From Nanobdellota archaeon (GTDB lineage: Archaea > Nanobdellota > Nanobdellia > Pacearchaeales > GW2011-AR1): a stretch of 40,471 nt of DNA. Below, one piece after another: positions 1 to 40,471 of the stretch (positions are counted from its first letter, which is position 1; every line of letters starts with the position of its first letter). The stretch is from positions 1-40,471 of the forward strand of contig JAHIVP010000027.1 of NCBI GenBank assembly GCA_018816335.1, written 5' to 3'. The notes under the pieces were generated by a model that saw nothing but the letters and a program-made list of their open reading frames with translations, had not been told where the DNA came from and did not search any database. The position numbers were made by a program, and so were the translations under genes.

Positions 1-141
1 ATGTGTTAGTGATCCTAATTGTGTTGGTGAGATTATTTGTGGTGATTTAATTGATAATGATGATGATGGAAGTGTGGATTGTGCTGATGATGATTGTTGT
101 TCTGATGATTTATGTGTTAGTGATCCTAATTGTGTTGGTGA
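1..141 (+). repeat. 30-bp exact coding repeat, period 111 bp
   Basis: Bases 1-30 recur exactly at 112-141, a period of 111 bp (37 codons). The array probably extends upstream of the window. Exact nucleotide identity points to recent duplication of a surface-protein module. Confidence 0.85.
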
Positions 142-919
142 TATGCCAGATATGTGTATTGATGATGGTGTTAAATGGAAAGATAGTAATAATCCACTAG
201 GAATTTCTACTGTTGATGGGAGTGGAAGTTCTGAGATTTGTAGACAAACTTCTGATGATGATAACTGGGTTGGTTATTGTTGTCCTGCTAATTTTGTTTG
301 TTTAATTGAAGATTCTAATGACCCAGATAGTTGTACAGAAGGGGTGGATTGTGGGTGTCAGTTGGTTGATGTAGTTGATCCAACTTGTGAAAGGAGATGT
401 GGTGAAATTACAGATCAACCTACTTGTGAAGATGTTCAACATGTTCTAGATTGTGGGATTATTCCTATTGAGCATACTTTTGTTAGAGCAGAGCTTTTGA
501 ATAATGTTTGGGATGGGATGGGATGTGGGTATACAGATGATGATTATCAAGTTCAGTGTGATTTAACTTGTGTATGGAATAGTGATGATGAAGAATGTGA
601 ATTTAATCGTAGAACATCATTTAGTCGTGGAGGAAATGATTATGAATGTAGGCATTCTATTGGAGCTATGGAAGATTGTATTGGTGTGACTAGACAGATA
701 GTTCAGAAAAGAGAATTATGGGATGTTACTAGTCCAAATTCAGCTAATCATTTTAAGGTAATTGACGACCAAGATATAATAGATGCAAATAGTTGGTGTA
801 GTGATACAACTATAAACTTTCTGTGTAGTTTTGGAACTAGGTTGAGTTTTTTTAGTTTGTTTAATTTAGTTGTTTCTGTTGGTGTTATTTTCTTGATTTA
901 TGTTTTTTGGAAAAAGTAA
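1..919 (+). CDS. Cys/Asp-rich surface protein, 5'-truncated by window edge
   Basis: The reading frame is open from base 2, so the gene begins upstream of the window; the ATG at 74 is internal. The visible part is rich in Cys, Asp and Asn, with a 37-residue module seen twice: each copy opens with CVSDPNCVG, and the segment between them is an acidic DNDDDG-type stretch like the calcium- or metal-binding repeats of secreted proteins. The last 25 residues are hydrophobic and end in WKK, consistent with a C-terminal membrane anchor with a short cytoplasmic tail. It is probably exported and anchored on the cell surface. The function is unknown. The next gene starts 32 bp downstream behind its own TATA box. 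Confidence 0.75.
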   Translation, partial: CVSDPNCVGEIICGDLIDNDDDGSVDCADDDCCSDDLCVSDPNCVGDMPDMCIDDGVKWKDSNNPLGISTVDGSGSSEICRQTSDDDNWVGYCCPANFVCLIEDSNDPDSCTEGVDCGCQLVDVVDPTCERRCGEITDQPTCEDVQHVLDCGIIPIEHTFVRAELLNNVWDGMGCGYTDDDYQVQCDLTCVWNSDDEECEFNRRTSFSRGGNDYECRHSIGAMEDCIGVTRQIVQKRELWDVTSPNSANHFKVIDDQDIIDANSWCSDTTINFLCSFGTRLSFFSLFNLVVSVGVIFLIYVFWKK

Positions 920-921
920 TG

Positions 922-930
922 TTTATATAA
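922..930 (+). promoter_or_regulatory. TATA box for the gene at 951
   Basis: TTTATATAA lies just after the upstream stop codon and ends 20 nt before the ATG at 951. At archaeal TATA-to-start spacing, transcription would begin at or very near the start codon, giving a leaderless mRNA. Confidence 0.6.
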
Positions 931-950
931 TAAGTAGAATATTATTCTTT

Positions 951-3692
951 ATGAAAAAAGAAGTGTTATTTTTGTTTTTAGTTATTATGTTAAGTTGGTC
1001 TGTTTTAGGATTTACAATTGGAAACTTGTCTCATTCTATTAAAACTGTTTATGTTCCTGGAGAAATAGTTGAAGGGTGGATTAATATAAGTTTGAGTGAT
1101 GAATCAGGAGATAGTGTTTTTTCAAATGGTAGTGGGAGTGTGACTTTGCAGGATTTTTTAGAGAGTCAGACAGGAGCTGTTTATACTTGTAATCCTGCTG
1201 ATTGTAAAAATAATTATGCTGCTAGTAATGGACAGGCTTCAAAAATATATTCTTTAGGAACTTCAGAAGAAAAATTATTTGGTGTTAAAATTAGTGGAAA
1301 TTTAAATGCTGTTGGAGAGCGTGTTAGTTTTAATATTACAAGTAATACAGGAAGTCATTGTTTTAGTCCGCTAATGATGGATATTTTAGATGATAATAAT
1401 ATTAATTGGATGCATGATGTTTTTTCAGATATGTTTTCTTGTTCTAGAAATAAAGGGTGTTTTAATGAAAGCGCTGTAATGACTGAATATGCTGTTGATG
1501 ATAAATTTTATTGTCAAAAAGTTTATTTGACTTCAAAAGGGAAACATAAACTTGGGGGGTTTGTGAAAAAAGGTGCTGGAGATTTTAGAAATTTAACTAT
1601 GGAATTAGTGGGGTTTCAGGATAGAGATACAATAAATAGTTGTCAATTGCCTTATTCAACTGAAGCTGGAAGTGAAGTTTCTTGTGTTGTTGATACTCCT
1701 GGATTAGAAACAGGAGATTATTATGTTTGTATTAAAGCTTCTACAACTACTACTCATAAAATTAGATCTGAAGAACAAGGGGAGAATTGTGGTTTTTATA
1801 ATAGAGCTGGATTTTCTGGAACATACTTAAAGGATTATGATTTATTTGTTGAAGGAGCAAAATATTCTACATTAGGAACTTATAGATATAATGAAACAAT
1901 TTACAATAGTCAGAATACTGGAACTTTTCAAACATATGTTGAGGATTTCTTGGCTTCAAAATATACAAGTGGATGTGATAGTGGGTGTGTTTTTCCAATT
2001 AATTTAATTTCTTATGTTACACAAGATGTTGTTATTTCAAATATGGAATTTAGTTATACTGAAGTTGGTGGTGCTCCTCCTGCTCCTGAATCTATGATTT
2101 ATGATATAACAAAAAGTGTTCCAACAATGAATTCAGAATATATTAAATTAGATTTAGAAAAAGCTGGTTTTAAAGTTCCGTCGAGTTATGGGAATCATAC
2201 TTTAACAATTAGTTTAGGAGGAACTACTGTTGTTAGTCAATCAATTGAAGTTAAGAAATTTTTGGGAATTGAAAGAGTTACTCCAAATTTAGTTCCTGCT
2301 GCTTATCCTATTGAGTTTAGTGTAATTGTTAGTAATCCTGATAATAAAACAATCTCAAGTTATAAGTGGATTTTTGGGGATGGGAGTGCTGCTGAAACAA
2401 CTACAACAAATAAGGTTACTCATACTTATTCTAATGTAACTAGTTATGTTATGAATATTAGTATAACTTATGATAATGAAACAGAATCTAAATTATTTAC
2501 AATTAGTGGAGAAAATCCTCAGGATTTTGCAAACTCTACTTTGACTGCTTATATTGCTGATGTTAATGCTTTAGAAACAAGTGTTACAGCGATTCCTGCT
2601 TATTATAGAGAGTATGTTAAGGCAGAGTTGGATATTGATGATTTGAAAACTAGTTTAACAAGTTTGAAAACTAAATTTGAACAAGCTGCTAGTGATGATG
2701 AGTTTGTTAAAGTAATGGATGGCTTGCTTGGCTTGAATATTCCTCATGGTTTTTCTGCAGCTGAAAAAGGAAGTTTAATTATCTTACCTCATAAAGATAT
2801 TAATTTAAATTATCTAGATACTTTAGGGGCAGGGACTTATGATTCAAATAAGGGAGATAATTATAAAGAGGGAATAGCTGCTTGGAATGAAGATAATGCT
2901 GATTTGTATTTAGATTATGAAATTATTAGAGGGTACTGGGATGATGAAGATAAGGCTCTTGTTAGTGTATTTAATGTAAGAATTATTCCTAAATCTGGAA
3001 GTACATTTACTGGTTATAATTATTTAGTTTTGGAAATTCCTTCCTCTGCAGCTTATGTTCAGGGAGGATATACACTTAGGGGTGAAGAAATTTTTACAGG
3101 ATTAACATTTTCTGATTTTGGATTGAAAAATATTAACATAGCTTATCCAGGAGAAAAAGATCCTAATAATTTTAAGACTTATCTTTCTCCTGAGTTTAGA
3201 GATTTATCATTGGTATTAGATGTTGAAGATTGTGATTATGATGGAAGTTGTGAAGAGGGAGAAGATTGGAAAAATTGTAGGAGTGATTGTAAACCTTGGG
3301 GTTGGACAATATTCTGGGTTATTTTATTATTGATTATTGGATTTGTACTTTATGCTTTTTTAGCGTGGTGGTATGATCATAAATATGAAACTCATTTGTT
3401 TAAGAATAAGAATGATATTTATAATATTTCTAATTTTATAATAAATGGTAAGAATCACATGATGAGTAAATCTGAGATACATCAAAAGTTGAAGCAATCA
3501 GGATGGAGTGGAGAACAGATTAATTATGCATTTAAGAAAATTGAAGGATTGAATACTGGAATGTGGAATCCATTTAATTATTTAGAGAAGAAAAAGATTC
3601 AAGATGTGGGGATTATTAGAACTCCTCCTAAACCTCTTACTTCATTGAGGCCTAGAAAAATTTTAAAAGGGGGATTTCCTTTGAAGAGATAG
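951..3692 (+). CDS. Large secreted membrane-anchored protein with PKD-like domain
   Basis: This 913-residue protein has an N-terminal signal peptide (MKKEVLFLFLVIMLSWSVLG), a long extracytoplasmic region, one transmembrane helix near residues 783-808 and a cytoplasmic tail of about 105 residues. A PKD-like domain lies near residues 440-525 (WIFGDG followed by VTHTY). Just before the helix is a Cys/Asp cluster. The tail contains a helical SKSEIHQKLKQSGWSGEQI segment near 838, of a type seen in other predicted DPANN membrane proteins. The ATG at 951 is chosen over the one at 900 because 900 lies inside the upstream gene and before the TATA box. The stop directly abuts the GTPase ATG (0 bp). The role is unknown; adhesion or cell-envelope function is an inference. 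Confidence 0.8.
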   Translation: MKKEVLFLFLVIMLSWSVLGFTIGNLSHSIKTVYVPGEIVEGWINISLSDESGDSVFSNGSGSVTLQDFLESQTGAVYTCNPADCKNNYAASNGQASKIYSLGTSEEKLFGVKISGNLNAVGERVSFNITSNTGSHCFSPLMMDILDDNNINWMHDVFSDMFSCSRNKGCFNESAVMTEYAVDDKFYCQKVYLTSKGKHKLGGFVKKGAGDFRNLTMELVGFQDRDTINSCQLPYSTEAGSEVSCVVDTPGLETGDYYVCIKASTTTTHKIRSEEQGENCGFYNRAGFSGTYLKDYDLFVEGAKYSTLGTYRYNETIYNSQNTGTFQTYVEDFLASKYTSGCDSGCVFPINLISYVTQDVVISNMEFSYTEVGGAPPAPESMIYDITKSVPTMNSEYIKLDLEKAGFKVPSSYGNHTLTISLGGTTVVSQSIEVKKFLGIERVTPNLVPAAYPIEFSVIVSNPDNKTISSYKWIFGDGSAAETTTTNKVTHTYSNVTSYVMNISITYDNETESKLFTISGENPQDFANSTLTAYIADVNALETSVTAIPAYYREYVKAELDIDDLKTSLTSLKTKFEQAASDDEFVKVMDGLLGLNIPHGFSAAEKGSLIILPHKDINLNYLDTLGAGTYDSNKGDNYKEGIAAWNEDNADLYLDYEIIRGYWDDEDKALVSVFNVRIIPKSGSTFTGYNYLVLEIPSSAAYVQGGYTLRGEEIFTGLTFSDFGLKNINIAYPGEKDPNNFKTYLSPEFRDLSLVLDVEDCDYDGSCEEGEDWKNCRSDCKPWGWTIFWVILLLIIGFVLYAFLAWWYDHKYETHLFKNKNDIYNISNFIINGKNHMMSKSEIHQKLKQSGWSGEQINYAFKKIEGLNTGMWNPFNYLEKKKIQDVGIIRTPPKPLTSLRPRKILKGGFPLKR

Positions 3693-4334
3693 ATGGTATT
3701 TGGAAAAATTAAAGGGTTTTTTGGAAGAATGTTTTCTGGGTTATTTGGAAAACAAAAAGAATTTAGTTTGGGATTTTATGGGCCACCAAATGCAGGTAAG
3801 ACTTCTTTAGCAAATAGAATTTGTAAAGATTGGACAGGAGAAGAGATGGGAAGTGTTAGTAAGATTCCTCATGAGACTAGGTCTGTTCAATTTAAGGAAA
3901 AGGTTGATATTGATTATAATGGAAAGAAATTAGAAATGAAAATTATAGATACACCTGGAATTGCTACAAAAATTGATTATGAAGATTTTTTGAAGTTTGG
4001 GATGAAAAAAAAAGATTCACAGAAAAGAGCTAAGGAAGCTACACAAGGTGTTATTGATTCTATTAAATGGCTTGATGATGTTAATGCTGTTGTAGTTGTT
4101 GTTGATTCAACTATGAATCCTTATTCACAAGTTAATATAACAATTGTTGGGAATTTGGTTGCGAGAAAAATTCCTGTATTAGTTGTAGGGAATAAAACAG
4201 ATTTAAGAAAATCAGATATGAAAAGATTAGAAAGTGCTTTTCCTGAATATGATGTTATTGGAATTTCAGCAAAGTTTGGGAAAGGTATGGATAAATTTTA
4301 TGATGCTTTGTTTAAGCTAGCTAATAAAGTATAA
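3693..4334 (+). CDS. Era-like GTP-binding protein
   Basis: A 213-residue small GTPase. The G1 P-loop GPPNAGKTS is near residue 30, G3 DTPG at 86-89, G4 NKTD at about 167-170 and a G5-like SAK near 192. The N-terminus is a short basic-hydrophobic stretch (GFFGRMFSGLFGKQ) that could form an amphipathic membrane or RNA contact. It lies 5 bp upstream of a DUF2073 gene, with a zinc-ribbon gene following; this GTPase/DUF2073/zinc-ribbon set is a recurrent archaeal neighbourhood (established knowledge). Era relatives bind RNA or ribosomes, so an RNA-related role is plausible here but is inference. The start immediately follows the previous stop codon. Confidence 0.9.
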   Translation: MVFGKIKGFFGRMFSGLFGKQKEFSLGFYGPPNAGKTSLANRICKDWTGEEMGSVSKIPHETRSVQFKEKVDIDYNGKKLEMKIIDTPGIATKIDYEDFLKFGMKKKDSQKRAKEATQGVIDSIKWLDDVNAVVVVVDSTMNPYSQVNITIVGNLVARKIPVLVVGNKTDLRKSDMKRLESAFPEYDVIGISAKFGKGMDKFYDALFKLANKV

Positions 4335-4339
4335 AAACA

Positions 4340-4735
4340 ATGGGAAAGAAAAGTAAAAGAGGAGATATAACATTAAGTTTTATTCCTTATAGTGATATTG
4401 AAAAACTTGATTCTGTTTATAGGGTTAAGAAAATTTTAGATATGACTTTGAAGAATCAGATTGTTATTTTGCAAGGTAGGTTAGAGCCTGAAGAAGAAAC
4501 TTCTTTGATACAGAGCACAATGGCTTTGGTTGGAAGAATAAAAAATTTTAAAGGTATTGAGATTGCTGTTATAAATCCTGGGAAAGAATCTCAAGGATTT
4601 ATTAGTAAAATTAAGTTTGGTATTGCTAGAGCTTTGGTTGGGCAGAGAGATGCTTTGACAATTGTTGGGCCTGCTTCTCTTGTTAAGGAAATTAAGAGAG
4701 ATCCTAAGAAAATTGATTTGATGCTTAAGCGCTAG
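4340..4735 (+). CDS. DUF2073 family protein
   Basis: A 131-residue archaeal protein matching DUF2073 in length and pattern: an early LSFIPYSDIE, a central ILQGRLEPEEET, then a GI-type hydrophobic strand, and a basic C-terminus (DLMLKR). It has no signal peptide and no membrane helix. It follows the GTPase by 5 bp, so the two are almost certainly co-transcribed. No biochemical function is established; the conserved pairing suggests it acts with the GTPase, perhaps as a regulator or adaptor. Its stop codon lies in the loop of a strong hairpin (4724-4745). Confidence 0.88.
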   Translation: MGKKSKRGDITLSFIPYSDIEKLDSVYRVKKILDMTLKNQIVILQGRLEPEEETSLIQSTMALVGRIKNFKGIEIAVINPGKESQGFISKIKFGIARALVGQRDALTIVGPASLVKEIKRDPKKIDLMLKR

Positions 4736-4745
4736 CGCGCTTAAG
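4724..4745 (+). terminator. Perfect 9-bp hairpin over the DUF2073 stop codon
   Basis: CTTAAGCGC and GCGCTTAAG pair perfectly around a 4-nt loop TAGC that contains the TAG stop. It is a candidate termination or 3'-end stability element. No U-tract follows directly. Confidence 0.55.
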
Positions 4746-4746
4746 A

Positions 4747-4807
4747 AGATTCTATCTTTACCTCCAAATCCCGAAGAGGGACCCTTATAATTTAATCAAT
4801 AGAATCT
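4747..4807 (+). other. Nine-bp inverted repeat enclosing a small hairpin
   Basis: AGATTCTAT (4747-4755) and ATAGAATCT (4799-4807) are perfect complements. Between them are TTTACCTCC (4757-4765) and a TCCC/GGGA mini-stem. This could be structured RNA in the long 4736-5023 gap. TTTACCTCC is also complementary over 9 bases to GGAGGTAAA at the ribosome binding site of the next gene (5010-5018). Confidence 0.4.
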
Positions 4808-4835
4808 GTTGAAGAGATGAAGTGTTAAGAGATAT

Positions 4836-4892
4836 CCCCTGCAAAATCCGTTCGCTTTACTCACTTTCCCATTTTGCACCCTTAATTTATTA
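4836..4892 (+). repeat. Group I C-rich hairpin element, copy A
   Basis: The stem TGCAAAAT (4840-4847) / ATTTTGCA (4871-4878) is perfect over 8 bp. The loop begins CCGTTCGC and ends CTTTCCC, and a TAATTTATTA tail follows. TGTTAAGA occurs on both sides (4823-4830 and 4905-4912). It matches copies near 13600 and 22306. Confidence 0.55.
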
Positions 4893-4945
4893 TGTATGAA
4901 AAATTGTTAAGATATTACAACTGGATTATTGGTTAGAACTGTAAA

Positions 4946-5022
4946 GGAGGTTTATCCATAACATTTATTAATAAATAATTCTAGATATAACTATGGCAAG
5001 AAAAGTTTGGGAGGTAAACTAA
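4946..5022 (+). promoter_or_regulatory. Extra Shine-Dalgarno and nine-codon mini-ORF upstream of ATT-start gene
   Basis: A GGAGGT at 4946-4951 has no ATG at usable distance; an ATA at 4958 would open only a six-codon frame. A separate mini-ORF (MARKVWEVN, 4993-5022) ends with TAA one base before the proposed ATT start at 5024 and overlaps its ribosome binding site. Either could be a translated leader; chance occurrence is not excluded. Confidence 0.3.
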
Positions 5023-5023
5023 A

Positions 5024-5458
5024 ATTCCACACCAATGTGTACACTGTTCAGAAATATATGCAGATGCTTCAAAAGAATTATTAGAAGGTTGTAGCTGTGG
5101 TGGTCGTTTTTTCTATTATATTAAACAAGAAAAAGCAGATAAACTGAAAAATTCTCCGCTTATTGAACTAGAAGAAAAAGATAAGAAACAGGTTGAGAAA
5201 GATGTTAGAGAGATGATTGGGGAAGAAGATGAAGAAGTTCCTATTGTTTTAGATTTAGAATCTGTTAGAATATTAGAGCCTGGAAAGTATGAGATTGACA
5301 TATCAAGAGTTTTTGATACTAATAGGCCTGTTGTGTATAAGTTGCAAGAAGGAAAGTATATTATAGATTTATCTTCAACAATAAAAGGTAGTTTGAAGGA
5401 GTTGAAAAACAAAATCAGAAAACCAGTTGCAAAAAAAAGAGGAAAGAAAAAGAGATAA
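5024..5458 (+). CDS. Zinc-ribbon protein (DUF2072-like), apparent ATT start
   Basis: Translating from ATT at 5024 gives 144 residues that begin (M/I)PHQCVHCSEIY and continue with GCSCGG, forming a CxxC...CxC zinc ribbon. A negatively charged middle and a basic tail (KKRGKKKR) follow. Archaeal proteins of this type begin MPHQCVxCG, so homology places the start exactly on this ATT. An in-frame TAA sits 9 nt upstream, and the only downstream in-frame ATG (5213) would delete the whole ribbon. The strong ribbon binding site GGAGGT ends 8 nt before ATT. The family neighbours Era-like GTPase and DUF2073 genes in archaea, as here. The stop overlaps the CCA gene start (TAATG). The alternative is a sequencing or assembly error of an ATG. 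Confidence 0.8.
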   Translation: MPHQCVHCSEIYADASKELLEGCSCGGRFFYYIKQEKADKLKNSPLIELEEKDKKQVEKDVREMIGEEDEEVPIVLDLESVRILEPGKYEIDISRVFDTNRPVVYKLQEGKYIIDLSSTIKGSLKELKNKIRKPVAKKRGKKKR

Positions 5459-6711
5459 TGAAGTTAAAAGAAGTTCTTGAAAAAGAAATCTCAAAGATAA
5501 GTTTAGATGAGATTGAATTAGAAAAAATAAATGGATATACAGATTTTATAGTCGAGAGTTTGAAGAAAAATTTAAAGAAAAAGAAAATTAAGGCAGATGT
5601 TTTTGTTGGAGGAAGTTTAGCTAAAAATACCTTAATTGATAAAAAAGTTCAGGATGTTGATGTTTTTGTGAGATTTTCTAAGAGTGAAGATATTGAAAAG
5701 CTTAATTCTTGTTTTAATGGAATAAGTGGGAAGTTAGAAAAGATTCATGGAAGTAGAGATTATTTTAAATTAAAATTTAAAGAGGTTATTTTTGAAATTG
5801 TTCCTGTTTTGAAAATTTCTAATCCTGAGAAAGCTGAGAATATTACTGACCTTAGTTATTTTCATGTTTCTTATGTTATGAAATCTATTAAGAAAAATCC
5901 TAAGCTTGGAAATGAGATTAAGTTAGCTAAGAGTTTTTGTCATGGGCAAAGGTGTTATGGTGCTGAGAGTTATATTCGTGGATTTAGTGGATATGGATTA
6001 GAGCTATTGATTATACATTATGGAAGTTTTGAGAAATTTATTAAAGCTATGATAAAGACTTTGGGAAAAATAGTTATTGATCCTTCAAAGTTTTATAAAA
6101 ATAAAGATGATGTTTACATGAATATGAATGAAGCTAAGCTTGAATCTCCGATTGTTTTTGTTGACCCTACATTTAAACAAAGAAATGCACTTGCTGCTTT
6201 AAGCCAGGAAACTTTTTCTAGGTTTAAGATTGCTTGTAAGAAGTTTTTGAAAAGTCCTAGTTTGAAATATTTTGAGATTGATGAGATTGATGAAAATAAG
6301 TTATTTGATTTTGCTAAAAAAAGGAAATTGGAATTCTTGAAATTGAAAATAAAGACAGATAGGCAGGAAGGAGATATTGCTGGAACAAAATTACATAAGT
6401 TTTATAGGTTTTTAATTAATAAGATTGAGAAATATTTTGATGTTGTTAAAAAAGAATTTGTTTATAATGATAAAAAAGAAGCTGAGATTTATTTTGTTTT
6501 GAAATCTAGAAAAGAGATTGTAGTGAATGGGCCTCCTAAAAGATTGGAGATTAGGGTTAAGGATTTTAAGAAAAAATGGAAGAATGCTAAAGTTAAGAAT
6601 GGGGTTTTTTATGCTAAAGAGAAAGTTAATTTTTCTGGGAAGAAATATGTTGATGTTTTGAAGAAGAAATATAAGAATGTTATTAAGGAAATGGGGGGTG
6701 GTTGGGGTTGA
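5458..6711 (+). CDS. cca: CCA-adding enzyme, archaeal class I tRNA nucleotidyltransferase
   Basis: At 417 residues it is slightly shorter than typical archaeal enzymes. The nucleotidyltransferase signature GGSLAKNT, followed by DVDVFVRF, is near residues 48-77 and supplies the GS motif and the metal-binding Asp pair. A third acidic strand follows (FEIVPVLK). The middle region (YIRGFSGYGLELLIIHYG) matches the archaeal central domain. It adds or repairs the 3'-terminal CCA of tRNAs in the cytoplasm, using CTP and ATP without a nucleic-acid template. The start overlaps the zinc-ribbon stop as TAATG, implying translational coupling. It ends convergently with the gene at 6728. Confidence 0.93.
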   Translation: MKLKEVLEKEISKISLDEIELEKINGYTDFIVESLKKNLKKKKIKADVFVGGSLAKNTLIDKKVQDVDVFVRFSKSEDIEKLNSCFNGISGKLEKIHGSRDYFKLKFKEVIFEIVPVLKISNPEKAENITDLSYFHVSYVMKSIKKNPKLGNEIKLAKSFCHGQRCYGAESYIRGFSGYGLELLIIHYGSFEKFIKAMIKTLGKIVIDPSKFYKNKDDVYMNMNEAKLESPIVFVDPTFKQRNALAALSQETFSRFKIACKKFLKSPSLKYFEIDEIDENKLFDFAKKRKLEFLKLKIKTDRQEGDIAGTKLHKFYRFLINKIEKYFDVVKKEFVYNDKKEAEIYFVLKSRKEIVVNGPPKRLEIRVKDFKKKWKNAKVKNGVFYAKEKVNFSGKKYVDVLKKKYKNVIKEMGGGWG

Positions 6712-6727
6712 GGTTTAAGGAGTATGT

Positions 6728-6748
6728 CTAAGAATCTCTTATTCTTAG
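6728..6748. terminator. Perfect 8-bp hairpin between convergent genes
   Basis: CTAAGAAT (6728-6735) and ATTCTTAG (6741-6748) pair around a CTCTT loop. It lies at the 3' ends of the convergent CCA gene and the minus-strand gene, and includes that gene's TAG stop. It could serve as a bidirectional terminator. Confidence 0.5.
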
Positions 6749-7105
6749 GGATTGTTCAACTTGTTCTCTTGATCTATAGATAGGGGGGTTTCTAGAATAA
6801 AGTAGACCCTGTGTATATGTCTTAGATTTCAAAATTTGGTCTTGTTGTGAATTTGTTGAAATTACTGGCCTTTTAAGATACCAAACAAAAGTTCCCTCTG
6901 GGATTATAAGATGTACTTGATCTTCGGCTGTTATGAATAATGTATCTGCTTGAGGATGGATATGGTTTAGTGTTCCTGAAACATCTAGTCCTAAAGCTCT
7001 CCCATCATGATCAATATGTCTTGAAGTTGTATTTCCTATCTTTGTGACTACCACCACTCTATGAGGTATTGATATCTTAATTTGTTCAGTTGATTTTTTT
7101 CCCAT
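6728..7105 (-). CDS. Unknown small protein downstream of TrmB
   Basis: A 125-residue soluble protein that I do not recognise. It starts MGKKSTEQIK and is mostly β-strand-like (RVVVVTKIG, LFITAEDQVHLIIPEGTF), with several His residues (RHIDHDG, NHIHPQAD) that could bind metal or form a cupin-like barrel; that is only a resemblance. The C-terminus is rich in Arg and Gln. It follows the TrmB stop by 2 bp, so it is the last gene of a three-gene operon. Its residues and codons are more varied than those of neighbouring genes. It may be a ligand-binding or effector partner of the regulator, which is inference from position only. Confidence 0.65.
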   Translation of the reverse strand: MGKKSTEQIKISIPHRVVVVTKIGNTTSRHIDHDGRALGLDVSGTLNHIHPQADTLFITAEDQVHLIIPEGTFVWYLKRPVISTNSQQDQILKSKTYTQGLLYSRNPPIYRSREQVEQSLRIRDS

Positions 7106-7107
7106 TT

Positions 7108-7884
7108 TTATCTAACAAATTTATCATACATTTCTGAGAATGATTGGACAAAGAAAGGTGAGTTTAACCAAATTCCTATGTCTTGGTCGTCTTGACTTGA
7201 ATTTGTGATTAGGAATAAAATTTCTCTTTTGTCTGCTATAAAAAACTTAGCTTTTTGTTCTGTTTTTATTGCTCTTAATCCAAACTTATCATTAATTCTT
7301 TTTATTTCTGAATCTTCTCCATTTAAATAAACTTTTGTTTTAACTTTTGATTTTGTTAATTTATCTATCATGTTTTTGAATATTCTTGATTTTTCTAGGA
7401 AGTCTGAAGTTGAAGTTGCTATAATTGCTTCTTGTTTTGCTGTGTCTACTACTTCTTTAATTTGGTCAATTATGTTTTGCTTTCCTTTTACAGATGCTGA
7501 AAGTGTAGATTGTTTTATTGGGTCAAATTTTGAGTTATGTAATTCTTGTAATTCTACATATTCTGGATATTCTTTTAAGTTAGCTAACATCTTAACTTTT
7601 TCACTTGCTTCTTTCATAACATTTGTTTTTAGTTTTTCTACAACTGATTCTGGTTTTACTGAGATATATTTAACTGGCTTTCCTATTTTTGAAATTGCAA
7701 ATCCTCTTTTTTCTAAACTTTCTAAAACATCATATGTTCTTGATCTTGGAACTCCTGAAATTTCTGCTATTTCTCCTGCAGATGCTATTCCTTTTGAAAT
7801 CAAGGCTAACCAAACTTTAGTTTCATAAATATTAAGACCAAAATAGTCTTTTATTTTTTTTATTAGTTCTTGTTTGAATATCAT
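7108..7884 (-). CDS. TrmB-family transcriptional regulator
   Basis: A 258-residue protein. Residues about 10-75 form a winged helix-turn-helix of TrmB type (ETKVWLALISKG, then AGEIAEISGVPRSRTYDVLE). A coiled linker follows, and a C-terminal effector domain has strands such as EAIIATSTSDFLEK and REILFLITNS. TrmB proteins usually sense sugars or metabolites and repress or activate nearby promoters. Only two unknown small genes share its operon, so the target is unclear and autoregulation is possible. It starts one base after the stop of the upstream gene and ends 2 bp before the next, so all three are co-transcribed. Confidence 0.88.
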   Translation of the reverse strand: MIFKQELIKKIKDYFGLNIYETKVWLALISKGIASAGEIAEISGVPRSRTYDVLESLEKRGFAISKIGKPVKYISVKPESVVEKLKTNVMKEASEKVKMLANLKEYPEYVELQELHNSKFDPIKQSTLSASVKGKQNIIDQIKEVVDTAKQEAIIATSTSDFLEKSRIFKNMIDKLTKSKVKTKVYLNGEDSEIKRINDKFGLRAIKTEQKAKFFIADKREILFLITNSSQDDQDIGIWLNSPFFVQSFSEMYDKFVR

Positions 7885-7885
7885 T

Positions 7886-8161
7886 TTAAATTGTTAAATA
7901 GTTTAAAGTTAATCCTCCTTGTTTAGTTTGTTTAATTCTATTTTTTCCTCGATTAGAAACTTGGATTTCATGACCATTATCAGTTCTTAGAAAATATCTA
8001 AAATCACCATTGTCTTGAGATTGTGAACTATCTTTAGAAACAGGATTTCCACTAGAGGTTCTTAGAACTACTGTTCCACTTACAACTTGTCTGGTTCTAG
8101 AAACTTTCAAATCTATTCTTTGACCTACAAGATCGTTTAAAGTATTATAACTTCTTACCAT
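7886..8161 (-). CDS. Unknown small basic protein, first gene of the TrmB operon
   Basis: A 91-residue protein starting MVRSYNTLNDLVGQRIDLK. It is basic, Ser/Gln/Asn-rich and predicted β-rich, and I do not recognise it. A GTG at 8206 would add 15 residues, but it lies only a few bases after the TATA box (8213-8223), too close to be transcribed, so the ATG at 8161 is preferred. The VGQRIDLKVSRTRQVVSGTV segment loosely resembles small RNA- or DNA-binding β-barrels, but no family is claimed. It is separated by 1 bp from the TrmB gene. Confidence 0.6.
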   Translation of the reverse strand: MVRSYNTLNDLVGQRIDLKVSRTRQVVSGTVVLRTSSGNPVSKDSSQSQDNGDFRYFLRTDNGHEIQVSNRGKNRIKQTKQGGLTLNYLTI

Positions 8162-8212
8162 ATTATTTTTTCCCAGAAATAAATTCCTGAGGTATTGTCT
8201 TATCACCTCAAT

Positions 8213-8223
8213 GTTTTATATAG
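8213..8223 (-). promoter_or_regulatory. TATA box of the TrmB operon
   Basis: On the minus strand the sequence is CTATATAAAAC. The expected start of transcription is about 25 bp downstream, near 8190, upstream of the ATG at 8161. Confidence 0.5.
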
Positions 8224-8279
8224 AAATTATGGGTTTATAAAGATTTCTGTTTTGTTACTCTTATATAGTTGTGATAAAA

Positions 8280-9290
8280 TCAAAAGATAAGCTTGGCTAG
8301 AATCATTGCTGCAAAAATTCCTATAGTTATATATGGCATTGCAGGATAAGCTTTACCTTTTTCTGCAAATAAGAATAAATACAAGACAGCTAGTGTTGCT
8401 CCTAATGATACTAGTAATGCAGTTGCTAGTCCTGGAATTCCTAGGAATGGTGTTGCGAATTCTGCGAAGAAACTAGGTAATTTATTTGTAGCTGCTCCCA
8501 TTAGTATTACTCCTGCTGTTATTATTGGGAATATAACATCTCCTCCACCTAAAATTGCTAAATTAACTCTAATTTTCTTTTTCTTAAGTTTTGATTTAGG
8601 GAGTTTTTTTAATTGTTCTTTAACTTTTTTTGAAACATAAGGAATAAAAAATCCTGCAAATACTTTTACTTCATTGATTTGGAATTTAGCCATTTTTTGC
8701 ATAAACCCTGTATGCCATACAGCCCAGATATCATAAATTGAAATTAATATTAAAATTATAATAGCTGTCCATATGTTTAATATTTGAACTAAAATAACTG
8801 CAATTCCTGGATAGATTAAAAGCTCTGTTAAATTGTGAACAATAATTTCTTGTCTAAATACTTTTATGAAAACTAGAGGAAGGGCTATAAGAATAACTAG
8901 ATATGATGAATAAGGAAGTATGTCTTTGAAAAAAGCATTAAACACTATAGATAAACCAAGTAAGTAAACTATAAAGAACCATAATCTAATTAATAATTTT
9001 GCTTTGATTTTTGAGAATAATAAAACTAAGAATATTGCTAAGACAAATGCAATTAAAATTTGAGGGAGAACTAACCAGAATTCAAATTCTGTTTTTAGTT
9101 CTGGGGGGGTGAAGTCAAAAGGTCCTACTTTAAGATCAGGAGATATTATAATGATATCATAAGTTCCTGAAGTTTCATTAAAAACAGGGACAGCTTCAGG
9201 AGAATATGTATGGATAACAAAAAGTCCTATTAACTGAGCTATGATAAACATACTCAATAATATTATTGTTATTTTTACATTATGTTTAAT
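8280..9290 (-). CDS. Presenilin/signal-peptide-peptidase-like GxGD aspartyl protease, apparent ATT start
   Basis: A polytopic membrane protein with catalytic motifs of intramembrane GxGD proteases: IYDIWAVW (Asp near residue 187), GGGDVIFP (Asp near 251) and a PAMPY that stands for the PAL motif. From the ATG at 9251 the first transmembrane helix would be cut. From ATT at 9290 the protein is 336 residues and begins (M/I)KHNVKITIILLSMFIIAQL, a normal charged start plus complete helix. GAGGT ends 8 nt before ATT and an in-frame TAA lies 9 nt upstream, the same layout as the gene at 5024. It probably cleaves substrates within membranes. It follows a pilin-like gene by 54 bp, in the same direction. 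Confidence 0.88.
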   Translation of the reverse strand: MKHNVKITIILLSMFIIAQLIGLFVIHTYSPEAVPVFNETSGTYDIIIISPDLKVGPFDFTPPELKTEFEFWLVLPQILIAFVLAIFLVLLFSKIKAKLLIRLWFFIVYLLGLSIVFNAFFKDILPYSSYLVILIALPLVFIKVFRQEIIVHNLTELLIYPGIAVILVQILNIWTAIIILILISIYDIWAVWHTGFMQKMAKFQINEVKVFAGFFIPYVSKKVKEQLKKLPKSKLKKKKIRVNLAILGGGDVIFPIITAGVILMGAATNKLPSFFAEFATPFLGIPGLATALLVSLGATLAVLYLFLFAEKGKAYPAMPYITIGIFAAMILAKLIF

Positions 9291-9344
9291 TTTCTGTTAC
9301 CTCTTCTTTTTATTATTAAGAATAGTTTGTTTTTAAATTATTGG

Positions 9345-9782
9345 TTAACAAGTAAAAATTTTCTTAGGAGCTAAATCACAATCATTAATAACTAATATAA
9401 CAGATGAAGGTTGTGAATCAGATTGAAAATAATATTTCTTTTTTCCTGTTCCTAGGATTTGACAATTTACACAATTATTATCACAGGTAAATTTTTCACT
9501 GTTTTCTTGATATTGTAAGACAAAATCAATTTTTGTAATTTCTGGGTTTGAGTCTCTTCTTTCTAAAGTAATTTCTAGATCTTTTGTTTGTTCATTGTAG
9601 CAAGCTTTTGTTATTTGTAATATAGAGTTTATTTTAAAATCTTTACATGTTATTTCAGGAGACATTAAGGGTTGTTTAATCATTTTAGGGATAATTATTG
9701 CTGAGATTAATGCTATTGCTGCTATGGATATAAAAATTAGTAAGACAACTGTTACAACTTGGGATACTGCTTTGATTTTCAT
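9345..9782 (-). CDS. Type IV pilin-like protein
   Basis: A 145-residue protein with a class III (prepilin) N-terminus: a short basic leader MKIKA, then VSQVVTVVLLIFISIAAIAL as the hydrophobic assembly helix, as in archaeal pilin N-terminal domains. The rest is an extracytoplasmic domain with seven or so Cys (KDFKI, NNCVNCQ), perhaps disulphide-stabilised. A K-A bond ahead of VSQ is a plausible prepilin cleavage site. The ATG at 9782 overlaps the upstream stop (ATGA) and is preferred over the ATG at 9791. The flanking peptidase and presenilin-like genes run in the same direction. It could be a minor pilin or pseudopilin. Confidence 0.78.
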   Translation of the reverse strand: MKIKAVSQVVTVVLLIFISIAAIALISAIIIPKMIKQPLMSPEITCKDFKINSILQITKACYNEQTKDLEITLERRDSNPEITKIDFVLQYQENSEKFTCDNNCVNCQILGTGKKKYYFQSDSQPSSVILVINDCDLAPKKIFTC

Positions 9783-10885
9783 ATTAAACATGGACGATTG
9801 TCAGGAGTTTGTAAATTTATTTGAGATATTGTTTGAGTTCCATCACTTATTTCAATTGTAGTTGCATCTTCTATTATTGGAACTTTAAGATAAAATTCTC
9901 TATCACTTATTGAAGTTCCTCCTTCAATCTCTTGTTGTGTATCTTCTTGAGAGTCTAAATAGATTAGTTCAGGATTGAAATCATCTGATTGAATAATTTT
10001 TCCATCTTCTCTTAATAAGTTATATTCATATCCACCTACTCCATTTGTTCCTACACATCCTTGCTCAACTGTTTGAGATAAAACATTAAATTCATTATTT
10101 GAATTTATTCCCCTGATTAGATAATAATTATTATTTGAACAATCTTGAGAATCTGAAACTGCATGGCCTGTAATAGATGATGAAGATAATATTTTTGAGG
10201 CTATTAAATTAAGATTGTATTTTCCGTAATCTGTAGTTTTTAGAGATTTCATTACTCCTTGTTCTATTGATCTGTAATAATCTTGTTCAGAACAACCTTG
10301 ATAACAATCGTTTGTGTATTGTTTGAATTCATTACAATTATTTTGGCAGTTTTTAGATCCTGAAGGTATTATTGAACCAACATATTCATCTGCTAAGTTT
10401 GCGAAGACGTGTCCGAACTCGTGGAGGATTACTGAATTAGGATGATTGGAGTTTAAACTTACTACATTCATGTAAGCTGTTGATTTTATTTTTTTAGGTT
10501 CTGTTTTTATTGCAATAATAAAATCATTTGGACAAAGAGATGCTGCTTTGATAACATTAGAATTATAACATAATATTCCTTTTCCTTGATAAAGTTCACA
10601 TTCTGGACTGTAATCTATATAATAAATATTAAAGTTTGTTTTGTGGGAATTGAAAGGTGTTGAATCTAATAAATAGTTTGAGTAAGATTCTGCTTGTTGT
10701 TTTGTTGAAAAGAAAACTAAGTTAATTTTGTTTTCTCCATTGTAATTTAAAGTGTTACATTTTAAATCTGGAGATAATTGAATATTGTCTGAATTATTGA
10801 AAACTAATATTAAAACTACTGAGACAATTATAATGATTGTTATAACTAATCCTATCACTATCTTTTTTTGGTTGTCTGGGTACAT
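9779..10885 (-). CDS. Membrane-anchored M64-like zinc metallopeptidase
   Basis: A 368-residue protein with an N-terminal transmembrane anchor (residues about 9-30) and an external catalytic domain. HEFGHVFANLADEY at 155-168 fits the HExGHxxxxLxDEY zinc motif of M64 (IgA-peptidase type) enzymes, with His155, Glu156 and His159. A Cys-rich stretch (CQNNCNEF, CYQGCSE) follows. The C-terminal third is a β-rich domain. The protein contains the motif ITGHAV near residue 240, of a type also seen in two other secreted proteins here. The stop overlaps the pilin-like start, so the two are coupled. The substrate is unknown. Confidence 0.8.
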   Translation of the reverse strand: MYPDNQKKIVIGLVITIIIIVSVVLILVFNNSDNIQLSPDLKCNTLNYNGENKINLVFFSTKQQAESYSNYLLDSTPFNSHKTNFNIYYIDYSPECELYQGKGILCYNSNVIKAASLCPNDFIIAIKTEPKKIKSTAYMNVVSLNSNHPNSVILHEFGHVFANLADEYVGSIIPSGSKNCQNNCNEFKQYTNDCYQGCSEQDYYRSIEQGVMKSLKTTDYGKYNLNLIASKILSSSSITGHAVSDSQDCSNNNYYLIRGINSNNEFNVLSQTVEQGCVGTNGVGGYEYNLLREDGKIIQSDDFNPELIYLDSQEDTQQEIEGGTSISDREFYLKVPIIEDATTIEISDGTQTISQINLQTPDNRPCLI

Positions 10886-10901
10886 ATAGATATAAGAAAG
10901 A

Positions 10902-10915
10902 GATTATATAAAAAG
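10902..10915 (-). promoter_or_regulatory. TATA box of the peptidase/pilin/protease operon
   Basis: The minus strand reads CTTTTTATATAATC, ending 16 nt before the peptidase ATG, consistent with a very short or absent 5' leader. Confidence 0.5.
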
Positions 10916-10916
10916 G

Positions 10917-12803
10917 TTATCTTATACGAATAGTTTCCAAATTTCTTGGAACAGTAGTTTCAATTCTGTTTAGTTTGTAGATTGAAGAAGCTAAATCTAT
11001 TGATTTTGAAGATTCTCCGTGGTTGATTATTACTCTTTTAGGACGTGGATTTGAGTGATTTATAAAATTTAATAATTCGTTTCGTCCTGAGTGTCCTGTA
11101 AATCCTTCAATAGTATGAATGTCCATTAATATTTTCACCATTTTATCTTTTCCTTCTACATTCATTTTAATTTGTTTATCTCCGTCTTGTAGTTGTCTTC
11201 CTAATCCTCCTGCTGGTTGATAACATACAAAAACCATTGCGTTTCTTTTGTTCTCTGAAAAGTGTTTTAAATATTCAACTGATGCTCCTCCAACTAACAT
11301 TCCTGAAGTTGCTAAAACTACGCAGGGACCTCCTTCAATAACTTCTTTTCTTTCTTGTGCTGAACCTACACGTTTGAATATTTTTGAAACAAATGGATTT
11401 TTATCTTGGAATATTTGGTTTCGTACAATTGGATTTAGAAAATCTGGATAAGCTGTGTGAATAGCATTAATATCCCAAATCATACCGTCAATATAAACAG
11501 GAATATTTGGGAGTTTTCCTTGAGTTATAGCATCTTCTAAAATCAACATTGTTTCCTGAGATCTTCCTAATCCTAATTCAGGAATTAGAACTTTTCCTTT
11601 TCTCTCTATTGTTTTATTAATTAAATCTATTAGTTTTTCTTCTTGTTCTTTTCTTGGGGGTAAAACATTATCTTTTCCTCCGTATGTTGATTCAATGATT
11701 GCTGTTTCTAAACGATGAAAGTTTGTTGTTGCTTGATCTAGTAATCTTGATTTTCCGTATTTGAAATCTCCAGTATATAGTAAATTATGTAAACCGTTTC
11801 CAATGTTTAAGTGAACCATTGAAGATCCGAGGCAATGACCTGAGTTATATAATGTTAATCTTAAATCAGGGGTTATGTCTGTTACTTCGTTATAATCTAA
11901 AGTTATTGAATGTTTTACCATTTCTTTTATATCTTTTGAAGAGTATAATGGTGCTGTTGCTTGTTTGTATGATACTCCAATGAAATCTAGAGCTAGTAAA
12001 GATGCTATATCTCTTGTTGGGGCTGTCATGTAAATTGGTCCTTTGTATCCCATTTTATATAAGTAAGGGATAACTCCTGAATGGTCTAGATGTGCGTGGG
12101 ATAAAATTATAGCATCAATAGAATGAATATCAAAATCAGAGATATCTAAGTAAGGAAATTTTTCTTTATCTGTATTTGCTGCAGGGTTAATTCCGCAGTC
12201 CATTATTATTTTTGAATTAGGTGTTTGTAATAGTAAACAAGACCTTCCTACTTGTCTTCCTCCTCCTAAAAATGTTACTCTAATCCACATTTCAACTTTT
12301 TCTGGATTCCATTCCTTGTATATACTTTTTCCTGTTGCATTCAAAAATCTTTTTCTGTAATTATTATTTTCATATAAAACTTCTCTGATGTTATCTGTGA
12401 TTTTTGATTCAATTGCAGGAGATCTTTGAACAACTGGAGTCCAGAATGTTCTGTTTTTTATTTCGTTTAAAACAGAACCTTGTTTTCCGATAACAACTCC
12501 TGGTTTTTTTGCTTCTATGATTACCATAGATCTTTGAATGTCAAATATTATTTCTGTGACTTCTGCTTCATGATTTAATATGTTTCTAATTTCTTTTTCA
12601 GCTATTTCTGGTTTTAGTAATATTTTTTCATCTGCTCTTAACTCAATTCTTTTTTTTATTTTATTTACAACTGCTTTGATTTGCTGTTCTCCGTTTTTGA
12701 AAAAGTCCATATCATCTGTATATAGAACTATGTTTGCTCCTTCAAACAAAGCATTGGAAATTACTTTGGGAAGGTCTGCTAGAATTGTTTTTATAATGTC
12801 CAT
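10917..12803 (-). CDS. fttA: aCPSF1/FttA, β-CASP ribonuclease and transcription termination factor
   Basis: A 628-residue protein, the usual size. Two N-terminal KH-type domains (residues about 1-145, with VVIGKQGSVL) are followed by the metallo-β-lactamase domain (LGGGRQVGRSCLLLQ, MDCGIN, HAHLDHSG near 235) and the β-CASP insert. The closing zinc-binding part has TSGMLVGG, HTIEGFTGHSG and INHGE. It cleaves nascent RNA and ends transcription in archaea, in association with RNA polymerase. It lies 27 bp downstream of psmB on the same strand, so co-transcription is possible. Confidence 0.95.
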   Translation of the reverse strand: MDIIKTILADLPKVISNALFEGANIVLYTDDMDFFKNGEQQIKAVVNKIKKRIELRADEKILLKPEIAEKEIRNILNHEAEVTEIIFDIQRSMVIIEAKKPGVVIGKQGSVLNEIKNRTFWTPVVQRSPAIESKITDNIREVLYENNNYRKRFLNATGKSIYKEWNPEKVEMWIRVTFLGGGRQVGRSCLLLQTPNSKIIMDCGINPAANTDKEKFPYLDISDFDIHSIDAIILSHAHLDHSGVIPYLYKMGYKGPIYMTAPTRDIASLLALDFIGVSYKQATAPLYSSKDIKEMVKHSITLDYNEVTDITPDLRLTLYNSGHCLGSSMVHLNIGNGLHNLLYTGDFKYGKSRLLDQATTNFHRLETAIIESTYGGKDNVLPPRKEQEEKLIDLINKTIERKGKVLIPELGLGRSQETMLILEDAITQGKLPNIPVYIDGMIWDINAIHTAYPDFLNPIVRNQIFQDKNPFVSKIFKRVGSAQERKEVIEGGPCVVLATSGMLVGGASVEYLKHFSENKRNAMVFVCYQPAGGLGRQLQDGDKQIKMNVEGKDKMVKILMDIHTIEGFTGHSGRNELLNFINHSNPRPKRVIINHGESSKSIDLASSIYKLNRIETTVPRNLETIRIR

Positions 12804-12830
12804 TTTTATTAAATTAGATAAGGAATATGA

Positions 12831-13484
12831 TTATCTGTATGTAGGTTCAATTGTTTGCTCAACTTCTTGTTTAATTCCGTCTTTAGTTATTGTAAAGACG
12901 TCGATTCCGTTTCCTGAACCTACATCTCGTTGTGTTGAAGATTTTAGTGCTTCTACTGCTAATTCTACACCTTCTTTCATTGTCATATCTTTTTTATATT
13001 GTCTTTCTAATAAACCTAGAACAAAAGGCATACCTGAACTAAAGTTTGCGTCGTAATCATCTATTTTTACAACTCCTCCTGCTGGTTCTACTGAATATAA
13101 TTCTGTTGTTCCGTCTTCGTTGTAGCCTGCAACTATCATTCCTACAATTGAAGGTATCATACTTGGGGTTCTTATATTTCTATAAGCCATCATTCCTATA
13201 AGAGAAGCTGCCTCTCTTACAGATGGTCTCATTTTTGATTTTAAGTGTTTTAATTTTAGTTCTGCTGCGACTACTTTATTTTGTAAAGCTATATCTGCTG
13301 CTCCACCTGTTCCAGCTGTTATTACATAATCATTTACTTTTTCTATTTTTCTTTCTTTTTTAGAATATACTAAAGTTCCTGCTGTAGCTCTTCTATCAGC
13401 TCCAACTACAACTCCATCTTTGCAAACTATTCCAAGAACTGTTGTACCTGATTTCAAAATGTTCTTCTTTATATCGTCATCCAT
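12831..13484 (-). CDS. psmB: Proteasome β subunit
   Basis: A 217-residue protein. A 13-residue propeptide ending in SG precedes the catalytic Thr (TTVLG), the N-terminal nucleophile exposed after self-processing. Asp17 (ADRR) and Lys33 (in ERKIEK), counted from that Thr, complete the active site. SGMPFVLG and STQRDVGSG match conserved β-subunit segments. Fourteen copies form the two inner rings of the 20S proteasome; the α subunit is encoded elsewhere in this window (30175). The TATA region lies in the AT-rich gap to its right. FttA follows on the same strand. Confidence 0.95.
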   Translation of the reverse strand: MDDDIKKNILKSGTTVLGIVCKDGVVVGADRRATAGTLVYSKKERKIEKVNDYVITAGTGGAADIALQNKVVAAELKLKHLKSKMRPSVREAASLIGMMAYRNIRTPSMIPSIVGMIVAGYNEDGTTELYSVEPAGGVVKIDDYDANFSSGMPFVLGLLERQYKKDMTMKEGVELAVEALKSSTQRDVGSGNGIDVFTITKDGIKQEVEQTIEPTYR

Positions 13485-13765
13485 TTTTAATATCTCTTAT
13501 AACTAAGTGAGAATTTATAATCTATTATACTATATTTGGTTTATAAATCTTACGATTTAAACAGTTTAGGGTTTTTAAGATTATGGAATTAAAACCCCTC
13601 ACAAATCCGCTCGCAAGCTCGCTTTCCATTTGTGGTCTAAAAATTTATTAATTTGAAAAATCTGAGTGGTTAATATAATATTTATTGATTATCCTCACAA
13701 AAAAGGAAGAGGGGTAAATATGTAGGAATAACTTTATTTCTCAACAACTGTAACACCTTGTTCCT
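13485..13765. other. Gap between psmB and the Fic gene
   Basis: This 281-bp stretch holds the psmB promoter area (13485-13560), a C-rich hairpin element (13595-13652) and, at its right end, the remnant of a rad50 3' end (13734-13769). No complete ORF was seen. Confidence 0.6.
13595..13652 (+). repeat. Group I C-rich hairpin element, copy B
   Basis: CACAAAT (13600-13606) and ATTTGTG (13628-13634) form the stem. The loop starts CCGCTCGC and ends CTTTCC, and the tail is AATTTATTAAT (13642-13652). It is plus-oriented although both neighbours are minus-strand genes. Confidence 0.55.
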
Positions 13766-13769
13766 TCAA
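13734..13769 (-). pseudogene. Displaced remnant of the rad50 3' end
   Basis: The minus strand reads LKEQGVTVVEK and then a stop, against KKEAGVTIVEK and a stop at the end of the intact rad50 (14758). Bases 13728-13745 are identical to 14752-14769, including the stop codon and following bases. The Fic stop codon (13766-13768) falls inside the remnant in another frame. This looks like the old rad50 end left behind by an insertion. Confidence 0.7.
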
Positions 13770-14704
13770 ACATATTTAATATAAATTTCAAAGAATTTTT
13801 TATAAGTATCTTTGAATCTTTCTAAAAGAAATCTTAATAAATAATCTTCTCTGTTGCTGTCAAAATGTTCTAAGGAATTTATGTATTTGATCCTTTGGGA
13901 TTTTCTTATTATTAATGGAGGGTATTTGTTTTTCATTAAAATTAAATTAATTAGCAATCTTCCGACTCTTCCGTTTCCGTCTTCAAATGGATGAATATGT
14001 TCAAATCTTCCGTGGAAAATAGATACTAATTTTATTGGATGAATAATCTCTTTATTTTTATTATACCAATTAATTAAATTGTTCATTTCTTTATGAACTT
14101 TTTCAGGAGGAGTTGTTTTTAATTTTCTTCCAATTATAACATTTGGGACTTTTTTATAACCTTGTTGTATATCTAAATCTTTTGTAAGAATTTTGTGTAT
14201 TTTTATAATGTTTTCATGAGAAATTTTGAATTTATTTTTTATAATTAAATCTATAACTTTTCTTGAGTTTCTTGTTTCGTAAATCTCTCTTAAATCTTTG
14301 TTTTTTATAGAAGCATTTTCAAACATAACAATTGCTACATCTTTTAAAGTTAATGAATTGCCCTCTAAAGCATTGCTTTCATAAGTGAAATTTGCTGTGA
14401 ACCTATCAAATAAATCTTTTAGACTTGTTTTTGATAATTTTTTAATTATCTTTTTATAATCAAATTTTATCTGTTCTATTTTATTAAATTCTTCTTGTGT
14501 TAGAATATGGTCTGGTTTAGATCTCTTTAATATAAAATTATAATTTTCTTGCATTTCTTTTTTGTCAAAAAATTCATTTAATTGTTTTTTGGTTTCATTC
14601 TTATATACTTTTTCAAGAGAAATTGATTTTCCATCTGGAAGTCTAACTGACTTTACAGCATATTTATATTTTTTTCCTTTGATTGTTTTTTCTTTAAAAT
14701 ACAT
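13766..14704 (-). CDS. Fic family protein, probable AMP-transferase
   Basis: A 312-residue protein. The Fic motif HPFEDGNGRVGR (residues about 237-248) carries the catalytic His and the phosphate-binding loop. Near residue 110, SNALEG fits the inhibitory S/TxxxE(G/N) motif placed N-terminal to the Fic core, so the enzyme is likely autoinhibited. An N-terminal region of about 90 residues (YFKEKTIKGKKYKYAVKSV) resembles the start of longer Fic proteins of archaea. Fic enzymes transfer AMP or other phosphate-containing groups to target hydroxyls; the target here is unknown. The gene sits between rad50 and psmB, bounded by inverted repeats and a duplicated rad50 end, which suggests acquisition. 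It has its own TATA box. Confidence 0.9.
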   Translation of the reverse strand: MYFKEKTIKGKKYKYAVKSVRLPDGKSISLEKVYKNETKKQLNEFFDKKEMQENYNFILKRSKPDHILTQEEFNKIEQIKFDYKKIIKKLSKTSLKDLFDRFTANFTYESNALEGNSLTLKDVAIVMFENASIKNKDLREIYETRNSRKVIDLIIKNKFKISHENIIKIHKILTKDLDIQQGYKKVPNVIIGRKLKTTPPEKVHKEMNNLINWYNKNKEIIHPIKLVSIFHGRFEHIHPFEDGNGRVGRLLINLILMKNKYPPLIIRKSQRIKYINSLEHFDSNREDYLLRFLLERFKDTYKKFFEIYIKYV

Positions 14705-14723
14705 AGAATTAGTTATCCCTACA

Positions 14724-14733
14724 TATTTATAAA
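14724..14733 (-). promoter_or_regulatory. TATA box of the Fic gene
   Basis: The minus strand reads TTTATAAATA, about 20 nt before the Fic ATG, giving a predicted leaderless transcript. Confidence 0.5.
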
Positions 14734-14757
14734 GCTTTCTATTTTGTGGGGATAACT

Positions 14758-16806
14758 TTATTTCTCAACTATTGTAACCCCAGCTTCCTTTTTGAACTTG
14801 ATTATATGCTCAACAAAGGATTCTATTTTTTGTTCATGAGATACTATGATTAATTGTTTAAGGTTTAATTGTGAGAGAACATCTCGAATTTTGTCAAGTT
14901 GTTGATCACTGAATCCATCTGTTGGCTCGTCTAGAATTACAATTTCTCTGGTTTTTATTTTGCTAAGTAGAGAGTTAATTGTTTGATTAAGAGCAAGACG
15001 ATATGCTAATGCAATTGCTGTTCTTTCTCCTCCGCTGAGGAAACTATAATCTAATTCAAAATCTTGTTGTTCTATAACTGGTGTGAAATCTTCATCAAGG
15101 CGAATTGTAAAAATATCTGGAACTAAAATATTAAACCATTCATTAAGAAGTTTTGAGAATTCTTCTCTTAAAGTTATTAAAATGTTTCTTTCTATAAAAG
15201 AGATATTTGAGAGAAATTTATCAGATAACCATTGTTCTAGTTCTTCAGTATTATGAAGGATTAATTTAATTTCTTGTTTGTTTTTTATTTGTTCTCCTAA
15301 TTCTTTTACTTGTTGTTCTGTCATTTGAATTTCTTTTGTCATCTCTGCGGTTTTTACTTCTGTTTCTTTTTCTTTATTTTTTGCAAGATTAAATTCCTGC
15401 TCTTTATTATCATGTTCAATTTGAATTTTTGAAAACTGTTCTAAAGATTTTTTTATTGTTTCAATTTGAGATGATAGTAATAGTTCATCCTTTTGTAAAA
15501 TATTTAGTTGATTTTGAATTAATGTTTGACGTTGTTTTTTATCAACAAGTTGTTCGTGCTTTACTTTTGTTAGGTTCATATTATTAATTTGTTGGACAGC
15601 ATCTTGAAGTGATTTTTTTGTTTCATCGAGCTGTTTGATTATATCTTGTTTTTTTATCTCGTGTTCTTGTACTTTGTTTTTGTGCTCTGAAATTTCGTTT
15701 TCGAATTTTGTTTTTATGTTGGCTTTGTATGTTGGATTTATTTCTTGTAAACATGTTGGACAGGATTCTAAATTAAAAATGTTTTTAATGAAAATATCAT
15801 TTTCATCTATTTTTGATGTGAAAGATTTTATATTTGATAATATTTCTGTGTATTTTGTGTTGATATCCTCGATGAGGGATTCGTTTTCAGTTTTTTGTTT
15901 TTCAAAATCAACAAGTAATCTTAAATCAAGAGGAATACTTTCAATTTCTTGTATTTGATTTTTTAGTTGTTCTTGTTCTATATTAAAATTTTTTAGTAAA
16001 TCTGTTTTGCTATTTAGAAAGATTATTGTTTTTTCTAATTCTTGTTCATATTTTCTTTTATCTTCTAATTTTTCTTTTATAGTTTTAAGTTCAAGCTCTA
16101 TTTTTCTTCTTGAATCTGATAATAATAGGAATGTTTCGTATAATTTATTTTTTTCTTGATTTAGATTTTGGATAGATAAAAGTTTTTTGTTTTTGTTTTC
16201 AATTATGTCATCTAAATCTGTGATTTGTCCTTGTTTGTTTCTAATCTCTTCTCTAAGAGAGGTTGCAAAGAGAATTGTGTTTTCTTTTATTCTTTTGTAT
16301 TTGTCAATTCCAAAAATGTGTCTTAAAGTGTTTAATCTTGATTCTGGATTTTCTAGAATTATCTGTTTCATTTCCTCTTGAGGAGTATAAACTGTAAATT
16401 TATACAAAAGGTTTGTTTTCTTTTCAAATTCTTTTGGGTAGTCAAGTAAATGAAGAACTTTATTTTTTAGTTCAGTAACTGACATTTCTTTTTTTTCTGT
16501 TTCTGTTTCAATGTAAGCTTTATCTTGCGAAACTGTTTTAGCTCTTTTTAGAGATCTTTCTATTAGAATATTTTTTCCATCTATTTCTAATTGAATAATT
16601 ACTCTTCCTTGTTTAGTTCCATTTCTTAATAATGAGGTTCCTTTTTGTCCTGGTTGTAATCCAAATAAAGCAAATTCAATTCCTAACAAAACTGAAGTTT
16701 TTCCTGAACCTATATCTCCAGCTAACATTGTTGAACCTTTAGGAAATTCTATTTCTTGGTATTTGTAGCTTCTTATGTTCTCTAGAGTTATTTTTTTTAT
16801 TATCAT
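14758..16806 (-). CDS. rad50: Rad50, short form, DNA repair ATPase
   Basis: A 682-residue protein, well below the roughly 850-900 usual in archaea, mainly because the coiled coils are short. Walker A is GDIGSGKTS near residue 30, the zinc hook CPTC near 345, the ABC signature LSGGERTA near 587, and Walker B with the catalytic Glu (IVILDEPTDG) near 625. Flanking stretches are Glu/Lys/Gln-rich coiled coils. It tethers and processes DNA ends with Mre11, encoded just upstream. The ATG at 16806 (MIIKKITLEN) is preferred over the GTG at 16815, which would add three residues. Its last codons are duplicated 1 kb downstream, beyond the Fic gene. Confidence 0.95.
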   Translation of the reverse strand: MIIKKITLENIRSYKYQEIEFPKGSTMLAGDIGSGKTSVLLGIEFALFGLQPGQKGTSLLRNGTKQGRVIIQLEIDGKNILIERSLKRAKTVSQDKAYIETETEKKEMSVTELKNKVLHLLDYPKEFEKKTNLLYKFTVYTPQEEMKQIILENPESRLNTLRHIFGIDKYKRIKENTILFATSLREEIRNKQGQITDLDDIIENKNKKLLSIQNLNQEKNKLYETFLLLSDSRRKIELELKTIKEKLEDKRKYEQELEKTIIFLNSKTDLLKNFNIEQEQLKNQIQEIESIPLDLRLLVDFEKQKTENESLIEDINTKYTEILSNIKSFTSKIDENDIFIKNIFNLESCPTCLQEINPTYKANIKTKFENEISEHKNKVQEHEIKKQDIIKQLDETKKSLQDAVQQINNMNLTKVKHEQLVDKKQRQTLIQNQLNILQKDELLLSSQIETIKKSLEQFSKIQIEHDNKEQEFNLAKNKEKETEVKTAEMTKEIQMTEQQVKELGEQIKNKQEIKLILHNTEELEQWLSDKFLSNISFIERNILITLREEFSKLLNEWFNILVPDIFTIRLDEDFTPVIEQQDFELDYSFLSGGERTAIALAYRLALNQTINSLLSKIKTREIVILDEPTDGFSDQQLDKIRDVLSQLNLKQLIIVSHEQKIESFVEHIIKFKKEAGVTIVEK

Positions 16807-16912
16807 ACTAGACACCTCTCGGTTTCCGCGAAAACTTTTAGTTTTCGGGGCCCCAAAATTTTTAATTTTGAGACTAGTGAACTTCCCCTTATTTTTGAAA
16901 AATCTTTGATTT
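16807..16912 (+). repeat. Group II C-rich structured element, expanded copy between mre11 and rad50
   Basis: It starts ACTAGACACCTC and ends CTAGTGAACTTCCCC, as in the short copies at 22473 and 36754, but carries two inserted hairpins: CGAAAAC/GTTTTCG (16829-16847) and CAAAATT/AATTTTG (16854-16870). ACTAG (16807-16811) and CTAGT (16874-16878) close the structure. It is plus-oriented between two minus-strand genes and separates rad50 from mre11 by 106 bp. Confidence 0.5.
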
Positions 16913-18097
16913 TCATTTTATTTTCAGAGTTCGTCTGACCTCACTATATAATCTTTCTAAATATACATTTGATTTTTCATCTTCTTGTTTTTCTAAACTT
17001 AGAGTGTGGATTAATGGGAGAATGAAATCATTGAATTTTGAAGGGTCTTTTTTAGATTGTTCTTCTACAATTTGAATTTCAACTTTTTCCATATCAGAAG
17101 ATTCAATTTTAATCTCAGCTTGTTCCCCTTCTTTAGATTTTAATTTTGATGTGTTTCTTAAAAAAGCGAGAGTGTTTTTTTGTTCTAGGTATTTTTCTAT
17201 TTTTTGGAAATCTATATTTGAGGGTTTTCCTCTTTCAAGTTCTCCGTGGAGTCTTAATAAAACTATTTTATCTTCGAGGTTTTTGTTTTCAAATTCTGAG
17301 ATTATTTTTTCTGTTGCTGTTAATGCATCAGTTATTTGTAGATGAAATATTTCAACTTGTTTTATTGGAAGTGGGACTTTTTCAAATTTATTTAATTCTG
17401 TATCTACCATGTAAAACTGTCCGTGGTGAAGTTCTTCTAGTTCTTCAAAATTATTTGGAAATGTTGGGCCTGCATATATGAAGTTACCTTTTGGGTTGTC
17501 TATGTGAAGATGTCCTATAGCATAATAATCACATTTTGGTAGTTTATCTTCATCTACTGAATCTATTGGAAGAGTTCCTTTTGCAAATGTAAGTGTTGTA
17601 TGGAGCATGAAAATTTTATATAATCCTGGAGTTTCGTTGAATTTTATTTTTTTTAATTCACTAACTTCTAATCCTGATTTTTTTCCGGGATATCCATATA
17701 TTGCTACATTTTTGTGGATTATAGGGTTAAGAATTATTTCATAGTCTTCTGAATTTGGGTCTCCTTTAATTTCAGGATTGTAAACATTTTTGCAAAATCC
17801 TGCGTGTTCTAATACATCTAAAAATGTTTTTCCAGAGGCAGAGTAGTCATGAGATCCTGCGATTATGAAAACAGGTATTTTTGTTTCTTTAATTTTTTTG
17901 AAGATTGAAAATGTTTCTTTTAATATTTCTATTGGAGGATAAGCAGAATCAAATAAATCTCCAGATATTAAAATAAACTCTACACCTTCTTTTATTGATA
18001 TGTCGACTGCTTTTTTGAAGCTATCTAGATTTAGTTGTTGTAATGAAGGAATTCTCCAAGCTCCAAGATGACAGTCTGCTAAATGAGCAAATTTCAT
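16913..18097 (-). CDS. mre11: Mre11 nuclease
   Basis: A 394-residue calcineurin-like phosphoesterase. The metal-binding motifs occur in order: LADCHLG (residues 6-12), ISGDLFDSAYP (near 44), AGSHDYSASG (near 95), then MLHTT and AIGHLHIDNP. The usual GNHD motif reads GSHD here, with the metal-binding and catalytic pair His-Asp kept. It is a manganese-dependent endo/exonuclease that works with Rad50 on DNA double-strand breaks. The C-terminal part is a charged capping and Rad50-binding region. The divergent gap upstream has a TATA-like TTTAAATA about 25 nt before the ATG. Confidence 0.95.
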   Translation of the reverse strand: MKFAHLADCHLGAWRIPSLQQLNLDSFKKAVDISIKEGVEFILISGDLFDSAYPPIEILKETFSIFKKIKETKIPVFIIAGSHDYSASGKTFLDVLEHAGFCKNVYNPEIKGDPNSEDYEIILNPIIHKNVAIYGYPGKKSGLEVSELKKIKFNETPGLYKIFMLHTTLTFAKGTLPIDSVDEDKLPKCDYYAIGHLHIDNPKGNFIYAGPTFPNNFEELEELHHGQFYMVDTELNKFEKVPLPIKQVEIFHLQITDALTATEKIISEFENKNLEDKIVLLRLHGELERGKPSNIDFQKIEKYLEQKNTLAFLRNTSKLKSKEGEQAEIKIESSDMEKVEIQIVEEQSKKDPSKFNDFILPLIHTLSLEKQEDEKSNVYLERLYSEVRRTLKIK

Positions 18098-18396
18098 GTT
18101 TAATTTAGAAAAAGTTGAGAGATATTTAAAGATAGTTGTGATAAAATGTATAGCTTTTTAAAGTGTGTTTGTGATGAATATATAGGTAAAGAGAAGTTTG
18201 TGAAGTAACAAACTTCTCTAAGAAGAACTTTGAAGGAAGCAAAATCTTGCAGTCTCGAACTGTGCAAATTTCACAAATCGAATTATTCAAAGTTCTCTAA
18301 AGATTGGAAAATTTGAAAGAATACAAAAATTCTATAGAAAAATAGGATTCTAATAAAATTACAAGAGTAATTGAGTTTTATTCTTTATTATAAAAA
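18098..18396. other. Divergent 299-bp gap with two long hairpins
   Basis: GAGAAGTTTGT (18191-18201) and ACAAACTTCTC (18208-18218) form a perfect 11-bp stem with a 6-nt loop. AGAACTTTGAA (18224-18234) and TTCAAAGTTCT (18286-18296) form a second perfect 11-bp stem enclosing 51 nt with smaller stems. This could be an independent structured RNA (an ATATATAGG at about 18178 may be its promoter) or the leader of the gene at 18397. mre11 promoter elements lie at the left end. Confidence 0.45.
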
Positions 18397-19266
18397 ATGA
18401 ACACAAAGAAAAATATAACCTTAAATAGAAAAATGGGAATAAATTCTCCTATGTATATTTATGCTACAGAAATGACTTCTAAATATTATACCAAATTGAA
18501 TATCTGTGGAAAAAATGTATTGTCAATTATTGGTTCAGGAGATCAAATAATTGATGCTTATTTTTATGGAGCAAAAAAAGTTGTTGGGTTTGATGTTAAT
18601 AAAAATGCTCTGTATTTTACAAAACTTAAAATTGAGGCAATAAAAAAATTAGATTATAAAACTTTTTTGAAGTTTTTTGGAACAGGCAAAGTTGATGCAG
18701 AAATGGACTTTGAGGTTTATTTGAAATTTAGAGATAAATTAGAAAGAGATGTGAAAGATTTTTTTGATAAATTATATAAACTGTATAAATGTGATGGGAA
18801 GAAATTGAGTTTGTCAAAAATTTTTAGACAGAGAGATGGTTATAGAGATATTAGGTTTGTTGTTGGTTATTTGAAAAATAATAAAAATTATAATAAAATT
18901 AAAAAAATACTCTCTAGGAAAAAATTGAGTTTGAAAAATGTTACTCTAAAGAATATTGTTAAGATAAAAGAAAAATTTGATTTTATAAATTTGTCGAATT
19001 CTCCTAATTATTATGTTGATAATCTTAAAATGGTAAAAAAGGTTAAATTTTTTCATAAAGAAATTTTGCTTGTTTTGTCGAAAAAATTAGAAAAGGGTGG
19101 GGTGATTTTCTTTTATAATTATGATAAAATTAGTTCTATTATGAATCAAAAAAAATCTATTGATGATATTGAGAAAAAAGGGAGTTTTAATGTTTCAAGA
19201 TTTATTTTGAAAAAGGGTTTTAATAAAGGTAGAAAGGATAAAATTATTATTTTATCTAGAGATTAG
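18397..19266 (+). CDS. SAM-binding protein, DUF3419-like methyltransferase fold
   Basis: A 289-residue protein. A Rossmann-type SAM-binding site begins VLSIIGSGDQIIDAYFYGA (near residues 45-63), and an acidic loop closes the second strand (VGFDVNKNALYFTKLK). The GSGDQ loop and D.N....Y..LK.xAI pattern recall DUF3419/BtaA-type 3-amino-3-carboxypropyl or methyl transferases, although overall resemblance is only moderate. The second half is very Lys-rich, and the end (VIFFYNYDK) supplies later strands. It has no membrane helix. It converges with the HIT gene and overlaps it by 15 bp. The substrate is unknown. Confidence 0.65.
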   Translation: MNTKKNITLNRKMGINSPMYIYATEMTSKYYTKLNICGKNVLSIIGSGDQIIDAYFYGAKKVVGFDVNKNALYFTKLKIEAIKKLDYKTFLKFFGTGKVDAEMDFEVYLKFRDKLERDVKDFFDKLYKLYKCDGKKLSLSKIFRQRDGYRDIRFVVGYLKNNKNYNKIKKILSRKKLSLKNVTLKNIVKIKEKFDFINLSNSPNYYVDNLKMVKKVKFFHKEILLVLSKKLEKGGVIFFYNYDKISSIMNQKKSIDDIEKKGSFNVSRFILKKGFNKGRKDKIIILSRD

Positions 19267-19686
19267 TTTATTAGAGATTTTTATGAATTCTTCTACTGAT
19301 AAATTTGTCCAGGGGAGTTTTTTATTGTTGTCTTTTGGGATTAAATGAAAATGTACATGAGGAATATATTGATCTGCGTTTTTTCCATTGTTTAGCAATA
19401 TATGGCAAGAAGAGTATTTTTTTCTTAATTTTCCTGCAAAATCAGCAACTTTTGATATTAACTTAATTAAGAGTTCTTTAGGCATATCTTCTATAAATTC
19501 ATAGTGTTTTTTAGGCACTACAAGTAAGTGTGTTTCGTTGTTGTTGTCTGGTATACTAAGGAAAGAATACACAAAAGAATCTTGAAAAATAGGTACTACA
19601 GGGTATTTTTCTTTTGGTCCTTTTATGTGATTATCATGAGAGTTTTTATGATTGCTTATGAAATCACAGAAGATACAGGCTTTCAT
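19252..19686 (-). CDS. HIT family (histidine triad) nucleotide-binding protein
   Basis: A 144-residue protein. The catalytic triad HVHFHLIP lies near residues 114-121, preceded by LLNNGKNADQYIPH. The N-terminus MKACIFCDFI and a later His provide the zinc site of classic HIT hydrolases. The central ETHLLVVPKKHYEFIEDMP is typical for the family. HIT proteins hydrolyse nucleotide phosphoramidates or dinucleoside polyphosphates such as AMP-NH2 or Ap4A. It is transcribed divergently from the glycosyltransferase at 19813. Confidence 0.92.
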   Translation of the reverse strand: MKACIFCDFISNHKNSHDNHIKGPKEKYPVVPIFQDSFVYSFLSIPDNNNETHLLVVPKKHYEFIEDMPKELLIKLISKVADFAGKLRKKYSSCHILLNNGKNADQYIPHVHFHLIPKDNNKKLPWTNLSVEEFIKISNKLISR

Positions 19687-19766
19687 GTTTTAGCTACTGA
19701 ATGGTGATATAAAAAACTTTGTTTTTTATCCTTCAAAATTTAAATTACACATGAAAAATTTTGAGT

Positions 19767-19784
19767 TATAAAAAGCTTTTTATA
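19767..19784 (+). promoter_or_regulatory. 18-bp palindrome over the TATA box of the glycosyltransferase pair
   Basis: TATAAAAAGCTTTTTATA is a perfect palindrome ending 28 nt before the ATG at 19813. It includes the likely TATA box and may also be an operator. Confidence 0.4.
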
Positions 19785-19812
19785 GTGATTTCTCAATATA
19801 CAATAACCTACA

Positions 19813-21153
19813 ATGGTGGAAAAAGATCCCCCTTCCGAGAAAGATATGCAGAAGACTTTTGAAGAGGAAATAAAGAAACCATATTACAATATTTTCTATT
19901 TAGATAACTTCAAGCTTCAGTATGAAAAGTTAGATGTTTCTATAGTTATTCCTACATATAATCGATGCCCGTATAAACCTGGGACTTTGAAAGAGAATAA
20001 TAATCCTCTGGTTTGGGGTATAAAGACTGCTTTAATGCAAAAACCAAACGTAAAAGAGATAATAATTGCAGATGATAATAGTCAAGATAATACAGAAGAA
20101 ATTGTTAGAAAATATCAAGATTATTCTGAGAAGAATAAACTTCCTAAAATTATTTATATTAAACATAGAAAAAGAAAAGGAATAAGTGCTATACGGAATT
20201 TGGGATCTAAACAAGCAAGTGGGAGATATATTTTATTTATTGATGATGATTGTTTTGTTACACCTTATATGGCACTTGGAGCTATTTATACATTTGAGGA
20301 ATTGGAAAAGAAAGGAGTGAAGATTGGAGCTGTAAATCTTCCAACATATAATAGATCAAGTGTTCCTAGTGGATATTTAGGAAAGAAGGAGATAGGAGTT
20401 TTAGATTTTGTAAAAGGGATATATAAATCAAATAAAGATTTTTTTCCTGCTGAATATTTAAATCCTGAAATGAATGGTGCTAAATTTTTGAATCCTGAAT
20501 TACAGATTTTAAGTCCTTTTTCAATTCTAAACCTTAATACAACTGCACTAGTTTCTAGAAAAGCTTTTGAAGAAGTAGGAGGATTTAGGGAGAAATTATT
20601 GAGGAGAATGGAAGATAGAGAATTTGGAGCTTCACTTGTTGAGAATGGATATTCTATTTATTTTTCACCTGATCCTAAGTTTCATTGTGTTCATGGAAGT
20701 TATGGTTTGAAAACAGGGAGAATGTTTGAAGGAGAGGATTGGTTTAAGAAATTAGATAAAAGTATTTCATTGAAAAAAGCTATGGAGATTTGTGATGATC
20801 CAAAAGAAGATACAGGAGCTAGAATAGATCCTAAGGATTATATTTATGAATCAATTTTAACATTTTTCTTTTTAGCTTATGAAAGAAATAGGAGAGGAGC
20901 AATAAAATGGATTCAGAAAGTTTATGAAGAATTTGTTAGAGATGGAAAAACCGGATTATTTGGAAATGATAAAATTCCTACTCCTGGAGAGAGTGAAAGA
21001 AAAAAAATATGGTTTGATGCTATAAATGAAGGTTTAGAATTGATAAAACAAGAAGAGAGGGATAATATTAAGAATATTAATAAAACAATTAGAGAAATGC
21101 AGAAAGAGAAAAAGATGAACGACAATATAATAAATATTCTTGGAAATTTATAA
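19813..21153 (+). CDS. Family 2 glycosyltransferase
   Basis: A 446-residue protein with a GT-A fold beginning VSIVIPTYNRCP (near residue 43), then IIIADDNSQDNTEEIV and RNLGSKQASGRYILFIDDD near 130-150; the last Asp residues form the DxD-type metal site. MEDREFGASL (near 275) is the ED acceptor-side motif. A charged C-terminus follows. It has no transmembrane helix, so it acts on the cytoplasmic face. It likely adds a sugar to a lipid- or protein-linked glycan. The stop overlaps the next gene's start (TAATG), coupling it to a GT4 enzyme. Confidence 0.9.
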   Translation: MVEKDPPSEKDMQKTFEEEIKKPYYNIFYLDNFKLQYEKLDVSIVIPTYNRCPYKPGTLKENNNPLVWGIKTALMQKPNVKEIIIADDNSQDNTEEIVRKYQDYSEKNKLPKIIYIKHRKRKGISAIRNLGSKQASGRYILFIDDDCFVTPYMALGAIYTFEELEKKGVKIGAVNLPTYNRSSVPSGYLGKKEIGVLDFVKGIYKSNKDFFPAEYLNPEMNGAKFLNPELQILSPFSILNLNTTALVSRKAFEEVGGFREKLLRRMEDREFGASLVENGYSIYFSPDPKFHCVHGSYGLKTGRMFEGEDWFKKLDKSISLKKAMEICDDPKEDTGARIDPKDYIYESILTFFFLAYERNRRGAIKWIQKVYEEFVRDGKTGLFGNDKIPTPGESERKKIWFDAINEGLELIKQEERDNIKNINKTIREMQKEKKMNDNIINILGNL

Positions 21154-22295
21154 TGAATATTCTTATAGAAAATCCAAATTTTTATCCACTATTAGGTGGA
21201 GTTGAAACTTATATGGATAATGTTTCTCAGGAATTTATGAAAAAAGGCCATAAAGTTACAATACTTTGTAGTAATCCAGATAATAAAGAAAAAAAAGTTG
21301 AATATTATAAAAAAATCAAGATAGTTAGGTATGAAACTCCTGTTTTAAGAAAGGGATTGGTTTGGAGTTGGCCACTTGCTCATCAAAAAATAATTGGAGA
21401 AAAATTAAAAGAAATGTTGGAGAAAGAAAAATATGATCTAGTGATAACAAGAAGTGTGATTTTTATTAAACCAAATTTAAAGTTTTTTGATAAAGAAAAA
21501 ATATTTTATATTCCTCCTTGTGTTATGAAAGAATTTTTTGGAAAGATGTTAAAACATATTCCTATGAAAATCTTTATGAAATATTATCTTAATTCGAAGT
21601 TGTTATCTAAAATGGAGAAAAATGGAGTTAAGAAAGTACAATATGTTCTTCCGTTGAGTAAAATGGTTAAGAATAGAATTATTAAGAGATATAAAGTTAG
21701 TGAGAAAAATGTGAAAGTTGTTAATCCTGGGATAGATTATAAAAAATTTAAGACAGTTGATTTGAAAAATAATAATGTTATTTCTGTTGGAAGGTTGAGT
21801 AGTGAAAAAAATGTTATTTCATTAATTGAGGCATTTAAATATGTAAAAAATGGGAATTTGATAATTGTAGGGGGTGGAGGAGATTATGAAAAGAAACTTA
21901 GAGATTTAACATTGATGTATAAACTTGAGAATAAAATTAAGTTTGTGGGATGGCAAAAAAATCCAGAGAAATTTTTGAAAGAATCTTCTGTTTTTGTTTT
22001 ACCTTCAAAATATGAATCATTTGGGCATGTTTTTCTTGAAGCAATGGCTTCTGGAATTCCTTGTGTTGCATTTAAACCAGATGGAAAGAAAATAATTACT
22101 GCAGCTGATGAAATTATTAAAGAAGGTAAGACTGGATTTTTAGTTAAAGATGAAAAAGAAATGGCTGAGAAAATTGATTTATTATTAGGAGATGAAGAGT
22201 TGAGGAAGAAGATGGGAAAAGCAGGAAGAAAAGAAGTTGAGAAATATTCTTGGGAAAAGACAGCTAAAGAAATTTTGAAATTTGCTGAGAAATAA
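21153..22295 (+). CDS. Family 4 glycosyltransferase
   Basis: A 380-residue GT-B enzyme. The N-terminal domain opens with NFYPLLGGVETYMDNVSQEF, an acceptor-binding GG loop. The C-terminal domain has ISVGRLSSEKNVISLIEAF (near 208), FVGWQKNPEKF and PSKYESFGHVFLEAMASGIP (near 285), the EX7E-like donor-binding motif. It likely works with the GT2 enzyme encoded just upstream in building a surface glycan or glycolipid. Donor and acceptor cannot be read from sequence. A group I C-rich element lies right after its stop. Confidence 0.92.
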   Translation: MNILIENPNFYPLLGGVETYMDNVSQEFMKKGHKVTILCSNPDNKEKKVEYYKKIKIVRYETPVLRKGLVWSWPLAHQKIIGEKLKEMLEKEKYDLVITRSVIFIKPNLKFFDKEKIFYIPPCVMKEFFGKMLKHIPMKIFMKYYLNSKLLSKMEKNGVKKVQYVLPLSKMVKNRIIKRYKVSEKNVKVVNPGIDYKKFKTVDLKNNNVISVGRLSSEKNVISLIEAFKYVKNGNLIIVGGGGDYEKKLRDLTLMYKLENKIKFVGWQKNPEKFLKESSVFVLPSKYESFGHVFLEAMASGIPCVAFKPDGKKIITAADEIIKEGKTGFLVKDEKEMAEKIDLLLGDEELRKKMGKAGRKEVEKYSWEKTAKEILKFAEK

Positions 22296-22300
22296 TTATT

Positions 22301-22370
22301 CCTCCTGAGAAATCCGCTACCTCCCCTTTCCCCTCCCAGATTCCCGTTTCTCACCCAAAAAATTATTAAT
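22301..22370 (+). repeat. Group I C-rich hairpin element, copy C
   Basis: TGAGAAA (22306-22312) pairs with TTTCTCA (22347-22353). The loop begins TCCGCTAC and is almost pure C/T. The tail AAATTATTAAT ends at 22370. CTGAGAAAT also occurs 20 bp upstream at the gene's end (22285-22293). Confidence 0.55.
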
Positions 22371-22436
22371 AGAAAGTAGATAAAAATATTTGGAAATTGA
22401 TAAATACAAACTTTATAAGTTAACATTCTATAAAAT

Positions 22437-22544
22437 AATTTGTTAAACTTTCCAATAGTCAAGTTTAAAATACTAGAAACCTCAAACGGTCTCTAGCTAC
22501 TTCCCTCTAGAATTTGTTAAACTTTCCAATAGTCAAGTTTAAAA
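22437..22544 (+). repeat. Group II hairpin between exact 34-bp direct repeats
   Basis: Bases 22437-22470 recur exactly at 22511-22544. Each repeat starts AATTTGTTAAA and holds an inverted TTAAACTT/AAGTTTAA. Between them is the hairpin CTAGAAACC (22473-22481), loop TCAAAC, GGTCTCTAG (22488-22496), followed by ACTTCCCTC. The right-hand repeat ends in TTTAAAA (22538-22544), the likely TATA box for the gene at 22567. Confidence 0.75.
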
Positions 22545-22566
22545 ATGAAGAAAAATTCAATATAAC

Positions 22567-23172
22567 ATGGCAATAGGAGAAGATTTTGATATTGCATCAA
22601 GTGCATTATTTGGTTCTGAAGTAGATTTTAATTTCTTGATTTTAAGAGTATTATTTGGTATTTTGTTAATTATTATAGGTATTCTTCTAGGTAAAATAGT
22701 AAAGTATGGTTTAAAGAAATTGTCAGATAGACTTGAGCTTGAAAAGAACATTAAACAAAGTTTTATTGATTTGATATTAACAGTTATAAAATGGAGTATT
22801 TATGTAATTTTTATTAATTTAGCATTGTTCCAGGTTCCGATTCCTAGTTTTACAAATGCCATAACAAATATATTGGTTGTTATCCCAGCGTTTACAGCTT
22901 CTTTAGTTTTGATTGCAATTGGGTTTGGAATTGCTGTTTATTTAAGAGAAGTTATAGAAGATAGTGAAATAAATGGATGGAGAATTTTATCTCAGTTCTT
23001 TTTTATATTTATTTTGTATATTTTTGGAGTTTATGCTTTGAAGATTTCTTTGGTTTCACTTGATAACTTTTTTACAAATATAATAATTGTTGTTTTAACT
23101 ATTATTGCAGGAATTGGAATAACTTATTATATTATTAAGAATGAAGGAAAACATCATAGAGATAAAGATTGA
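22567..23172 (+). CDS. MscS-like TM-helix protein, paralogue 1
   Basis: A 201-residue integral membrane protein with about four transmembrane helices. The first (ILRVLFGILLIIIGILLGKI) is followed by KYGLKKLSDRLELEK, a pattern of the conserved TM-helix repeat family related to mechanosensitive channels. A second repeat unit begins ITNILVVIPAFTASLVLIAI and ends in GIAVYLREVIED. The soluble β and α/β domains of true MscS are absent, so channel activity is uncertain. A paralogue follows in tandem at 23310. The promoter overlaps a repeated hairpin element. Confidence 0.8.
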   Translation: MAIGEDFDIASSALFGSEVDFNFLILRVLFGILLIIIGILLGKIVKYGLKKLSDRLELEKNIKQSFIDLILTVIKWSIYVIFINLALFQVPIPSFTNAITNILVVIPAFTASLVLIAIGFGIAVYLREVIEDSEINGWRILSQFFFIFILYIFGVYALKISLVSLDNFFTNIIIVVLTIIAGIGITYYIIKNEGKHHRDKD

Positions 23173-23189
23173 TTGAAAATATCAATATT

Positions 23190-23312
23190 TATAAATAATG
23201 GATTCTTGTAAATTTAAAGCGAGAAGAGGAATGTTTGATTTTCTCTTGCTGTGGACTGCTCGTCCTTTGCAGTATCCGACTGCGCAGTTCCTCGCTGCGG
23301 AAAACAAACATG
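23190..23312 (+). promoter_or_regulatory. Structured leader folding over the start codon of paralogue 2
   Basis: ATGTTTG-A-TTTTC (23231-23243) pairs with GAAAACAAACAT (23300-23311), 12 bp with one bulge. The 3' arm contains the first two bases of the ATG at 23310. Inside, GGACTGC and GCAGT(AT)CC form a second stem. The leader is far more GC-rich than its surroundings. Confidence 0.5.
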
Positions 23313-23885
23313 GTAGAAGTATGGGATAATTTTGTTGAAAGTATTTATTCTATTAATTTAAATGAAGTTCTTCTTAATGTTATTATTGCTGTTGCATTGA
23401 TTGTTGTTGGAGTTATTTTAGGAAAGGTTGTGATGGTTTTGTTAAGGAGATTGAGTGAGAGATTAAGATTAGAGAAAATAATTAAGTATAATTTTATTGA
23501 GTTTGTTCTTGTTGTTGTTAAGTGGGCAATTTATGTAATTTTTATTAATATGGCTTTTATTCAGTTAGATATTCCTTCTATTACAAATGGGATTACTGCT
23601 GTATTATCTGTATTTCCTACTTTGGTGGCTGCTTTGTTATTAATTGTAGTTGGATTTGGGATAGCTACTTATTTAAGAGATTTAATTATTGAAACAGGAA
23701 TTGAAAATGAGACTATTTTAGCTGGGATAATTTATTATTTTACAATTTACATATTTGTTTTCTTTGGGTTAAAGAGTGTTCTTGGAGGCCAAGATAGAAA
23801 TTTTGTTGATATGTTAATCTTGATTGTTACTGCTTTGATAGGTATTGGATTGGTTCAGGGGCATTTGAAGGGGCGGAGGGGTTAG
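23310..23885 (+). CDS. MscS-like TM-helix protein, paralogue 2
   Basis: A 191-residue paralogue of the gene before it: helix 1 (VLLNVIIAVALIVVGVILGK), then RRLSERLRLEKI, WAIYVIFINMAFIQLDIPSI and LLLIVVGFGIATYLRDLI align position by position. The ATG at 23310 is preferred over 23235, since the extra N-terminus would be Cys/Ser/Arg-rich and unlike the paralogue. It also falls at the end of a strong leader hairpin that could control translation. The 3' end overlaps the convergent HemK-like gene by 4 bp. It probably forms hetero-oligomers with paralogue 1 (inference). Confidence 0.8.
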   Translation: MVEVWDNFVESIYSINLNEVLLNVIIAVALIVVGVILGKVVMVLLRRLSERLRLEKIIKYNFIEFVLVVVKWAIYVIFINMAFIQLDIPSITNGITAVLSVFPTLVAALLLIVVGFGIATYLRDLIIETGIENETILAGIIYYFTIYIFVFFGLKSVLGGQDRNFVDMLILIVTALIGIGLVQGHLKGRRG

Positions 23886-24427
23886 TTTATAATCTCCCAG
23901 ACATAAAGTTTTTCAAAAAAAATATTTTTTTCTGTAAGTTTTATTTTTTTATAATTTAATTTTTTTATTAATTGATTTATTTTTTTCATTGGAGTAAAGG
24001 AAGATGTTAAGAGTAATATTTTTCCTTTTTTTTCTAGATGTGATTTAGCTTGTTTGAGAAATTTGATAATTGTTTCGTCACCTTGTTTTCCTCCTGTTGT
24101 ATCTTTTTGCTTATCGTGTTCTGATTCTGGGAGATAAGGTGGATTAAAGATTATTAAATCAAATTTCTGTTTTATGTTTTTGAATAAATTAGATTTAATT
24201 GTGATGAGTTTTTTAGATTTTAGATGTTTGATTACTTCTGAATCAATGTCTGAGCAAAGAATGTTTTTTTTGGAGATTCCTGATTTTATACAAGTTTTAG
24301 CTTGAATTCCTGAACCTGAACCCATGTCAAGAACGTGGATAGAAGATAGTTGGGGTTTTGAAAATTTTGAAAGATAAAGTTTAATTTGTTCTGATAATAA
24401 AAAAGAATCTTCTGCAGGATTATACAT
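23882..24427 (-). CDS. HemK/PrmC-like protein glutamine methyltransferase (Mtq2 type)
   Basis: A 181-residue class I methyltransferase. It opens with YNPAEDSFLLSEQI, typical of the archaeal/eukaryotic HemK2 group, then the SAM loop VLDMGSGSGIQAKT (near residue 32), an acidic strand end (CSDID) and the catalytic NPPYLPES (near 95). In archaea and eukaryotes this type methylates the Gln of the GGQ motif in release factor aRF1/eRF1, and this protein's short length fits. It lies 1 bp downstream of the membrane gene at 24429, so both are in one transcript. Confidence 0.85.
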   Translation of the reverse strand: MYNPAEDSFLLSEQIKLYLSKFSKPQLSSIHVLDMGSGSGIQAKTCIKSGISKKNILCSDIDSEVIKHLKSKKLITIKSNLFKNIKQKFDLIIFNPPYLPESEHDKQKDTTGGKQGDETIIKFLKQAKSHLEKKGKILLLTSSFTPMKKINQLIKKLNYKKIKLTEKNIFFEKLYVWEIIN

Positions 24428-24428
24428 T

Positions 24429-24974
24429 TTATGAAAATAAGTTAGTTAACCAGTCTGGTTTTAGAATTACTAATAATAATCCTCCTAGAGCAAGTAATAA
24501 AACAACTGCTAGAATAATTATTATAATTAGTGTTTTTTTGGATTTTTTTTGGATTTTTGGAACTGGTTGTTGAGTTTGTAATTGTTTTGGTTGGGTTAAT
24601 GTTTGAGGAGGAGATGGAGGGTTTGTTGATTGAGTGGTTGGGAATTGAGTGTTAGGCATTGTAGGTGGTTGGGTTGGTGAAGTTGGAGTTATTGTTTGTA
24701 GTGATGTTTCTGTTTGATGGTTGATTGTAGGTAGAATTGATTTTGTTTGAGATTGTTGTGTTGGTTGAGATGTTATTGTAAGAGGTGTATTTGATGTTGG
24801 TTGAGTTTGTTGAGATGTTTGATTTTGTACTACTCCTGAACTAATTGCATTTGCAGAATCATTAATATCTTGTATAGGATAACCTGCATCTAAAAAAGAT
24901 TGTTTTGCTTTTTCTAAATCTTCTCCTCTTTCTAAAGAATGTTGTAAACCTGACATAATATCTTGTCTTTGCAT
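24429..24974 (-). CDS. Thr/Gln/Pro-rich tail-anchored membrane protein
   Basis: A 181-residue protein in three parts. Residues 1-45 form a helical region (IMSGLQHSLERGEDLEKAKQ, then FLDAGYPIQDINDSAN) like the UBA-type helices common in DPANN membrane proteins. A linker of about 90 residues is almost wholly T, Q, P, S and N. A Lys-rich stretch and one C-terminal transmembrane helix follow (TLIIIIILAVVLLLALGGLL). It has no signal peptide, so the helical domain is likely cytoplasmic with a C-terminal anchor. The function is unknown. A TTTATAAAC box on the minus strand lies about 20 nt upstream. Confidence 0.7.
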   Translation of the reverse strand: MQRQDIMSGLQHSLERGEDLEKAKQSFLDAGYPIQDINDSANAISSGVVQNQTSQQTQPTSNTPLTITSQPTQQSQTKSILPTINHQTETSLQTITPTSPTQPPTMPNTQFPTTQSTNPPSPPQTLTQPKQLQTQQPVPKIQKKSKKTLIIIIILAVVLLLALGGLLLVILKPDWLTNLFS

Positions 24975-25023
24975 ATAATTAATAGTAAATAGATGTTTAT
25001 AAAATTAATGAAGAATGCTACAA

Positions 25024-25079
25024 CCACTCTGACTCGATAGCCTCCTTGGTCGGCTATCTTGTTTTAGGAATTTATTAAT
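25024..25079 (+). repeat. Group I-like hairpin element, copy D
   Basis: GATAGCC (25036-25042) and GGCTATC (25052-25058) form a perfect stem with loop TCCTTGGTC, followed by AATTTATTAAT (25069-25079). ATTAATGAA occurs on both sides (25004-25012 and 25074-25082). It is plus-oriented between minus-strand genes. Confidence 0.45.
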
Positions 25080-25145
25080 GAAAAGAAAATTTAATAATAT
25101 TAATTTTTTGTAAAGAAATATGAAGGCTAATAGATTAAAAACTTG

Positions 25146-26513
25146 TTAGAGTTTCAGAACTTGATTGTCTTGCATTAAATGTACGCTTTCTCCAAATTTG
25201 TAACCTAATTCTTTTGCTAAATCTACCATTCCTGTTTCTTGTTTAATATCTCCATGAGCTGGAATTATATTTTTTGGTCGAACAAGTTGAACAAAGTCTC
25301 TGAGATCTTCACGTGAAGCGTGTCCTGAAACATGAACATTATCAAATATTCTAACTCTTTTGTTTCTTAATTTTGTTTCAAGAATATGTCTGTTATTAAT
25401 ATTAATTTCAGTTGGAATAGTTTTTGAAGAAAATACAATTAAATCGCTTGGTGCTAAATCTATAGGCATTTCATTTGAAGCTATTCTATCGAGCATTGAT
25501 CCTGGTTCACCTTGATGGCCTGTGCAAACTACAAGATATTGAGATTTATTTTTATTTACTTGCTTAAGTGCTGATTTGACTTGATTTTTGTAACTTGTTA
25601 ATTGAATATCTTTTTTAAAATTGCAAAGACCTGTATCAATTGCTGCTGAAACATATTTATTTAAACTTCTTCCAACAAAAACTATTTTTCTATTTAATTT
25701 TTTTCCGAAATCTACAATGCTTTGTAATCTTGCTATATGAGATGAGAAAGTTGTTACAAAAATTCCTGCTTTTTTTGTGTAAGTTGTTAATAAAACTTCT
25801 TCTAATAATGATCTTGCAACTTTTTCACTTGGTGTTTTACCGTCGGAGTTTGAATATAAAGAATCAACAATTAAAACCTTCACACCTTTTTTTGCTATTT
25901 CATTTAATTTTTTGTAGTTAGGTTTTTCTCCTAAGATAGGGTTGTTATCAAATTTAAAATCATTAGCATATAAAACAATTCCTTCGTCAGTATGAACTGC
26001 TATCATTACTGTTTGTGGTGTTGAGTGTGTCATGTTTATGAAATCAACTTTGTATTTCTTTTTTAATCCTTGAATGAAAAATGTTGAGTTGGGTTTTATT
26101 GCTTCTAGTTTGTTAGGGATTTTCTTTTTTTCATCTTCTAATAATCTTTTTAGGACTGCTATAGTAAAAGGTGTTCCGTAAACAGAACAATTGTATCTTC
26201 CACCAACATAGGGGATTGCACCTACATGATCTAGATGAGCATGTCCAATTAAAATTGCTCTTACTTTTTTTCTTAATCCTAATTTATCTAGAACTGTATC
26301 GTCTGCAATTGCTCCTGCTGCTCTTAATTTTTTTTCATTTAATCCTTTTTCTTCAGAAATTCCGTCACCAGAAGGAATGTTTTCTTTATCTTGTAATGCA
26401 ATAACAGCAGGAAGATAAAATCCACAATCTAAAATAATAACATCGTCTTTTAATTCAATTGCTGTCATATTTTTTCCTACTTCACTATATCCACCTAATG
26501 TATGTATTTTCAT
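25146..26513 (-). CDS. rnj: Archaeal RNase J, β-CASP metallo-β-lactamase ribonuclease
   Basis: A 455-residue protein, normal for archaeal RNase J. It begins MKIHTLGGYSEVGKNMTAI, with LDCGFYLP next, GHAHLDHVGAIPYV near residue 91 (zinc ligands), and a later MTHSTPQTVM. The β-CASP region has VVCTGHQGEPGSM, FSSKTIPTE and VSGHASREDL, then IIPAHGD. The catalytic zinc ligands are complete. It has no KH domain, unlike FttA. In archaea it is a 5'-3' exonuclease in RNA turnover. It is divergent from the gene at 26604. Confidence 0.94.
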   Translation of the reverse strand: MKIHTLGGYSEVGKNMTAIELKDDVIILDCGFYLPAVIALQDKENIPSGDGISEEKGLNEKKLRAAGAIADDTVLDKLGLRKKVRAILIGHAHLDHVGAIPYVGGRYNCSVYGTPFTIAVLKRLLEDEKKKIPNKLEAIKPNSTFFIQGLKKKYKVDFINMTHSTPQTVMIAVHTDEGIVLYANDFKFDNNPILGEKPNYKKLNEIAKKGVKVLIVDSLYSNSDGKTPSEKVARSLLEEVLLTTYTKKAGIFVTTFSSHIARLQSIVDFGKKLNRKIVFVGRSLNKYVSAAIDTGLCNFKKDIQLTSYKNQVKSALKQVNKNKSQYLVVCTGHQGEPGSMLDRIASNEMPIDLAPSDLIVFSSKTIPTEININNRHILETKLRNKRVRIFDNVHVSGHASREDLRDFVQLVRPKNIIPAHGDIKQETGMVDLAKELGYKFGESVHLMQDNQVLKL

Positions 26514-26603
26514 TCTACTTTCTTCTCTTTTGTGATTCTATAAAAATTTTATGGTTTTTATACTTTTAGTTAAGTTTTTAATTATGAGTTTCCTAAAAAT
26601 TTT

Positions 26604-26909
26604 ATGAAAAAAAAGGTTTTTATTATTGGGATTATAGTTGTGTTAATTATAATTTTAATTGGGGTTGTAGGATATAAAAATGGGGCAGGGAATGGGAGTG
26701 ATGAAAATATTTGTGTTAAGCAACAAACATCTTGTTGTTCTTGTGATGCTGGAGGAACAGAAGAGTGTATGACAAAACAAAAAGCTGAAGTTGAGCAAGA
26801 GAGATTGGCTAATGATTGTCCTGGTGCTGAAGAATTAATATGTGCCCAGGTTTATAGGTGTAATGATAAACAGTGTGTAAATAAAGATGGGAAATGTGTT
26901 TTGGAATAA
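26604..26909 (+). CDS. Small membrane-anchored Cys-rich protein
   Basis: A 101-residue protein with an N-terminal anchor or signal sequence (VFIIGIIVVLIIILIGVVGY) and an external domain of about 75 residues holding ten Cys, in patterns such as CCSC, EECM, DCPGAEELIC and CNDKQCVNKDGKC. The Cys content suggests disulphides or metal binding. I do not recognise it. Its last 23 bp overlap the subtilase ORF if the latter starts at 26887, so the two genes are probably co-transcribed. Confidence 0.7.
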   Translation: MKKKVFIIGIIVVLIIILIGVVGYKNGAGNGSDENICVKQQTSCCSCDAGGTEECMTKQKAEVEQERLANDCPGAEELICAQVYRCNDKQCVNKDGKCVLE

Positions 26910-29484
26910 AAGTTTGTTTATTTTCATCATAGTAATTTTAAGTTTATTTATTGTAACATCTTTAGATGAAGATAAGATAACAAAAAAAGTAATTGATGAG
27001 ATAGAGGAAGAAGGAAGTGCTGAAGTTATTGTTAAATTAATTGATGAAGAGATTGTTGTGATGGAGGTTTCTGAAGTTGGGTTAGATTATTTGAAAGATA
27101 ATCCTTATGTAGAGAAAGTTGAATTTGATTTTCCTATTAGTGCTTTTTTAGAAGATACAGTTGGAATTTTGAATGCAACTAAAACTTATAGTTTAGATGT
27201 TGAGGGTTTGAATTTAACAGGAAGTTATCAAAGTGTTTGTGTTTTAGATTCTGGAGTAAATTATAGTCATGCTGATTTTGGAGGTTGTATTGGAGCTGGT
27301 TGTGGTGTTGTTGATGGATATGATTTTGTTAATGACGACGGAGATCCTATGGATGATTTTGGACATGGAACACATGTTGCTGGAATTGTTGGGGCTAATG
27401 GAAGTATAAATGGAATTGCTTATCAAGCTAATATAATTGCTATGAAAGTATTAGATGAAAGTGGGGATGGAGTTACTTCTAGTTTAATTTCAGCAATTAA
27501 TTGGTGTGTTGCAAATAAAAGTGTTTATAATATTTCTGTTATAACAATGAGTTTGGGAACTTCAACTTTATATGAAGAATTTTGTGATGCTTCTTTTAGT
27601 TCATTAGGAAGTTCAATAAATGCTGCATACGCTGCTAATATTTCTATAATTGCTGCAACAGGAAATGTTGGGAATTATACTGCTGTTGCTTCTCCTGCTT
27701 GTATTCAAAATGTTACTGCTGTTACTTCCTCAACAAAAACAGATGGGCTTTCTAGTTTTTCAAATAGAAATAAATTAGTTGATTTAATTGCTCCTGGAAC
27801 TTTCATAAATTCTACAAAAATGAGTGGGGGTTATTTAGTTGATTCAGGAACTTCTATGGCTGCTCCGCATGTTGCTGGTGCTTTTGCTTTAATATATCAA
27901 TTATTAAATTTAACTTCACAAATTCAGACACCTAAACAAGTTGAAGCAAAATTTAATCAGACAGGTGCTTCGATTTATGATTCTAGTTCTGATTTGAATT
28001 TTTCTAGAATAAATATTTATGGAGTTGTATTAGAGTATGATAATGTAAATCCTAATGTTACTTTAATTTCTCCTTCTAATAACAGTTTGAATGTTTCTGA
28101 AAACCAGACTTTTAATTGTAATGTTAGTGATTGGCAGCTGTCTAATGTAACTTTTTATTTGTATAATTCAAGTGATGATTTAATTAACCAGAGTGTTTTT
28201 AATGTTTCAGGAGAAAATAATCAGACAAATATTACAGTCAATAATTTAGAGACAGGGACATATTATTGGAATTGTTATGGGAGGGATTTGAAAAATAATT
28301 TTGGGTTTGCAAGTTCTAATTTTTCTTTGATTATTTCAAGTGTTATTGAAAGTTTGAGTTCTCCGACGAATAATAATTATACAAATATTGCCTCTAATAA
28401 TTTTAATTGTACATCAAGAAGTTTTGTTGGTTATTCAATGAGTAATGTTAGTTTTTATTTGTATAATTCAACTGAATTAATTTACAATGAAACAAAGAAT
28501 GTTAGTGGTTTTAATAATGTTTCAAGTTTTAATTATAGTTTTGGATATGAAGATGAATATAATTGGAATTGTTTAGGAGTGAATAATATTTCTGAATCAG
28601 ATTTTGATAGTAATTTTAGTGTTGTTTATGATTTGAGTGTTCCTGTTGTTAGTCTGAGTTCTCCTAATGATGGAAGTACATATACTTCAAGTTCCCAATC
28701 TATTAGTTTTGATTATAATGCAACTGATGATTTGAATATGACTTGTAAGTTGTTTATAGATGGAGTTGTTGCAAATTCAAGTAATGTTTTGAATGAAAGT
28801 GATTCAAGTTTTGTTAATTCTTATATTCCTGGGACTTATACATGGAGTGTTAATTGTTCAGATTTAGCAATGAATCAAGGAAATACTTCAAGTAGAAGTT
28901 TTATTGTTTATACTCCATCATCTAGTAGTTCTGGAGGTGGAAGTTCTAGTGGAGGATCTTCAGGGGGTGGGGGAGTTATAAGTTATGATACTTATCAGAT
29001 TAATGAAGATAGAAGTTTTTCAGGAAATTTGAAAGTTAGTGATAGAGTTAATTTTAATATTATTAATGAGGAACATATAATTAGAGTTGCTAAAGTTGGG
29101 GAAGATGAAATTGTTGTTGTTATATCAAGTAGTGTTCTAACTGTTAGTGTTAAGGTTGGAGAGAGTAAAAAAATTGATTTAGATTTAGATGGATATTTTG
29201 ATTTGATTATTAAGTTAAATAGTATTTTTGAAAAAAGAGCAAATGTGAAAATTAGTTTAGTTAAAATTCCTACAATAGAAGATGAATCTGATGAAAATGT
29301 TGAAGATACAAATTTGACAGGAGAGAGTGATATTACAGGAGCAATAGCAGGAGATAAGAGTGATAAAAGTTATATATACTTGTTACTTGAATTAGTTGTA
29401 ATATTAATGGTGGTATTTTTGGGTTATCAGTTGGTGGGAAGGTGGTTTGGTGGAAGAGGTAAGAAGAGTGAGAAAAAGAAATAA
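26887..29484 (+). CDS. Secreted subtilisin-like serine protease (S8), membrane-anchored
   Basis: An 865-residue protein. The signal sequence is FIFIIVILSLFIVTS. A propeptide of about 80 residues follows, then the S8 catalytic domain with the triad in VCVLDSGVNYSHADF (Asp), GHGTHVAGI (His) and SGTSMAAPHVAGAF (Ser), and the oxyanion Asn in ATGNVGN. After it come Asn/Ser-rich immunoglobulin-like repeats (LISPSNNS, LSSPTNNN, LSSPNDGS). Then come a Gly/Ser linker, a β-rich domain, the motif ITGAIAG, and a C-terminal transmembrane helix with a basic tail. The start at 26887 overlaps the previous gene; in-frame GTG 26896 or TTG 26914 are alternatives. It likely degrades or matures external proteins. 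Confidence 0.9.
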   Translation: MGNVFWNKSLFIFIIVILSLFIVTSLDEDKITKKVIDEIEEEGSAEVIVKLIDEEIVVMEVSEVGLDYLKDNPYVEKVEFDFPISAFLEDTVGILNATKTYSLDVEGLNLTGSYQSVCVLDSGVNYSHADFGGCIGAGCGVVDGYDFVNDDGDPMDDFGHGTHVAGIVGANGSINGIAYQANIIAMKVLDESGDGVTSSLISAINWCVANKSVYNISVITMSLGTSTLYEEFCDASFSSLGSSINAAYAANISIIAATGNVGNYTAVASPACIQNVTAVTSSTKTDGLSSFSNRNKLVDLIAPGTFINSTKMSGGYLVDSGTSMAAPHVAGAFALIYQLLNLTSQIQTPKQVEAKFNQTGASIYDSSSDLNFSRINIYGVVLEYDNVNPNVTLISPSNNSLNVSENQTFNCNVSDWQLSNVTFYLYNSSDDLINQSVFNVSGENNQTNITVNNLETGTYYWNCYGRDLKNNFGFASSNFSLIISSVIESLSSPTNNNYTNIASNNFNCTSRSFVGYSMSNVSFYLYNSTELIYNETKNVSGFNNVSSFNYSFGYEDEYNWNCLGVNNISESDFDSNFSVVYDLSVPVVSLSSPNDGSTYTSSSQSISFDYNATDDLNMTCKLFIDGVVANSSNVLNESDSSFVNSYIPGTYTWSVNCSDLAMNQGNTSSRSFIVYTPSSSSSGGGSSSGGSSGGGGVISYDTYQINEDRSFSGNLKVSDRVNFNIINEEHIIRVAKVGEDEIVVVISSSVLTVSVKVGESKKIDLDLDGYFDLIIKLNSIFEKRANVKISLVKIPTIEDESDENVEDTNLTGESDITGAIAGDKSDKSYIYLLLELVVILMVVFLGYQLVGRWFGGRGKKSEKKK

Positions 29485-29487
29485 CAA

Positions 29488-29562
29488 CGGAAATCTATGA
29501 TTTCCGAGCATTCAAACGCTCAGACTGTGCCTGCGCACAGAATGGGTTGAACGCATTTGAAT
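29488..29562 (+). promoter_or_regulatory. Multi-hairpin leader ending at the rnp2 start codon
   Basis: CGGAAAT/ATTTCCG (29488-29506) forms one hairpin. ATTCAAACG (29510-29518) pairs with CG(CA)TTTGAAT (29552-29562), enclosing CTGTGC/GCACAG (29525-29540). The 3' arm ends exactly one base before the ATG at 29563. The first hairpin may terminate the subtilase transcript. Confidence 0.5.
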
Positions 29563-29826
29563 ATGGAAAAAAAATTAAGGCCAAGTTTGAGAGAGAATAA
29601 ACGCTATCTTTTAGTGAAAGGAAGTAAGAAAGATATAGAGGAAGCTATTTTAGATTATATAGGGATATTAGGATTTGGACAGTGTGGAATTACATGGATA
29701 AAGAGTAATATTGTAGGTGTAAATAGAAATATGGTTGATAAAGTTAGGGCTTCGATGGCTGTTTCTAGTAATAATTTAGGGGTTGAGAATGTTTCTGGAA
29801 CTCTTAAGGGGTTGGGGAAGAAGTAG
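29563..29826 (+). CDS. rnp2: RNase P protein component 2 (Pop5/Rpp14 family)
   Basis: An 87-residue protein, short for the family at about 110-130. MEKKLRPSLRENKRYLLVKG is a typical Pop5 opening, with FGQCGITWIKSNIVGVNRNM as the conserved β-region and RASMAVSSNN afterwards. It pairs with Rpp30 in archaeal RNase P and helps remove 5' leaders of tRNA precursors. The ATG at 29563 is preferred over the TTG at 29557, which would add two residues and disrupt the leader hairpin arrangement. It precedes the psmA/exosome superoperon. Confidence 0.92.
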   Translation: MEKKLRPSLRENKRYLLVKGSKKDIEEAILDYIGILGFGQCGITWIKSNIVGVNRNMVDKVRASMAVSSNNLGVENVSGTLKGLGKK

Positions 29827-29845
29827 ATAAAAAGCTTTATATTGA

Positions 29846-29990
29846 AAGACACCAAGTCCTCGCTGACCAAAGGTCCGCGGGAACTTCAACTCGACAGAAA
29901 TTGAAAATTTCTGTCCTTCGAACTTTAAAAAGTTCAAAGTAAAGAGATTGAAGTTTTTCTTTCTAACTTCCTTTAAATTTGTTAAATATT
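29846..29990 (+). repeat. Group II C-rich structured element, expanded copy before psmA
   Basis: It begins AGACACC as in the short copies. A first hairpin spans 29857-29882. CTTCAACTC (29884-29892) pairs with GAG(A)TTGAAG (29944-29953) around two further perfect hairpins: GACAGAAAT/ATTTCTGTC (29893-29915) and GAACTT/AAGTTC (29920-29935), giving a three-way junction. The tail ACTTCC..AAATTTGTTAAA matches the copy at 22437. AAATATTTC/GAAATATTT (29984-30006) overlaps its end. Confidence 0.45.
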
Positions 29991-30001
29991 TCTAAACGAA
30001 A

Positions 30002-30011
30002 TATTTAAATA
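30002..30011 (+). promoter_or_regulatory. psmA TATA box
   Basis: TATTTAAATA follows a 9-bp inverted repeat. Transcription would begin near 30035, leaving a leader of about 140 nt that holds the two mini-ORFs. Confidence 0.45.
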
Positions 30012-30081
30012 CACTCAAAAATTCAAATATTTGTATTAAGCGAAAGAAAAAGAAAAACATATTATTCGCTTCTTTTAAAAA

Positions 30082-30117
30082 ATGGAAAAAAAGATAAAAA
30101 TTAGGAGAACTATCTAA
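30082..30117 (+). CDS. Leader mini-ORF 1 of psmA (11 aa)
   Basis: It encodes MEKKIKIRRTI. The stop overlaps the next mini-ORF's ATG as TAATG. No clear ribosome binding site precedes it, so it may not be translated. It lies downstream of the predicted transcription start. Confidence 0.3.
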   Translation: MEKKIKIRRTI

Positions 30118-30173
30118 TGGAAATTATGAAAATTGGAAATTTTCAAACCTCCATTTTAGGAGGTAGAGATTAA
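30117..30173 (+). CDS. Leader mini-ORF 2 of psmA (18 aa) with internal anti-SD
   Basis: It encodes MEIMKIGNFQTSILGGRD. AGGAG (30103-30107) lies 9 nt before the ATG, ideal for initiation. The stop TAA is one base before the psmA ATG. Codons for Thr-Ser (ACCTCC, 30147-30152) can pair perfectly with Gly-Gly codons (GGAGGT, 30159-30164), which are also the psmA ribosome binding site. Translating ribosomes would open this hairpin. Confidence 0.5.
   Translation: MEIMKIGNFQTSILGGRD
30147..30164 (+). promoter_or_regulatory. Six-bp hairpin sequestering the psmA Shine-Dalgarno
   Basis: ACCTCC, loop ATTTTA, GGAGGT: a perfect stem that hides the psmA ribosome binding site. The 5' arm equals the anti-Shine-Dalgarno of 16S rRNA. 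Confidence 0.65.
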
Positions 30174-30174
30174 A

Positions 30175-30897
30175 ATGGAAATGCCAATGGAAATGCAGAA
30201 TCAAGTAATGGGTTATGATAGAACTGCAACTATGTTTTCGCCTGATGGACATCTTTTACAAGTAGAATATGCTGAAAAAACAGTGAGATTAGGTAGTTCA
30301 AGTATAGGCTTTGTATGTAAAGATGGAGTTGTTATAGTTGCTGATAAAAGAATAAAAGATAGGTTGATTACTGCTGAATCTACCCATAAAGTTAATGAAG
30401 TTGATGATCACATGATTATGGCTACTGCTGGAATATTAAGTGATTCTAGAGTTTTAATTGAAAAAGCACAGTTAATTGCTCAGCAAAATAGAATTACATA
30501 TGATGGGCCTGTAGATGTTGAGACTGTGATAAAAGAAATTGCTAATATGAAACAAGCATTTACACAATATGGTGGAGCAAGACCTTTTGGAGCTTCTGTT
30601 ATGATAGCTGGATTAAGTGGAATTCATCCAAAGTTATTTGTTTCAGATATAACAGGAAATTATTTTTCTTACCATACAACAGCTATTGGAGAAAATGATG
30701 AGAAAATTAAAGAAATGTTAAGAAAGGATTATAAAGAAGATATGGTGATTGATGATGCAATTAAATTAGGATTAAAAATCTTTAAGAGTATTCAGGGTAA
30801 AAATTTTGATATGGACAGGTTTGATGTTGCTTATGTTAACCTGGAAGAAAAAAAGTTAAAAAGATTACTTGGGGATTTGTTGAAGAAATATAAATAA
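30175..30897 (+). CDS. psmA: Proteasome α subunit
   Basis: A 240-residue protein. The N-terminal signature GYDRTATMFSPDGHLLQVEY (near 13-32) is diagnostic of α subunits; it forms the gate and H0 helix. VGSSSIG-type strand, ADKRIKDRL and PFGASVMIAG follow. It lacks a catalytic Thr, as expected. Seven copies form each outer ring of the 20S proteasome, with β encoded at 12831. GGAGGT ends 10 nt before the ATG but lies in a hairpin. The stop overlaps the SBDS start (TAATG). Confidence 0.96.
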   Translation: MEMPMEMQNQVMGYDRTATMFSPDGHLLQVEYAEKTVRLGSSSIGFVCKDGVVIVADKRIKDRLITAESTHKVNEVDDHMIMATAGILSDSRVLIEKAQLIAQQNRITYDGPVDVETVIKEIANMKQAFTQYGGARPFGASVMIAGLSGIHPKLFVSDITGNYFSYHTTAIGENDEKIKEMLRKDYKEDMVIDDAIKLGLKIFKSIQGKNFDMDRFDVAYVNLEEKKLKRLLGDLLKKYK

Positions 30898-31577
30898 TGA
30901 CAGATGTAGAAGCTAGAATTAATATTAAAGGAAAGAGATTTGAAATTCTTGTTGATTCAGATATGGCTCAAAAGATGAAGAAAGGAGAAGGAGTTAATAT
31001 TTCAGAAGTATTACAGTTAGATGGAATTTTTACTGATGTTAAGAAAGGTGAGAGGGCTTCTCAAGAGGATATGAAAAAATCTTTAGGAACAGAGGATATT
31101 AATGAGGCTGCTAAAAAAATAATTATGCAAGGAGATATTCAGATTCCATCTGATGATAGAAGAAAAGAGCAAGGAGAAAAAGTTAAACAAGTTATTGATT
31201 TTTTAGCTAGGAATGCTGTTGACCCTGCAACTGATAGGCCTCATACTCCTGAAAGAGTTGAACAGGCTTTGAAAGAAGCTGGAGTTAATATTCAGAACAA
31301 ACCAATTGATGAACAGATTGGAGATATTGTTAAAAAGCTTAGGCCAGTTCTTCCATTAAAAATGGAAACTAAGAAAATTAAATTAACAATTCCTGCACAA
31401 TATACTGGAAATGTTTTTGGATTAATCGGAGCATACAAAGAAAAAGAAGAGTGGAAAGATGATGGTTCTTTAATTGCTACTGTTAATGTTCCTATAGGAA
31501 TGCAAATGGATTTTTATGATAAAATTAATTCAATGACTCATGGTTCAGTTGTTAGTGAGGAGGTTCAAGATGGGTGA
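30897..31577 (+). CDS. sbds: SBDS ribosome maturation protein
   Basis: A 226-residue protein with the three-domain SBDS layout. The N-terminal FYSH domain (ARINIKGKRFEILVDSD, VFTDVKKG-type loop reading IFTDVKKGERAS) is followed by a helical domain (AVDPATDRPHTPERVEQALK) and a C-terminal ferredoxin-like domain (LPLKMETKKIKLTIPAQYTG). In archaea SBDS acts in large-subunit maturation with aIF6 and EF-2-like GTPases. It is coupled to psmA by TAATG. The 3' end overlaps the next start (31570) and contains its GAGGAGG ribosome binding site. Confidence 0.95.
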   Translation: MTDVEARINIKGKRFEILVDSDMAQKMKKGEGVNISEVLQLDGIFTDVKKGERASQEDMKKSLGTEDINEAAKKIIMQGDIQIPSDDRRKEQGEKVKQVIDFLARNAVDPATDRPHTPERVEQALKEAGVNIQNKPIDEQIGDIVKKLRPVLPLKMETKKIKLTIPAQYTGNVFGLIGAYKEKEEWKDDGSLIATVNVPIGMQMDFYDKINSMTHGSVVSEEVQDG

Positions 31578-31896
31578 TATTATTACTGAGTTTTGTCCAG
31601 GATTTGGATCAGCAGTGAGAGCAATTTATGAAGGACCAAGAACTGTAGAACCATTTGAAGGAGAACCTGTTAGAAGAATTACTATGTTATTTCCTTATAC
31701 AGTTACTGATGAAAGTGGAAATACTAAAATTCGTGCTATGAGAGAATTTGTTTCTACACAAGCATTAATTGGAGGAGATTCAATTCCTGAAAGAGGAAGT
31801 TTAAGTAATGTTACTGTTCACTTTCCAGAAGGAAGTGATGCATACCGAAAGCTTCAAAAAGCTGGTTTAGTTAAAAAATCAAAGGATGTTGGATAA
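31570..31896 (+). CDS. Unknown small protein between SBDS and rrp4
   Basis: A 108-residue soluble protein starting MGDIITEFCPGFGSAVRAIY. It is β-rich, with RITMLFPYTVTDESGNTKIR and FPEGSDAYRKLQKAGLVKKS. I do not recognise the family. The ATG at 31570 has GAGGAGG 6 nt upstream and overlaps the SBDS stop by 8 bp; the ATG at 31540 would add ten residues without a good ribosome binding site. Its place inside the psmA/SBDS/exosome operon suggests a role in RNA processing or ribosome work, but this is positional inference. Confidence 0.7.
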   Translation: MGDIITEFCPGFGSAVRAIYEGPRTVEPFEGEPVRRITMLFPYTVTDESGNTKIRAMREFVSTQALIGGDSIPERGSLSNVTVHFPEGSDAYRKLQKAGLVKKSKDVG

Positions 31897-31898
31897 AA

Positions 31899-32588
31899 AT
31901 GGATCAAGAAGAAAAAACAGTAAAGAAGAAAAGGGAAATAGTTGTTCCTGGAGAAATAATTGTATCTGGAGATGAGTTTTTGCCTGGAGATGGAACAGAA
32001 AGAGATGGGAAAGATATTGTTTCTAAAAGATATGGATTGTCTGATGAGTCTGGAAGATTAGTTAAGATAATTCCTTTAAGTGGTGTCTTTACTGCGAGAA
32101 GAGGAAATGTTATAATTGGAAGAGTTAGTGATTTGACATTTAATGGATGGTTAGTAGACTTAGGAGTTGCTTCAAATGGATTTTTACCTTTAGCAGAATG
32201 TCCTAGATATATTAATCAAAATGATATGGCTGAACATTTTTCAATTGATGATTTAATGGTTGCTAAAATTTCAGGAGTAAAAGGAAGAGGAATTGATTTA
32301 ACAATTAAAGGAAGAGGATTAGGAAAAGTTGAAAAGGGAATTATAATTAATGTAAATTCAAATAAAGTTCCAAGAATAATTGGGAAAGAAGGAAGTATGA
32401 TAAGTTTGATTAAAGAAAAGTCTGGATGTGATATTACTGTTGGGCAGAATGGTTTGATTTGGATTAAGGGAAATAAAATTGAAGATGAAATATTGGCTAA
32501 GAATGCTATTGGTTATATTGAGGAAAAACCTTTTATAGAGGGATTGACAGACAAGATGGAAGGTTGGTTTAAGGAGGAGAAGAAGTAA
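31899..32588 (+). CDS. rrp4: Exosome cap subunit Rrp4
   Basis: A 229-residue protein. The N-terminal domain has VPGEIIVSGDEFLPGDGT, the S1 domain (ARRGNVIIGRVSDLTFNGW through FLPLAE) lies near 65-130, and a KH-type domain with VPRIIGKEGSMISLI follows. These form the archaeal exosome cap that threads RNA into the Rrp41/Rrp42 hexameric ring. It starts 2 bp after the upstream stop. The next gene begins 1 bp after its own stop. Confidence 0.95.
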   Translation: MDQEEKTVKKKREIVVPGEIIVSGDEFLPGDGTERDGKDIVSKRYGLSDESGRLVKIIPLSGVFTARRGNVIIGRVSDLTFNGWLVDLGVASNGFLPLAECPRYINQNDMAEHFSIDDLMVAKISGVKGRGIDLTIKGRGLGKVEKGIIINVNSNKVPRIIGKEGSMISLIKEKSGCDITVGQNGLIWIKGNKIEDEILAKNAIGYIEEKPFIEGLTDKMEGWFKEEKK

Positions 32589-32589
32589 G

Positions 32590-32991
32590 ATGGTAAAAAT
32601 GTTTGAAGGGGGACATAGAATTGACTTAACAAGGTTAGCTATAAGAATGCAACATCCAGATGATTTTGATATAGTTGAGAGAGAAAGAAGAATATTAGAA
32701 GAATTAGAAGCTGAAGAAGAAGCAAAAACAAAAAGGATAGATTGTGGATCTACCTCTGCAGAGAATCTGCTAGTTGAAATGAGACAACTACAAATTGGGG
32801 AAGGTGTTATAGTCGAAGGTTTTGACTATGCACAAGGTATTCCTAGACAAGAGGCTATAATAGGATTAAGACAATATGAGCAGAAACTGGTTCAAGGTTT
32901 ATTGTCTTTAGAAACCGATCATTTTGATAGAGTTTACCAAAGACAAGCAGATGAAAAAAGTTTAAAATTTTCAATAAGGAGAGTTAGATAA
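32590..32991 (+). CDS. Unknown 133-aa protein between rrp4 and rrp41
   Basis: A 133-residue, charged, predicted mostly helical protein, rich in Glu, Arg and Gln: RIDLTRLAIRMQHPDDFDIV, VERERRILEELEAEEEAK, GLRQYEQKLVQGLLSLE. It has no signal peptide or membrane helix and no family I recognise. Rrp4 and Rrp41 are adjacent in most archaea, so this is an insertion in a conserved operon. It uses codons (CTG, CTA, CGA, GTC) uncommon in its neighbours. The ATG at 32590 lies just after a purine-rich stretch; an ATG at 32599 is an alternative. Confidence 0.65.
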   Translation: MVKMFEGGHRIDLTRLAIRMQHPDDFDIVERERRILEELEAEEEAKTKRIDCGSTSAENLLVEMRQLQIGEGVIVEGFDYAQGIPRQEAIIGLRQYEQKLVQGLLSLETDHFDRVYQRQADEKSLKFSIRRVR

Positions 32992-32992
32992 A

Positions 32993-33727
32993 ATGGCAGA
33001 GAAATCAAAATATACAAAAAGACCAGATGGAAGAAAGTTTGAAGAGCTTAGAAAGATGACTGCGAAAGTTGGAGTTGTTAAGGAAGCTGATGGAAGTGCT
33101 ATGTTTAGTTTTGGAGAGGGGAAGGAAGCAACAACTGCTTTTGCTGCTGTTTATGGGCCTCGAACATTACATCCTCAACATATGCAAAATCCAAGGACAG
33201 GAATATTAAGAGTTAATTATGATATGTTAAGTTTTTCTGTAAATGAAAGAGCTAGACCTGGACCTAATAAAAGATCTAAGGAAATTTCAGAAGTAAGTAA
33301 GTGGGCGTTAGGAAATGTTTTGGAATTGAAAGATTTTCCAAATACTGTTATTGATGTTTTTATTTCAATTACTCAGGCAAATGCTTCTACAAGATGTGCT
33401 GGAATTAATGCAGCTTCAATGGCTTTGGCTCATGCTGGAGTTCCAATGAAAGAATTAGTTGGTTCAGTAAGTATTGGAAAAATGGATAGAACTTTAGTTG
33501 TTGATGTTAATAAAAAAGAAGAAGATTATGAAGAAGGAGAAGGTCCAACAGATATTGCTATGGCTTTTACATCTAGAGGACAAAATGTTAGTTTGATGCA
33601 GTTAGATGGAAAGATTAGACCTAAAGAATTAAAAGAAGCTGTTGAAATGGGACAAAAAGCTGCGATGGAAATTATTAAAGTTCAGACTAAAGCATTGAAA
33701 GATGTTAGGGGGGATGTAAAAAAATGA
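32993..33727 (+). CDS. rrp41: Exosome subunit Rrp41, RNase PH-type exonuclease
   Basis: A 244-residue protein, the active subunit. KRPDGRKFEELR opens it, then TAFAAVYGPRTLHPQHMQNP (phosphate and RNA binding Arg), ERARPGPNKRSKEIS, and the catalytic region DVNKKEEDYEEGEGPTDIAM. It degrades RNA 3'-5' phosphorolytically in a hexamer with Rrp42 and can add A-rich tails. It ends in an ATGA overlap with a 59-codon gene. Confidence 0.95.
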   Translation: MAEKSKYTKRPDGRKFEELRKMTAKVGVVKEADGSAMFSFGEGKEATTAFAAVYGPRTLHPQHMQNPRTGILRVNYDMLSFSVNERARPGPNKRSKEISEVSKWALGNVLELKDFPNTVIDVFISITQANASTRCAGINAASMALAHAGVPMKELVGSVSIGKMDRTLVVDVNKKEEDYEEGEGPTDIAMAFTSRGQNVSLMQLDGKIRPKELKEAVEMGQKAAMEIIKVQTKALKDVRGDVKK

Positions 33728-33903
33728 AAGCTAGAGCAATTCCTTTTTGTAGTCTAGGAATGGAAACACTTGGTCCTTACATTAATCCAGATGGAAGTCG
33801 GCAGGAAATTAGTAGGTTTAGATGTGATGATTATTTGGAACAATTAAGGTTAAGACGAGAATTGAAAGAATGGGAAATTAAACTTAGAGGTGGAGAAAAA
33901 TGA
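33724..33903 (+). CDS. Unknown 59-aa protein between rrp41 and rrp42
   Basis: A 59-residue protein starting MKARAIPFCSLGMETLGPY and ending [11 protein letters not shown]. It is basic, with a helical C-terminal half (EQLRLRRELKEWEI). The ATG overlaps the rrp41 stop (ATGA) and its own stop overlaps the rrp42 start (ATGA). Coupling on both sides strongly supports translation, though the ORF is short. I do not recognise it. It could be a small exosome-associated or RNA-binding factor (inference). Confidence 0.7.
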   Translation: MKARAIPFCSLGMETLGPYINPDGSRQEISRFRCDDYLEQLRLRRELKEWEIKLRGGEK

Positions 33904-34730
33904 GTAAAGAAATATCAAATGTATCAAAACAAAGTATAAAGAAATATCTAGATGCAGGAGTTAGATTTGATGGAAGAAAACTAGATGAATATAGAGATAT
34001 ATCTGTTGAGTTTGGAGTAAGTGAAAATGCAGAGAGTTCTGTTAAAGTAAAGATGGGGGAGACTGAAGTTATTGCTGGTATTAAGATGGATGTTGGAGAA
34101 CCTTATGCTGATAGTCAAAATAAAGGAAACTTAATTACAACTTTGGAATTGTTGCCAATGAGTTCTGGAAGACATGAATCAGGACCTCCAAAAATAGAAG
34201 CAATTGAAATGGGAAGAGTTATTGATAGAGGATTAAGAGAAAGTGGATTTATTGATTTTGAAAAGTTATGTATTAAAGAAGGAGAAAAAGTTTGGAATGT
34301 TTATGTAGATATTTTCTCATTTAATGACGCTGGGGGGATGTTGGATGCTGCTTTTTTAGCTGCTGTTATTGCTATGAAAACTGCAAAACTTCCAAGGTAT
34401 GATGAGAAAGAAGAAGTTGTTAAATTTGGTGAATTGACAGATACAAATTTTCCTGTGACTGATTTAACTCCTGTAACAATAACTGGTTATAAAGTTGGGG
34501 GTCATATAATTATTGATCCAACTGTTGAAGAAGAAGAGATGAGTGAGGCTAGATTAAGTTTTGGATTAGCTGAAGTTGAAAAGGAGATTATGATAAGTTC
34601 TTGTCAAAAAGGGAAAGATACAATTTTAACAAGTGAAGAAGTTGGAAAGATAATTGACTTAAGTGAAAACAAATATAAAGAGTTGTTTGGTGTTATTGAT
34701 AAAGCAATTAAAGGAATTGATAAAAAATGA
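33900..34730 (+). CDS. rrp42: Exosome subunit Rrp42, inactive RNase PH-type subunit
   Basis: A 276-residue protein. [54 protein letters not shown] and [19 protein letters not shown] are family features. It provides RNA and phosphate contacts but no catalysis in the Rrp41/Rrp42 ring. It is coupled on both ends by ATGA overlaps, to the 59-aa gene and to rpoK. Confidence 0.95.
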
Positions 34731-35119
34731 CAACAGAAATTTTTACAAAATATGAGACAGCAAGAATATTAGGAGCAAGAGCTTTGCAATTAGCTATGGA
34801 TGCACCATTACTTGTTAAGATTAAACCAGAAGAATTAGAACATATAAAATATGATCCTTTGAAAATTGCTGAAATAGAATTTACTTCTGGAGTTTTACCT
34901 ATAACTGTTAAAAGACCAATGCCTCAAAAAGTTGAGAAAAAATTGAAGAAGGAAGTTGTTAAAGAGAAAAATATTGAAAATGGGGAAGATGATAAAAAAG
35001 TTGAAGATATGGAAAAGAAAGAAGAAGATAAGATAAAAGATGAGGGAGAGATTATGGAATTGGCTAAGCCTGAAGATGAAATTGAAGAAGAGGATGATGG
35101 GGATGGGGGAGAGGAATAG
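34727..35119 (+). CDS. rpoK: RNA polymerase subunit K (Rpb6/ω type) with acidic tail
   Basis: Residues 1-65 match Rpo[21 protein letters not shown] and [10 protein letters not shown], ending [10 protein letters not shown]. The usual length is about 55-90, but here a tail of about 65 residues follows. It is Lys/Glu-rich and ends in [11 protein letters not shown]. RpoK helps assemble and stabilise RNA polymerase. The tail may contact basic partners or be an unstructured tether. It overlaps the rrp42 stop by 4 bp and is the last gene of the superoperon. Confidence 0.92.
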
Positions 35120-35157
35120 TTATAAAATTTTAAAAAGATAGTTAGTTAAGATAATAT

Positions 35158-35376
35158 ATGAAAAAGAGAATCATAACAGTTATTTTGTTGTTGGTGTTTA
35201 TTGTTGTTTTAGTTTATGGTTTGAATTATTTTAGTATTTTTGTTAATCAAATTACAGGTAAAGTTGTTGAAGAAAATTTAGAGTTTGATTCTGGAAATTT
35301 ATTAGTTTATTTGGGGATTGGTTTGATTGTTATTATTGGTTATTTTGTTGTTAGAAAAATGAGGAGCCATAGATAG
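35158..35376 (+). CDS. Small membrane protein with two helices
   Basis: A 72-residue protein. Helix 1 spans residues about 5-22, the motif ITGKVV follows at about 33-38, and helix 2 lies near 48-65 with a basic end (RKMRSHR). I do not recognise the family. An ITGxxV-type motif also occurs in the M64-like peptidase (ITGHAV) and the subtilase (ITGAIA). It lies 38 bp after rpoK with a purine-rich gap. It could be a small accessory or anchor protein. Confidence 0.65.
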   Translation: MKKRIITVILLLVFIVVLVYGLNYFSIFVNQITGKVVEENLEFDSGNLLVYLGIGLIVIIGYFVVRKMRSHR

Positions 35377-35390
35377 TTTAAGATAGGATT

Positions 35391-35452
35391 CCCCACCACC
35401 CCGACTCAAAATCAGACTTTGTCACGATTTTTTGTTTGAAGAAATTATTAAT
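35391..35452 (+). repeat. Group I-like C-rich element, copy E
   Basis: CCCCACCACCCCGACTC opens it. CAAAATC (35407-35413) can pair with GATTTTTTG (35426-35434) with two bulged bases. The tail AAATTATTAAT ends at 35452 and is flanked by TTGAAGAA on both sides, as a near-match to copy B's tail region. Confidence 0.4.
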
Positions 35453-35530
35453 TTGAAGAATATTTATGACAATAATGAGGTTTATGGATTAAATATATAG
35501 CGAATAAAATGAGTTACTAATACATGGGGG

Positions 35531-35541
35531 TTATATATAAA
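35531..35541 (+). promoter_or_regulatory. TATA box of the enolase gene
   Basis: TTATATATAAA ends 23 nt before the ATG at 35565, predicting a leaderless transcript. Confidence 0.6.
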
Positions 35542-35564
35542 AAGTCTTGATTCTAAATTTATTT

Positions 35565-36743
35565 ATGAAAATTAAAGAGGTAAAAGCTGAAATAAGTTAT
35601 AATTCTAGGAAAGAGAAAACTGTGAGTGTTTATGTTGAGACAGATAAAGGGAAGTTTATGGGAAGTGCTCCTTCTGGGAAGTCAACAGGAAAATATGCTA
35701 CATTAATTTATGTTGGAAGTGTTGAGAAAGTTGTTAAATTGATAAACAAATTAAGTTCAAAGATTATTGAATTAGAAATTGATAGGTTTGATGATTTAAA
35801 AAAAGTTGAGAAAATAATAAGTAAAAAAAATGTTGGAGCAAATGGGATGTTTGCTTTGGAATCTGCTTTGTTAAAGGCCCTAGCTGCTGATAAAAATAAA
35901 GAAGTTTGGGAGTTGATTAATCCTAGAGCTAGAAAGTTTCCTTTTCCTGTTGGAAATGTTATTGGGGGGGGTTTACATACAAAAGGTAAGAAGCCTGATT
36001 TCCAGGAGTTTTTGATTATTCCTGAGAGTGAGAATTTTTTTGAGAATGTTATGTTGATGAATAAATCTCATGAGATTATTGGAAAGAAATTAGGATTAAT
36101 GAAAGTTCGAGGGAACTTGAATGACGAGGGAGCGTGGGGTTGTAGTTTAAGTGATGAAGAGTGTTTGAAATTTTTAAATGATGTAAGAAAAGAATTGATG
36201 AGTCAAGTTGGACATCAAATTGATATTGGAATAGATGTTGCTGCTTCTGGTTTTTATACTGGTTACTTATATAATTATAAAAATCCTGTGAAGAGATTAA
36301 GCAAACTAAAACAATTAGAATTTTTATCTAAGATAATTAGTGATTATGATGTTTATTATGTTGAAGATGGTTTTGATGAAAAAGATTTTGATGATTTTAG
36401 TTTGTTGATGAATAAAGTTAAGAATAGATTAATTGTTGGAGATGATTTGACTGTTTCTAATATTGAGAAATTGAAAAAAGCTATTAAAGAAAAATCTGTA
36501 AATAGTTTGATTGTTAAACCAAATCAAAATGGTAGTTTGATTGAGATTAGAGATTTGATTTTGTTAGCTAAGAAAAATAAGATTAAGACTGTTTTTTCTC
36601 ATAGAAGTGGAGAAACAAATGATAATATAATTGCTGATTTAGCTTTTGGTTTTCAAACTGATTTTGTTAAGTTTGGAGTTAAGGGAAAGGAGAGGGAGGT
36701 TAAGTTGAATAGGATGATTGAGATAGAGAAGATATTTCAATAA
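35565..36743 (+). CDS. eno: Enolase, divergent short form
   Basis: A 392-residue protein, shorter than the usual 410-430. It interconverts 2-phosphoglycerate and phosphoenolpyruvate. Active-site segments are present: SAPSGKSTG, NDEGAWG (catalytic Glu), IGIDVAAS (metal Asp), VEDGFDE, VGDDL (metal Asp), VKPNQNGSL (catalytic Lys) and SHRSGETND. Two positions differ from the consensus: EDP is EDG, and AASEF is AASGF. The ATG at 35565 is preferred over 35547, which lies close to the TATA box. It lies between rpoK and rpsB, a common archaeal order. Its last codons are duplicated downstream by a hairpin element. Confidence 0.92.
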   Translation: MKIKEVKAEISYNSRKEKTVSVYVETDKGKFMGSAPSGKSTGKYATLIYVGSVEKVVKLINKLSSKIIELEIDRFDDLKKVEKIISKKNVGANGMFALESALLKALAADKNKEVWELINPRARKFPFPVGNVIGGGLHTKGKKPDFQEFLIIPESENFFENVMLMNKSHEIIGKKLGLMKVRGNLNDEGAWGCSLSDEECLKFLNDVRKELMSQVGHQIDIGIDVAASGFYTGYLYNYKNPVKRLSKLKQLEFLSKIISDYDVYYVEDGFDEKDFDDFSLLMNKVKNRLIVGDDLTVSNIEKLKKAIKEKSVNSLIVKPNQNGSLIEIRDLILLAKKNKIKTVFSHRSGETNDNIIADLAFGFQTDFVKFGVKGKEREVKLNRMIEIEKIFQ

Positions 36744-36819
36744 TATTTAAATTCAAGACACCTCAAACGGTTTCTTGTACTTCCCTCTATAATTTATTAA
36801 ATTTCAATAATATTTAAAT
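36734..36819 (+). repeat. Group II hairpin between exact 19-bp direct repeats
   Basis: ATTTCAATAATATTTAAAT occurs at 36734-36752, overlapping the enolase stop, and again at 36801-36819. Between them, CAAGACACC (36754-36762), loop TCAAAC and GGTTTCTTG (36769-36777) form a hairpin followed by ACTTCCCTCTATAATTTATTAA. The right-hand repeat includes the TATTTAAAT box for the gene at 36842. Confidence 0.75.
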
Positions 36820-36841
36820 AGTATAAATTCTAAATATTCAT

Positions 36842-39565
36842 ATGATAAAAAAGGTGATTGTTGTAAGTTTTGTTTTACTATTAAGTTTGAGTATGGTTTC
36901 TGCTGGGTTTTTTGATGATATATGGAGTTGGATTAAAGGAGGAGATGATGATTTGATGTTGAGTCCTGGAGTAAGTTTTTCAAAAACATTTTACAGGCCT
37001 GTTGATGTAGGAGGATGGGTTCATCCGTATAATATTCCTGGAGTTGTTGATGGAAGATATAATTGTCAGATTAAAGTGGCAAGGTGGGGAAATGGTAGAT
37101 ACACTGGACATAGTTCTGGAGTTGCAGAAGATTTAACAGTGTGGTTTGGAGATATACAAAGAGTTATAAGAGATCCTGATCCTTATAATACTCATAGTCA
37201 TGGGTATGGAAGTTGTGAATGTCCTGGAATTGGAGGGTGTGATTTTAAAGTTGAGACTTTAAATTTTAATGATATTCAATTAAGTGGTTTAGAACAAATA
37301 TGGTATTATAGTCCTGATTCAATGTGTGTTAAAAAAGTTGAAATTAATTGTTATGCAATTTGTCAACCAGCAACTTGTGAGAGTTTAGGAAAAATTTGTG
37401 GGAGTCATTTAGATGGATGTGGTGGAACTTTGAATTGTGGAGCAGAAAGTTTATCTTGTTCTGAAAGTTATGGAACATGTTCTGTTACAGGAATTAAAAC
37501 ATGTTCTAATGGAGCTTATGGAAGTTGTGTAACAATAGATTCAAGAACATCTACTTGTAGTGGGAAAGTGTGTGGAGATGATGGGTGTGGAGGAAGTTGT
37601 AGTCCTGGATGTGGAAGTGATGAGACATGTAATTCAGGTGGACAGTGTGAACCAACAATAGAACCTTGTGTTGATTCAGATGTTACAAACACATTTGCTG
37701 ATGGTGTTAATTTTGGTTTGAAAGGAACAATAACAGGACCTTTAGCTTCTAATCCTACATCTTCAAGAGAAGATGAGTGTGGAGATAATGATTTAAGAGA
37801 ATTATTTTGTAATACAAATGGACAAGGAGAACCAATGATATATGATTGTAGAGAAGATGATAAAATATGTGATGATGGTGCTTGTATTGATTTCACAGAA
37901 GTAAGTGGGTGTGATGGATTAGATGATGGAGAAAAATTAAAGATTATGGGTTTAGAAGCAAGTGATGAAACTATTATAAAAACAGAAGGAAATAATGTAG
38001 TTGTTGGAGATTTTGTTGTTATTCCAAATTATGTTTTAGAAGTTGTTAATATTGATGACAATGAAGGATATGTAGGTGATTTAATTAGATTTAATGATGC
38101 TATGGATGAAACTATAGTTTATGAAGGTGTTGTAGAATCAGATGGAAGAGCAAGATTAGTTTTAGATGGAAATATTAATATTATAAATTATGGTGGAGAT
38201 GTTTTGAGTTTTGATTTTCCTCAGACAACAGGAAATCAGAGAATGACATTTGATTGTGTTTTGAATCAGTATTGTTTACCTAATAATGAAGATGTAGAAT
38301 TTTTAATGGAGTTAAGTGTTAATGAATTGGATAGTGAAGATATTATAACGGGTGGGGATGTTTTGACTGTTTTAAATATTGATTCAAATTTATTAGTAAG
38401 TTTTTCAATTGGAGGAGGGACTTCAATTGGAATACCTGAGGATGCTGCAATTATATATAATAATTATGTAATTTATCTTAAAGAGGTTACTATTGATAGT
38501 GCTGGAAATAGTGCTTTATTTGTTATCTCAAGTTTTGTTGAAGATGAATGTGATGCAACAGATGAAAATGTTTTGTTAGATGTTTCTTGTGTTGGAATTA
38601 GACCTACAATATTGCCTGTAAGTTGTCCTAGTGGTTGTAGTGATGGAGATTGTCTTGATTGTTCTCCAACAATTGATTGTAGTACTGTTCAGTGTGGAGG
38701 GGATGGGTGTGGAAATAGTTGTGGAACTTGTGCAGATGGAGAGACTTGTGTTATAGATACTTGTTCATCAGATTGTGTTGATGCTGATGGAGATGGTTTT
38801 AATGTTGCTGTTAATTCTGGAGCAACTTGTTTAGGAGATGTAGATTGTAATGATGCAGATGAAACAATAAATCCTGGAGTTGTTGAAGATAATACAATGT
38901 GTGAAGGAACAGATAATGATTGTGATGGAACAATTGATGAAGGTTGTATATGTAATGATTTAGATACAAGAAATTGTGGGCCTACAACAGATGATGGTGA
39001 TTGTGCTTTTGGAACTCAGACATGTAGTGGGGGAATTTGGGAAGATTGTTTAGGAGAAGTTTTACCTGCAGAAGAAAGTTGTGATAATCTAGATAATGAT
39101 TGTGATGGAACAATTGATGATGGAGTAATAAGAGGGTGTACTGTTATTGATGTGCTTCAAAGTCCAACACATTGTTATGAAGGTATTGAAACTTGTGGTG
39201 TTGGAGTATGGGGAGTTTGTAGTACTGCTGTAACTGAAACTTGTAATGGTAAAGATGATGATTGTAATGGTTTAGTTGATGATGGTTTAGCAGATTGTGG
39301 AAGTTTATGTGATGGTTGTGTATATAATAATGGATGTTATTCTTATGAGTTTAGATTAAATTTCAATAGTGTTGACCAGTATTGTGATTTAGATGGACAG
39401 TGGAAAAATCAAGTTGCTGATTGTGGAAGTTGTACTAATGATTTTGAATGTATGAATGATGATTGTACAGAAGGAAGTTGTACAACTCCTGAACATTGGT
39501 TGTGTAGTATTTCTGGAGCAATAGCTAGAGTTTTTGGAATTGATTGTAGTACTAATGTTTGTTGA
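36842..39565 (+). CDS. Large Cys-rich secreted protein with MopE-like Asp/Cys repeats
   Basis: A 907-residue exported protein. The signal peptide is MIKKVIVVSFVLLLSLSMVS. The N-terminal domain (about 300 residues) has few Cys. Cys/Gly modules follow (CGDDGCGGSC, CGGDGCGNSCGTC), then a β-rich domain near 350-580. The C-terminal part has Asp/Cys repeats such as DVDCNDADETINPG, GTDNDCDGTIDEGC and NLDNDCDGTIDDG, the metal-binding motif of MopE-like proteins. No C-terminal anchor is visible, so it may be secreted or held by disulphides. It likely binds calcium and acts at the cell surface. The transcript is probably leaderless. Confidence 0.85.
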   Translation: MIKKVIVVSFVLLLSLSMVSAGFFDDIWSWIKGGDDDLMLSPGVSFSKTFYRPVDVGGWVHPYNIPGVVDGRYNCQIKVARWGNGRYTGHSSGVAEDLTVWFGDIQRVIRDPDPYNTHSHGYGSCECPGIGGCDFKVETLNFNDIQLSGLEQIWYYSPDSMCVKKVEINCYAICQPATCESLGKICGSHLDGCGGTLNCGAESLSCSESYGTCSVTGIKTCSNGAYGSCVTIDSRTSTCSGKVCGDDGCGGSCSPGCGSDETCNSGGQCEPTIEPCVDSDVTNTFADGVNFGLKGTITGPLASNPTSSREDECGDNDLRELFCNTNGQGEPMIYDCREDDKICDDGACIDFTEVSGCDGLDDGEKLKIMGLEASDETIIKTEGNNVVVGDFVVIPNYVLEVVNIDDNEGYVGDLIRFNDAMDETIVYEGVVESDGRARLVLDGNINIINYGGDVLSFDFPQTTGNQRMTFDCVLNQYCLPNNEDVEFLMELSVNELDSEDIITGGDVLTVLNIDSNLLVSFSIGGGTSIGIPEDAAIIYNNYVIYLKEVTIDSAGNSALFVISSFVEDECDATDENVLLDVSCVGIRPTILPVSCPSGCSDGDCLDCSPTIDCSTVQCGGDGCGNSCGTCADGETCVIDTCSSDCVDADGDGFNVAVNSGATCLGDVDCNDADETINPGVVEDNTMCEGTDNDCDGTIDEGCICNDLDTRNCGPTTDDGDCAFGTQTCSGGIWEDCLGEVLPAEESCDNLDNDCDGTIDDGVIRGCTVIDVLQSPTHCYEGIETCGVGVWGVCSTAVTETCNGKDDDCNGLVDDGLADCGSLCDGCVYNNGCYSYEFRLNFNSVDQYCDLDGQWKNQVADCGSCTNDFECMNDDCTEGSCTTPEHWLCSISGAIARVFGIDCSTNVC
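38911..39120 (+). repeat. 30-bp exact coding repeat in the 907-aa surface protein
   Basis: Bases 38911-38940 recur exactly at 39091-39120, 180 bp apart, encoding DNDCDGTIDE/D. Identity at every codon suggests recent duplication or gene conversion. Confidence 0.8.
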
Positions 39566-39576
39566 TTTACAGAAGA

Positions 39577-39584
39577 TTTAAAAA
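39577..39584 (+). promoter_or_regulatory. Probable rpsB TATA box
   Basis: TTTAAAAA lies just after the upstream gene's stop. Transcription would start near 39605, leaving a structured leader of about 64 nt. Confidence 0.45.
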
Positions 39585-39612
39585 CTAATAATTTCTAGAG
39601 AATATAACTTAG

Positions 39613-39657
39613 GCAGGTGCGGTCGTCTATTTATAGGCTAGTAGCATTAACTCCTGC
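39613..39657 (+). promoter_or_regulatory. Structured leader hairpin upstream of rpsB
   Basis: GCAGG (39613-39617) pairs with CCTGC (39653-39657). Within it, TGC/GCA and GTCTA/TAGGC-type pairings can extend the stem. It ends 11 nt before the S2 start and is GC-rich against an AT-rich background. It could be an autoregulatory site. Confidence 0.45.
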
Positions 39658-39668
39658 AACTTTATTAT

Positions 39669-40471
39669 ATGGTAACAAAGAAAAAAACTGAAGAAGAAGA
39701 AACTGTTGAAGCTAATGTGGATTCTGATGAGAAAGTTGTGGAGAAAAAAGAAAAGGAAACTAAAGAAAAGAAAGATGCAAATACATTAGTACCTCTAGAT
39801 GATTATGTTAAGGCTGGAATTTATATTGGGACTAAAGTTATAACTCCTCATATGAGAAAATATGTTTATCGAAGAAGAAATGATGGAATTGCAATTTTGA
39901 ATACTAATTTAATTGATGAAAAATTAAAAGAAGCTATTGATTTTATTTCAAAATATAATCCTGATGAGTTTGTTGTTGTTTGTAAAAGGGAGGCTGGTTG
40001 GAGAGCTGTTAAATTGTTTTCTGAATTAACAGGAGTTAGAGTTTTTACAAAAAAATATCCTGCTGGGATTTTAACAAATACTGATTTGCCTGATTTTTTT
40101 GAAACTGGAATGGTTATGATTTGTGATCCTTGGATTGATAAAAATGCTTTGAATGATGGTAATAAAGTTAAAAGTAAGATTTCTGGTTTGTGTGATACTA
40201 ATAATTTAACAAATGGGATAGATGTTATTGTTCCTTGTAATAATAAAAGTAATAAATCTTTAGGATTAATTTTTTATATTTTAACTAGAGAATATGTTAA
40301 AGCGAAAAAGATTGATGTTAAAGTTCCTGATATGGAAGAATTTATTGGAGAGAAATTAGAAGAGCTTCCTATGAAGAAAGAGAAACATAAAGAAGATAGT
40401 TTAGATAAAGATAAGGAAAAGATTAACAAGTTATTGGAGGCTGCGGGGGAGGAGGCGGAGTATGGTGTTTA
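39669..40471 (+). CDS. rpsB: Ribosomal protein S2 (uS2), 3'-truncated by the window end
   Basis: The window holds 267 codons plus two bases (TA) of the next codon, which may already be the stop. Conserved uS2 segments include LVPLDDYVKAGIYIGTKVIT, HMRKYVYRRRNDG, EFVVVCKREAG, FTKKYPAGILTN and GMVMICDP. An N-terminal Lys/Glu-rich extension of about 35 residues and an acidic/basic C-terminal tail are unusual. S2 binds the 30S head-body junction and is added late in assembly. It follows enolase and the inserted 907-aa gene, and has a structured leader. Confidence 0.93.
   Translation, partial: MVTKKKTEEEETVEANVDSDEKVVEKKEKETKEKKDANTLVPLDDYVKAGIYIGTKVITPHMRKYVYRRRNDGIAILNTNLIDEKLKEAIDFISKYNPDEFVVVCKREAGWRAVKLFSELTGVRVFTKKYPAGILTNTDLPDFFETGMVMICDPWIDKNALNDGNKVKSKISGLCDTNNLTNGIDVIVPCNNKSNKSLGLIFYILTREYVKAKKIDVKVPDMEEFIGEKLEELPMKKEKHKEDSLDKDKEKINKLLEAAGEEAEYGV

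Follow-up and report, generated by a model that had tools for sequence, protein, structure and literature searches.

A dispersed start-site repeat of Pacearchaeota that probably couples translation of its host genes to a mini-ORF

Archaeal ribosomes can reinitiate at a stop-to-start distance of about +1 nt, an ability that is gone by ~22 nt (PMC10666635), and one described mechanism of coupling is that translation of an upstream cistron opens a structure hiding the downstream start (PMC6728339). For the Escherichia coli iraD leader, the opening of a hidden initiation site by translation of a small ORF has been shown experimentally (PMC5574718). The leader of the proteasome gene psmA studied here likewise has an upstream stop next to the downstream start, the second of two mini-ORFs (ORF2) ending 1 nt before the psmA ATG, a geometry of the termination–reinitiation type; the original prediction on this DNA had also noted the one-base distance. 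The leader lies in a 40,471-nucleotide contig (the window) from a Nanobdellota archaeon, the sole member of its genus in our comparison set, for which Candidatus Pacearchaeota are the nearest relatives with a name. Comparison among related genomes makes it probable that ORF2 and its hairpins are a dispersed insertion cassette that would make the host gene a second cistron, coupled in translation to the mini-ORF. We know of no dispersed repeat that occupies start codons with an arm matched to each target.

The psmA leader in the window and its two competing helices

The psmA gene, encoding the proteasome alpha subunit (30175..30897; all window features are on the plus strand), is followed by SBDS and Rrp4, all three assigned with Pfam, and by further exosome genes. 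A TATA-like box, TATTTAAATA (30002..30011), with a BRE-like CGAAA immediately 5′ of it, has the same promoter layout as that found 5′ of the relatives' leaders, and from its position the operon transcript is expected to start near 30032-30036, ahead of both mini-ORFs. ORF1 (30082..30117; ATG at 30082, TAA at 30115-30117) has 11 codons (MEKKIKIRRTI) and overlaps ORF2 (30117..30173; ATG at 30117, TAA at 30171-30173; 18 codons, peptide MEIMKIGNFQTSILGGRD) through the sequence TAATG. An SD-like AGGAG (30103..30107) stands 5′ of ORF2, and one base separates the end of ORF2 from the psmA ATG at 30175. The two overlapping mini-ORFs, the AGGAG, and the one-base distance, all listed in the original prediction, are present in the sequence, as is the ACCTCC/GGAGGT complementarity described below. 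The interval that separates psmA from the RNase P protein gene also contains two strong hairpins, ACAGAAATTGAAAATTTCTGT and GAACTTTAAAAAGTTC, at 29887-29941.

The initial 8 nt of ORF2, ATGGAAAT (T1), duplicate the psmA start (T2). Folding and alignment identify a core hairpin, GAAAATT-GGA-AATTTTC (P1; 30128..30144), followed by an arm, TCCATTTTA (30150..30158), that is complementary to the psmA stop/start region, a pairing also indicated by covariation. This second helix, P2, has as its 3′ arm TAAAATGGA (30171..30179), comprising the ORF2 stop codon and the psmA start codon, and holds the psmA SD, GGAGGT (30159..30164), inside its loop.

An alternative helix (30147..30164), exclusive of P2, pairs ACCTCC (30147-30152) with the SD GGAGGT (30159-30164) across ATTTTA. 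Its complementarity is perfect, with a predicted energy of -9.9 kcal/mol and a folding z-score of -2.0 to -2.4, and ViennaRNA prefers it in the window to P2 (-7.2 kcal/mol; P2 probability ~0.01). An SD-pairing helix is likewise predicted over P2 in the psmA leader of locus L003, whereas P2 is the predicted fold in six of the ten psmA leaders examined; five of these have a nearly completely paired start codon, and in the sixth it is largely paired. In a 248-kb sample of the window's genome, 3 of the 38 starts that have an SD also have a perfect 6-nt anti-SD, so the anti-SD helix alone is just mildly unusual. The combination of an abutting mini-ORF with a strong start-codon stem was found at psmA only, among 148 sampled starts of that genome, and the complete psmA leader unit is beyond chance.

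Related psmA leaders: covariation of P2 and an older 5′-end hairpin

The comparison covered the psmA leaders of about 156 related genomes. The majority lack a mini-ORF, whereas a subset has one ending beside the psmA ATG. Within this subset, an arm of the form xTCCATTTTA pairs with the stop-plus-start sequence TAAAATGGAx, and the two sides change together (TTCCATTTTA with TAAAATGGAA; ATCCATGTTA with TAACATGGAT), including at a GTG start (ATCCACTTTA with TAAAGTGGAT) and with a TGA stop (CCCATATTCA with TGAATATGG). Arms pair better with their own starts than swapped arms do (permutation p=0.001, a value made optimistic by the common ancestry of the copies), six pairs are changed on both sides in alignment A5 (0 of 500 shuffles had as many), and RNAalifold recovers P2 unaided. 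The 5′ arm is read in three different frames in different species (TCC ATT TTA, ATC CAT TTT, and CCA TAT TCA), which argues that RNA pairing rather than peptide sequence has been kept. Similar ORF2 peptides do occur, but peptide conservation was rejected as the main constraint on these grounds. From the alignments, then, the conserved helix is one that closes the stop/start codon with the SD in its loop, not one that closes the SD. The compensatory changes expected in related leaders thus exist, but they fall in P2 and not in the SD/anti-SD helix.

On a psmA tree, presence of the unit is scattered, requiring nine changes, at least four of them forced by well-supported branches; it has therefore been gained (or lost) repeatedly. 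This distribution bears on the model of the original prediction, in which the ACCTCC/GGAGGT hairpin forms a psmA leader switch passed on by vertical descent; relatives lacking the mini-ORF had been named there as evidence that would count against it. That helix is present and predicted to be stable in the window, and similar anti-SD alternatives occur in L003 and in copies of the unit at uS3, so it is a real alternative fold. Yet pairing of this type over at least 5 nt is found in only 5 of 52 copies collected across genomes, which makes it a local and not the conserved feature, most relatives lack any mini-ORF, and copies stand on unrelated genes. As a conserved psmA switch the model is largely refuted, and we regard it as highly improbable; nor did we see any sign of attenuation, which had been suggested as well, or of signal-driven regulation.

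The leader carries a further element, a weak hairpin near its 5′ end (30038..30075; AAGCGA at 30038-30043 pairing with TCGCTT at 30066-30071, with a conserved ATTAT) that is nonetheless the top-ranked copy in the window's genome. Its counterpart in relatives, GAGAA ... ATTATNNN ... TTCTC near the inferred transcript start, is found in 63 of 157 leaders as against about 6 in shuffles; it has the ATTAT motif and a covarying stem, usually lies 6-17 nt 5′ of psmA or the first ATG, and mostly takes the place of an SD. A covariance model of this hairpin finds its strongest matches in psmA leaders in almost every genome, and about twenty off-target matches that we inspected were all due to chance. 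The hairpin is thus nearly specific to psmA leaders in Pacearchaeota. It is older than the cassette and was ruled out as a part of it. ORF1 begins ~10 nt 3′ of the hairpin, where psmA starts in relatives, and because this distance equals the hairpin–psmA distance elsewhere, ORF1 would mark the former psmA start site; it is possibly a decayed earlier cassette unit with an ATGGAA start copy (T0). In genome G006 (L205, minus strand, about 1151-1113), the 5′-end hairpin precedes an rrp4 gene with its own promoter, and the psmA leader there has no hairpin. The hairpin may follow the exosome genes, and autogenous control by Rrp4 or the exosome is a possible, if speculative, explanation.

Copies of the unit at other gene starts

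Sequence comparisons indicate that ORF2 and its hairpins make up a single copy of a dispersed start-site repeat of ~55-75 bp that occurs in Pacearchaeota and related archaea and has not been described before. We built a covariance model of P1 plus P2 (R3), trained on ten psmA units, that scores the start codon and P2 and so enriches for both. The window copy (30128..30186) scores 66 bits, which is no evidence in itself since it belongs to the training set; copies at genes other than psmA lie outside that set. At E≤0.1, R3 has further strong matches at genes other than psmA in 37 of the 181 genomes of the family, with several matches per genome, tandems among them, and across 371 scanned genomes of the phylum it has a few matches in other families of the class. 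The window's own genome has further copies on contigs C4 (44 bits, E 1.8e-5) and C18 (E 0.002) and likely extra ones at C4:8362, C37, and C13. A pattern confined to the core hairpin, in which the start codon is unscored, also matches mostly at start codons in genome G022. Rfam curated covariance models gave no match in window positions 29400-30400 up to E=1. Literature searches found no paper on Shine-Dalgarno sequences or on repeats or intergenic hairpins in Pacearchaeota, and searches combining MITEs, start codons, and archaea returned general reviews and unrelated papers only.

Across 52 copies the unit consists of T1 (a copy of the gene start), P1 (typically AAAATCAAAGATTTTCAAGC), the arm, usually an SD, and T2 (the gene start). 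The arm complements the start of its particular host gene, even where this is TTG or GTG, matching at 9 or more of 10 positions in 43 of the 52 copies, although R3 rewards pairing; in the copy at FttA, which has a TTG start and lies outside the training set, CTCCAATTTA pairs with TAAATTGGAG. Host genes comprise psmA, uS3, uL18, uL3, uL16, uS14, uS5, eS1, eL19, EF2, FttA, RtcB, prefoldin, Hjc, a response regulator, winged-helix proteins, and others; ribosomal proteins look over-represented, by impression rather than by formal test. The scan thereby ruled out a psmA-specific regulator, and control peculiar to the proteasome/exosome operon, as first proposed, does not fit a unit that also precedes genes for ribosomal proteins, EF2, FttA, RtcB, transcription factors, and others. 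Cassettes recur in different genera at psmA, uS3, uL18, and eL42 (the last named by eye), and two to three units stand in tandem before one gene at L281, L263, L265, L274, L284, L290, L296, L315, and L242. Tandem duplication of gene starts followed by drift, with no mobile or dispersed element, would account for the frequency of such tandems and for T1 being a copy of the gene start; the core hairpin, however, does not come from the target and recurs across genes and genomes that are unrelated, and this explanation has very little chance of being correct.

Empty and filled sites occur side by side. In genus g104, three uS3 genes have the unit and the remaining members do not: the empty site of G203 reads ...GGAGATGTGAG|ATGGAAGAAAG, and in G105 the same flanks enclose a clean 62-bp insert with ATGGAA at both ends. 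Empty and filled forms of psmA that share their promoter and 5′ UTR are found in genus g30. Within single genomes, near-identical units precede unrelated genes (RtcB and a C39 peptidase, 127 of 135 nt; uL18 and uL14, 97 of 98 nt). From these patterns we infer that the cassette transposes.

At L279 (1070-1132), a cassette with an 11-bp P2 (ATGATTTTAAT with ATTAAAATCAT) has ATC where the start is expected, so that the gene is either broken or begins at a non-standard start. Another dispersed palindrome, CTGYGCCTNCGCRCAG, lies at 29511-29565 in the window, with further sites at L191 (minus strand) 5781 and 2746, L201 9394, and L354 (minus strand) 704. Host sequence flanks it in inverted copies, an example being ATTCAAACGC ... 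GCATTTGAAT immediately 5′ of the RNase P protein gene. On C4 and C13 this palindrome lies directly 5′ of a start-site cassette.

Translation of the mini-ORF and comparison with known systems

Only 5 of 46 units are in frame with the host gene (P=4e-4 assuming independence, and likewise optimistic given common ancestry), and nearly all of these have an early stop. In 31 of the 41 out-of-frame units, the mini-ORF ends within -10 to +30 of the gene start, compared with 8.5±2.6 when unit interiors are shuffled, and half of the 52 copies have a stop at -1 (TAAxATG) or +4 (ATGA). An SD precedes T2 in 32 of 46 units as opposed to 44 of 214 genome starts (21%). Since the frame of an untranslated mini-ORF would be irrelevant, frame avoidance suggests that translation of the mini-ORF probably matters; some copies, however, have early stops and would be uncoupled.

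These features bear on a serious though unlikely alternative, in which the unit is a purely selfish MITE-like repeat that lands on start codons and persists through supplying its own SD and leaving a usable start, with P2 and the mini-ORF being by-products of target duplication without a regulatory role. Insertion polymorphism, near-copies within genomes, tandem units, and the scattered occurrence at psmA all accord with such a repeat, and the target itself often supplies the stop codon (TAAA|ATG or ATGA). What it leaves unexplained are the compensatory changes that preserve P2, GTG and TTG starts included, the strong in-frame avoidance together with the excess of open mini-ORFs abutting the start, and the recurrence at psmA, uS3, uL18, and eL42 across genera.

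We therefore favor the coupling cassette. It would arrive at a gene's start codon, so that the mini-ORF begins at the old start (T1), and behind T1 would come P1, the target-matched arm, usually an SD, and the second start copy T2, which now begins the gene. The arm would fold on T2 to form P2, hiding the start codon. Ribosomes entering at T1 via the old leader would translate the mini-ORF, melt P2, terminate at or beside T2, and then reinitiate on the host gene. Translation of psmA would in this way be coupled to that of ORF2, and that of SBDS and the exosome genes likewise through the operon. The idea that leader translation opens a structure is retained here for one over the psmA start; the conserved helix closes the stop/start rather than, as had been envisaged, the SD. 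Because T1 and T2 copy one another, the arm can pair with either, and the unit could conceivably be a mobile translational switch, a bistable start-site selector and possibly a mobile regulon on translation, RNA-handling, and proteasome genes, a proposal that we hold to be rather doubtful.

If the coupling reading is true, an uncultured archaeal lineage has a repeat that prefers start codons, rebuilds a start, and makes the host gene a second cistron. This would offer a new route for the spread of regulatory leaders, make reinitiation in DPANN archaea testable, and render gene starts in these genomes prone to misannotation.

The E. coli iraD ORF27 leader (PMC5574718) resembles the cassette, as we propose it to act, in its short upstream ORF, its stop overlapping the gene start, and its hidden initiation site freed by small-ORF translation. 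Unlike the cassette, it concerns a single gene, is controlled by CsrA, sequesters an SD instead of a start codon, is experimentally shown, and involves no dispersed insertion. Termination–reinitiation and initiation dependent on upstream translation in archaea and bacteria (PMC6728339, PMC10666635) share its stop/start distances and the proposed opening of the downstream start by translation, but involve ordinary gene pairs, whereas the cassette has as its upstream cistron a mini-ORF that is repeated and brought by insertion. Rickettsia palindromic elements (PMC10969869) are also small, dispersed palindromic repeats tolerated within many unrelated genes; they form in-frame fusions inside proteins, whereas the cassette avoids the frame (5 of 46, nearly all stopped early, so that residues are not added in this way), sits at the start codon, and has a target-matched arm. 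Like prokaryotic MITEs (PMC10969869), the cassette is short and multicopy and duplicates its target, here at polymorphic sites. In contrast to MITEs, it has no fixed terminal inverted repeats present in all copies: P1 alone is common, the outer arms track the target, and the inverted arm complements the start of the host gene.
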